A model generated the notes under the pieces. It was not told the DNA's origin and made no database searches. It worked only from the letters and a program-made list of their open reading frames with translations. A stretch of DNA of 40,372 bases from Pseudomonadota bacterium (lineage in GTDB: Bacteria; Pseudomonadota; Gammaproteobacteria; Ga0077536): NCBI GenBank assembly GCA_029977665.1, contig JAPOKK010000006.1, positions 1 to 40,372 on the forward strand, written 5' to 3'. Both the position numbers and the translations under genes were made by a program. This document shows positions 1 through 40,372 of the stretch, in pieces (position 1 is the stretch's first letter; each line of letters starts with the position of its first letter).

Positions 1-840
1 ATCTTCAAGTCGCTCGGCCAGTTGCAGGACAGCTCCGGCGCCATCGATCTCAACGACGAAGAGCTCAAGCTGCTCGGCGAGATCGTCGACTTCCAGCACG
101 ACGAGCGCATCCGTGCACGCGTCGAGGCCGAGGTGAAGGACCCCGATACCGCCGAGAAGCTCAAGCACTGGTACCGCCCGTGGTGCAAGCGGCCCTGTTT
201 CAACGACGAATACCTGCCGACGTTCAATCGCGACAACGTGACCCTGGTCGACACCAGCGACTTCGGTGGCGTCGAGCGCGTGACCGAGAAGGGCGTGGTC
301 GTCGACGGCGTCGAGTACGAACTCGACTGCCTGATCTTCGCGACCGGTTTCGAGGTCAGCCGCGCGACCTACACGCGCCAGGCGGATCTCGAGATCATCG
401 GTCGTGATGGCGTCAAGCTGGGTGACCACTGGGCGCAGGGCATGCGCACCTACCAGGGCCTGATGGCCCATGGCTTCCCCAACTGCTACCACATGGGCTT
501 CACACAGACCGGCTACACGCCGAACTTCACCTACATGCTCAACAACCAGTCGCTGCACCTCGCCGCGATGCTGGCCGACGCGAAAGCGCAGGGCATCAGG
601 GCACTCGAGCCCACGCAACAGGCCGAGGAGGATTGGCTGGCGCTGGTTACCGCGCCGAACGCGATGACCGAATATCTCGCCAATTGCACGCCCGGCTATT
701 ACAACGCCGAGGGCAACGCCAAGGCCAACAACGACGGCTTCCTGCAGGGGCATTACCCGGAAGGCGGTCTGGCCTTCTACGAGATGCTCGACGAGTGGCG
801 CGCCAAGGGCGACTACGAGGGCCTCGCTGTCCGCCGTTGA
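1..840 (+). CDS. Flavin-containing (Baeyer-Villiger type) monooxygenase, C-terminal part
   Basis: This is the 3' part of a class B flavoprotein monooxygenase. The frame is open at the left edge, so the N-terminal FAD and NADPH Rossmann motifs lie outside the window. The visible 279 residues contain the block WYRPWCKRPCFNDEYLPTFN followed by NVTLVDT, then DCLIFATGFEVS, the ATG-F segment typical of Baeyer-Villiger monooxygenases. The closing segment (FPNCYHMGF, then TYMLNNQSLHLAAML) is also typical of the family. These enzymes use NADPH, FAD and O2 to insert oxygen next to a ketone, usually on cyclic, steroid or terpenoid ketones; the substrate here cannot be read. A TTG at 22 is a chance internal codon, not the likely start. 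The family call is strong; the reaction is inferred. Confidence 0.85.
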   Translation: MFKSLGQLQDSSGAIDLNDEELKLLGEIVDFQHDERIRARVEAEVKDPDTAEKLKHWYRPWCKRPCFNDEYLPTFNRDNVTLVDTSDFGGVERVTEKGVVVDGVEYELDCLIFATGFEVSRATYTRQADLEIIGRDGVKLGDHWAQGMRTYQGLMAHGFPNCYHMGFTQTGYTPNFTYMLNNQSLHLAAMLADAKAQGIRALEPTQQAEEDWLALVTAPNAMTEYLANCTPGYYNAEGNAKANNDGFLQGHYPEGGLAFYEMLDEWRAKGDYEGLAVRR

Positions 841-1080
841 AACCTGGGGCGACGGCGGGAGCGCAGGCGCGCCCCGCCGCACCTGTGTCCCGCGCACACG
901 TGCTCCGAGCGCTGCCCGCGGGCGCGGATTCCGGGGTTTTTGCGCTAGACTCACGGACGCCGCGGCCTGCCCCGTGGAGGGCTGCGCGGTATGCGCCGGG
1001 CGCTTGCCCGGTCGGTCGAACGTGAACTCGGCGTGATCCCCGTGCGGGCGCCGTGACGCCCGGACCAGGTACGAGGGAAC

Positions 1081-1722
1081 ATGGACGAGAGCAGGAAGCA
1101 GGCTTTCTTCGCGGCGCTTTTCCGCCGGGGGCTCGGTGAGTTCCCGATGCTGCGCCGGGTCGGCGAAGAAGCGCGAATCGGCGCGCTGGCGATGAACAAG
1201 GGCCGGCTCGTGTTCAAGGATCGGGCCATCCTCAAGGACGTGCCGTTCAGCAACGTCGCACCCTGCTGGGATCTCGGCCTGGTCGGAGCGCTGGCCGATT
1301 TGCAGGGCGAGGAGTGGCAGAGCCTGAGCTTTCTCGGCGTGAACCGTTGCGAGATCAGGACCGACCTCAGCTCGACGCGACACGACGTGCTCGGACGCAT
1401 CGTGTCGACCACCGGCGACAACATCCTCGAATTCAAGGGCAGCGTGTACCGCGGGTTCCGCCTGCTGCTCGATGCCGGTCTGCTGCCGATCGTCCTACCG
1501 CTGCCGATTGGTACGCGGGAGCACGTCATGGGACTCGCCGTGGCCGATTTCCGTTTCGCCACCGTGCCGCTCGATGCCCTGATCCGGGTCAACGACCTCG
1601 TACGTCACGTCACCGATGAGCAGGTCGAACTCGACGTGCACGAAGTCGACATGGACGAAGCGGAATTCGATGCGCTGTTCGACCAGTTTCGCCACGCGCA
1701 GCGCGCGGAGAGCCCGGCCTGA
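1081..1722 (+). CDS. Hypothetical protein, 213 aa
   Basis: I do not recognise this family. ATG 1081 has a GAGGG ribosome-binding site about 5 nt upstream. The protein has no signal peptide and no clear membrane span, although residues near 135-145 (LLPIVLPLPIG) are hydrophobic. The C-terminal third is acidic, rich in Asp/Glu/Val (VELDVHEVDMDEAEFDALFD), and could form a charged helix. It stands alone on the plus strand, with 240 nt of apparently non-coding DNA before it (TAGACT near 945 could be a -10 element). Codon use and GC resemble the neighbours. It is probably cytoplasmic; no function is proposed. Confidence 0.7.
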   Translation: MDESRKQAFFAALFRRGLGEFPMLRRVGEEARIGALAMNKGRLVFKDRAILKDVPFSNVAPCWDLGLVGALADLQGEEWQSLSFLGVNRCEIRTDLSSTRHDVLGRIVSTTGDNILEFKGSVYRGFRLLLDAGLLPIVLPLPIGTREHVMGLAVADFRFATVPLDALIRVNDLVRHVTDEQVELDVHEVDMDEAEFDALFDQFRHAQRAESPA

Positions 1723-1799
1723 TCGAACGGCGCGCGCCCGCGCGCGGCGCCTCATGGTATCGTTGTTACGCGCTGCTACCCGCCATCGTGGCATTGCCC

Positions 1800-2111
1800 A
1801 TGCGTCTGTCTGCCGTTGTCTGTCTTGCCTGCCTGCTGCCGTTCGCCGCGCCGGGCGACGAATGGGAGGTAATCGAGATCCCGGTCGGTGCGCAGGGCGG
1901 CGCGCGGGCCGCTCTGCCGCGCCCCGAGCGCGGCATGTCCTCCGATACGGTCCTGGCGCGATTCGGCGAACCGATTTCCATCACCGCGCCCGTCGGCGAG
2001 CCGCCGATCAGCCGCTGGACGTATGCCGATTTCACCGTCTACTTCGAAGGTGACACGGTCATTCACAGCGTGCTCCCGCACACGCCCGCGCGGCGCGTGC
2101 CGCGAGACTGA
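1800..2111 (+). CDS. Small exported protein with SmpA/BamE-like motif
   Basis: The product is 103 residues from ATG 1800; a GTG at 1788 is an alternative. The N-terminus (MRLSAVVCLACLLPFAAPG) is a short signal peptide. The mature part has RGMSSDTVLARFGEP followed by ISRWTYADFTVYFEGD, which resembles the 'G-M-S-x-x-x-V-x-x-x-G-x-P' helix and following strands of the small SmpA/OmlA (BamE-like) fold. A periplasmic location is likely. Whether it takes part in outer-membrane biogenesis cannot be said. It ends 68 nt before the convergent cupin gene. Confidence 0.65.
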   Translation: MRLSAVVCLACLLPFAAPGDEWEVIEIPVGAQGGARAALPRPERGMSSDTVLARFGEPISITAPVGEPPISRWTYADFTVYFEGDTVIHSVLPHTPARRVPRD

Positions 2112-2179
2112 GCGGCCAGGCACGGCGGGCGCCCCGTGTCGCGGGTATGCCGCTTGCCCGGGCGGGAGCGGCGAACGTT

Positions 2180-2521
2180 TCAGCGCAGGTTGCGCGCCCC
2201 GAAGAATGCGAGCACGGTCAGGTCTTGTTCGATATCGAAGAACGAGTGCGCGGTCGTGGCGCGCACGAACAACACGTCGCCGGGGCCGATGGTGTGTTCG
2301 ACGGCACCGATGCGCAAGCGGGCACGACCCTGCAGGACCACGTAGACTTCGTCCTCCGCGTGCGGCGCCTGAAGATCGCGGCAGCCCACCGGCAGGTGAT
2401 AGACGATGCCGCTCATCGAGGGGCGGTTGAGGAACTCGTGGATACGGGGTTGCTCGCCCGCGACCTTGTCTATCAGCTCGGGGACCCGGAAGACTTCCCA
2501 GTCGGCGTTGTCGTCGCTCAT
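2180..2521 (-). CDS. Cupin-domain protein
   Basis: This is a 113-residue single-domain cupin. Motif 1 is seen in PHAEDEVYVVLQG (about residues 53-65) and motif 2 in GDVLFVRATTAHSFFD (about 81-96). The usual second His of motif 1 is replaced by acidic residues, so metal binding may be altered. Such small cupins are isomerases, dioxygenase-like enzymes or sensors, and nothing here separates these. It is cytoplasmic, with no signal peptide. It is on the minus strand, convergent with the small exported gene to its left and about 160 nt downstream of the SnoaL-like gene on the same strand, so the two may be co-transcribed. Confidence 0.8.
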   Translation of the reverse strand: MSDDNADWEVFRVPELIDKVAGEQPRIHEFLNRPSMSGIVYHLPVGCRDLQAPHAEDEVYVVLQGRARLRIGAVEHTIGPGDVLFVRATTAHSFFDIEQDLTVLAFFGARNLR

Positions 2522-2683
2522 ATCTGTATTGTTGCTCCGTGTCGGATGGGGCCTGGTAAGTGTGGCGGGACGCTAACCGGAAAGCCCGGCGCTGTCGGAA
2601 GCCGCCGCAAACCTACATCACGCACGCCGGCGCGTCATGTCCGCCGACGCGCAACGGCCGACGCCGCTGCTGCAGGCGCCCGT

Positions 2684-3058
2684 TCATGTCGGTGTGAACT
2701 GCTTGAGATAGGCGCTCTTGTGTTTCAACTTGCCGCGTTCGAAGGTGAAGATGTCGACGCCACGCGTGACACGCGGTTTGCCGTCGGCCGAGGTCCACGC
2801 GAAGTCCCATTCGCAGTGGGCGTGATTCCCGGCGACGACGAGAGGGCCGACCGGTGTCAGTGCACCGTCAGGATAACGGCCGAACACGCGCGCCAGCGCA
2901 GCGCGGATCGCTGCCGGGCCGGTATGCGTGCGCCCGGCGCGGTCCGGTCCGGCCGGCTCGTGGTAGGAGCCATCGGCGGCAAACACGGAGACGATGGTCT
3001 CGATGTCCTGCGCGTTACAGGCCTCGACGAGACTTTCAATCGTGCGTTCGATGCTCAT
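2684..3058 (-). CDS. SnoaL/NTF2-like protein
   Basis: This is a 124-residue protein starting at MSIERTIESLVEACNAQD. It shows the usual NTF2-fold layout: an N-terminal helix, a segment with FAADGSYHEP, a helix AAIRAALARVF, and three final strands including HCEWDFAWTSADGKPRVTRG and FERGKLKHKSAYL. These proteins form conical beta-barrels and act as small-molecule isomerases, hydrolases or binding proteins; the substrate is unknown. The start was placed at the ATG ending at 3058, because the 22 codons upstream do not resemble the family. It is one of five NTF2-fold genes in the window. Confidence 0.75.
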   Translation of the reverse strand: MSIERTIESLVEACNAQDIETIVSVFAADGSYHEPAGPDRAGRTHTGPAAIRAALARVFGRYPDGALTPVGPLVVAGNHAHCEWDFAWTSADGKPRVTRGVDIFTFERGKLKHKSAYLKQFTPT

Positions 3059-3293
3059 CGTGATGCGCCTCGCAGTGGTTCTCGGGTAGGCTGCCAGCGT
3101 ATCGATCATGTCGCGATGACGCACGCAGCGCCAGCCCGCCGGCGCCGGCTGATGCGGGTCAACTCCGAGCGTGCCGGGTGGCCATACACTGCGGTTTCGG
3201 CAACGCGGGCACGGTTCGACGTTCCATGCGTCGGCCTGTCACGACAGGTTCGTGCCGTCCGCGGCGCTACTTTCCATGCAGGCAGGAGGAACC

Positions 3294-3539
3294 ATGATCG
3301 ACAACCACACGCTCGAAGCGATGACCTCGGCGCCGGCGGAACACTTCGATTCCCCGCTGGCAGTAACGCGCGATGATCGGCTGAGCCACGCGCAGAAGGA
3401 AGCCGTGCTGCAGGCCTGGTCGGCCGCCTGCCGGCGCAACCAGGGAGCCGGTGGCACCGTTCCGGTGGGCCTCGATCATGCCTACCTGAAAGAGGTCGAG
3501 CACGCCATTGACCGGCTCGCCGAACTGCGACGCTCCTGA
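3294..3539 (+). CDS. Conserved small hypothetical protein, 81 aa
   Basis: ATG 3294 is preceded by AGGAGG at about 3284-3289, which decides the start. The 81-residue product is soluble and has the segment DRLSHAQKEAVLQAW, resembling the short 'L-S-x-x-x-K-x-x-x-L-x-x-W' helix of small proteobacterial proteins of unknown role. It then has a Gly-rich linker and a C-terminal helix (DHAYLKEVEHAIDRLAELR). No function can be assigned. It is a single gene between the minus-strand SnoaL-like gene and the diguanylate cyclase. Confidence 0.65.
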   Translation: MIDNHTLEAMTSAPAEHFDSPLAVTRDDRLSHAQKEAVLQAWSAACRRNQGAGGTVPVGLDHAYLKEVEHAIDRLAELRRS

Positions 3540-3855
3540 ACGTCGCGGACCGGGAGGCGCCGGGCCGCCGGAAACGCGCACCGCGTCTCATTCCGCCACG
3601 ACCCGGCACTGTGTGCGGCCCGCGTGTTGCGACGCAACCCGCATTTGTGACGATCGCGGGTTTGCTCCGCAGGGCGGCTGAGCTTAACTCACCAACGGGC
3701 CGCGCGGATGCCTGGCCCGGTGGGCGACGCCGGTGCATTCAGTCCGGCGTGCGCGGCAGGGACACGGAGGTGCGCATGACGAGGCAAGACCAGTTGGCAC
3801 GGCGATCGCGAACGCGGCGGCATGTGGGTCGCCGGTATCCGCGATAGCGCTGGCG
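3540..3855. other. Intergenic stretch before the diguanylate cyclase
   Basis: No gene is supported here if the cyclase starts at ATG 3856. The stretch holds a possible stem (AACCCGC at 3636-3642 with GCGGGTT at 3656-3662), a sigma-54-like element at 3795-3809, and a 23-codon open frame (3776-3847) led by a good GGAGG. The cyclase frame itself is open back to GTG 3733, but its N-terminal extension there is low-complexity and unlike a membrane protein start. Confidence 0.4.
3795..3809 (+). promoter_or_regulatory. Candidate sigma-54 (-24/-12) promoter
   Basis: TGGCAC, five bases, then TCGC matches the sigma-54 consensus (TGGCAC-N5-TTGC) at all but one position, with correct spacing of the GG and GC. 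Transcription would begin near 3821, about 35 nt before ATG 3856 of the diguanylate cyclase. This is a single-sequence match; no enhancer-binding protein gene is in the window. Confidence 0.3.
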
Positions 3856-5463
3856 ATGACACCCCTGGTGCAGGACGCGCCGGCGCGCCCCGAGCCACCC
3901 CCGGCCGGCCGGCGCGAAGCCCGTTTCGCGGCAGCGGAGCGCATCCGCATGCTCTTCGCACAGGCCGCGCCCGGGCTTGCCGTCAATGCGCTGGTCGGCG
4001 CCGCGCTGGTCGCCTTCCTGTGGCACGCGGTCGACCCGAGCCGGGCGCTGACCTGGCTCGTCGCGCTGTTGCTCACCGTACTGCTGCGCGCGTTGCTCGT
4101 ACTCGCCTGGTCCCGCCGACAGCCGGTGCCGCGCCAGTTGGAACGCTGGCGGGTCGCGCAGTCGATCGGCGCACTCGCGGCCGGAGCCGTGTGGGGCGCG
4201 GCGCCATGGGTCTTCGGCGCGACGACCCGTTTCGAGGAGCACGTGCTGATCATGCTGGTGTGCGGCGGCATGGCCTGCGGTGCGATTCCCGTGCTTGCCT
4301 CCGAGTTGCGCACCTACGTCGCTTTCGCCGGCCCGCTCGGCATAGGCGTGATGAGCTGGCTGCTCTCGCGCGACGGTGCCCCGTATCCGCTCCTCGCCGG
4401 TTTCGCCGCCCTGTTCTTCGCTGCCATGGCTGCGACGGCGCGCAACTATGCTCGCAGCCTGACCCATGCGTTGATGTTCACCGCGGCCAACCGGCGCCTG
4501 TCGTCGACCCTGCTGCGAGCCCGCGACCGGGAGACGCTGCTCCGCTACGACCACGAACGCTTGCGGGACTTCGCCGAGCTGGGCGCGGATCTCTACTGGG
4601 AAACCGACGCCGACCTGCGGCTCACGTTCGTGTCCGAGCGTTGCAACGAGCTGCTCGGCGTGGGCGCAGAGCAGTTGATCGATCGCACCGCAGCCGAAGG
4701 TGCGCGCCTGTTCGGCGAATCATGGACGATGGCATTGCAGGCGATGGCGCGCGGTGAGGGTTTCCGTGCCGTCAGGTTGAGCTTCGTGCGCGGGGACGGC
4801 AAGCGCATGCACCTGCTCGCGAGCGGCAAGCCGGTGCTCGACAATGGACGCGGGCTGCGCGGTTACCGCGGCACGCTGCGAGACATCACCGCCCAGCAGG
4901 CGCTGACCGAGCGACTCGCGCACCAGGCCGCGCACGATCAGCTCACCGAACTCATCAATCGCCGCGAGTTCGAGCATCGTCTCGAACGTGCGGTAGCCAG
5001 TGCCGAGCCGGCCAAGCCGCACGTCCTGCTGTGCATGGACCTCGATCGATTCAAGGTCATCAACGACAGCTGCGGGCACGCGGCCGGTGACGCGGTACTG
5101 CGCGACATCGCGGCACTCATCCGCGGTCGGCTGCGCAGCCGCGACAGTTGCGGCCGCCTTGGCGGTGACGAGTTCGCGGTACTGATGGAGCAGTGCCCGC
5201 TCGAAGCGGCGCTCGTCGTCGCCGAGGCGCTGCGTGCCGGCATCGCCAACTACCGCTTCGAGTGGGCCGGGCAGTCTTTCTCGCTCGGCGTGAGTATCGG
5301 TGTGGTGGCGTTCAACGGCGCGTGCGGCGATCCCGCGCGCCTGCTCAGCGCTGCTGATGCGGCGTGTTATGCGGCCAAGGCCGCGGGGCGCAATCGCATC
5401 GAGATTGCCGACGGCACCGCGGTGCCGAGTGTCATCGTCGCGCGCCGTCCCGCGCACGGCTGA
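3856..5463 (+). CDS. Membrane-bound PAS-GGDEF diguanylate cyclase
   Basis: The enzyme makes cyclic di-GMP from two GTP. From ATG 3856 it is 535 residues. Residues about 35-205 hold five or six hydrophobic helices forming a membrane sensor. A PAS domain follows at about 235-345 (ADLYWETDADLRLTFVSE to GYRGTLRDIT), then a GGDEF domain. The active-site loop is GGDEF at 436-440, intact. The inhibitory I-site RxxD (RSRD) lies five residues before it, so product feedback is expected. No EAL domain is present. GTG 3733 is an in-frame alternative start, but the extension is low-complexity. A sigma-54-like element lies just upstream of the chosen start. The nearby PEP-CTERM genes make a role in matrix or surface control plausible, by inference. 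Confidence 0.9.
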   Translation: MTPLVQDAPARPEPPPAGRREARFAAAERIRMLFAQAAPGLAVNALVGAALVAFLWHAVDPSRALTWLVALLLTVLLRALLVLAWSRRQPVPRQLERWRVAQSIGALAAGAVWGAAPWVFGATTRFEEHVLIMLVCGGMACGAIPVLASELRTYVAFAGPLGIGVMSWLLSRDGAPYPLLAGFAALFFAAMAATARNYARSLTHALMFTAANRRLSSTLLRARDRETLLRYDHERLRDFAELGADLYWETDADLRLTFVSERCNELLGVGAEQLIDRTAAEGARLFGESWTMALQAMARGEGFRAVRLSFVRGDGKRMHLLASGKPVLDNGRGLRGYRGTLRDITAQQALTERLAHQAAHDQLTELINRREFEHRLERAVASAEPAKPHVLLCMDLDRFKVINDSCGHAAGDAVLRDIAALIRGRLRSRDSCGRLGGDEFAVLMEQCPLEAALVVAEALRAGIANYRFEWAGQSFSLGVSIGVVAFNGACGDPARLLSAADAACYAAKAAGRNRIEIADGTAVPSVIVARRPAHG

Positions 5464-5518
5464 GCGTCGATCTCATCGGCTCACTGCATCGGCCATCCCG
5501 GCCGTCGCACGCGTGCCC

Positions 5519-5573
5519 TGACCCGGGTCAGAAGAAACGCAGCTTGCGCGAACTTTACAAAGTTTTTGACCCC
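5519..5573. repeat. Inverted-repeat cluster (REP-like)
   Basis: A perfect 12-nt palindrome TGACCCGGGTCA (5519-5530) is followed by AACTTT-AC-AAAGTT (5551-5564) and by TTTTTGACCCC. GGGTCA near 5525 and TGACCC near 5568 are inverted with respect to each other. The arrangement resembles REP-type or operator DNA between the cyclase and the PEP-CTERM gene. Its function is unknown. Confidence 0.35.
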
Positions 5574-5654
5574 GATCGCCCACGCTGCGTCCGATGAAAC
5601 CAAAATGGGGCCTCACGGGCGCCGCATGCCCGGCTATCGTTTCGAAAGGGGTTC

Positions 5655-6329
5655 ATGATGAGAAACAAGCTCGCGTTCGACGAGCAGCGCACTGTCTTCA
5701 ATGGCCGCGCCCTGCTCCTCGCCGCGCTCCTCGCGAGCGCGCTGATCTTCTCCGCCGGCAGTCATGCCGCCGCGATCTATGCCGATGACCTGGCGGGCGA
5801 CGAGCGCGTCACGACGTTCGAGGGCTTCGTCGGCTTTGACAGTTTCATCATCGTCGCCAACACCGGTCAGAAGTGGGACCACGACGACGCCCTGTTCAGC
5901 CACACGGGCACGTTTGCGGGACTCGGCCTCAGCACGCGCATCCCGCTCACCGGTGGCACCAACACGGTCATGCTCACGCAGGCTGCGGGTGCGGGAATCC
6001 TGGTGGAGTTCGATGTGCCGGTAGGCCTGGCCGGGGCCACCATCTTCGGCGATCGGACGACCGCGACGTTCTTCAATCAGTCCGGTGCGGTGCTCGGCTC
6101 GGTGACCAGCGACCTGTTCGCCAACCGGCAGTTCATCGGCTGGTCCGCCGACCCGGGTACGGGCTGGATCCAGAGCGTGTTGTTCGACGACTACTACCCG
6201 GCCGACAGCCGCGGTCTTGCCATCGACAACCTGGTGCGCGGCAACCCGGTGCCGCTGCCGGCGCCGGCACTGTTGCTCGGCGTGGGCCTCGCGGGACTTC
6301 TCGCACGGCGCCGGCGCCAGGCTGCCTGA
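5655..6329 (+). CDS. PEP-CTERM (VPLP-type) surface protein, 224 aa
   Basis: This is an exported protein with an N-terminal signal segment (residues about 15-37, LLLAALLASALIFSAGSHAA). It has a beta-rich body and a C-terminal sorting tail: VPLPAPALLLGVGLAGLLA followed by RRRR, i.e. motif, hydrophobic helix, basic end. Such tails are recognised and cleaved by exosortases. The body (TFEGFVGFDSFIIV, DNLVRGNPVPLP) resembles the PEP-CTERM proteins with a 'D-N-L' strand before the tail. AAGGGG sits 4-5 nt before ATG 5655; ATG 5658 is an equal alternative. A hairpin spans the stop codon. Its function on the surface or in the matrix is unknown. Confidence 0.8.
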   Translation: MMRNKLAFDEQRTVFNGRALLLAALLASALIFSAGSHAAAIYADDLAGDERVTTFEGFVGFDSFIIVANTGQKWDHDDALFSHTGTFAGLGLSTRIPLTGGTNTVMLTQAAGAGILVEFDVPVGLAGATIFGDRTTATFFNQSGAVLGSVTSDLFANRQFIGWSADPGTGWIQSVLFDDYYPADSRGLAIDNLVRGNPVPLPAPALLLGVGLAGLLARRRRQAA

Positions 6330-6337
6330 GGCAGCCT
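6319..6337 (+). terminator. Hairpin across the stop codon
   Basis: AGGCTGCC-TGA-GGCAGCCT is a perfect 8-bp inverted repeat whose loop is the TGA stop of the PEP-CTERM gene. It has no U-tract, so terminator activity is uncertain. Confidence 0.35.
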
Positions 6338-6453
6338 CGCCCGTGCGTCGTTCGGCGTGGACGGCGCACGCGACATGATGACCACGTGCATGGCGGTGGC
6401 CGTGCTAGGCTGCGGCCCGCACGAATCGACGTGCGTCGCAAACGGAGGTCTCC

Positions 6454-7422
6454 ATGGCGTTGAAACTATCGTGTGCTTTCGCCACTTCGCTCGATACGCC
6501 CGAGCATACCCGCATCGCCGAGTCGCTCGGCTACGAGCGGGCCTGGTACTACGATTCCCCGGCACTCTACCCGGACGTCTGGGTGCAGCTGTGCCGCGCC
6601 GCCGAGCGCACCGAGCGCATCGGCCTTGGTACCGGGGTGCTGGTGCCGCACCTGCGCCACCCGATGACCAACGCTGCCGCCATCGCGACGCTGGTCGATG
6701 CCGCCGGCGCCGAGCGTGTCGCGATCGGCATCGGCACCGGTTTCACTGCCTGCGTCAGCATGGGCCGGCGGCCGCTCACCTGGCGCTATGTCAACGAGTA
6801 CGTCGCGGCCCTGCGCGCGCTGCTGCGCGGGGAGGAGATCGAGTGGGACGGCGGCCGTGCGCGCATGATGCACTGGCCGGGATACGGTGCCGCGCGGCCG
6901 ATCGAAGTGCCGTTCGTATTCGCCGCCGGCGGTCCCAAGGGCATCGCGGCGGCAAAGGCGGCGGAAGGCGTGTTCGGTGTCTTCCAGCCGGTGCCGGATT
7001 TCGACTGGAGCGTCGTGCTGATCCTCGGCACCGTGCTCGATGCGGGTGAGTCGGCGGGATCGACGCGCGCGATCGAGGCTGCCGGCCATGCCGGAACCGT
7101 GATGTTTCACTATGCCGTCGAGCACAACATGCTCGACATGATCGCCGGTGGCGAGCAGTGGCTGGAATCCTACCGCGCGCTGCCCGAACAAACGCGTCAC
7201 CTGACCATGCACGACGGCCACCTGGTCGGCGTCAACGACCACGACCGGCCCTACGTCAACGGCGAGCTGCTCGCCGGCCACGGTCTGGCGATGGATCGCG
7301 GCGCCTGGCGCGAGCGGCTTGCCGCGCTCGCTGAAGGCGGTGCGACCGAGGTCGCCTACCAGCCTGCCGGCCCCGACATCCCGCGCGAACTCGAGGCCTT
7401 TGCGGACGCGGCGAACGGCTGA
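6454..7422 (+). CDS. Luciferase-like (LLM class) flavin-dependent oxidoreductase
   Basis: This 322-residue TIM-barrel oxidoreductase belongs to the bacterial luciferase / F420-dependent (LLM) superfamily. Typical features are RIAESLGYERAWYYDSP near the N-terminus, RIGLGTGVLVPHLRHPMTNA at about 65-85, and ERVAIGIGTGF at about 89-99. These enzymes use reduced FMN or F420; several known members are monooxygenases of terpenes, alkanesulfonates or cyclic ketones. The cofactor and substrate cannot be decided here. CGGAGG lies a few nt before ATG 6454. It is convergent with the MFS gene, with a strong hairpin between them. Confidence 0.85.
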   Translation: MALKLSCAFATSLDTPEHTRIAESLGYERAWYYDSPALYPDVWVQLCRAAERTERIGLGTGVLVPHLRHPMTNAAAIATLVDAAGAERVAIGIGTGFTACVSMGRRPLTWRYVNEYVAALRALLRGEEIEWDGGRARMMHWPGYGAARPIEVPFVFAAGGPKGIAAAKAAEGVFGVFQPVPDFDWSVVLILGTVLDAGESAGSTRAIEAAGHAGTVMFHYAVEHNMLDMIAGGEQWLESYRALPEQTRHLTMHDGHLVGVNDHDRPYVNGELLAGHGLAMDRGAWRERLAALAEGGATEVAYQPAGPDIPRELEAFADAANG

Positions 7423-7437
7423 GCCGCGTGTTTGGCG

Positions 7438-7464
7438 CGCCGCACGGCAGCAGGCCGTGCGGCG
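7438..7464. terminator. Bidirectional terminator-like hairpin
   Basis: Perfect 11-bp arms (CGCCGCACGGC and its complement) flank a 5-nt loop between the convergent LLM and MFS genes. The location and strength suit a shared terminator, but there is no T-run. Confidence 0.5.
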
Positions 7465-7469
7465 TGTGC

Positions 7470-8756
7470 TCACGAGACGCTGGCGACGTAGTCGAAGTCC
7501 TCGCGCATGGTGCGACTCGACAGCCAGTAGCAGAACGAGGCGAGCGCGTAGAACACCATGTTTACGCCGAGCAGCGCGTAGCGCAGCGATTCCTGGCCGT
7601 ACTCGGGGCGCAGCAGGTCGCTGATCCAACCGGTCGTCGCCGGCCCGCACATCAGCCCGATGATGTTGATGACGAAGAACAGCACCGCCGCGGCGGTGAC
7701 CCGCATGCGTGGCGTGGCGAGGCTCTGCGAGGCGGCGAACGCCGGCGCCTGGTAGATCTGCCCGCACAGGCCGGGGATCATCAGCAGGCCGATCGCGAGC
7801 GGCGTGTACTCGCACAGGAACGCGGCCGCGGAGCCCGGCACGGCGATGGCCATCGAAATCATCGGCAGCAGGGCATAGGCGCGGCGATCGTGTTTCGCCC
7901 AGGCATCGGCGATGAAACCGCCGGCGAACGTGCCGACGCCGACGCCGCCGGCCATGATGAAGGCGGCCGCCTGGCCCTGCTGTACGGCGGACAGGCCGTG
8001 CGAGCGTTCCAGGAACAGGGCCAGCATGAACGACGTCGAGTAGGTCGCGAAGGCGTACAGGCCGGACGCCAGCGCGAGGTAGCGGAACGAGCGTCTTGCC
8101 CACAGGAAGGCGAACACCTCGCGTGCCGGCGGCAGGCTGCTCTGCTCCTGCCGCGGCGGCTCGCGCACGGTCAGCAAGAGCAGCGCGGCGACCAGGATGC
8201 CGGGCAGGCCGACGACGACGAAGGCCATGCGCCAGCCGATGATCTCGCGCAGGTAGCCGCCGGCGAGAAAGCCGATCACGATGCCGGCGGAAACTCCCAT
8301 CGAGTAGAGCGAGAGCGCGCCGCCGCGCTTCTCCGCCGGTACGTAGTCGCTGATCATCGAGATGGCCGGCGGACTGCAGCCGGCCTCGCCGATACCGACC
8401 CCCACGCGGCAGGCGAGCAGGGTGGCGAAACCCCGCGCGGCGCCGGACAGGGCCGTCATCGCGCTCCACAAGGCGACGCACACGGCCATCACCGTACGCC
8501 GCGGGTAGCGATCGGCGAGGCGTCCGATGGGGATGCCCATGGTGGCGTAGAAGATGCCGAACGCGGTGCCCGAGAGCAGCCCCAGGTGGACGTCCTCGAG
8601 TTCCAGCTCCTGCTTGATGGGCGATAGCAGGATGGCGAGGATCTGGCGGTCGATGAAATTGATCGTGTAGGCGAGGAAACACACGCCGACCACGTACCAG
8701 ACGTAGACATTGCTCGCCGCCGGCTGCGTCGGCGCTGCGCTCGCGGATGGCTTCAT
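7470..8756 (-). CDS. MFS transporter, spinster-like
   Basis: This is a 428-residue major facilitator with about 12 membrane helices. The loop motif GIPIGRLADRYPRR (about residues 70-83) is the MFS motif A between helices 2 and 3. GIGEAGCSPPAISMISDY (about 118-135) is characteristic of the spinster-type branch, which in proteobacteria is often beside catabolic genes for aromatic, steroid or terpenoid compounds. The chosen ATG ends at 8756 and has GAGGAG about 8 nt upstream; the frame is open further but that part is not membrane-like. Substrate unknown. It is divergent from the DMT transporter. Confidence 0.88.
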   Translation of the reverse strand: MKPSASAAPTQPAASNVYVWYVVGVCFLAYTINFIDRQILAILLSPIKQELELEDVHLGLLSGTAFGIFYATMGIPIGRLADRYPRRTVMAVCVALWSAMTALSGAARGFATLLACRVGVGIGEAGCSPPAISMISDYVPAEKRGGALSLYSMGVSAGIVIGFLAGGYLREIIGWRMAFVVVGLPGILVAALLLLTVREPPRQEQSSLPPAREVFAFLWARRSFRYLALASGLYAFATYSTSFMLALFLERSHGLSAVQQGQAAAFIMAGGVGVGTFAGGFIADAWAKHDRRAYALLPMISMAIAVPGSAAAFLCEYTPLAIGLLMIPGLCGQIYQAPAFAASQSLATPRMRVTAAAVLFFVINIIGLMCGPATTGWISDLLRPEYGQESLRYALLGVNMVFYALASFCYWLSSRTMREDFDYVASVS

Positions 8757-8988
8757 CGGGCCGCTCCTCGTGGTGTCACGGATGGCGGGGGAGACACCCT
8801 CGGAGTCTCGCGCGGTCGCCAATGGCGCCGATGATAGCGCCGTCAGCGTCGAGTGCGTGCGTCCGCCGCCGGCCGTGCGCCGCCGCGTGACGCTCGGGGC
8901 GTCGTTTTTCCGGCTGCGGTGGCGCGTGGCAGCACACGCCGGTGATTCGGGCGACAATGCACCGCTTTCCCGTCAGCCGGAGCCTGCC

Positions 8989-9912
8989 TTGGAACTCGTC
9001 TGGATTCCCATCAGCGTGTTCGCCGCGCTCATGCAGGCGATTCGCACCGCCGCGCAGAAGACACTCAACCAGCGCATGTCGACGATGGGCACGACCTACG
9101 TGCGGTCATTCGCCGGCCTGCCGTTCCTGGTCGTCTTCCTCGTCGCCGTGCTCGGCATCGAAGGCGGTGCCGCGCCCGACTGGCAGCCCGCGTTCTTCCT
9201 CCTCGCGGCAGCCGGCGCGCTGACCCAGGTGGTCGCGACGGCGCTGCTGATCAAGCTCTTCACGCTCAAGACGTTCGCTGTCGGCAGCATGCTGATCAAG
9301 AGCGACATCCTGATGACCGCGCTGATCGGCACGCTGTGGTTCTCGGAGGATCTCTCGCCGCTCGGCTGGCTCGCGCTGCTGGTGGTCCTCGCCGGTGTGC
9401 TGTTTCTGCTCGGCGCGCGTTTCGGGCCGCGTGCCATCGCGCCCGGCGAGGAGTCGGTCGGCGGCTTGCTGCGCGGGCGGGCGACGCGCGTCGCGCTGGG
9501 CTGTGCGCTGATGTTCTCGTTCTCCTACCTGTTCGTGCGCGAGGCGACGCTCGCCATCGGCCCCGGGACTTTTCTCTGGCGCGGTGGCTGGACGGTAGTG
9601 ACGGTCACGGGCATGCAGGTGGTCGCCCTCGGCGCCTGGCTGCTCGTCACCGAGCCGAGGGTGTTCACCCAGTTGTGGCCGAACCGCGGCCTGGTCGGCT
9701 TCATCGGCCTGACCAGCGCGCTCGGATCGATTGGCTGGTTCACCGCCTTCGCGCTCGAGAACGCGTCCTACGTACGGGCAGTGGCGCAGGTCGAGGCGGT
9801 GTTCACCATCCTCATCTCGTGGTTCTATTTCCGTGAGTCGGTGCGGCGCATGGAGCTTGTCGGCATCGTGACGATGATCGTCGGCGTGCTGATGTTCCGG
9901 CTGGTCGACTAG
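8989..9912 (+). CDS. EamA/DMT-family transporter
   Basis: This is a 307-residue membrane protein with about ten hydrophobic helices in two halves, as in the drug/metabolite transporter superfamily. The second half contains FIGLTSALGSIGWFTAFALE and then YVRAVAQVEAVFTILISWFY with FRESVRRMELVGIV, matching the EamA repeat end. The start is probably TTG 8989 (LELVWIPISVF), because no ATG lies in the right place and GGAG is about 6 nt upstream. The long open extension to 8710 overlaps the divergent MFS gene and has no family likeness. Substrate unknown. Confidence 0.82.
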   Translation: MELVWIPISVFAALMQAIRTAAQKTLNQRMSTMGTTYVRSFAGLPFLVVFLVAVLGIEGGAAPDWQPAFFLLAAAGALTQVVATALLIKLFTLKTFAVGSMLIKSDILMTALIGTLWFSEDLSPLGWLALLVVLAGVLFLLGARFGPRAIAPGEESVGGLLRGRATRVALGCALMFSFSYLFVREATLAIGPGTFLWRGGWTVVTVTGMQVVALGAWLLVTEPRVFTQLWPNRGLVGFIGLTSALGSIGWFTAFALENASYVRAVAQVEAVFTILISWFYFRESVRRMELVGIVTMIVGVLMFRLVD

Positions 9913-10136
9913 CGTCGCCTCGAAGGAGCGGGAACCGCCCTCGCGCCGGACGGTGCCGGCGGCGGCGACCGGTCGAGCACGCCCGGCACAGAACGCGTCA
10001 CGCAGCACGTTCCCTGTCCTGATACCGACTCGCCGCGCCGGGTCGTCAAAGCCGGCTCATGCGGTGAATCGCCCGGCGGCGGCGTTGCTGTGCCAGGGCG
10101 CGTCACCGTCAGTCCGTGCGCACTGCGGACTCTCGC

Positions 10137-10364
10137 TCAGTCCCAATCCCACACGGGTTCGCCGAGATCGATGTCGTCGCTCTCGGTGAACACGCCGGCG
10201 GCCGCGCCGGTGACAGCGCCGACGGCAGGTGCACCGACGGCTGCGCCGCCGAGGGCGCCGAGCCCGGCACCGGTCACGCCGCGCTCACCGCTGGTCGTGC
10301 CGCAGGCGGCGCAGGCGAGTGTCGTCAACAGTAGGCCGAGTTTCAGCAAGTGTCGTTGGTGCAT
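10137..10364 (-). CDS. Glycine-zipper lipoprotein, 75 aa
   Basis: This is a small outer-membrane type lipoprotein. The N-terminus MHQRHLLKLGLLLTTLACAA ends in a Cys suited to lipidation. It is followed by a glycine-zipper segment (GAGLGALGGAAVGAPAVGAV, then TGAAAG), which in related proteins inserts in or packs against membranes. The C-terminus is acidic and ends DWD. The start ATG ending at 10364 has GGAGGA about 6 nt before it. It lies 11 nt downstream of the PRC-barrel gene, so the two probably form an operon with a stress or envelope role; that role is inference. Confidence 0.78.
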   Translation of the reverse strand: MHQRHLLKLGLLLTTLACAACGTTSGERGVTGAGLGALGGAAVGAPAVGAVTGAAAGVFTESDDIDLGEPVWDWD

Positions 10365-10375
10365 GAGGTCCTCCT

Positions 10376-10810
10376 TCAGTCGGGCGTGCGGGTTCTGAGC
10401 TGGTCCCACGGGACGACGATCGTTTCATCGTCTCCGAGGCTCGTGAGTTCCTCGAGTAGTCCGTCGTTGGTGTCGATGACGGCATACAGGTAACCGCCGC
10501 GCGCTACGACGAAATTCTCGATTTCACCGATCGTGCCGCCGGCGTTGCCCTGCACCTCCGTGCCAATCAGTTCGGCGGTGCGAAATCCTTCGTCGATGAC
10601 GCGCAGTTTCTGCACATCGCTGCGATCGAGCACGACGACGCGGTCGTCGGCCATGGCGGGTGCCGCGACGAGACCCAACGACGTGATGAGAGCGAGGCCG
10701 GCGGCGTAGCGTTTGCGTAGTGAGATGATGAGGCTCCCAGGGGCGCAGTGCGGCCCGTGCTTGAAGTAGTGACGGCCAATGCAGACAGCGTGCCAGCAGT
10801 GGTGTCGCAT
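10376..10810 (-). CDS. Exported PRC-barrel domain protein
   Basis: The mature part (LIGTEVQGNAGGTIGEIENF, YLYAVIDTNDG, VVPWDQL) is a PRC-barrel domain, a small beta-barrel found in RNA-processing and photosynthetic proteins and in many periplasmic stress proteins. A clear signal peptide, SLRKRYAAGLALITSLGLVA followed by APAMA, precedes it. The start is a puzzle: no ATG, GTG or TTG lies directly before the signal peptide. GGGAG (10734-10738) instead stands 4-7 nt before two ATC codons (10729 and 10726). The nearest in-frame ATG, used here, ends at 10810 and adds about 28 unlikely residues. It is followed closely by the glycine-zipper lipoprotein gene. Confidence 0.7.
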   Translation of the reverse strand: MRHHCWHAVCIGRHYFKHGPHCAPGSLIISLRKRYAAGLALITSLGLVAAPAMADDRVVVLDRSDVQKLRVIDEGFRTAELIGTEVQGNAGGTIGEIENFVVARGGYLYAVIDTNDGLLEELTSLGDDETIVVPWDQLRTRTPD

Positions 10811-10891
10811 GCCCGGAACGGGCCGATGCGCCGCGGTGCCGGGCATGTAGGTCATGCGGAACGTCCGCGCGCGCACTGGCACTGCAGACCT

Positions 10892-10910
10892 TACACGCGG
10901 CGCGTGTAAA
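10892..10910. promoter_or_regulatory. Palindromic operator candidate
   Basis: TTACACGCG-G-CGCGTGTAA has perfect 9-bp arms around one base. It lies about 80-180 nt upstream of the possible starts of the PRC-barrel gene and about 140 nt upstream of the divergent ATPase-like gene. Its form suits a dimeric TetR- or similar-type regulator. No regulator gene is adjacent. Confidence 0.4.
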
Positions 10911-11048
10911 GCTTGCAGCGCGGCAGTTGTCATGCCCCGTCGGCCATCGTCCGCGGCGTGAACAGGGTGCCGGTCGACAACAAGTGGGTGATCGGCGCTA
11001 AACATTCGATGGCCGAGCGGGTAGGGTAGCGATCGACGGCAACGGCGA

Positions 11049-13127
11049 ATGTCGGTGCGGAACCCATTGGCCGCTTGCCCGTCTCACTGCCGGGTCTCAC
11101 GAGGAACGATCTTGGAGCGCGACGAGCACATTCCCGAAGCAACGATTCCCGCTGATCGTCCGGATGCGCGCGCGGGGGCGGGCATGCGTGCCGGCATCGT
11201 GGGCGACCTGTGCCAGGATATCGCCGCCGGACATCCGCTGATTTGCGTGTGCGACGCGGGCCATGCACGCACGCAGGCACTGGAAGCACTCGCCGCGGCG
11301 CATGGCGAACTCGGACACATGGTCCACGTCGCGGCGCCGCACGCCGGCGCCCTGCTCGATGATCTCGTGCACGTGCTTGCGCCCGGCGCACCCGAACTCG
11401 ATGCACGCATGGCGCGGCGCGAACTCGCCGTGCAACTGACGCGCATCGCGCAGACGGCGCGACCGATCGCCCTGATCGACGACGCGCACACGCTGTTGCC
11501 CGAAGACATCGACCTGTTGCTGCACTTCTTCCCCGGGCGGCGCGCGACGCTGGTACTCGCCGGCAGCGGCAACCCGGCAATCTGGTTCACCGGCAGCGGT
11601 CCCGGGGTATCGGCGTTCGAGGCCGCGGTGGTCTACGAACTCGGTGGCGAGCGCGAGGGCGACGGCGGACACGCGGAGCGCGTGGACGAAGCGGCGCCGG
11701 CGCACGATGCGAGTGAGCCGGAGAGCGCATCGTCCGATGCCGCGGTGACACCGCGAGACGCGCACGAGGCGCTGCTCGCCGATGAGTCGCACGGCCTGCA
11801 CTCCGATGAGGACGCCGACGACACCGTGCCCGGCGAGGCGGGCGGGTCGCGCGCCCAGGCGCTTGAAGCGGATGGCGTCGCCACGGCCTTGCCGCCCTGG
11901 TCGGTGTCCGCGGAGCTGCCTGCCAGCGACTCGGGGCAGCAGGATTCGGACCGCTTGCAGGCCGAAAGTAAGCGAGCACTCACTGCGATCGAAGAGCAGG
12001 CCACGGATGCGTCCAGCGCCAGCACGCCGATCGTGACCGAGCCTGTGGCCGGGGCCCAGGCGGCGCGTTTTGCCGACGCGCCCACGGCGCCGCCGGGCGA
12101 GCCGGACGCCGAGCTGGGCGTCGGCGTTGCCGCGACACCCCCGAGCGCCCGGCCGCGCCATCCGCAGGCCGATGCCGCGAGCGGCGCCCGAGACACCCAG
12201 CGAGCGTCACCGTCGCCTGATAGTACCGGCGCATGGGACTCTGATGTTGGGCTCTCCGGCGATAGTAAGCGCTCACGTCAAACGGCAGCGCCGGGGCTCG
12301 GCAGCGCTCGGGCAGCGGCGGCGAGCGGGCCTGCGCACACTGCGGACGACGCCGCCGGCGTCGCACGCCGCAACCGCTACCTGGCGCTTGCCGCGATCGC
12401 CGTCATCGCGGTGGTCACGCTGTTGAGCCGCCTGCCGGACAAGCGTGGCGATGATGCCGCGCCGACACCGGTGCGTACCCCGGCCGAGGCGACGCCGCGC
12501 GTTGCCGCACCGCCGCTCCTCGTGCCGCGGGGCGAATCCGCGCGCGAGCCCGGGCCGCGTGCTGTTGCTGGGCCCGGGGAACGCGCCGCCCCCACCACCG
12601 GGTCGCCGCTATCGCCGCCTGCCACGGCGCCCGCACCGCCGACACCGGCAAGCGCCGAATCCGCGGTGGCCGTGCCGCGCGACGACGAAGCGATCATCGC
12701 GCTGCCCCCGCTAGCATCTCCTCGGGCGCGGGAATCGGCAGCGGGCGAGATCGCGCCCGCGCCACCCGCAGCGCCAGGCGCGGCGGAGACATCACCGTCA
12801 CGCCCCCCCGCGCCAGCGGCATCCGTGGCCCAGGAAGAGGAGGAACGCCTGCCGGCCAGCGCCACGCCGTCCGCCGCACCGCCCAAGCGCGCCGTCGTCG
12901 GAGCACCCCCGTCGGCGCCGCGTGCGGCGCCCGCGGCGCCGGCCGTCGACCGCGAGGAAGTCGCGAGGATGTACGCCGAGCGGGCTGCCTACGAGTGGGA
13001 CCAGGGTCGGCTGGACGCGGCCGCGGTTAGCATCGCGCGCGGCCTCGAGAGCGATCCGCGCAACCGTCGGCTGCGCGATCTGCAGGTCATGCTGCGTTCG
13101 GCGCGCGATGCCGACGCAGCGCCGTAA
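11049..13127 (+). CDS. Degenerate ExeA/GspA-like ATPase with TM and TPR-like tail
   Basis: The protein is 692 residues from ATG 11049. TTG 11112 has a better ribosome-binding site (GAGGA, 8 nt) and may be the true start. The first about 210 residues resemble the AAA ATPase of ExeA/GspA/MshM proteins: ICVCDAGHARTQAL sits where the Walker A should be but lacks G-x-x-GK[ST], while IALIDDAHTLL is a good Walker B. A 220-residue low-complexity acidic/Ala linker follows, then one membrane helix (about 441-460, RYLALAAIAVIAVVTLL). A Pro/Ala-rich periplasmic stretch follows, then a C-terminal TPR-like pair of helices (YAERAAYEWDQGRLDAAAVS). It probably spans the inner membrane. ATP hydrolysis is doubtful. 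A link to secretion or pilus assembly is inferred from the fold only. Confidence 0.72.
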   Translation: MSVRNPLAACPSHCRVSRGTILERDEHIPEATIPADRPDARAGAGMRAGIVGDLCQDIAAGHPLICVCDAGHARTQALEALAAAHGELGHMVHVAAPHAGALLDDLVHVLAPGAPELDARMARRELAVQLTRIAQTARPIALIDDAHTLLPEDIDLLLHFFPGRRATLVLAGSGNPAIWFTGSGPGVSAFEAAVVYELGGEREGDGGHAERVDEAAPAHDASEPESASSDAAVTPRDAHEALLADESHGLHSDEDADDTVPGEAGGSRAQALEADGVATALPPWSVSAELPASDSGQQDSDRLQAESKRALTAIEEQATDASSASTPIVTEPVAGAQAARFADAPTAPPGEPDAELGVGVAATPPSARPRHPQADAASGARDTQRASPSPDSTGAWDSDVGLSGDSKRSRQTAAPGLGSARAAAASGPAHTADDAAGVARRNRYLALAAIAVIAVVTLLSRLPDKRGDDAAPTPVRTPAEATPRVAAPPLLVPRGESAREPGPRAVAGPGERAAPTTGSPLSPPATAPAPPTPASAESAVAVPRDDEAIIALPPLASPRARESAAGEIAPAPPAAPGAAETSPSRPPAPAASVAQEEEERLPASATPSAAPPKRAVVGAPPSAPRAAPAAPAVDREEVARMYAERAAYEWDQGRLDAAAVSIARGLESDPRNRRLRDLQVMLRSARDADAAP

Positions 13128-13140
13128 AGCCGTCGCGGCC

Positions 13141-13174
13141 GCCGGTGCGCACGGGCCTGCCGTTGCGCACCGGC
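13141..13174. terminator. Bidirectional terminator-like hairpin
   Basis: GCCGGTGCGCA (13141-13151) pairs perfectly with TGCGCACCGGC (13164-13174). A further GC-rich outer stem is possible with one bulge. It lies between the convergent ATPase-like and spondin genes. It has no T-run. Confidence 0.5.
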
Positions 13175-13188
13175 GCCGCGGCAGGACG

Positions 13189-13974
13189 TCAGCCGACGCG
13201 TCGCCGCATGAAGCCGAGACCGGCCAGCGCGCCGCCGATCAGCGGCAGGCTCGCGGGCAGCGGTACGGGCTGCGCCGTGACCGTGATCGTCGCAAGCGAC
13301 TCGTAACTCGAGAAATCGAGCGCCGAGACATCCACGCCACCGAGGTTGAGATAGGCGAGGTAGTCGCTGCCGAGCGCCGCGGTGATGACGCCGTTTTCGT
13401 CCGCGCCCTGGTTCGGGCCGTTCTGTCCGCCGGGAATGCCGAACAGGCCATTGGCCGCCGAGGTCGCGAAGTCGTTGACCTCGGTACCTGCATCCCACAC
13501 GCGCACGACATCGACGCTCACGCGTCCGAGCGTGCCGTCGAGCAGGCCGCCGAGCGCGACGGCGAGCGGGTTGTCGTTGCCGATGAAGAAGTCCGAACTC
13601 GGCAGCACCATTGCGGCGAAGGACAGGAACGAGGCCGAGCCATCCTCACCGACGGTGAACTGCGCGCTGGCGCTGGTGCCGGGCGCGATCGGTGCGCCGC
13701 CGACGAGCCCGCCGACGCCGCCGAATGACGCGCCCAGGGGCATCGCGTTGCCGTCTTCGGCGATGGCCTCGATACCGGCGCTGGCAGGGCTGCCGGCATC
13801 GAACGCGTCGAAGCTGCCGTCGTGGAAGCCGACCCATAGCGGCGTCAGCCAGGTGCCGCCGGTCGGTGCGTTGTTGGTGATGGTGACTTCGACCTGCGCC
13901 GCGTGCGCGGTCGCCGTCAGCGTGGCCAGGCCGAACAGGGCGGCGAGGCGTGTGACCCTCTGGTTGATTCGCAT
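13189..13974 (-). CDS. Spondin-domain PEP-CTERM (VPLP-type) protein
   Basis: This 261-residue exported protein has a signal peptide (residues 1-23, RLAALFGLATLTATAHAA). It then has a spondin_N-like domain: VEVTITNNAPTGGTWLTPLW, VGFHDGSFDAFDAGSPAS and GIEAIAEDGNAMPLG are classical for this family. The C-terminus is VPLPASLPLIGGALAGLGFM followed by RRRVG, a PEP-CTERM-type sorting tail. AAGGAGAG precedes the ATG ending at 13974. It lies downstream of sigma and nrsF on the same strand. Its own upstream region carries a copy of the motif found before the sigma gene, which suggests it is a target of that sigma factor. Its surface function is unknown. Confidence 0.87.
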   Translation of the reverse strand: MRINQRVTRLAALFGLATLTATAHAAQVEVTITNNAPTGGTWLTPLWVGFHDGSFDAFDAGSPASAGIEAIAEDGNAMPLGASFGGVGGLVGGAPIAPGTSASAQFTVGEDGSASFLSFAAMVLPSSDFFIGNDNPLAVALGGLLDGTLGRVSVDVVRVWDAGTEVNDFATSAANGLFGIPGGQNGPNQGADENGVITAALGSDYLAYLNLGGVDVSALDFSSYESLATITVTAQPVPLPASLPLIGGALAGLGFMRRRVG

Positions 13975-14055
13975 CGTTCTCTCCTTGTCGAAACGGATGT
14001 CTGCGTGGTGGTGACAGCCCGCGACACGCTCGGTGCCCACGGCCTGTTACCTCGC

Positions 14056-14086
14056 AATACGCAGCCCGTGGCGGAAACGATGCGCG
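14056..14086 (-). promoter_or_regulatory. Putative ECF-sigma promoter, copy 2 (spondin gene)
   Basis: On the plus strand the 31-nt element reads AATACGCA, two bases, CCGTG, three bases, GAAACGATGCGCG. It matches the element at 15350-15380 in all conserved blocks and in total length. Read on the minus strand the outer blocks would be the -35 (CGCATCGTTTC) and -10 (TGCGTATT) regions. It lies about 82 nt before the spondin gene start and just after the nrsF stop. Confidence 0.6.
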
Positions 14087-14088
14087 GC

Positions 14089-14733
14089 TCAGCGTGTGCG
14101 CAGAAAGCGCGCGCCGGCAGCCATGCCGAGGCCACCCAGTGCGAGGCCCGGCAGGAGATGGAACAAGAAATTGTGTGCCGGCTCGTAGAGGCAGGCGAGC
14201 TGCATGAGCGTTGCCGCGAGTGCGCCGGCGCCGAGGCCGAGGGCGAGGCCATTGACGGCACCGCGCAGTGGCCAGCGTCGCCGCGCGAGCCACAGGAGAA
14301 CGACCAGCGGTGGTGTACCTGCTAGCAGCACCTCCCAGATGCAGCCGGAGCGTTTGCCGAGCATCGACACCGTCAGTGCCGGTTCGGCGAACGCGTAGAG
14401 GTTGAGCGCGACCCACGCGCTCAGTGCCGTCAGTGCCGGCGCGAGGCGTCGCCACGGCGAGCCGAGCGCGGGCACGGCGAGCGCCAGGCCCCCGGCGCAG
14501 AGCAGGGCGGCACTCGCGATCCCTAGCGCGGTCTCGAGCGCGAAGCGCGGCGCGACCAGGAGCTGCCCGAGGAAGCCGGGGCGGAAAGGTTGCACGAGGA
14601 GATAGCAGGTGGTCACGAACCCTGCCGCCAGCACGAGCCAGGCAAACGTCGGCGTCGCGACGGGCGCACGGCGCCGCACCGGCGCGAGATCGTCGACCAG
14701 GCTCGTGATGAGTCGATCGCGGGGCAGGGTCAT
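14089..14733 (-). CDS. nrsF: NrsF-type (DUF1109) anti-sigma membrane protein
   Basis: This 214-residue protein has six hydrophobic helices and a short cytoplasmic N-terminus (MTLPRDRLITSLVDDLAPVR). This is the layout of NrsF/DUF1109, the inner-membrane anti-sigma factor that holds an ECF sigma factor inactive until stress. It carries conserved-looking cysteines in membrane or loop regions (ATLMQLACLYEP, KRSGCIWEV), which in the studied family sense oxidants or metals. Its start overlaps the sigma stop by ATGA, so translation is coupled. Because the sigma gene next to it carries an amber codon, this anti-sigma may now lack its partner. Confidence 0.85.
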   Translation of the reverse strand: MTLPRDRLITSLVDDLAPVRRRAPVATPTFAWLVLAAGFVTTCYLLVQPFRPGFLGQLLVAPRFALETALGIASAALLCAGGLALAVPALGSPWRRLAPALTALSAWVALNLYAFAEPALTVSMLGKRSGCIWEVLLAGTPPLVVLLWLARRRWPLRGAVNGLALGLGAGALAATLMQLACLYEPAHNFLFHLLPGLALGGLGMAAGARFLRTR

Positions 14734-15290
14734 GTCGGTAATCCCTCGGCATCGAGCAGCTTGCGGATGGCGATCAATCCGCGCCGCAGGCGCGCCTTGA
14801 GCGCGGTTTCGGAAATGCCCAGCCACGCCGCGGCCTCGGCGGTCGTGCAGCCGGCGTACTGCGTGAGCGCGATGGCTTCGCGGTGGTCGGGCGCCAGGCG
14901 CTCGAGCACGCGTACGCCGTCGAGGCGCCGTGCCAGCGCGTCGATGTCGCCCATCGCCGGTGCCGCGTGTGCCGGCCCCTGGTCGCGCGCCCGCTGCGCG
15001 CGGCGCAACACGTCGATGGTTCGATGGCGCACGAGCGTGAACAGCCACGGCCGGAATGGTCGGGCGGGGTCGTAGGTGTGGCGCGCGTGGTGCACGGCGA
15101 GCAGGCATTCCTGCACGCAGTCCTCGAGCCCGACGATCGGACCGAAACGCACGCGGACATACGTCTCGATGGCCTGCGCCAGTTCCGCCAGCAGTGTGCC
15201 ATACGCGCCCTGGTCGCCGTCCTATGCACGCGCCATCCAGGCCGCCCAGCGCGCTTCGTCCGCCGCCCAGCGTTGCTCGTTCGTCGTCAT
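14730..15290 (-). pseudogene. ECF sigma factor gene with in-frame amber codon
   Basis: Read from ATG 15290, the frame codes MTTNEQRWAADEARWAAWMA, RA, then TAG (15222-15224), then DGDQGAYGTLLAELAQAIET and a complete sigma-70 region 2 and region 4. Region 2 is seen in DCVQECLLAVHHARHTYDPA with RPFRPWLFTLVRHRTIDVLR, and region 4 in LAPDHREAIALTQYAGCTTA with EAAAWLGISETALKARLRR. Without the stop it would be 186 residues, normal for the family. The amber stands where related proteins commonly have Gln, so one CAG-to-TAG change explains it. A truncated product could start at GTG 15152 but would lack part of region 2. Pseudogene, amber read-through or a sequence error are all possible. Confidence 0.8.
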
Positions 15291-15349
15291 GCCCTCGCGC
15301 GCGCCTCCGATCCCGATGATGTCGGCGATTGCGCACCATCCTGACACCA

Positions 15350-15380
15350 AATACGCACGCCGTGCGCGAAACGATGCGCG
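15350..15380 (-). promoter_or_regulatory. Putative ECF-sigma promoter, copy 1 (sigma-nrsF operon)
   Basis: The element has the same 31-nt layout as the one before the spondin gene. The outer and middle blocks are identical; only the two short spacers (CG versus GC, and CGC versus GCG) differ. It lies 60 nt before the sigma ATG, as expected for an autoregulated ECF sigma operon. Confidence 0.6.
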
Positions 15381-15434
15381 CGCCGGCGGCGCGACCTGGA
15401 AGGACCGGGCCAAGTGTGGTCGTAATTTTTTCAA

Positions 15435-15463
15435 AATGGACTATATTTATACTTAAGTCCATT
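15435..15463 (+). promoter_or_regulatory. AT-rich promoter/operator of the Xre-RES operon
   Basis: AATGGACT (15435-15442) is inverted at 15456-15463 (AGTCCATT) with 13 nt between. The spacer contains TATATTTATACT, which provides a -10 hexamer (TATACT, 15448-15453). The stretch is strikingly AT-rich for this DNA. It ends 16 nt before the antitoxin GTG, so it is a natural site for autoregulation by the Xre antitoxin. Confidence 0.55.
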
Positions 15464-15478
15464 AAAGTACTCCATGAC

Positions 15479-15901
15479 GTGATCCCGGAATCAGCTTCCC
15501 CGCGGGCCTCGCGCCCCGCTCGCTCGCTACCCCCGGCGGAGCTCGCCGCCGGCGCCCTGCGGACGTTCTTCAATATTGCGGCCGCCTGGCGCCTCGATGC
15601 CGAGCAGGCGATGCGGCTGCTCGGGCTGAGCTCGCGCAGTACCTACTTCAAATGGAAAAAGGACCCGGCCGGCGCCCGCCTCACGCCGGACACGCTCGAA
15701 CGCCTGTCCTACGTGTTCGGAATCTACAAGGCGCTGCAGATCCTCCTGCCGCGTGCGGACGCGGCGGATGACTGGGTGCACCGGCCCAACGATGCGCCGC
15801 CGTTCAACGGCCGTCCGGTGCTGGAGCGCATGCTGGGCGGCCAGGTGGCCGATCTCTACGTGGTGCGCCAGTACCTCGATGCGCAGCGCGGCTGGTCGTG
15901 A
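15479..15901 (+). CDS. Xre/MbcA/ParS-type antitoxin
   Basis: This 140-residue protein begins at GTG 15479, the only suitable in-frame start. The N-terminal half holds a helix-turn-helix of the Xre-antitoxin type (AWRLDAEQAMRLLGLSSRST then YFKWKKDP, LTPDTLERLSYVFGIYKALQ). The C-terminal half is the toxin-binding MbcA/ParS (DUF2384) domain (NDAPPFNGRPVLERMLGG then VADLYVVRQYLDAQRGW). It neutralises the RES toxin encoded next and probably represses the operon through the palindrome just upstream. The stop overlaps the toxin start by GTGA. Confidence 0.88.
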   Translation: MIPESASPRASRPARSLPPAELAAGALRTFFNIAAAWRLDAEQAMRLLGLSSRSTYFKWKKDPAGARLTPDTLERLSYVFGIYKALQILLPRADAADDWVHRPNDAPPFNGRPVLERMLGGQVADLYVVRQYLDAQRGWS

Positions 15902-16596
15902 AGCCACCGCTCGCCCACGTGTGCTGGCGCCCCAGCTGGCGCCTGGTCTCGAGTCGATTCCCGCCGACGGGACTGTTCGACCGGGTCGCCGACCCGGCCG
16001 ATCTCGAAGCGGTGTTCCAGGTCGAGAGCCTGACCAACGATCGCCTGCGCGACGCCACCGGCGACATCGCGCTGGTACCCCCCGCCGACCGCGTCAGCGG
16101 CCCCGGCACGAGTCCGATCATGGCCGCTTTCACGCATCTCAACCGGCAGGGCAGCCGTTTCACGGACGGCAGCTTCGGTGTCTACTACGCGGCGTACTCC
16201 CTCGCCACGGCGATTGCGGAAACAGCCTGGCACCGCGGGCGTTTTCTCGCCGCGACGCGAGAGCCGCCGATCGAGATCGACATGCGCGCCTACGCCGCGG
16301 ACCTCGACGCCGAGCTGCACGACATCCGCGGCGAGCGCGCCGCCTGGCATAGCGTCTACGATCCCGATCCGGCAGCCTACGGTGCCGGCCAGGCCCTCGC
16401 GCGCAGCTTGCGTGAAGCCGGATCCAACGGCATCGTCTACGACAGCGTGCGCGACGCCGGCGGCGAGTGTGTCGCGGTCTTCCGCCCGCCGGTGCTCGGC
16501 CCGGCGCGCCAACGCGGTCACTACTGCTACGTGTGGGACGGCGAGGCGATTGTCGGCGTATACGAGAAGAAGGCGTACAAGCCGGTCTCTCGCTAG
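15898..16596 (+). CDS. RES-domain toxin
   Basis: This 232-residue RES-family toxin starts at GTG 15898, overlapping the antitoxin stop by 4 nt. Family marks are an N-terminal Arg (CWRPSWRL), GSFGVYYAAYSLATAIAETA with Tyr 96/97 and Glu 108, and SNGIVYDSVRDAGGECVAVF with Ser 183. These are the Arg/Tyr/Glu/Ser set of the ADP-ribosyltransferase-like fold. Studied RES toxins degrade NAD+ (MbcT, RES-Xre) or modify nucleotide-synthesis enzymes (ParT). All key positions appear intact, so the pair is probably functional. Confidence 0.9.
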   Translation: MKPPLAHVCWRPSWRLVSSRFPPTGLFDRVADPADLEAVFQVESLTNDRLRDATGDIALVPPADRVSGPGTSPIMAAFTHLNRQGSRFTDGSFGVYYAAYSLATAIAETAWHRGRFLAATREPPIEIDMRAYAADLDAELHDIRGERAAWHSVYDPDPAAYGAGQALARSLREAGSNGIVYDSVRDAGGECVAVFRPPVLGPARQRGHYCYVWDGEAIVGVYEKKAYKPVSR

Positions 16597-16630
16597 GCCC
16601 GGCGCAGGGCGCGCAGCGTCCAGCTTGCGC

Positions 16631-19414
16631 TCAGTGCCGCGCGCGGCGGTGGCCGCGCACGACGAGTCCCCCCAGCGCGCTCAGCAGCAGCCAGGCGCCG
16701 GCCGGCAGCGGCACGGCGGACACGGTGGTCAGGCGCACGATGTCGCCGCCGGCGCCGTCGAGGTAGACGATCTCGAACACGGCGAGACCGGCGTCGACGA
16801 ACTGGCCGTTGGCGAAGATGCCGTTGATGTCGCTCGCCAGCAGCACGTCGAAGCTCTCGCCGACCAGCGGCACGTAACCGCCGATGAGGTCGACGGCGAG
16901 CTCGCCGCCAAGCAGCGCGCTGCCGGTGATCGACAGGACGTCGAAGTCACCGAGGCCCGCAATCTCGATCAGCAGTTCACCCGCTGCGCCCTGGCTGAAG
17001 TCGCCGTCGATGGTGAGCGTGCCGGGCGAGCTGCCGGGGCCGACGACGCCGGCATTGTTGTCGACGTCGCCGATGATGGTGCCGCTGCCGGAGAGCGTGC
17101 CGCCGTCGACGATGAGCGTGCGGTTGGCGATGTCGAACACGCTCTCGACGACCGTGGCGCCGGCGGTCTGATGGTAGTCGTCGATGCTTTTGATGCCGCC
17201 GGCACCGAGTGCCTGCACGAGTCCGCGATTGACGAACCCGAGTGCGTTCGGATCGATGACGAGGGCACTGGCGCCATCGGCGACGATCGTGCCGTCGTTC
17301 CGCATTCCGCCGCTGTTATCGAGCAGGCGGCCGGCACCCCGCACCGTGAGGTCGGCACCGATGGTGGTCACGGTATTGTTGTTGATCAGCCGGCTCGAAC
17401 CGTTGCCGCCGAGAACGACGGTGCCATTACCGCCGAGGGTCTGTGCACCGTTGAAGAGCAGGCTGGTCAGGTTGCCGGTGCTGTACAGCGACCAGGTACC
17501 GTTGACGGTCAGGCCGTTGACGACCGTGTTGCTGATATTGTTCGCCTGCGCCACGTCGCCGTTGACGGTCATGCCGTTCAGCGTCGACGAGTGGATGTCG
17601 GCGACGACCCCGCCGGCGATGTCGAGCGTGCCGTTGTTCAGCGTCACACCGCTCGCAAAGAGCGCCGAACCGCTTTCGATCTCGACCGCGTTGTTCAGAT
17701 CGAACACCCCGTTGATCAGCCGCAGGCCGCCGCTGCCGGTGGCACGCAGCACGCCGTTCTGCACGAAGCCCTGGCCGTTCGGGTCGATTTCGAGCGCGTT
17801 GCCGCCCTCGGCGATGATCGTGCCCTGGTTGACGAGGCCGCCGGTGTTGTCGAGCAGGCGGCCGGCGCCGCGCACCGTCATGCCGGGGCCGATGGTGGTG
17901 ATGGTGTTGTTGTTGATCAGGCGATTGGCGCTGTTGTCGCCCATGACGACGGTGCCGGTGCCGCCGAGGGTCTGTGCGCCGTTGAAGAACAGGCTGGTAA
18001 GGTTGCCGGTGCTGTTCAGCGACCAGGTGCCGTTGACGGTCAGGCCGTTGAGGATGGTGTTGGTCACGTTGTTTGCCTGGGCAACGTCACCGTTGATGAC
18101 CAGGTTGTTCAGGTTCGACGGAAAGATCTGCGCGACGACGCCGGCGGCGATGTCGAGCGTGCCGTTGTTGAGCGTCGCGCCGCTGACGAACAGCGCGGAA
18201 CCCGTCTCGACCTCGACCGCGTTGTTCAGATCGAACGTCCCGTTGATCAGCTGCAGGCCGCCGCTGCCGGTGGCGCGCAGCACACCGTTCTGCACGAAGC
18301 CCTGGCCGTTAGGATCGATCTCGAGCACGTTGCCGCCCTCGGCAATGATCGTGCCCTGGTTATCGAGACCGCCGGTATTGTTGAGCAGGCGCCCGGCGCC
18401 GCGCAGCGTCACGCCGGGGCCGATCGTCGTGACGGTGTTGTTGTTGATCACGCGGTTGGCGCTGTTGTCGCCCATTAAGATGGTGCCGGTGCCGCTCACC
18501 GTCTGCGCGCCGTTGAAGAACAGGCTGGTGAGGTTGCCGGTGCTGTTCAGCGACCAGGTACCGTTGTGCAACAGGCCGTTCTGGATCGTGACCTGGGTAT
18601 TGTTGGCCTGTTCGACGCTACCCAGGTTCGTGACCCCGTCGAGGGTCGATGCGCTGATGTTGAACACGCCGTTGCCGAGCGTGCTCAGCGTGCCGCCGTT
18701 GATGGTCGCGCCGCTGACGGTGACGCGACTCTGATCCGCCGCTCGAATTTCGCCGCCGGTGTTGTCGAACGTGCCATTGACGATCGAGAGTCCGCCGCTG
18801 CCTTCGGCGACCATCAGGCCGTCGTTGTCGACGCCCTGGCCGTTCGGGTCGACGACCAGCGCGTTGCTGCCCTGCTGGCGGATGGTCGAGCGATTCCACA
18901 GCCCGCCCGTATTGTCGAGCAGGCGTCCGGCGCCGCGAATTTCGTGACCGAAGCCGTTGCCGTGCTGCAGCACGGTGTTGTTGGTCGTAATGCGGTTGTT
19001 GCCATTGTCCGACATCACGATCGCGCCGCGCCCGGCGACCGTCTGCGCGCCGACGAAGGAGAGCGTGGTCAGGTTGCCGCTGCTCTCGAGGTTGAAATGA
19101 CCGTCATTGAGAAAGCCGCCACCGGTGATGCTGAGCATGCGGTTGTTCTGCAGCGTGATGCTGTCGGCGATCTGGCTGAGGCCGAACTCGGAGAGGGTCA
19201 GCGCGTTGATGATGGCGTTGACATCGATGGTGACGTGTTCGAGGCGCGTGACGTCGGTGACGAAGACGTTGTCACCAGCGCTCGGTACGCCGCCGTTCCA
19301 GTTACCGGGCGCCGACCACAGGCCGATGTGCACGCCCCAGGTGATGTCGGCGGCGGTGACGGGACCGGCGCAGGCGGCGAGGATGGCAACGGTGAGGGGG
19401 CGACGGACTCGCAT
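16631..19414 (-). CDS. Large repeat-built PEP-CTERM (VPLP-type) surface protein, 927 aa
   Basis: This is an exported protein beginning MRVRRPLTVAILAACAGPVT with cleavage near AA-DIT. After a short N-terminal part (SAPGNWNGGVPSAGDNVFVT, as in many autotransporter-like beta-helix proteins) it contains about four copies of a 177-180 residue unit. Each unit carries NLTSLFFNGAQT, INNNTVTTIG, RGAGRLLDNTGGL and DPNGQGFVQNG. The composition (Gly, Asn, Thr, Val) suits a long parallel beta-helix. A C-terminal domain with GPGSSPGTLTIDGDF, typical of autotransporter passenger ends, follows. It closes with VPLPAGAWLLLSALGGLVV and RGHRRARH, a PEP-CTERM-type tail rather than a beta-barrel. AGGAGG precedes the start, and a CRP-type site lies upstream. 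It is probably an adhesin or matrix protein. Confidence 0.88.
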   Translation of the reverse strand: MRVRRPLTVAILAACAGPVTAADITWGVHIGLWSAPGNWNGGVPSAGDNVFVTDVTRLEHVTIDVNAIINALTLSEFGLSQIADSITLQNNRMLSITGGGFLNDGHFNLESSGNLTTLSFVGAQTVAGRGAIVMSDNGNNRITTNNTVLQHGNGFGHEIRGAGRLLDNTGGLWNRSTIRQQGSNALVVDPNGQGVDNDGLMVAEGSGGLSIVNGTFDNTGGEIRAADQSRVTVSGATINGGTLSTLGNGVFNISASTLDGVTNLGSVEQANNTQVTIQNGLLHNGTWSLNSTGNLTSLFFNGAQTVSGTGTILMGDNSANRVINNNTVTTIGPGVTLRGAGRLLNNTGGLDNQGTIIAEGGNVLEIDPNGQGFVQNGVLRATGSGGLQLINGTFDLNNAVEVETGSALFVSGATLNNGTLDIAAGVVAQIFPSNLNNLVINGDVAQANNVTNTILNGLTVNGTWSLNSTGNLTSLFFNGAQTLGGTGTVVMGDNSANRLINNNTITTIGPGMTVRGAGRLLDNTGGLVNQGTIIAEGGNALEIDPNGQGFVQNGVLRATGSGGLRLINGVFDLNNAVEIESGSALFASGVTLNNGTLDIAGGVVADIHSSTLNGMTVNGDVAQANNISNTVVNGLTVNGTWSLYSTGNLTSLLFNGAQTLGGNGTVVLGGNGSSRLINNNTVTTIGADLTVRGAGRLLDNSGGMRNDGTIVADGASALVIDPNALGFVNRGLVQALGAGGIKSIDDYHQTAGATVVESVFDIANRTLIVDGGTLSGSGTIIGDVDNNAGVVGPGSSPGTLTIDGDFSQGAAGELLIEIAGLGDFDVLSITGSALLGGELAVDLIGGYVPLVGESFDVLLASDINGIFANGQFVDAGLAVFEIVYLDGAGGDIVRLTTVSAVPLPAGAWLLLSALGGLVVRGHRRARH
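17450..19090 (-). repeat. Long in-frame tandem repeats, period 531 bp
   Basis: Anchor sequences recur at 17450, 17981 and 18512 (exactly 531 bp, 177 codons apart) and at 19052 (540 bp further). The two inner units are very alike at DNA level. The unit nearest the N-terminus is clearly diverged. The pattern shows duplication inside the surface-protein gene with the frame kept. Confidence 0.85.
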
Positions 19415-19497
19415 GACGGCAAGACCTCCTGTTTTGCTGACGGGCGGCGCGGACGCCATGGACAAACCCGAGGCTGCCTGCCAGGCGGGTTAATTTA

Positions 19498-19513
19498 TGT
19501 GAGGCATTTCACA
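19498..19513 (-). promoter_or_regulatory. Consensus CRP-type binding site
   Basis: TGTGA-GGCATT-TCACA matches both half-sites of the CRP/Vfr/Clp consensus exactly, with the standard 6-nt spacer. It lies 84-99 nt before the start of the large repeat protein and downstream of the nitrilase stop, so the repeat protein is the likely target. Confidence 0.6.
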
Positions 19514-19560
19514 CTTTTCCGGGACGCAACGTTTTGTGCCAGTTCGGCGTTGCCGGGTGC

Positions 19561-20439
19561 TCAGGCCCTGGCGAGGTGGCGTTGCTGGCCGTCCCAGTCA
19601 CGGTGGTTGAAGACCTGGCCGTGCGCGCGCACGTGGGCGAGGTGGGCGAGGTCGAGTTCGGCGATGACCCACTGCGGGTGGTTCAGCGGGCCGCTGGCGA
19701 GCAGGCCGTCGCTGGGGAAGCCATGGTCGACCGGCGTGTAGACGGCGGCGAAGCCGACGTTGGTATCGATGGCCTCCGACCACGCGCACTCGCCGATGGT
19801 CGGCGATTGCACCACGAAACACTGGTTCTCCAGTGCGCGCGCCTGGCAGCCGATGCGCACGCGGTTGAAGCCGGCCATGGTGTCGGTGCAGCTCGGTACC
19901 AGGATCAGGTCGGCGCCCCGTTCGACCTGGTGGCGCGCGAGCAAGGGGAATTCGCTGTCGTAGCAGACGTTGACGGCGACCTTGCCGAAGTCGCAGTCGA
20001 AGACCGCCAGGCCGGCGCCTGCGCTGACCTGCCACTGTTCGTTCTCGAAGCGCGTCATCTGCAGCTTCTCCTGGAACGCGTGCCGCCCGTCTGGCCAGAA
20101 GAAATGCGCGCGGTTACGGTACTCGCTGCCGACGCGTACGGGGTAGCTGCCGGCGCACACGTGTACCCGGTGGCGGCGTGCGAGCGTGGCGAACAGTGCG
20201 AGGAAGTCCGGCAGCGTACCCTGCAGCGCGTCGAGTTGGCGCGGCAGCGAGCCATAGACTTCGGCGCCGAAGATGGCCGTGATCTCGATGCTGAAGTACT
20301 CGGGGAACAGCAGCAGGTTCGCGCCGGCACGGGCCGCTTCGTCGACCCACGCCGAGACCTTGGCGCTGAAGTGTTCCCAGCTCTCGAGGAACTCCACCGG
20401 GTACTGCGCACTCGCGACCGTGACCGCGCTCGTGCTCAC
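19561..20439 (-). CDS. Carbon-nitrogen hydrolase (nitrilase superfamily)
   Basis: This 292-residue cytoplasmic amidase/nitrilase-fold enzyme starts at the GTG ending at 20439. The catalytic triad is visible: Glu 47 in LLLFPEYFS, Lys 125 in FQEKLQMTRFE and Cys 159 in VNVCYDSEFP. It hydrolyses a C-N bond of an amide or nitrile; the substrate is unknown. The gene overlaps the preceding acetyltransferase gene by GTGA. Fused GNAT-carbon-nitrogen hydrolase proteins are known in other bacteria, so the two products probably act together. It is third in the operon KSI-like, GNAT, hydrolase. Confidence 0.9.
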   Translation of the reverse strand: MSTSAVTVASAQYPVEFLESWEHFSAKVSAWVDEAARAGANLLLFPEYFSIEITAIFGAEVYGSLPRQLDALQGTLPDFLALFATLARRHRVHVCAGSYPVRVGSEYRNRAHFFWPDGRHAFQEKLQMTRFENEQWQVSAGAGLAVFDCDFGKVAVNVCYDSEFPLLARHQVERGADLILVPSCTDTMAGFNRVRIGCQARALENQCFVVQSPTIGECAWSEAIDTNVGFAAVYTPVDHGFPSDGLLASGPLNHPQWVIAELDLAHLAHVRAHGQVFNHRDWDGQQRHLARA

Positions 20440-21038
20440 AGGGCCTTCTCCCAGAACACCATGGGCTTGGCGCTGGGCGCTTGTTCGTCGAGATCCTGCC
20501 ATTCGTACTCGGTCACGAGATCCGCGCGACGCCGGTAGCCGAAGCGTTCCCACACGGCGTCCAGTGGCACGTAGTCGGGCGGCCGGCGCGGGTGGTCGTC
20601 CGCGCGCACCACGGCGCAGAACACCATGCGGCGGCAGCGTCCGAGCGAGCGTGCGTGTGCTTCGCGCCGCTCGAAGAACGCGCGGTAGATGCCGCGCCCG
20701 CGCCAGGCCGGAAGCAGCACCGACTCGCCGCCGTAGAACACCGTCGCCGGCTCGATGCCTGCAGCTCTGAACGGCGCCTGGAACTCTGTCGTTTCGGCAT
20801 CCAGCGGCAGGCCGGTCGAGGCGCCGACGATTTCGCCTTCGGCGAGTGCGAGCACGACGACGCTGTCGGGACACTCGAGGTAGGTGCGCAGGTAGTTGCG
20901 CTCGTAGTCGAGCGAGCCGTCGTAGAGATACGGGAAGTCGCGGAAGACCGTGATGCGCAGGCGCGCGAGGTCGTTCACGCACCCATGCAGTTGCGCATCG
21001 CGCCCGGTGAGGACGCGGATCTCGGGCAAGCCTTCCAC
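20436..21038 (-). CDS. GNAT-family N-acetyltransferase
   Basis: This is a 200-residue protein with a GNAT core. VVVLALAEGEIVGASTGLPL is the central strand pair, and GGESVLLPAWRGRGIYRAFF carries the acetyl-CoA pyrophosphate-binding motif (R-G-R-G). The C-terminal part (RRMVFCAVVRADDHPRRPPD, then YVPLDAVWERFGYRRR) continues the fold. It probably acetylates an amine or peptide that the coupled carbon-nitrogen hydrolase also handles; that is inference from the 4-nt overlap and known fusions. It starts 6 nt after the KSI-like gene stop. Confidence 0.85.
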   Translation of the reverse strand: MEGLPEIRVLTGRDAQLHGCVNDLARLRITVFRDFPYLYDGSLDYERNYLRTYLECPDSVVVLALAEGEIVGASTGLPLDAETTEFQAPFRAAGIEPATVFYGGESVLLPAWRGRGIYRAFFERREAHARSLGRCRRMVFCAVVRADDHPRRPPDYVPLDAVWERFGYRRRADLVTEYEWQDLDEQAPSAKPMVFWEKAL

Positions 21039-21044
21039 GACCGC

Positions 21045-21452
21045 TCAGCCGCCGACCTGTTCGACCCAGTTGGGCAGGTTGTAATAGTTCGTCACGCGCG
21101 CCACGCGGCCGTCGCGCACTTCGAAGAACGCGCCGGCCGGCAGGCGGTAGCGCTGTCCGCGGGCTTCGGGCAGGCCCTCGTCAGTGGCGAGGTACTCGCC
21201 GTTGACGACGAACTCGGCGGCGGCGCGGGTGCCGTCGTCGGTCGCCATCACGACGATGTCTTCGAGTCGCTCGCGGTAGCAGCGGTTCATGTGCTGCATG
21301 AACGCGGCGAAGGCGGCTTTGCCGGTCTCGCTCTCGCCCTGGTTGATGTCGTGGACGACGTCGTCGCTCAACAGGGCGAGAAAACTGTCCATATCGGCGG
21401 CGTTGAACGCCGCGTAATAGCGCTCGATGAGCGTCAGGGTCTGCTCGCGCAT
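21045..21452 (-). CDS. Ketosteroid isomerase-like (NTF2-fold) protein
   Basis: The product is 135 residues starting MREQTLTLIERYYAAFNAAD, with GGAGG a few nt before the ATG. It is an NTF2-fold protein of the ketosteroid-isomerase-related type: DMDSFLALLSDDVVHDINQG, an invariant-looking GKAAFAAFMQHMNRCY segment, then FEVRDGRVARVTNYYNLPNW. The active-site acids cannot be assigned with confidence. It is first in a three-gene operon with a GNAT and a carbon-nitrogen hydrolase. Reaction unknown. Confidence 0.82.
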   Translation of the reverse strand: MREQTLTLIERYYAAFNAADMDSFLALLSDDVVHDINQGESETGKAAFAAFMQHMNRCYRERLEDIVVMATDDGTRAAAEFVVNGEYLATDEGLPEARGQRYRLPAGAFFEVRDGRVARVTNYYNLPNWVEQVGG

Positions 21453-21599
21453 GGGGCCTCCGGATGACGCGATACCGGCGCGGGGTGGCCGGCGGGGCGC
21501 CATGATAGCGCGTCGGCACGGACTTCTGACGCCGATCAACACACTTACGCGGCCGCGCGCCATGCTCAAAAGGTCTGACGAGCAACGGGAGAATTCAGG

Positions 21600-22493
21600 A
21601 TGAAGACCGCTTCCCAGCTACCCGCACTTCTACTGCTTGCAGCGCTCGGCTGCACCGCGCACGCCGGCGAGTTCCGTACCCTCGCCGCGCTCGAGGCCAG
21701 TGCCTCGGGCAGCCCCGGTGACGTGGCCAACCGTGGCTATCTCGAAGAGGCGTTGCGCATCGACAGCGTTCACGCTGCCGGGCCGGCCGGCAACAGCGCG
21801 AGCCTCGCCAGCCGGGTCGATTTCGCACGCGGCGCGCTGGCCATCGGTGGCGACTCGAACAACGCCTATGCGGCGGCGGAAGATCGCTACCTGGGAGCGA
21901 ACGCGACCGGTGTCGTCGCGCTGCGCGAGACCTTGAGCGTGGTCCTGCCCGCGGGTTTCTATGCCGACGCGCTCAGCGTGCGCGTGCCGACGCGCGTGAC
22001 CGGCTCCATCGCCACGAGCGGCCCGGCGGAGGGGCTGAACTTCGTCAACGGCCTGGTGCGCTGGGACCTGTCGCTGTTCAACATCAGCGGCGCGGGTGGG
22101 CCGGGCACCAGTCATACGAACGACACCGGTTTCGTCAGTCGTACCGACAGCATCGCGGTCAACGAGCTCGTCGACCTCGTCGCCGAACTGGTACCTGCCG
22201 GCACCGACCTGGCCGTGGACACGACGTTCGAGTTTCAGCTCGACGCGCAGCTCTGGGTCATCCGTAACGAGTCGTTCTCGCCGTTCGCGCCGAACAGCAC
22301 CGACGTCGACTTCGCCAGCACGCTGCGCTTCCTCGCCGTCGAGACCCCGTTCGGGCTGTCCTACGATTCCGCCTCCGGCGTGTTCCTGAGTGCCGTGCCC
22401 TTGCCGCCGGCCATCGCCGTCCTCGGCTTGCCGGTGCTGGTGTTAGCGCGCGCCGGCGTACGCCGGCGCGCTGTCAGGCCGGCCGCAGGGTGA
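21600..22493 (+). CDS. PEP-CTERM (VPLP-type) protein, 297 aa
   Basis: The signal peptide ([20 protein letters not shown] then HAGEF) and C-terminal tail ([20 protein letters not shown] followed by GVRRR) mark an exported, exosortase-type substrate. The body is beta-rich with Asn/Ser/Thr ([36 protein letters not shown]) and has no recognised domain. The tail is less regular than the others (a second Pro in the helix), so sorting is probable rather than certain. GGGAG lies about 9 nt before ATG 21600. The 3' end overlaps the convergent gene by 20 nt and includes a near-perfect palindrome. Confidence 0.72.
22448..22471. terminator. GC palindrome at convergent gene ends
   Basis: Arms of 11 bp (GCGCGCCGGCG-type) flank TA at the 3' end of the PEP-CTERM gene, just beyond the convergent gene's stop. 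It may terminate the minus-strand transcript. The minimal loop makes this uncertain. Confidence 0.3.
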
Positions 22494-24414
22494 CTTCGGT
22501 GCGGCCGTCGAGGGCGAGGTCGAGACGCGCGCGTCCCACCTCGTCGGCGCGCACCAGGCGTTCGCGCCCGCCTTCGTATAGGCGGTACTCGGCGCCCGGC
22601 CGCAGGCGTTCGATGCCGACGCGCTGCGTGCCCGCCCCACGTCCCGGGTAGAGCACGAGTTCGAGACCCGTGCCGTCGCTCCAGGCCTTGGCGACGAGCA
22701 CGTCCGGGTAGTTGGCCTCGGCGAGCAGCGGCCCGCGCCGCGTCGATTCCGGCGGCGGCGGGGTGAAGCTGCGACGGAAGTCGCCGCAGCGCATGAGTTT
22801 CGCCTCGATCGCCCACACGTTGGCCAGGTTGGAAGCCTCGCGGTAGCCGATCGCGCCGTCCTGCTCGTAACGTCCGCAGTCCTCGTCCATCGCGCGCAGC
22901 GCGGCGTCGGCCAGTTCGTCGTCACCGAACTCGCGCGCGCAGATGCCGACCGCGGCATAGGCGAAGAGCTTGCCGGGGCGGTAATGACCGGGGTCGATGG
23001 TGTCGATGAACGACATCGCCTCGCGCGGAATGCTCAGGCGCGTTTCGCCGGCGGCGTTCTCGGCGAGGCAGAACGCGAGTTCCTTGCGGCCGACCGCCCA
23101 TAGCCGCCGCGCGAGTGCTGGCGAGAAGACGTTGGCGAAGAAGGCGAAGCCCGCCTCGCCGTTGTAGAACGGCATCTCGAGGCCGGTCCAGTACGAGCGC
23201 AGGCCGACGATCGATCCCTTGCCGTCGACGAATTCGCGCTCGAGCATGTCCAGCCATTGCGGCAGCACCGCCTGTACATAGCGGCTGCCGAACACGGCGT
23301 CGTGCGCGGCGAGCGAACCCATGCCGTACATGTTGCACACCGGGTAGACCCAGTTCGGCTCGCACGGGTAGAGGCAGTAGTCGGAGCGCCGATGATTCGC
23401 CGCGACCGATTCGGCCAGCGTATGCGCGTCGTGCGCGTAGGCGGTGCGCTCGTTGAGACGGAACGTCAGGCTGCCGGGTTCGCCGTAGCGGCGGTCACCG
23501 GAGTTCAGCATGTACTGGTTGACGTGCATGCCGAACCAGCCCGTCAGCATGATGTTGTCTTTCGCGGCCGGATCGAAGTTCGAGAAGTTGAAGTGTCCCC
23601 ACATCGACTCCAGCACCCAGTAGTCCCACACGCGTTTGATCAGGTAGGTCTCGATGAGATTGCGCTGGGCCTGGCCGAGGTAGCCGCTGAAGCTCGGCGT
23701 GTAGAGGCCCTGCACCATGCCGAGCGCGAAGCCGAGATGATTGATCTGGTAGCGCAGCGCGGCAGGCTGGAACTGATCGATGATGGTGTAACCGGCGTAT
23801 TCGCCGACCGGCTGCAGGGCGCGGTCGAGCGCATAGCGCACGGCGCCCAGCTGCGCTTCGCTGAGTTCGCGCGCGGCCATCTCGGGCGTTGCTGCCGCGC
23901 GTTCGTTGACCTCGCCGATGGATTCGGCGAAGAAGCCTTCGCGTGCAGCGAGGCGTGCGGCGTCGGCAACGCGGCGCTGGTATCCGCGGTACTGCAACCA
24001 GGCGAACACGGCCGCCGCGGCCGCAGGCGCGAGCCAGGCCGCCGGCGGCCACACACTGGGGCCGGCGAGCGCGCCGGCGAGCGCCGCGGCGCCGAGCCAC
24101 ACGCCGAGCGGGGCTACCACCATGCCGGCCCAGAACCAGGCGATTATCGAGAGCCAGAACAGGCCGAGCGTGAGGGGCAGCAGCAGCAGGTGCCAGCCGC
24201 CGAGGGCAATGAAGCCGGCACCCGGCAACAGCAGACCGAGTCCCGCGGCCTGCCAGGCGGGGGCGAGGCCGAGCCAGCTCGGCGCGAGGCCGAGCAGTGC
24301 CAGCGCTCCGTAGATGAGCGCATTGCGGCGGTGACGTGCGGCCGTGACCGGCCCTTTCGTGCCCGATGGCAGCCCGAAGGTGCGTCCGAGGACTTCGTTT
24401 TCGATGACCGACAT
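22474..24414 (-). CDS. Linalool dehydratase/isomerase-like membrane protein
   Basis: The product is 646 residues starting [18 protein letters not shown]. Residues about 30-140 form four or so membrane helices. The remaining soluble part resembles linalool dehydratase/isomerase (Ldi) of Castellaniella. Shared features are [76 protein letters not shown], and above all [11 protein letters not shown]. That last motif places Cys 351 and Cys 360 nine residues apart, as the catalytic pair Cys171/Cys180 of Ldi. Ldi interconverts linalool, geraniol and myrcene. The homologue may act on an unsaturated alcohol, but membrane fusion and distance leave the substrate open. GGGGAG precedes the ATG; a small membrane-protein gene lies just upstream. 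Confidence 0.75.
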
Positions 24415-24476
24415 GTGCTCTCCCCGTGCTTGTCTGCGTGTTTGTGCTGGCAGCCTGATAACGACCCGTCGTGCGC

Positions 24477-24788
24477 TCAGGTTTCGCCCGTGTTCGTCGC
24501 GCGCCAGCGGCACAGGTCGCGCGCGTAGTCGGTCATGCCGAATACGGCCGCACCGATTTCGTGACCGATGTGCGAGCGATGTTGGTAGACGTAGGTACCG
24601 GCGGCGCCGGCCTCGAAGGCGATGATCGCGAGCAGTGCGACGCGCACCGCGGGGCGCGTCAGCCAGGCGCGCAGGCGCGTCGCGGCCTGACCGGCGCGGC
24701 GTGGCGCGAGCCCGAACCAGGCGCGCAGGCGCTGCCAGGCATGGATGACCTGCCAGGCGAGGGCGAGTGCGATGACGCAGCAGGTCAT
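24477..24788 (-). CDS. Small membrane protein, 103 aa
   Basis: Two hydrophobic segments are visible, at residues about 1-14 ([14 protein letters not shown]) and about 48-68 ([20 protein letters not shown]). An Arg-rich loop lies between them, and a polar tail ([20 protein letters not shown]). No family is recognised. It is on the same strand 62 nt upstream of the Ldi-like gene, so the two may be co-transcribed and the products may associate in the membrane. The ribosome-binding site is weak, so the start is uncertain. Confidence 0.55.
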
Positions 24789-24959
24789 GGGTCGCGTCGT
24801 GCTCGCGCTTGCCTGCCGGGCGTCATGGTCATAGCGGGATCCTCCCCTCGGATCGCCGGCTCGTCCCGGTGAGCGAGCCTATGGTCAACCTTAGACCAAC
24901 AGGTGCGGCAATGGGAAGCGAGCGCGTGCGCCGGGCTGCTCGACGATTGGTCTCGCCGG

Positions 24960-25047
24960 GCGCTTGCCAGGCGCTTGCCAGGCGCTTGTCAGGCGCTTGT
25001 CAGGCGCTTGTCAGGCGCTTGTCAGGCGCTTGTCAGGCGCGCGTCAG
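24960..25047. repeat. 11-bp minisatellite, eight copies
   Basis: Unit GCGCTTGTCAG is repeated head to tail: two copies read GCGCTTGCCAG, five are identical, and the last reads GCGCGCGTCAG. On the minus strand each unit supplies a TGA. The array overlaps the last codons and stop of the cupin gene. The rest of the 24789-25032 gap shows no gene. Confidence 0.95.
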
Positions 25048-25425
25048 CTCGGTGACATCGAAGTCTTCTGCGAGGCGTACGAACAGCAGGCGTGCCGGGC
25101 CCTCGAGCACCCGTGTGCGGTGGCCGCGACCCGTGGTGTCGTCGGCGAAGAACAGTCCGCCGGGACCCCACTGGCGGCAGGCGCCGTCGGTCGTTTCCAC
25201 TTCGAGGCGGCCGCTCAGCACGGCGACGAGCTGGCGGTCGGGCGCGTTGTGCCAGTCCTGGTCGAGATTGGCCGGCAGGCTCGCGAGCAGGCAGTCGGCG
25301 GCGAAGCTGCGCGAGAGCGCGAGGACATGACCGAAGGCATCGGTGCGCGAATCGGGCCAGGCAAGCTCGAGGTCTTCGAAACGCGAACCCTGGTCGTGGG
25401 TGGTGACGAAACGGGTGATGCGCAT
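25033..25425 (-). CDS. Cupin-like protein, 130 aa
   Basis: The product starts MRITRFVTTHDQGSRFEDLE. It has a cupin/RmlC-type jelly roll: NLDQDWHNAPDRQLVAVLSG, then RLEVETTDGACRQWGPGGLF, then DTTGRGHRTRVLEGPARLLF. The H-x(n)-G and G-x-G-H patterns suit a metal or ligand site (WHNAP and GRGHRT). It lacks a signal peptide. It lies 3' of the AraC regulator on the same strand (37 nt gap). Its last residues (LTRA) and stop are encoded by the 11-bp tandem repeat, so its C-terminus can change with copy number. Confidence 0.75.
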   Translation of the reverse strand: MRITRFVTTHDQGSRFEDLELAWPDSRTDAFGHVLALSRSFAADCLLASLPANLDQDWHNAPDRQLVAVLSGRLEVETTDGACRQWGPGGLFFADDTTGRGHRTRVLEGPARLLFVRLAEDFDVTELTRA

Positions 25426-25462
25426 GGAATCGATCCTGTGAGGGGGAGCGCACCGCGGTCGG

Positions 25463-26506
25463 TCACCGCGGTGCGTCACCGCCATTGTCCTGTCGCCGCG
25501 CACGATACCGGCCAGGCGACACGCCGCACCAGCGCTTGAACGCCTTGCCGAAGTTCGCCGCGTTGTCGAAGCCGAGCGCGGCGGCGACTTCCTTGATGGT
25601 GATGCCCTCGTTGCCGAGCAGTTCCTGAGCGCGCGTGCGCAGGAACTCGTCGGTGATCGCCTGGTAGCTGGTGCCGAGACGACGCAGGCGCCGGATCAGC
25701 GTGCGCGGCGTGACGTGCAGCGTCTGCGCGACGTCGCTCAGCGTCGGCAACGGCCGGCGCCTGTTGCCGTCCTCGAATGCCCGGCACAACTCGGCGCGCA
25801 GCATGCCGAGGGTGTCGCGCTCGCGCGAAGCGGCCATCGTCGCCGTGCATTGCGCGAGCGCGTGGGACCAGGTCGACTCGATGTAGCCGAGGTTGGGCAA
25901 CTCGCGCCAGGTGGCCGGGATGACGAGCCCCGTGCTCGCCGCGTCGTGTTCCACCGGGCAGCGGAAATGCTGCGCCGTGCGCGCCGCGTAGGGCGTCGGC
26001 GGGTAGTCGAGCAACACGCGCATCTCGCCCGGGTCGATGGCATAGACGGCTTCGAGATGGTGCTGGAGGATCACCAGCGGGGTCTCGAGCAGCAACGGTC
26101 GGCACTCGCCGAGCTCGATCAGCGGGCACAGCTCGGCGATGAAGTGCTCATCCTCGCTACGTCCCTGCATGTGCAGGTAGGGCACGCGGCCCGGAAAGAA
26201 GCGCAGGAAGGTATCGAGCCCGGCGCCGAGGGTCGGCGCGCTGACCAGCGCGATGCTGAGCGGCCCGTGGAAGTGATCGGCCAGCGAGCGCGCCCAGTCC
26301 AGGTGCCAGTCGGGGGTGCTCGCGAGTGCGAGCGTGTTGCGGATGTATTGCAGGGCCTGGCGCACGCTGATGCGGCTGTCGGGACTCGCCAGGTCGGCCG
26401 CGGTCAGGCCGGTGCCGGCGAGCAGCGCCTGCGGTTCGAACAGGCGCACGAGATGGCGGCCGTAAGTGGCCGGCATGGGCAGCTCTTCGATTGCGCGCGG
26501 ATCCAT
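25463..26506 (-). CDS. AraC-family transcriptional regulator
   Basis: This is a 347-residue regulator with the N-terminal ligand-binding region of the type often called Arabinose_bd (OruR/GadX-like). A C-terminal AraC HTH follows: LSDVAQTLHVTPRTLIRRLR with RLGTSYQAI, then ITIKEVAAALGFDNAANFGK and AFKRWCGVSPGRYR, the classical two-helix signature. The N-terminal region (FEPQALLAGTGLTAADLASP, LADHFHGPLSIALVSAPTLG) suits sensing of a small hydrophobic molecule. Starts at ATG 26506 or 26476 are possible, and GTG 26539 lies inside a palindrome. It is divergent from the epoxide-hydrolase-like pair and upstream of a cupin, so it probably controls one or both. Confidence 0.88.
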   Translation of the reverse strand: MDPRAIEELPMPATYGRHLVRLFEPQALLAGTGLTAADLASPDSRISVRQALQYIRNTLALASTPDWHLDWARSLADHFHGPLSIALVSAPTLGAGLDTFLRFFPGRVPYLHMQGRSEDEHFIAELCPLIELGECRPLLLETPLVILQHHLEAVYAIDPGEMRVLLDYPPTPYAARTAQHFRCPVEHDAASTGLVIPATWRELPNLGYIESTWSHALAQCTATMAASRERDTLGMLRAELCRAFEDGNRRRPLPTLSDVAQTLHVTPRTLIRRLRRLGTSYQAITDEFLRTRAQELLGNEGITIKEVAAALGFDNAANFGKAFKRWCGVSPGRYRARRQDNGGDAPR

Positions 26507-26530
26507 CGAGGGGCCGGGCTCCGGGAGGAC

Positions 26531-26556
26531 TGTCACCAAAGTAACAGAATTTGTCA
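26531..26556. promoter_or_regulatory. Candidate AraC operator
   Basis: TGTCAC-CAAA-GTAACA (26531-26546) is an imperfect inverted repeat. TGTCA recurs at 26552, 21 nt from the first TGTCA, i.e. two helical turns. It lies in the divergent region 25 nt from the AraC start. This is a weak pattern-based call. Confidence 0.35.
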
Positions 26557-26716
26557 GGGCCGTCTCTTGGGGCGCGCAGGCGCGATGACTAGCTTATGCC
26601 CTCCACGGCGGTGCGAGCGCACCGCGCACGCGGGGGAGGTCCGAGGCGACGGCACGCGAGCCGCAGCCGACGCCCGGCCGCGTGTTCTCATCTGACACGA
26701 AATCCGGGGGTTTCCC

Positions 26717-27130
26717 ATGACCGAAGCCGAGAAGGTCGCACGCAACGTCGCCGTCGTGCGCCAGTTCATCGATGCCTGGGGCGCTATCGACGTCGATGGT
26801 GCGATGGCCTGCCTGTCCGACGACATCGAGTACATCAATCAACCGCTCGAACCGGTCTGTGGGCAGCAGGATGTCCGCAAGATCGTCGACGGCATCATGC
26901 AGCTCTCCAAGCGCGTGCACTGGGAACTGCGCAACTGCTTCGGGCGCGGCAACGTGGTCGTCACCGAACGCCTCGACTGCTGGGACTTCGACGGCCGCGG
27001 ATGGGGACTCAAGCTGCCCTGCATCGGCATGTTCGACGTCAACGACGCCGGCAAGATCTGCGGCTGGCGTGACTATTTCGACAACCGGATGTGGTTCGAG
27101 AACGGCGGCCCCACGCTGCACCTCGACTGA
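26717..27130 (+). CDS. Limonene-1,2-epoxide hydrolase family protein (first of tandem pair)
   Basis: This is a 137-residue NTF2-fold enzyme with the full catalytic constellation of Rhodococcus limonene-1,2-epoxide hydrolase. EYINQPLEP gives the Tyr and Asn that hold the water, TERLDCWD gives the Arg-x-Asp pair, and GWRDYFD gives the second Asp. Order and spacing match the known enzyme. It is therefore a good candidate for an epoxide hydrolase adding water to a cyclic or terpenoid epoxide. It is cytoplasmic. It is divergent from the AraC gene and 21 nt before a paralogue. The ATG has only a weak GGGGG ahead of it. Confidence 0.85.
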   Translation: MTEAEKVARNVAVVRQFIDAWGAIDVDGAMACLSDDIEYINQPLEPVCGQQDVRKIVDGIMQLSKRVHWELRNCFGRGNVVVTERLDCWDFDGRGWGLKLPCIGMFDVNDAGKICGWRDYFDNRMWFENGGPTLHLD

Positions 27131-27151
27131 GTCTGACCGGGAGACATCGAC

Positions 27152-27568
27152 ATGACCAAACAAGACGACAGGATTGCCCGCAACGAAGCCGCCGTACGCG
27201 CTTTTCTCAAGGGCTGGGACGACCTCGACGTCGACGCCTGCATGGCACAGATCACCGAAGACATGTGCTACCTCAACCAGCCGCTGGAAGCGATCCGCGG
27301 CAAGGACAACGTGCGCAAGATGATCGCCTCGATTTTCGCACCGGCCAAGCGCTGCAAGTTCGAACTCAAGAATCTCTTCGGCCACGAGAACAAGGTCATC
27401 ACCGAGCGTGTCGACCGCTGGGACTGGACCGGCAGCGGCACGTGGGAACTCGAACTCAAGGTCTGCGGCATGTTCGAGCTGACCGAGAACGGCAAGATCA
27501 TCGAGTGGCGCGAGTACTACGACAACGAGGACTGGACGAAGAAAGGCGGCCCCAGCCTCGTCCTCTGA
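27152..27568 (+). CDS. Limonene-1,2-epoxide hydrolase-like paralogue (Asp to Glu)
   Basis: This 138-residue protein is clearly related to the preceding one; they align along the whole length without large gaps. CYLNQPLEA keeps Tyr and Asn, and TERVDRWD keeps Arg-x-Asp. The last motif reads EWREYYD, so the Asp equivalent to Asp132 of the Rhodococcus enzyme is Glu. The change may alter or reduce epoxide hydrolysis, or fit a different substrate. GGGAGA lies upstream of ATG 27152. The pair may be a heteromer, since NTF2-fold hydrolases dimerise. Confidence 0.82.
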   Translation: MTKQDDRIARNEAAVRAFLKGWDDLDVDACMAQITEDMCYLNQPLEAIRGKDNVRKMIASIFAPAKRCKFELKNLFGHENKVITERVDRWDWTGSGTWELELKVCGMFELTENGKIIEWREYYDNEDWTKKGGPSLVL

Positions 27569-27641
27569 CCGCCCTCACCCCCCCCCCTCACTGCCACCTC
27601 CGAGGTCCCGCACGTAGCCCCAGCAGCGGAGCAAAAGTGCT

Positions 27642-27668
27642 GAGCAAAAGTGTCAGACACTTTTGCTC
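27642..27668. repeat. REP-like palindrome A
   Basis: GAGCAAAAGTGTC-A-GACACTTTTGCTC has perfect 13-bp arms. It could act as a bidirectional terminator or a mobile REP unit. Confidence 0.8.
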
Positions 27669-27691
27669 CGTACAGCCGCCGCGTCCCACCC

Positions 27692-27712
27692 CAAAAGTGT
27701 CTGACACTTTTG
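27692..27712. repeat. REP-like palindrome B
   Basis: CAAAAGTGTC-T-GACACTTTTG has perfect 10-bp arms and is followed by CTTAAGTTTTG. Confidence 0.8.
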
Positions 27713-27823
27713 CTTAAGTTTTGACCACTTTGGCGTAGGGCGGGAGGCCGCTGCTAGCGGGGGTGCAGGCGCAGTTCGCCGCGTGCGGCGTCTATGTCGA
27801 CGTCGAAGAGAGAGCAAAAGGAG

Positions 27824-27848
27824 AGCAAAAGTGTCAGACACTTTTGCT
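27824..27848. repeat. REP-like palindrome C
   Basis: AGCAAAAGTGTC-A-GACACTTTTGCT has perfect 12-bp arms. It is the duplicate of palindrome A, 181 bp on. Confidence 0.8.
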
Positions 27849-27872
27849 TCCTGCAGCCGCCTCGTCGCAGCC

Positions 27873-27893
27873 CAAAAGTGTCTGACACTTTTG
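27873..27893. repeat. REP-like palindrome D
   Basis: CAAAAGTGTC-T-GACACTTTTG has perfect 10-bp arms and is the duplicate of palindrome B. It is the element closest to the retropepsin stop. Confidence 0.8.
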
Positions 27894-27934
27894 CTTAAGT
27901 TTTGCTCGCCTGGGGGAGCGGTGGATATGTGGCG

Positions 27935-29719
27935 CTAGCGGGGGTGCAGGCGCAGCTCGCTGCGCGCGGCGTCGATGTCGACGTCGAAGCGCGCGAGGAT
28001 ATCGAGGCCGAGCAGGCCGGCGTAGCCGTCGAGGCCGTCGATGACGAGGGTCGGTACGTTGCGTAGTCGCAGCGTGCCGAGATCCAGCGAAACGAGGCGT
28101 GCGCGCACGGCGCTGGTGCGCCCGTTCGCGGTGCGGACTTCGACGCGGGGGCCGTCGAGCGCGAGGCCGAGGTCGCGCGCCAGGCTGCTCGATATGGCGG
28201 TGATCGAGGCCCCGGTGTCGACGATGAACTCGCGCGGCAGCCCGTTGACCGTGACGCCCGCGGAAACCACGCCGTCGGCGCGGCGCGCGAGCGCTACCAC
28301 CACCGTGCCGGGCACGTCGCGGCGCGTCGTCTCGCGTTCAAGGCGTGGCGCGAGTTGTGGTTCGAGGTGCGGATCGAGCGTGATCGCCTGCAGGTAGTCG
28401 TCGTGCGCGCCGGCGTGATCGCCGGCCGCGGCGCGCCGACCGGCCCGCAATGTGAAGTAGGGCGCGTGACCCGGGTCGCGCGCGATCGCGCGCTCGAGCA
28501 GCGCTGTCAGCTCGGGCGAACCAGGCTGCGCCGCGGCGAGGGCGGTGATGGACGCGCGCTCGAGCGACAGCAGGTCGTCTGCCCGCGGTTCCCGTGCGAG
28601 CCAGGGTGCGATCTCGGCGAGCGCCTCGCGTGGGCGTTCCAAGCGCAGCAGCAGCTCCGCTTGTCGCAGGTCGCGCGCGCGACTCGCCGGCATAGCGGCA
28701 TCGACCGCAGCGACCAGGGCGAGCGCCGCATCGGCGCGGCCGGCGCCGAGTTCGCGGATCACGAGCACGTCGAGCGCCTGCTCGATCTGCGCGGCGATGC
28801 GTGCCCGGTGCGTCGGGGCGTGTGCGTACAGAGCCGGACCGAGTGCGACGACGGTCTCGGCATCGCCACGTGCGACCGCATTGCGGTAGCGCAAGCGCCG
28901 GCCCTCCGCAGTGGCGTCGAAGAATGCACCGGTCAACGTGCCCACGGGCATGCCGGCATCGCCGCTGGCCGCGTCGAGCAGGGCGGTGACGATGGCGAGG
29001 TCCCAGGCCTCGCCGCGCGCGCCGGAGACGACGCGTGCGATGCCAAGCAGTGTCGTGCCGTCGGTGTCGGTGAGTGCCGCGAGCCCGCCCGGCGCCGGCG
29101 CGTCGAGGCGCAGCGCGTAGCCCAATGTCTCGTCATCGAGCCTCGTCAACGGCGAGTCGACGCGGGCTGCGCGGACGCCTGCGCGCGTACGCAGCAGGCA
29201 TTCACGTCCGAGATAAAGCGCTTCGTCGGTGGATATCGCGGCGCCCGGCCGCAGGCCCTGTACCAAGACCGCCGCGAGGTCGTGGGTGGCGTCCCAGGCA
29301 ACGATCTCGCCGAGCGGCAGCTCGAGTGGTGCGGACAAGCCCAGCCGCGTGACACCGTCGAGCGCGGACAACGGCGCCAGGAGCACGTTGTGGCCGGGAA
29401 GCAGCACGCCGCCGTAGCGTCGCGCGGGGCCATCGCCGTGTGCGACGAACTCGACGGCGAGCGGCGCCTGCGGCCGTGGCGCGGGCGCGACCGGCGCAGG
29501 CGACGCGTCTGTCGTCGCGGGCAGCGTGCGGCTCGCGTCGCCCTCGAGCGTGCTGCGCGGCACCGGTTCGCCGGGCGCGACATCCGGCGCCGCGACGTGT
29601 CGCGGCCAGTGGGTAATGGCGACGCCGCCGGCCAGGCCGAGTACGAAAGCGAACGTAACGACGAGGTATGCGGTTTTCACGAACGAAGGCTTCGCGTGGG
29701 CAGGGGAGGCGACGGACAT
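27935..29719 (-). CDS. Membrane-anchored TPR/retropepsin-like aspartyl protease
   Basis: This 594-residue protein has one N-terminal membrane helix (about 16-36, YLVVTFAFVLGLAGGVAI). A Pro/Ala linker follows, then a region resembling a worn trypsin-like domain (GGVLLPGHNVLLAPLSALDG, IVAWDATHDLAAVLVQG) without a recognisable catalytic Ser. TPR-like helices lie in the middle (about 300-450). A C-terminal retropepsin-type domain has EFIVDTGASITAISS with catalytic Asp 501, followed by GLLGLDILARFDVDID. Single-domain aspartyl proteases of this kind act as dimers. It is probably periplasmic. Substrate unknown. Its 3' end has been duplicated downstream. Confidence 0.83.
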   Translation of the reverse strand: MSVASPAHAKPSFVKTAYLVVTFAFVLGLAGGVAITHWPRHVAAPDVAPGEPVPRSTLEGDASRTLPATTDASPAPVAPAPRPQAPLAVEFVAHGDGPARRYGGVLLPGHNVLLAPLSALDGVTRLGLSAPLELPLGEIVAWDATHDLAAVLVQGLRPGAAISTDEALYLGRECLLRTRAGVRAARVDSPLTRLDDETLGYALRLDAPAPGGLAALTDTDGTTLLGIARVVSGARGEAWDLAIVTALLDAASGDAGMPVGTLTGAFFDATAEGRRLRYRNAVARGDAETVVALGPALYAHAPTHRARIAAQIEQALDVLVIRELGAGRADAALALVAAVDAAMPASRARDLRQAELLLRLERPREALAEIAPWLAREPRADDLLSLERASITALAAAQPGSPELTALLERAIARDPGHAPYFTLRAGRRAAAGDHAGAHDDYLQAITLDPHLEPQLAPRLERETTRRDVPGTVVVALARRADGVVSAGVTVNGLPREFIVDTGASITAISSSLARDLGLALDGPRVEVRTANGRTSAVRARLVSLDLGTLRLRNVPTLVIDGLDGYAGLLGLDILARFDVDIDAARSELRLHPR

Positions 29720-29985
29720 GGTCGCACAGCGGGCCGCCTCGCCGAATCTTCTCGCGCCGTGATGGCGTGTTCACGGCCGGGCCTCGCGCGGGGCCCGAGT
29801 GCGCCAGGGCTCGCGTCCTGCCCGGCTCGATCTGGCGTTGCGCGCTTGCTGCCGGCAACGCCCGGTTGCGCCGCGCCACGCCCCACCGCGAGAATGACCC
29901 GCGGCAACCATCGCCGCAACGCACGGCCGAGCCGCCGCCGCTGGCGGCAGCCGTCTGGCGGCCCCAGCAGCGGAGAGAAACCCCG

Positions 29986-31335
29986 GTGAAATTTCTTGCG
30001 TGCCTGCCCCTCGTCCTCGTCGCCAGCCTGTGCGTTCCGAGCGTCGGGGCCGCGGGTAGCGACCTGCGCGATGCGATCGCTGCCGATTACGACCACCTCG
30101 GGCCCTTGTTCGAGCATTTCCATCGCCACCCCGAGCTGTCCTACGTCGAGCACGAGACCGCCGCGCGCCTTGCCGCCGAGCTGCGCGAGGCCGGGCTCGC
30201 CGTGACCGAGGGGGTCGGCGGCACCGGCGTCGTCGGCGTGCTCGAGAACGGCCCCGGCCCGGTCTTGCTGGTGCGCGCCGACATGGATGGCCTGCCGATC
30301 GCCGAGAAGTCCGGCCTGCCGTACGCCTCCGAGGCGCGCCAGGTCGATGTCGAGGGCAACGAGTTTCCGGTCATGCACGCCTGCGGCCACGACATGCACA
30401 TGACCGCGCTGGTCGGCACGATGCGCCAGCTCGCCGCGCGGCGTGACGCCTGGCGCGGCACCGTGCTCGCCATCGGTCAGCCCGCGGAGGAGCGCATCGG
30501 CGGCGCGCGCAAGATGATCGCCGACGGTCTCTACGAGCGTTTTCCGCGCCCCGATTTCGCCCTCGCGCTGCACGTCTCTAGCCTGCTCGAAACCGGCATG
30601 CTGACGCTCGACCCGGGCATCGCGTTCTCGAGTTCGGACAGCCTCGACATCATCGTCCACGGCGTCGGCACCCACGGCGCAGCCCCGCAGTTCGGCAAGG
30701 ACCCGGTCGTCATCGCCTCGCAGATCGTGCTCGCGCTGCAGACCCTCGTCGCACGCGAACTCTCACCGTTCGAGCCGGGCGTGGTGACGGTCGGCTCGTT
30801 CCATGCCGGCACCAAGCACAACATCATCTCCGACGAGGCGCGCTTGCAGCTGACCGTGCGCGCTGACGATGCCGCGGTGCGCGACAAGCTCCTTGCCGGT
30901 ATCCGCCGTATCGCCGAGAACGTCGGCCGCGCGGCCGGGCTGCCCGAAGACCGTTTGCCCGAGGTCACCGCGCCGCTCGCCTCGACCCCACCGACACTCA
31001 ACGACCCGGCCCTCACCGCGCGCCTGCGCGGCGTGCTCGCCACGCATTTCGGCGCAGCGCGGCTCTCGTCGCGTCCGCGCGTCGGTATGGGCGCGGAGGA
31101 CTTCGCCTATTTCCTCGACGTCGATCCGCCTGTGCCGGGCGTCTATTTCCGTGTCGGCGGCACGCCGGCGGAAGCCTTCGCGACCGCCGCGGCCGGTGGC
31201 CCGCCGGTGCCGGCGCATCATTCCCCGCTGTTCAAGATCGCGCCGCGGCCGGCGGTCGTGAATGGTGTCGAGGCGATGACGGTCGCGGTGCTCGAACTGC
31301 TCGGCGTCTCGCCGGTCGTCGCGGCGGGCGACTGA
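29986..31335 (+). CDS. Exported M20-family amidohydrolase/peptidase
   Basis: This 449-residue enzyme begins at GTG 29986 with GGAGAG upstream. A signal peptide (KFLACLPLVLVASLCVPSVG then AA) sends it to the periplasm. The M20 amidohydrolase pattern is clear: LLVRADMDGLPIAE, MHACGHDMHMTALVGT (metal ligands near His 131, His 135 and Asp 136), GQPAEERIGGARKMIADGLY, and late GMGAEDFAYFLDVDPPVPGV. Such enzymes hydrolyse N-acyl amino acids, hippurate or peptides with zinc or similar metals. It lies upstream of the metallopeptidase/ATP-grasp pair on the same strand, though a 137-nt gap suggests its own transcript. Confidence 0.9.
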   Translation: MKFLACLPLVLVASLCVPSVGAAGSDLRDAIAADYDHLGPLFEHFHRHPELSYVEHETAARLAAELREAGLAVTEGVGGTGVVGVLENGPGPVLLVRADMDGLPIAEKSGLPYASEARQVDVEGNEFPVMHACGHDMHMTALVGTMRQLAARRDAWRGTVLAIGQPAEERIGGARKMIADGLYERFPRPDFALALHVSSLLETGMLTLDPGIAFSSSDSLDIIVHGVGTHGAAPQFGKDPVVIASQIVLALQTLVARELSPFEPGVVTVGSFHAGTKHNIISDEARLQLTVRADDAAVRDKLLAGIRRIAENVGRAAGLPEDRLPEVTAPLASTPPTLNDPALTARLRGVLATHFGAARLSSRPRVGMGAEDFAYFLDVDPPVPGVYFRVGGTPAEAFATAAAGGPPVPAHHSPLFKIAPRPAVVNGVEAMTVAVLELLGVSPVVAAGD

Positions 31336-31472
31336 CGTTCCGCGGAACCTGCTGCCGTTGCGTGCATCGTGCCCGGCACGGTGTTGGGCGCAGGCCGCGG
31401 CTGGCTTGACTTCGCCGTGCGCGCGCAACATGGTGCCTGCATCCTCGCCTTCGCGCCTTACGGAGGACTCGC

Positions 31473-32498
31473 GTGGCTCGCGCCGCCTGGGCCGACCTGC
31501 CCACCGAAGAACTGCTCGACCTGCGTTTCTGCGATCTCAAGCTCTCGCTGGAAGGAACCTGGGTGGATGCGTGTATCGAGCGGCTGTACGCCGAACTCGC
31601 CGCACGCGAGCTCAACGTCCGCCCCCACGTATGGATTTCCGAGGAGTGGTTCTCGCCCGACGGCATCCCCGGCATCGCGGTGCCGTTCTACCTCGTCCAT
31701 CCGCGCCTGATGCGCCTCGAGCGGCGCATCATGCTGCAGGTCGAGGGCGGTACGCGCGAGAAGTGCATGATGCTGCTGCGCCACGAGGCCGGCCATGCCG
31801 TGCAGCACGCGTTCCAGGTCCACCGCCGCCAGCGCTGGCGCTGCCTGTTCGGTTCCAACGCGCAACCCTATCCCGACTTCTACTGGCCGCGGCCCGGCTC
31901 GCGCCGCTTCGTGCAGCATCTCGACGCCTGGTATGCGCAGAGCCATCCAGCGGAGGACTTCGCCGAGACCTTCGCCGTGTGGCTGAATCCGCGTTCGCGT
32001 TGGCGGCGACGTTACGCCGGCTGGCCGGCGCTGGAGAAGCTCGAGTACGTCGACGAACTGATGGGCGAGCTGGCCGGCTGCGCGCCGCGTGTGCGACGGC
32101 GGGCGCGGCCGGACAATCTCGGCTGCCTGCGCACGACGCTGCGCGATCACTACGCCGAGAAGCGCGAGCGCTACGGCGGCAAGTTCTCCGAGGCCTATGA
32201 CCAGGCCCTGTTCGAGCTGTTCGATACGCCCGGCCGGCGCGGGCGTGCCGGGCGCCCCGAGACCGCGGCTGCATTCCTGCGCCGCCACCGCCGCGAGATC
32301 CGCGACACGGTATGCAAGTGGACCGGTGAGCATGCCTTCACCGTCGACCAGGTCATCCAGGAGATGATGTACCGCTGCCAGGCGCTGCAGCTGCGCGCGG
32401 GCGGCGCCTGTGCGCCGCTCAAGCTGAACCTCGCGGTGTTCCTCGCCGCGCAGACCATGCACTATCTCTACCGGGGGGGCGGATGGCACGCCGTGTGA
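31473..32498 (+). CDS. Putative zinc metallopeptidase (HEAGH)
   Basis: This 341-residue cytoplasmic protein begins at GTG 31473 with GGAGGA 5-6 nt upstream. CMMLLRHEAGHAVQHAF gives the zinc motif HExxH at 104-108. HPAEDFAETFAVWL about 60 residues on supplies a likely third ligand Glu. The rest is rich in Arg and aromatic residues and resembles the putative zinc-binding metallopeptidase group of unknown role. The gene overlaps the ATP-grasp gene by 16 nt, so the two are translationally coupled. A peptide-making and peptide-cutting pair is a reasonable inference, but no substrate is known. Confidence 0.78.
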   Translation: MARAAWADLPTEELLDLRFCDLKLSLEGTWVDACIERLYAELAARELNVRPHVWISEEWFSPDGIPGIAVPFYLVHPRLMRLERRIMLQVEGGTREKCMMLLRHEAGHAVQHAFQVHRRQRWRCLFGSNAQPYPDFYWPRPGSRRFVQHLDAWYAQSHPAEDFAETFAVWLNPRSRWRRRYAGWPALEKLEYVDELMGELAGCAPRVRRRARPDNLGCLRTTLRDHYAEKRERYGGKFSEAYDQALFELFDTPGRRGRAGRPETAAAFLRRHRREIRDTVCKWTGEHAFTVDQVIQEMMYRCQALQLRAGGACAPLKLNLAVFLAAQTMHYLYRGGGWHAV

Positions 32499-33532
32499 CG
32501 AAGCGCCGCATCCTCGCGCTGATGCACCAGGACCTGGTGCCGCCGGACGACCTGAGCGGCGTTTCACCGGAGGAGTTCGAACTCTACAAGTCCGAGCACG
32601 ATGTCGTGATGACCCTGCGCGGGCTCGGCCACGAGGTCATGAAGCTCGGGCTCTACGACGAGTTGCTGCCGCTGCGTCACGCTATCACCGAGTGGCGGCC
32701 GCACATCACGTTCAACCTGCTCGAAGAGTTCCGTGGCCTGGCTGTCTACGATCACAACGTGGTCAGCTACCTCGAGCTGCTCGGCATGCCGTATACCGGC
32801 AACACGCCGCGCGGCATGGTGCTGGCCCGCGACAAGGCGCTGGCGAAGAAGATCATGCGCTTCCACCGCATCCGCACGCCGCGCTTTGCACATTTCCCTT
32901 TCGGCCAGAAAGCACGCCTGCCGCGCCAGCTGAGCTACCCGGTGATCGTCAAGTCGCAGCTCGAGGAAGCCTCGCTCGGCATCGCCCAGGCCTCGGTGGT
33001 GACGAGCGATGCCGCGCTTGCCGAGCGCGTTGCCTTCGTCCACGAGCACGTCGGTACCGCGGCCATCGCCGAGCAGTACATCGACGGGCGCGAGATCAAC
33101 ATCGGCGTGCTCGGGAATCGGCGCCTGCAGGTGTTGCCGGCGTGGGAGCTCAACTTCTCGGGATTGCCCGACAGCGCCTGGCGCATCGCCACGCAGAAGG
33201 TCAAGTGGGATCTCGGCTACCAGGAACGCCACGGCATCGACATCGGACCGGCGCGCGATCTGCCGGGGCGCGTCGCCGAGGAACTGGCCTCGATGGCCAA
33301 GCGCGCCTACCGCGCCCTCGAGCTGGCCGGTTACGCGCGCATGGACTTCCGTCTCGCGCCGAACGGCAAGGTCTACCTGATCGAGGCCAACCCGAACTGC
33401 GACATCTCGCGCGACGAGGAATTCGCCAGCGCGGCGAACGCCGCGGGCTACTCCTACGGCGCGCTGCTCCAGCGCATCGTCAACCTGGGTCTCAAGCGCG
33501 AAGCGCTGGTGCGGCGCAAGGGTGTGAACTGA
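32483..33532 (+). CDS. ATP-grasp ligase, D-Ala-D-Ala ligase-like
   Basis: This is a 349-residue ATP-grasp enzyme. Recognisable segments are RDKALAKKIMRFHRIRTPRF (entry helix), YPVIVKSQLEEASLGIAQAS (nucleotide-binding Lys and Gly-rich loop), AEQYIDGREINIGVLGN, and ARMDFRLAPNGKVYLIEANP-N with the metal-binding Asp, Glu and Asn. It activates a carboxylate as acyl-phosphate and joins it to an amine. The N-terminal domain differs from true D-alanine ligases, and cell-wall synthesis is not implied. It starts within the end of the metallopeptidase gene, so the products probably work together. Confidence 0.85.
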   Translation: MARRVTKRRILALMHQDLVPPDDLSGVSPEEFELYKSEHDVVMTLRGLGHEVMKLGLYDELLPLRHAITEWRPHITFNLLEEFRGLAVYDHNVVSYLELLGMPYTGNTPRGMVLARDKALAKKIMRFHRIRTPRFAHFPFGQKARLPRQLSYPVIVKSQLEEASLGIAQASVVTSDAALAERVAFVHEHVGTAAIAEQYIDGREINIGVLGNRRLQVLPAWELNFSGLPDSAWRIATQKVKWDLGYQERHGIDIGPARDLPGRVAEELASMAKRAYRALELAGYARMDFRLAPNGKVYLIEANPNCDISRDEEFASAANAAGYSYGALLQRIVNLGLKREALVRRKGVN

Positions 33533-33533
33533 G

Positions 33534-33548
33534 CGGGCGCGCCGCCCG
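33534..33548. terminator. Short hairpin between convergent genes
   Basis: CGGGCG-CGC-CGCCCG lies between the ATP-grasp stop and the convergent SnoaL-like gene. It has 6-bp arms and no T-run. Confidence 0.3.
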
Positions 33549-33556
33549 GCGACGCG

Positions 33557-33946
33557 TCAGCCGTTCTCGTCGGCGCCCCCACCCCACGGGTGGTCGACGA
33601 TGAGCAGCCAGCGGCCATTGGGCTGGCGGCGCGCGACCTCGGAGGTCTGCCCGGACAACTCGACCGGGGTACCGTCGGCGTCGGTGCCGGTCAGGCGCCA
33701 GGCATTGCTGAGCAGGGCGATGTCGCCGCAGCAGGCGGCGTAGCGCGTCTCCATCTCGAGTTCGCCGTCGACTGCGAGCATCTCGCTCAGTGCGGCGCGG
33801 ATGGCGCGCTTGCCGCGGCTGGCGCTGCCGTCCTCGGCAACGAACGTGGCTTCGTCTTCGTACAGTTCGAGCAGGCCTTCGAGGTCGCCCGCCCGGAACA
33901 GCCGGGCGAACTTCTCGTGCACGATCTCCGGTCCTCTGGCAGTCAT
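33557..33946 (-). CDS. SnoaL/DUF4440-like NTF2-fold protein
   Basis: This 129-residue protein starts MTARGPEIVHEKFARLFRAG. The layout is that of SnoaL-like/DUF4440 proteins: DLEGLLELYEDEATFVAEDG, a helix GKRAIRAALSEML, and strands ending SEVARRQPNGRWLLIVDHPW. These serve as small-molecule isomerases or hydrolases, or as stress proteins; no active-site set can be named. It is a single minus-strand gene between the ATP-grasp and SprT-like genes. Confidence 0.78.
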   Translation of the reverse strand: MTARGPEIVHEKFARLFRAGDLEGLLELYEDEATFVAEDGSASRGKRAIRAALSEMLAVDGELEMETRYAACCGDIALLSNAWRLTGTDADGTPVELSGQTSEVARRQPNGRWLLIVDHPWGGGADENG

Positions 33947-34033
33947 CGTTCCGCGCTAATCCCCCATCAGCAATGCGTGACACCGGGGGGACCTTAAAGG
34001 CTCGGGCGGCGGCGGGCAAGGCGACGATAGGCT

Positions 34034-34582
34034 ATGCTGCGCCGGCCCGGACGCTTTGCGCGCGACATGCTACGCCTCGAACAAGCCTTCCCCGACGATA
34101 TCGCCGCCGATGCCCGCGACTGGTTCGCGTGCTGGCAACTCGCGCCGGTGGCGGCGACGGTGCGGGTGCGCTTCAGCCGCCGCATGTTCCGCTCGATCGG
34201 CCGCTGCGCGCCGTTCCGTCGCCTCGTCACGCTCGCCGCCGGCGTACGCGAGATGACGCCGGCGCTGGTGCGCGAAGTGCTCGTCCACGAACTCGCCCAC
34301 ATCGCCGCCTACGAACTGCACGGCCCGCGCATCCGTCCGCACGGGCCGGAATGGTCGGGACTGATGCGCGCGGCCAGCTATGCGCCGCGCGTACGCTTCG
34401 AGGATGCGGCGGCCATTGCGCTGGTGCGTGAGCGCGCCAGCCTGCCGACCCGCTACCTGCATCGCTGCCCGGCGTGCGGGGCGGGCCGTGTGGCGGCACG
34501 GCGCATGCCGCGCTGGCGCTGCGGCGCGTGCTACGAGATCGGGCGTGACGGTCTGTTGGAGATTACCCGGGTCGAGGCCTGA
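34034..34582 (+). CDS. SprT-like zinc metalloprotein
   Basis: This is a 182-residue protein with an SprT-like core. VREVLVHELAHIAAYELHGP carries HExxH at 85-89, and RPHGPEWSGLMRAASY follows with the third His. A C-terminal zinc ribbon is formed by CPACG and CGAC. The SprT/Spartan family includes DNA-protein crosslink proteases, but bacterial members are mostly uncharacterised. Starts at ATG 34034 or 34067 are both possible; no good ribosome-binding site is seen, so leaderless translation is conceivable. Confidence 0.83.
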   Translation: MLRRPGRFARDMLRLEQAFPDDIAADARDWFACWQLAPVAATVRVRFSRRMFRSIGRCAPFRRLVTLAAGVREMTPALVREVLVHELAHIAAYELHGPRIRPHGPEWSGLMRAASYAPRVRFEDAAAIALVRERASLPTRYLHRCPACGAGRVAARRMPRWRCGACYEIGRDGLLEITRVEA

Positions 34583-34617
34583 TGGCGCGGGCCGTGCTCA
34601 CCGCTGGTGTCACCGTC

Positions 34618-34664
34618 GGTGTCTGACACTTTTGATTAGTTTTTGAGCAAAAGTGTCAGACACC
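34618..34664. repeat. Long REP-like hairpin
   Basis: GGTGTCTGACACTTTTG (34618-34634) is inverted perfectly at 34648-34664, with a 13-nt T-rich loop. The arms share the GTGTCTGACACTTTTG core with the palindromes at 27.6-27.9 kb. It lies between the convergent SprT-like and cytochrome genes and could end both transcripts. Confidence 0.8.
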
Positions 34665-34693
34665 AGCAGGCCGACACCAGCAGCCCTGGCCGT

Positions 34694-35119
34694 TCACGGT
34701 GCAGCAGGTTGCTGCAGGCTGTCGAGGTAGTCGATGAGCGCCGTGATGCGCAGCTCGACGGTCTGTTCGTCGGCTCCCTCGAGACGGAAGCGGCGCCCCC
34801 ACACCGGCATCTCGCGGGTGCCGTGCGAGCGCACGATGCGGCGCCCGTCGATGACCTGGTAGACCAGGGTCTCGGGGAACGAGCCGCCGTTGTCGGCGGC
34901 GAGGCGGGTGAGATCGTCGGGTTGGCGGATCAGCTCGGCCGCAAGCGGACCGTCGCCACGACCATTGGCGCCATGACAGGGCGCGCAGTGATCGAGGAAG
35001 TGCCGCCGGCCGAGCGGCTCGCCCGCGGCCGCGTCGTTCGCCGCTGCCGGCTGGGCGCCGGCAGCGAGGGCGAGCAGGAGCGCGAGGCACCCCCGGCGGG
35101 ACCCGTTCGAGCGAGTCAA
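34694..35119 (-). CDS. Exported c-type cytochrome
   Basis: This 141-residue protein has a signal peptide (about residues 9-27, [19 protein letters not shown]). CAPCH at 45-49 is the haem-binding site, and Met 104 (GTREMPVWG) is a likely axial ligand. It is a monohaem class I periplasmic electron carrier. The start appears to be TTG 35119, overlapping the aldolase stop as TTGA. Pairing of a periplasmic cytochrome with a glycolytic aldolase is unexpected and may only be transcriptional. Its partner oxidoreductase is not in the window. Confidence 0.83.
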
Positions 35120-36009
35120 GTGATGGAGGCCTGGTAGATGCTCTCGATCGCGGCGTCGAGCATGCTGTTGAATTCGGCGTCGCTCTGCTGCGCGCTCAGG
35201 CCCTCGGTCAGCGCGCGCGAGAAGCTCGCGATCATGCCGTGGTTGCGGGCGAGCCGCGCATTCGCATCATCCCGCGAATAGCCGCCGGACAGCGCGACCA
35301 CGCGCGCCACGTTCTTGTGCGCGATGCACTCGGCGTAGAAGTCGTCACGCTCCGGCAGGGTCAGCTTGAGCATGACCAGTTCCTTTTCGCCCAGCTTGTC
35401 GAGGGCGGCGAGGATGCCGGCCTTGAGCAGATCCTCGGCAGCCGCCTTCTCGGGGCAGTGGATGTCGACCTCCGGCTCGATGATCGGCACGAGCCCTGCG
35501 GCGCAGATGCGGCGGCCGATCTCGAACTGCTGCGCGACGATGGCCTCGATGCCGGCGGCATCGGCCTGCTTGACGACCGAACGCATCTTGGTGCCGAAGA
35601 TGCCCTTGTCCTTGGCGCGGGCGAGGAGCTTGTCGAGGTCCGGCATCGGCTTCATGAGCTGCACGCCGTTGCCTTCCTCGGCGAGGCCCTTGTCGACCTT
35701 GAGAATGGGCACGACGCGTTTCTCGCCCCACAGGTAGTCGGCAGTCGGCTTGCCGGCGACTTCGCGGTCCATCGTCATCTCGAACAGGATCGCGGCGAGG
35801 ATGCGCTCGCCGGTGAAGGCGGGGCTGGTCATGATGCGGGTGCGCATCTGGTGCACGAGATCGAACATCTCGTCCTCGCTCGACCAGGCATCCTCGTCGA
35901 TGCCGTAGAGGCGCAGAGCTTTCGGCGTGCTGCCGCCGCTCTGGTCCAAAGCTGCGATGAAGCCCTTGGCTGACCTGATTTTCTCGAGTTGCTGGTCGAA
36001 ATTGCTCAC
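35116..36009 (-). CDS. Class I fructose-bisphosphate aldolase
   Basis: This is a 297-residue bacterial class I aldolase, which cleaves fructose 1,6-bisphosphate to dihydroxyacetone phosphate and glyceraldehyde 3-phosphate through a lysine Schiff base. [39 protein letters not shown] (Glu 179 region) and VMLKLTLPE (Lys 215 region) are the expected active-site segments. The start is the GTG ending at 36009, with AGGA about 7 nt upstream. A possible -10 (TAGAAT) lies near 36072-36077 on the minus strand. It is cytosolic and acts in glycolysis or gluconeogenesis. Confidence 0.92.
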
Positions 36010-36201
36010 GGTAATCCTCGCCTGTGGTATGCGGTTGATCGTTGAAATCGGGTTGACGTCCAGTCTGCCGACTATTCTAGAACCTATCGGCCGCAGATGG
36101 GCCTGCTCGAGGTCACGTTCCGCCGCCGCGGCGTGCGATCCGGGACCGGCGCCCGCGCAGGCGGTATAGTCGGCGCGGGAAATCCACGTCTCCGCGATTC
36201 C

Positions 36202-37461
36202 ATGCGCCACCGCTCCCAGCACGGCTTCACCCTCATCGAACTCGCCGTCGTCACCGCCATCATCGGCCTGCTGGTCGCCGGTGCGGTGACCGGTATCGGT
36301 GCGCTGCGCATCAACGCCAAGCTCAAGGAGACCGAGCGCGTGCTGGCGCACGTCGAACTGCTGCTCGGGACCTTCGTCGCGCGCAACGGCCGCCTGCCCT
36401 GCCCGGCCGATCCGGACCTCGCGCCGGACGACGCCGCCTACGCGCGCGAGGCCCTCGACGGCGCCGGCACGGCCTGCGCCGCGGCGCTGCAGGTTGCCGG
36501 CACGGGGGTATTCCGCGGCACGCTGCCGAGCAGCGCGCTCGGCGCACCGCCGCGCGAGCTCGTCGACGGCTGGGGGCACCAACACTTCTACCTCGTCGTC
36601 GGCAGTGCGGCGCGCCCGGGCTCGCTGACCAACGGCAGCTGGGCGCGCAACGACGCGGTCAACGAGATTGAACTGTGGGACAAGGCCGACGGTGACGCGA
36701 GCCTGCCGGCACGCCGCCTGTTGACCGATCGCGGTGTCGCCGCGCTGGTTTCGGCCGGACCCAATGCCCACGGCGCGTTCACCCTCGAGGGCGCGCAGCT
36801 CGCTGCGCCGCCGGCGACCGCGCTGGCCGAGCGCGACAACCAGGACGCCGACGTCTTCCTCGTCGCCGCCGGTTACTCGGACGACCCGGCGACGCCCTAC
36901 GACGATCTCGTCCGCGTGTACACCGAGGATGGCCTGTTACGACCGCTCGCCGCCGAGGGCGAGGTGCAGGGCAAGGCGGCGTTGACGCTGGCGCGGATGG
37001 CGCGGCTGGTGGATGCGATCTACGGGTATGCGATCACGCAGACGGTCGATCCGGACGGCACCGACCCGCGCACGGTCTGGCGCACGATCCCGCATTTGGA
37101 TAACTTCATCGACGGCAACTATGACGGCGGCCGTGATGGGTCTCTCAGTGGCCTCGATACGCTTGATGCCGGACGTATCCCCTTCGCGTTCCTGAACTTA
37201 CCTGCCGCAGAAGCCGAGGATGCCTGGGGCAACGGTATCGTGTACGAGGCGACGCAGTACGCGACGGGACAGGCTTTTGCGCCGATGGGAAGTGAGGAGG
37301 GCATCTATGCCGGCAGTCCCATCGGCCTCGCCGGCATCGTCTTCCGCCTGACCTCCTGGGGCCCCGACGGCGCCGCCGGCGGCGGCGACGACATCGTCAT
37401 CACCCACACCCTGGCGCAGGCGCTGGGCCGGCTCAACGCGTCGGGCGTGACACTCGATTGA
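36202..37461 (+). CDS. Unusually long type IV pilin-like/pseudopilin protein
   Basis: The N-terminus [20 protein letters not shown] is a class III (prepilin) signal, with cleavage between Gly and Phe and Glu at position 5. It continues into the usual long helix (about residues 8-60) and the NGRLPCPAD motif. The protein is 419 residues, far longer than normal pseudopilins. It has two 'D-x-W-G' strands ([12 protein letters not shown] and [11 protein letters not shown]), as if the globular domain were doubled. It is presumably processed by a prepilin peptidase and assembled at a pilus or type II secretion tip; the machinery is not in the window. TATAGT at 36164-36169 is a candidate -10. Confidence 0.82.
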
Positions 37462-37474
37462 CGCGCTGCAGGCA

Positions 37475-38863
37475 TCAGCGTCGTCGCCGCACCGCGCCCA
37501 GCATGTCCATCACCACGCCGGTGACCGGGTTGAAGCGCGCGAGCCGGTAGATGACCTGATTGACCGTCGCCGCCTGGCTCAGCCGGATTTCGGCGACACG
37601 CGGTGTGAACCACAGGGTCACCGCGAGGCGCAGCGCAGCGGAGACCAGGAACACGCCGTATAGCGGATGGGTGAGACCCAGGGTCACGCCACCGAGGTCC
37701 ATCATCGGCGGCAGCGCAGCGGCCAGCCAGCCGCCGATCATCGCACCGCAGAAGACGGCCAGCCCGCTGATCACCGCTTGCACCGCGGCGAAGCTGGCCA
37801 GCTCGCTGCCGGCCGGGCGCAGGTCGTAGAGATAGTTCGACGAGCTCAGGGTGAAGCCGCCCCAGGCCAGGCCGGCGAGTCCCTGCACGGCGAGGATGTA
37901 CCAGAAGTTGCCCGAGAACACCCACAGCAGCGGAAGCACCGGGATGACCAGCGCCGTGGTCACCAGCACGATGCGGTTGCCGAGGTGATCGCTGACATAG
38001 CCCCAACTGTTGAGCGTCAGCAGCTGGAGCACGATCGAGGCGGCCAGGCTCGCCATGAACTCGGCATAGTTGAAGCCGAGGTTGCGCAGCATGTGGACGG
38101 AGAAAAACGGCCCTGCGATCGCAACGGCACCCTGCATCAGGGCAACGAACAGGGTGAAGCGCCGGAACGCCTGGTCGGAGAGGGTCGTGACGAGTTCGCG
38201 CCACAGCGTACGCGGTGGTGCCGGCGCGCTGCTCGTGGGGCCGGGATCGAATGCGGCCAGCGTGCCGAGCAGGCGAAGCGAGACGAGACGCCCGATGAGG
38301 GCCGCGCCGAACAGCAGCGCGAAACCGGCGGCGGGCAGGCCGAGCTGTGCCGCGACGTGCAGCACGAGGCCGCCGGCGGCAAGCGCGACGAAGCTCGTCA
38401 CCGCCGCGATACGCGAACGCCGTGCGAAGTAGCGGCCGCGACGCGCAATCGGCACCAGCGAGACCATCAGCACGCGCCAGTGCGGCTGCACGAGGTGGCC
38501 GCCGGCCTGGAAGAGCATCGCGGCAATGATGAGCAACGCGATCGGCTCCGGCCCCGGAAATGCGCAAGGGCCGATAACCACCGCGACCATGGCGGCCTGG
38601 AAAGCCGCCCCGGCGAGAATCACGCCGATGCGGCGTATCCCGTGACGGCCCAGCCACACCGAGACGAGCTGTGCCCAGGCGCCGACCAGTTGCGGTATCG
38701 CGACGACCCAGCCGACCTGTTGCGTGCTCGCCTGGAGGAAGATGGCGAAGGCGCCGAGGTAGTTGTCGCATACCCCGCTCATCACCGACGAGCCGACCGC
38801 CTCGCGCTGTGAATGGCGCAAGGCCTGGCGTGCCGGCCGGGGCAGACGTTGGCCGCGGCTCAT
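37475..38863 (-). CDS. MFS transporter, 462 aa
   Basis: This membrane protein of about 12 helices starts MSRGQRLPRPARQALRHSQR. It has VGAWAQLVSVWLGRHGIRRI where MFS motif A lies, and later AGLAWGGFTLSSSNYLYDLR with PAGSELASFAAVQAVISGLA as in the second half of MFS proteins. The C-terminus ends with a conserved-looking RLARFNPVTGVVMDMLG. Its substrate is unknown. Its start is 37 nt from the stop of the aspartoacylase-family gene on the same strand, so the two may form an operon. It is convergent with the pseudopilin gene, with only about 13 nt between. Confidence 0.82.
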   Translation of the reverse strand: MSRGQRLPRPARQALRHSQREAVGSSVMSGVCDNYLGAFAIFLQASTQQVGWVVAIPQLVGAWAQLVSVWLGRHGIRRIGVILAGAAFQAAMVAVVIGPCAFPGPEPIALLIIAAMLFQAGGHLVQPHWRVLMVSLVPIARRGRYFARRSRIAAVTSFVALAAGGLVLHVAAQLGLPAAGFALLFGAALIGRLVSLRLLGTLAAFDPGPTSSAPAPPRTLWRELVTTLSDQAFRRFTLFVALMQGAVAIAGPFFSVHMLRNLGFNYAEFMASLAASIVLQLLTLNSWGYVSDHLGNRIVLVTTALVIPVLPLLWVFSGNFWYILAVQGLAGLAWGGFTLSSSNYLYDLRPAGSELASFAAVQAVISGLAVFCGAMIGGWLAAALPPMMDLGGVTLGLTHPLYGVFLVSAALRLAVTLWFTPRVAEIRLSQAATVNQVIYRLARFNPVTGVVMDMLGAVRRRR

Positions 38864-38900
38864 CGGCGCGCGGCCGTACCGCGCAACGCGCGCGGCGCGC

Positions 38901-40372
38901 TCAATGCACTTCGTCGTCGACCGGCTGGTCGACGTCGGCCGCCATGTCGCCGCCGACCTCGATGTCGGCGTCGCCATCGTCGTCGAAGCCCTCGTCGGGC
39001 AGCGCTTCCTCGTCGATGTCGCCGTCCTCGCTCTCGGGCGCATCGCTGCCGGTGGTCGCGGCCGCGGCGTCGGCCGCGATGCCGATATGGAAGGTGGCGA
39101 AACCCGGCAGCACGAACTGGTTGAGCGCACGGCCGAGCAGGCGCCCTTCGTAGGGCGAGAGGATCTCGGACCGCTCGTTGGTCAGCGGATTGATCACCTC
39201 GCCGAGCAGCTGGCCTTCCTCGACATGCGCGCCGACGCGCACGTCCGAGGTGAGAATGCCGCCGCGATACGCCCGCAGCCAGCGCGAGCGGTAGAAGATC
39301 GGTTGCGGTTCGGCCCACAGGCGGAAGCGTTTCACCATGCCGAGCTTGTCGAGCAGCGTGTCGAGCGCCTTGACGCCGAACTCGACGTGCTTGAGCTGCA
39401 GTGTGCCGGGTTCGCCGAGTTCGAAGGTGACCGCGGGAATGCCGGCGTTGGTGGCCGCCGCGCGCAGCGTGCCGCGTCCGCCCGGCTTGTGCAGCACCGA
39501 GGTCGCGCCGAAGCGCTCGACGAAGGCGCGCACCTCGGGCACGTCGAGGTTGGCGCGCAGCTGCGGCAGGTTGGTGCGCTTGAACGAGCCGGTGTGGAAA
39601 TCGACCAGGCGCGTGCAGTGCTGCATGACTTCGGTGAAGAACACGAAGGCGATGCGCGAGGCCGAGCTGCCGCGCGGGTGTCCGGGGAAGTAGCGGTTGA
39701 GATCACGCCGGTCGGGCAGGTAACGGCTGCCGCGGGTGAAGCCGAGCAGGTTGACGATGGGCACGCCGATGACCGTGCCTGAAAGCTCGGCCGCGTCGAG
39801 CCCGGCGAGTACACGGCGCACGATTTCCACGCCGTTGAGCTCGTCGCCGTGGATGGCCGCGGTGAGGCACAGCGTGGGCCCGGGCTGGCGGCCGCGTATC
39901 ACGATCACCGGCGTGTCGATGGCGCTGCCGGCGAACGACTGCCCGGCGGTCCAGTGCAGGTCGGCGTGACTGCCGGGGGCAACGCTGTGGCCGAGCAACT
40001 CGAGTGGTCCCCAGGCAGGACCTGCGGCGTCGGGCGCACGCACCTCGACGATTGGCGCGCGTGCGGCCTCGCCCGTGGGTGCTGTCGTGACGGCCGTTGC
40101 CGCCGGCGTGTCGCCCTGCTGCTCGGGATCGACTACGCCGGGCGCACCGGCGGCGTCGCGCTCAACGTCATTGCGCCGGGCGTCATCGCGCCGGACAGCG
40201 TCGGCGCTGCGAGCGGGCAAGGGCATGGCCTCGATCGACTCGATACCGAAGTCGGGCACGGTCACCGGCAGCGGTGGCGCCGCCTCGGTCGCGACCTCGG
40301 TGGCGTCGGCGGCGCCACCGAGCAAGGCGAGCATCACGGCAGCGGGCAGTACGGACGCAAGCAGGCCGTGGG
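38901..40372 (-). CDS. Exported succinylglutamate desuccinylase/aspartoacylase family protein (5' end cut)
   Basis: The 5' end is beyond the right edge. The frame continues past ATG 40337 into HGLLASVLPAAVMLALLGGA, part of a signal peptide, so the true start is likely outside. A low-complexity linker follows, then the M14-like deacylase domain: LTAAIHGDELNGVEIVRRVL (His and Glu zinc ligands) and TRLVDFHTGSFKRTNLPQLR (His ligand). Enzymes of the family remove acyl groups from amino acids. A C-terminal biotinyl-like segment (GGILTSDVRVGAHVEEGQLL) and a strongly acidic tail of about 45 residues follow. It is probably periplasmic. The substrate is unknown. Confidence 0.85.
   Translation of the reverse strand, partial: HGLLASVLPAAVMLALLGGAADATEVATEAAPPLPVTVPDFGIESIEAMPLPARSADAVRRDDARRNDVERDAAGAPGVVDPEQQGDTPAATAVTTAPTGEAARAPIVEVRAPDAAGPAWGPLELLGHSVAPGSHADLHWTAGQSFAGSAIDTPVIVIRGRQPGPTLCLTAAIHGDELNGVEIVRRVLAGLDAAELSGTVIGVPIVNLLGFTRGSRYLPDRRDLNRYFPGHPRGSSASRIAFVFFTEVMQHCTRLVDFHTGSFKRTNLPQLRANLDVPEVRAFVERFGATSVLHKPGGRGTLRAAATNAGIPAVTFELGEPGTLQLKHVEFGVKALDTLLDKLGMVKRFRLWAEPQPIFYRSRWLRAYRGGILTSDVRVGAHVEEGQLLGEVINPLTNERSEILSPYEGRLLGRALNQFVLPGFATFHIGIAADAAAATTGSDAPESEDGDIDEEALPDEGFDDDGDADIEVGGDMAADVDQPVDDEVH

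Follow-up and report, generated by a model that had tools for sequence, protein, structure and literature searches.

To our knowledge, the shift of a hydroxyl group from a tertiary allylic carbon to a primary one has been characterised for two enzymes, of which the linalool isomerase Lis is one; the reaction is of interest for making terpenoids and dienes. Lis of Thauera linaloolentis (EC 5.4.4.4) was identified from enriched activity as a protein of 644 residues, with four transmembrane helices in its first 139 residues and a cytosolic domain. The native enzyme requires a reductant, and when lis alone was expressed in E. coli the product was located in the membrane and was inactive (PMC4791888). 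The related linalool dehydratase-isomerase, Ldi, of Castellaniella defragrans is a soluble protein that is active when made in E. coli (PMC6600392).

We analysed a stretch of 40,372 nucleotides from a gammaproteobacterium, referred to here as the window, which encodes a membrane enzyme of this group. The features relevant to the analysis are as follows.

22474..24414, minus strand: lis-type gene, 646 residues, matching PF18566 with E 1.9e-87.
23335..23364, minus strand: ten-residue catalytic motif of the lis product, residues 351-360, with Cys351 and Cys360.
24477-24788, minus strand: gene for MxCC, a small two-helix membrane protein of 103 residues that starts M-x-C-C.
25033..25425, minus strand: cupin-like gene between MxCC and AraC, with a weak match to PF07883.
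25463-26536, minus strand: AraC-type regulator (PF12625/PF12833), part of the LEH unit and not of lis.
26717-27130, plus strand: LEH1, limonene-epoxide-hydrolase-like (PF07858, E 3e-14), all five catalytic positions kept.
27152-27568, plus strand: LEH2, a paralogue of LEH1 (47%; PF07858, E 2e-18), with Glu at the Asp132 position.
6454-7422: LLM protein.
1-840: Baeyer-Villiger-type gene, of which the contig start leaves a C-terminal fragment.

Judged by its sequence, the large protein is related over its whole length to the membrane-bound linalool isomerase that has been characterised. It was 64% identical to Lis of T. linaloolentis 47Lol across residues 1-645, and the two proteins have the same catalytic cysteines and the same layout, a four-helix membrane domain followed by the catalytic domain. 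The hydrophobic segments lie within residues 32-142, and N-terminal helices are seen in the AF2 model (pLDDT 89.9). The protein divides into an N-terminal membrane domain (about residues 22-145), an Ldi catalytic domain of the (alpha,alpha)6 type (about 220-530) and a C-terminal beta domain (about 563-645). When the model was used for a fold search of the PDB, every one of the best matches was an Ldi structure from C. defragrans (E 2.5e-11; TM 0.71 over the Ldi length). Cys351 and Cys360 align with the catalytic Cys171 and Cys180 of Ldi in PDB numbering, which the papers call Cys170/179, and both were unchanged in an alignment of 38 Lis-type homologues. The window protein shares the catalytic fold and the CEP...C cysteine pair with C. 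defragrans Ldi (5G1U, 5HLR), but that enzyme is periplasmic, soluble and only about 20% identical, and the position of its capping-disulfide Cys101 is occupied by Ile in the window protein (Cys48 falls outside the alignments). The Ldi domain with both cysteines, the multi-helix N-terminus, the length of about 645 residues and the full-length homology place the protein in the membrane-bound Lis class, and not with soluble periplasmic Ldi. An earlier note on this DNA had described an Ldi-like membrane enzyme here, which the domain match, both cysteines and the membrane domain bear out; the note had also regarded the gene combination as an unrecognised system, although the membrane-type enzyme is Lis, already characterised (PMC4791888).

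What the window enzyme acts on is a separate question from its class. In Thauera, lis adjoins carboxylase genes of the atuC/atuF type, whereas no clear atuC orthologue was found in the window genome; the best candidate reached 46%, the level of Thauera's own second carboxyltransferase, so that mineralisation of linalool through Atu is unsupported in this organism and was rejected. The lis gene of the window genome likewise stands apart from atuC/atuF-type carboxylase genes. The enzyme may instead act on a larger isoprenoid, such as a prenol, a polyprenol or a sterol side chain, a reading compatible with a partner role for MxCC and one we consider a serious possibility, though somewhat the less probable. 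The lack of an atuC orthologue speaks for it, as do Lis-type genes of Aureimonas that adjoin uppS and DgkA, a fusion of MxCC to DgkA in one genome (G195), and the Ldi-like step proposed for the conversion of 25- to 26-hydroxysteroids (PMC3691188). Against it, the window protein is 64% identical to a verified linalool isomerase, and the examples with DgkA or UppS come from divergent subfamilies (36% in the case of Aureimonas).

Only 62 bp upstream of lis lies the gene for MxCC, which was absent from the earlier note. We defined the MxCC family by a start with M-x-C-C, a hydrophobic helix, a basic segment and a genome that encodes a Lis-type enzyme, and the window protein has all of these features. 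Family members range from 24 to about 250 residues, and the shortest (24-27 residues) keep only the M-x-C-C helix. The window protein had no match in Pfam or NCBIfam and no relative in the PDB by sequence or by fold. A known family was ruled out, since among 27 members there were only isolated sub-threshold Pfam or NCBIfam matches; one member weakly matched CtaG (PF09678, E 0.0012), which is too weak to be used as a sequence link. The gene is under protein-level constraint, with a dN/dS of 0.21 against the sister species (range 0.08-0.33). The gene cluster of T. linaloolentis likewise encodes an MxCC protein (L060:1923-2303), previously undescribed.

An MxCC homologue or an ORF with the same motif was present at 37 of 43 named Lis loci (27 with a homologue found by HMM, a further 10 with a short form beside lis), and for five of the remaining six MxCC was encoded elsewhere in the same genome. 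Among 96 relatives, MxCC occurred in all ten genomes with an intact type-A lis and in 1 of the 86 others (Fisher p 1e-11, a truncated lis in G025 being counted as lis-positive). In 201 genomes of the sphingomonad family it adjoined 12/12 membrane-type lis genes, which were distributed over ten genomes, and the HMM gave no match in the lis-less genomes of this set. The copy numbers also agreed, two of each in G102 and in G146. In actinobacteria, which served as an out-of-sample test, MxCC was found at 16 of 18 Lis loci. In the pattern search, 27 matches were seen against about 0.4 expected by chance. The five soluble Ldi-type genes examined had no MxCC, unlike membrane-type lis. These results show that MxCC is a genuine protein maintained by selection, and that it goes together with Lis-type enzymes in Proteobacteria and Actinomycetota. 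A micro-ORF of 24-54 residues, easily missed in annotation, can thus track an enzyme family across phyla, and M-x-C-C is a marker for finding more Lis-type enzymes, including actinobacterial ones.

The position of the gene varies. It is usually located 0-216 bp upstream of lis, but in several genomes it is downstream, in Thauera and Steroidobacter it is 7.7-9.3 kb away, and in G014 and Nevskia it is on another contig. There were also exceptions to the pairing: no recognisable MxCC was found for L090, where the 5' part of lis was unmatched, or for L210, and in the fragmented assembly G020 MxCC was present while lis was not detected. At three actinobacterial loci Lis has no transmembrane region of its own and MxCC carries a long hydrophobic extension; at another locus (L220), lis is also without this region but its MxCC is short, which shows that the link between MxCC and the membrane domain of Lis is not a strict one. 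The mirror-tree correlation between the two proteins was r 0.81, a value that also reflects shared descent.

The reading we favour, with a probability of roughly 65%, is that positions 22474-24788 of the minus strand form a two-gene module in which MxCC is an accessory partner of the isomerase, and that AraC-LEH1-LEH2 is a separate unit. Lis would sit in the inner membrane and accept a tertiary allylic alcohol of hydrophobic character (linalool or another prenyl alcohol like it). Acid/base chemistry of the cysteines would shift the hydroxyl of this substrate to its terminal carbon, and dehydrogenases would then oxidise the primary alcohol product. The N-terminal hydrophobic helix of MxCC would bind the membrane domain of Lis, and Lis would depend for its activity on MxCC, which would serve as a dedicated accessory subunit; the role of MxCC may be structural, or the Cys-Cys pair may keep the catalytic thiols of Lis reduced or metal-supplied. 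More tentatively, and at slightly worse than even odds, membrane-type Lis as a whole may be a two-component enzyme, with an undescribed family of Cys-Cys microproteins, conserved in two phyla, supplying a membrane subunit that it requires for activity and possibly acting as its thiol-reducing or metal-handling part. Small accessory subunits of membrane enzymes are known, CydX being an example. MxCC resembles CydX-type subunits as a microprotein of one or two helices kept with one large membrane enzyme; it differs from them in the cysteine pair at residues 3-4 and in having an isomerase as partner. The inactivity of Lis expressed alone in E. coli would be explained by the absence of MxCC, and the conserved, overlooked partner offers a direct and cheap test of why heterologous expression failed (PMC4791888). 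Misfolding is another explanation that has been offered for this inactivity.

Alternatively, MxCC could share an operon with lis yet have a task of its own in the pathway, such as substrate uptake, tolerance or membrane protection, with no contact with Lis. Each is a membrane protein in a pathway dealing with toxic lipophilic alcohols, and MxCC can be unlinked from lis. Nevertheless, we regard this as unlikely: the shortest forms are too small for transport, there is one MxCC copy per lis copy, and the long hydrophobic extensions of MxCC occur where Lis has no transmembrane region.

The AraC-LEH1-LEH2 genes are a real, conserved unit separate from lis. The two LEH-like genes divergent to an AraC-type regulator, as the earlier note had them, were found again here. 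Both proteins retain Tyr53, Asn55, Arg99 and Asp101, and at the Asp132 position LEH1 has Asp where LEH2 has Glu, so that 5/5 and 4/5 catalytic residues are present. They share the domain and nearly all catalytic residues with limonene-1,2-epoxide hydrolase (PF07858; 1NWW, 5AIF), but differ from it in occurring as two diverged copies, always in tandem, and in the Glu of LEH2. Eight further genomes of the family carry orthologues of LEH1 (74-85% identical), unlinked to lis; there AraC-LEH1-LEH2 is on contigs without lis, and AraC orthologues (61-68%) are divergent to the pair in seven of the eight. Three of these genomes (G012, G015, G018) have the unit and no Ldi match at all. Conversely, of the 43 named Lis loci, only that of the sister species (95% identity) has LEH, AraC and cupin genes next to lis.

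The same note had tentatively placed Ldi, the LEH pair and AraC in a shared pathway, together with a Baeyer-Villiger-type and an LLM monooxygenase. The LLM gene is present, whereas the former is only the C-terminal fragment. A single terpenoid catabolic locus of all these genes is very improbable: they lie within 40 kb, genes for an LLM and for a BVMO that shares 72-75% identity with the window fragment adjoin the LEH pair in some relatives, and both the Lis and LEH families include known monoterpene enzymes, but the conserved neighbourhood looked for was absent beyond the sister species, the LEH genes are on the strand opposite lis, and the cupin gene and AraC lie in between. One system of Lis, LEH and AraC was therefore rejected by the gene neighbourhoods, and the LEH genes beside lis are chance neighbours. 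An apparent enrichment of BVMO and LLM genes beside Lis was seen in neighbourhood counts.

Finally, although MxCC mostly precedes lis closely and its short forms of 43-54 residues look like leader ORFs, a leader peptide or upstream ORF regulating lis in cis is more improbable still and was rejected by the downstream and unlinked copies, and the long form has two helices and is constrained as a protein.

The linalool dehydratase-isomerase (Ldi) domain that the earlier note had read from the DNA is real. Also confirmed were two limonene-epoxide-hydrolase-like genes (LEH1, LEH2) with a divergent AraC-type gene, and both a Baeyer-Villiger-type (BVMO) and an LLM-type monooxygenase were found in the window. 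The catalytic LEH residues were read from alignments.

1-840: BVMO, C-terminal portion, truncated by the contig start
6454-7422: LLM protein
22474-24414, minus strand: lis, Ldi-domain gene (PF18566, E 1.9e-87)
24477-24788, minus strand: companion ORF (MxCC), a 103-aa membrane protein starting M-x-C-C, 62 bp upstream of lis
25463-26536, minus strand: AraC-type gene (family-profile match), divergent to the LEH pair
26717-27130, plus strand: LEH1, LEH-like; Tyr53, Asn55, Arg99, Asp101 and Asp132 all present
27152-27568, plus strand: LEH2, LEH-like; Tyr53, Asn55, Arg99 and Asp101 present, Asp132 replaced by Glu

A scan of GTDB genomes gave 43 relatives, including the membrane-bound linalool isomerase (Lis) of Thauera linaloolentis 47Lol, to which the window protein is 64% identical over residues 1-645 (the same value in two comparisons). 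Mass spectrometry of a preparation enriched for linalool isomerase activity singled out the T. linaloolentis enzyme; it has 644 aa, with four TM helices up to residue 139 and a cytosolic catalytic part, and its activity resides in the inner membrane and requires a reductant (PMC4791888). The window protein is alike in length and architecture. Its AF2 model has a pLDDT of 89.9, and the top matches among solved structures were without exception the soluble Ldi of C. defragrans. Cys351 and Cys360 align to the catalytic cysteines of Ldi and are invariant across 38 Lis relatives. At the position of Ldi Cys101, which belongs to the capping disulfide, the window protein has Ile. Because of the homology to the Thauera enzyme, the shared architecture and the aligned cysteines, the protein is, judged by its sequence, a new Lis enzyme of predicted Lis-type function. 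A second Lis (type B, 39% identical) is encoded on contig C165 of the same genome; an atuC orthologue was not found in this genome (best match 46%).

The proposal that Ldi, LEH and AraC belong to one terpenoid pathway did not survive. When every window gene was used as a tblastn query against the 43 Lis loci, LEH1, LEH2, AraC and cupin genes were present in the sister species only, where the entire region is syntenic with the window at ~95% identity. In eight further genomes of the family, both LEH genes lie near each other on the same strand (orthologues 74-85% and 74-82% identical), joined in seven by the divergent AraC gene (61-68%), and in all eight the unit is on contigs different from those carrying lis; from three genomes with the AraC/LEH unit (G012, G015, G018) an Ldi match was absent altogether. 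AraC-LEH1-LEH2 is thus a conserved unit in its own right. It also takes in a GST-like gene (three genomes) or an LLM gene (two), and in two genomes a BVMO sharing 72-75% identity with the fragment in the window stands immediately next to LEH2, so the flavin-enzyme hint of the earlier note may apply to the LEH unit rather than to Lis. The top NCBIfam relative of the BVMO fragment is the terpenoid BVMO PtlE, at E 7.5e-76 but well under the PtlE cut-off. In the divergent arrangement at window 25463-27568 and in loci L181-L188 the two LEH paralogues are never apart, and it is possible that they form a heteromer, one member having Glu for Asp132.

In a first neighbourhood comparison, the sole close-range neighbour common to Lis loci of other genera was the MxCC ORF. 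With an iterated HMM the companion was found in 27 of the 43 loci (Gamma-, Beta-, Alpha- and Deltaproteobacteria). Its strand is that of lis, and it mostly lies no more than 220 bp upstream; in several alphaproteobacteria it abuts or overlaps the lis start, and at both Thauera loci it lies 7.7 kb upstream, inside a gene array shared with carboxylase genes. In the alignment Cys3 and Cys4 are invariant, and Met1, Arg49 and the C-terminal Cys93 almost so. Type-B loci and mycobacteria have a 43-54-aa ORF of like start and position. In three other actinobacteria there is an ORF of 24-27 aa (MACCVLIAxAIASxRR), which lies downstream of lis at a distance of ~1 kb and overlaps a CtaG-like gene at that gene's end, and R. 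opacus has a 36-aa micro-ORF in identical arrangement, with the CtaG gene verified by Pfam and the micro-ORF lacking a gene entry in the plasmid collection. Overall, the companion or a short form is present at 37 of 43 loci; in five of the other six (L053, L054, L062, L058, L065) the genome encodes a companion elsewhere or the contig is broken, and the remaining one, L090, has a lis without a recognisable 5' part. The short-form pattern gave 27 matches near lis against ~0.4 expected by chance (background, ~8 spurious matches in 721,634 bases, two strands). It is clear that the companion exists and is linked to Lis. In Mycolicibacter (L082:4559-11902), two lis genes with one MACC ORF each enclose genes for an SDR, a His-rich membrane protein and an aldehyde dehydrogenase, a set that looks like the alcohol-to-acid steps following isomerisation.

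Among 96 relatives, type-A lis is intact in 10 genomes, and all 10 have the companion; in the eleventh type-A genome, G025, lis lacks residues 1-289, and G020 has a companion with lis undetected (Fisher p = 1e-11, G025 scored lis-positive). In G014 and G020 the companion occupies the PGP-RPE neighbourhood, where G006 carries companion and lis; since G014 keeps it there with both its lis genes elsewhere, the companion can work in trans. In 201 Novosphingobium-family genomes, each of the 12 membrane-type lis genes has its own adjoining companion, on either the upstream or the downstream side, and the lis-less genomes of this set gave zero matches at E 1e-6. As an out-of-sample prediction, 18 actinobacterial loci were examined, 17 of them new, and an M-x-C-C ORF was nearby in 16 (exceptions L210 and L216); 14 passed the preset filter and two, which fell short of the basic residues it required, were added on inspection. 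Five soluble Ldi-type genes (L134, L135, L144, L149, L150) had no companion.

The ORF evolves as a coding sequence, with dN/dS of 0.21 (window/sister), 0.21 (two Thauera) and 0.33 (two Novosphingobium), and 0.11 and 0.075 for short forms. It has two hydrophobic helices (AF2 pLDDT 78, pTM just 0.38) and no relative in Pfam, NCBIfam or PDB. No description was found in the available portion of the literature mentioning linalool isomerase, and the companion is the genuine and apparently undescribed finding at this locus.

Companion and Lis distances are correlated (r 0.81; 0 of 2000 permutations), which shared descent alone could explain. Hints at a partner role come from the shortest forms, scarcely more than a Cys-Cys helix and a basic tail, and from the hydrophobic extensions gained where Lis has none: at the actinobacterial loci L213, L217 and L223, Lis lacks a TM region of its own, and the MxCC ORF runs to 209-246 aa with added hydrophobic segments. 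As such a partner, the companion would use its N-terminal Cys-Cys helix to dock within the membrane domain of Lis or next to it. Native Lis is active only when reduced, and recombinant Lis alone was inactive though membrane-inserted (PMC4791888), whereas soluble Ldi is active in E. coli (PMC6600392); this, too, hints that the companion may be required for active Lis. The long actinobacterial MxCC proteins (L213:4776-5516, L217:4536-5249, L209, L212, L223) have in common, within the added hydrophobic region, a DMHxxxLF...FHG-like motif, possibly metal-binding.

A SCO1/SenC-type gene follows the soluble Ldi-type gene in L134, L135 and L150 (Pfam-confirmed in L150). A Caa3_CtaG-type gene follows actinobacterial lis at L092:12062-12936, L093, L094 and L147:8594-9534 (verified by Pfam in L147), its end overlapping a 24-36-aa MACC micro-ORF. 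SCO1 and CtaG are families linked with thiol and copper handling; as they neighbour genes of the wider Lis/Ldi family, the companion's Cys pair may serve in redox or copper chemistry, and a copper or thiol theme joining SCO1/SenC, CtaG and MxCC is suggestive.

Aureimonas (L146:5772-8921) has the gene order uppS, Lis-type gene, 38-aa MACC ORF, DgkA. In G195, where the companion is fused to a DgkA-like domain, lis, the fusion and a B12-binding radical-SAM-like gene follow one another (L138, reverse strand, 5888-9643). These neighbours and the fusion suggest that divergent Lis types may act on polyprenol-related substrates.

Elsewhere in the window, an exported protein with a VPLPP-type sorting-like C-terminal tail (PEP-CTERM-like) is encoded at 21600-22493; its gene runs towards lis, and the two share 20 bp at the lis 3' end. 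Consecutive genes at 13189-15152 encode a sigma-factor-like protein, an NrsF-type anti-sigma factor and a Spondin_N protein, and a RES-domain toxin gene preceded by a small gene at 15479-16596 is likely an Xre-RES toxin-antitoxin pair.
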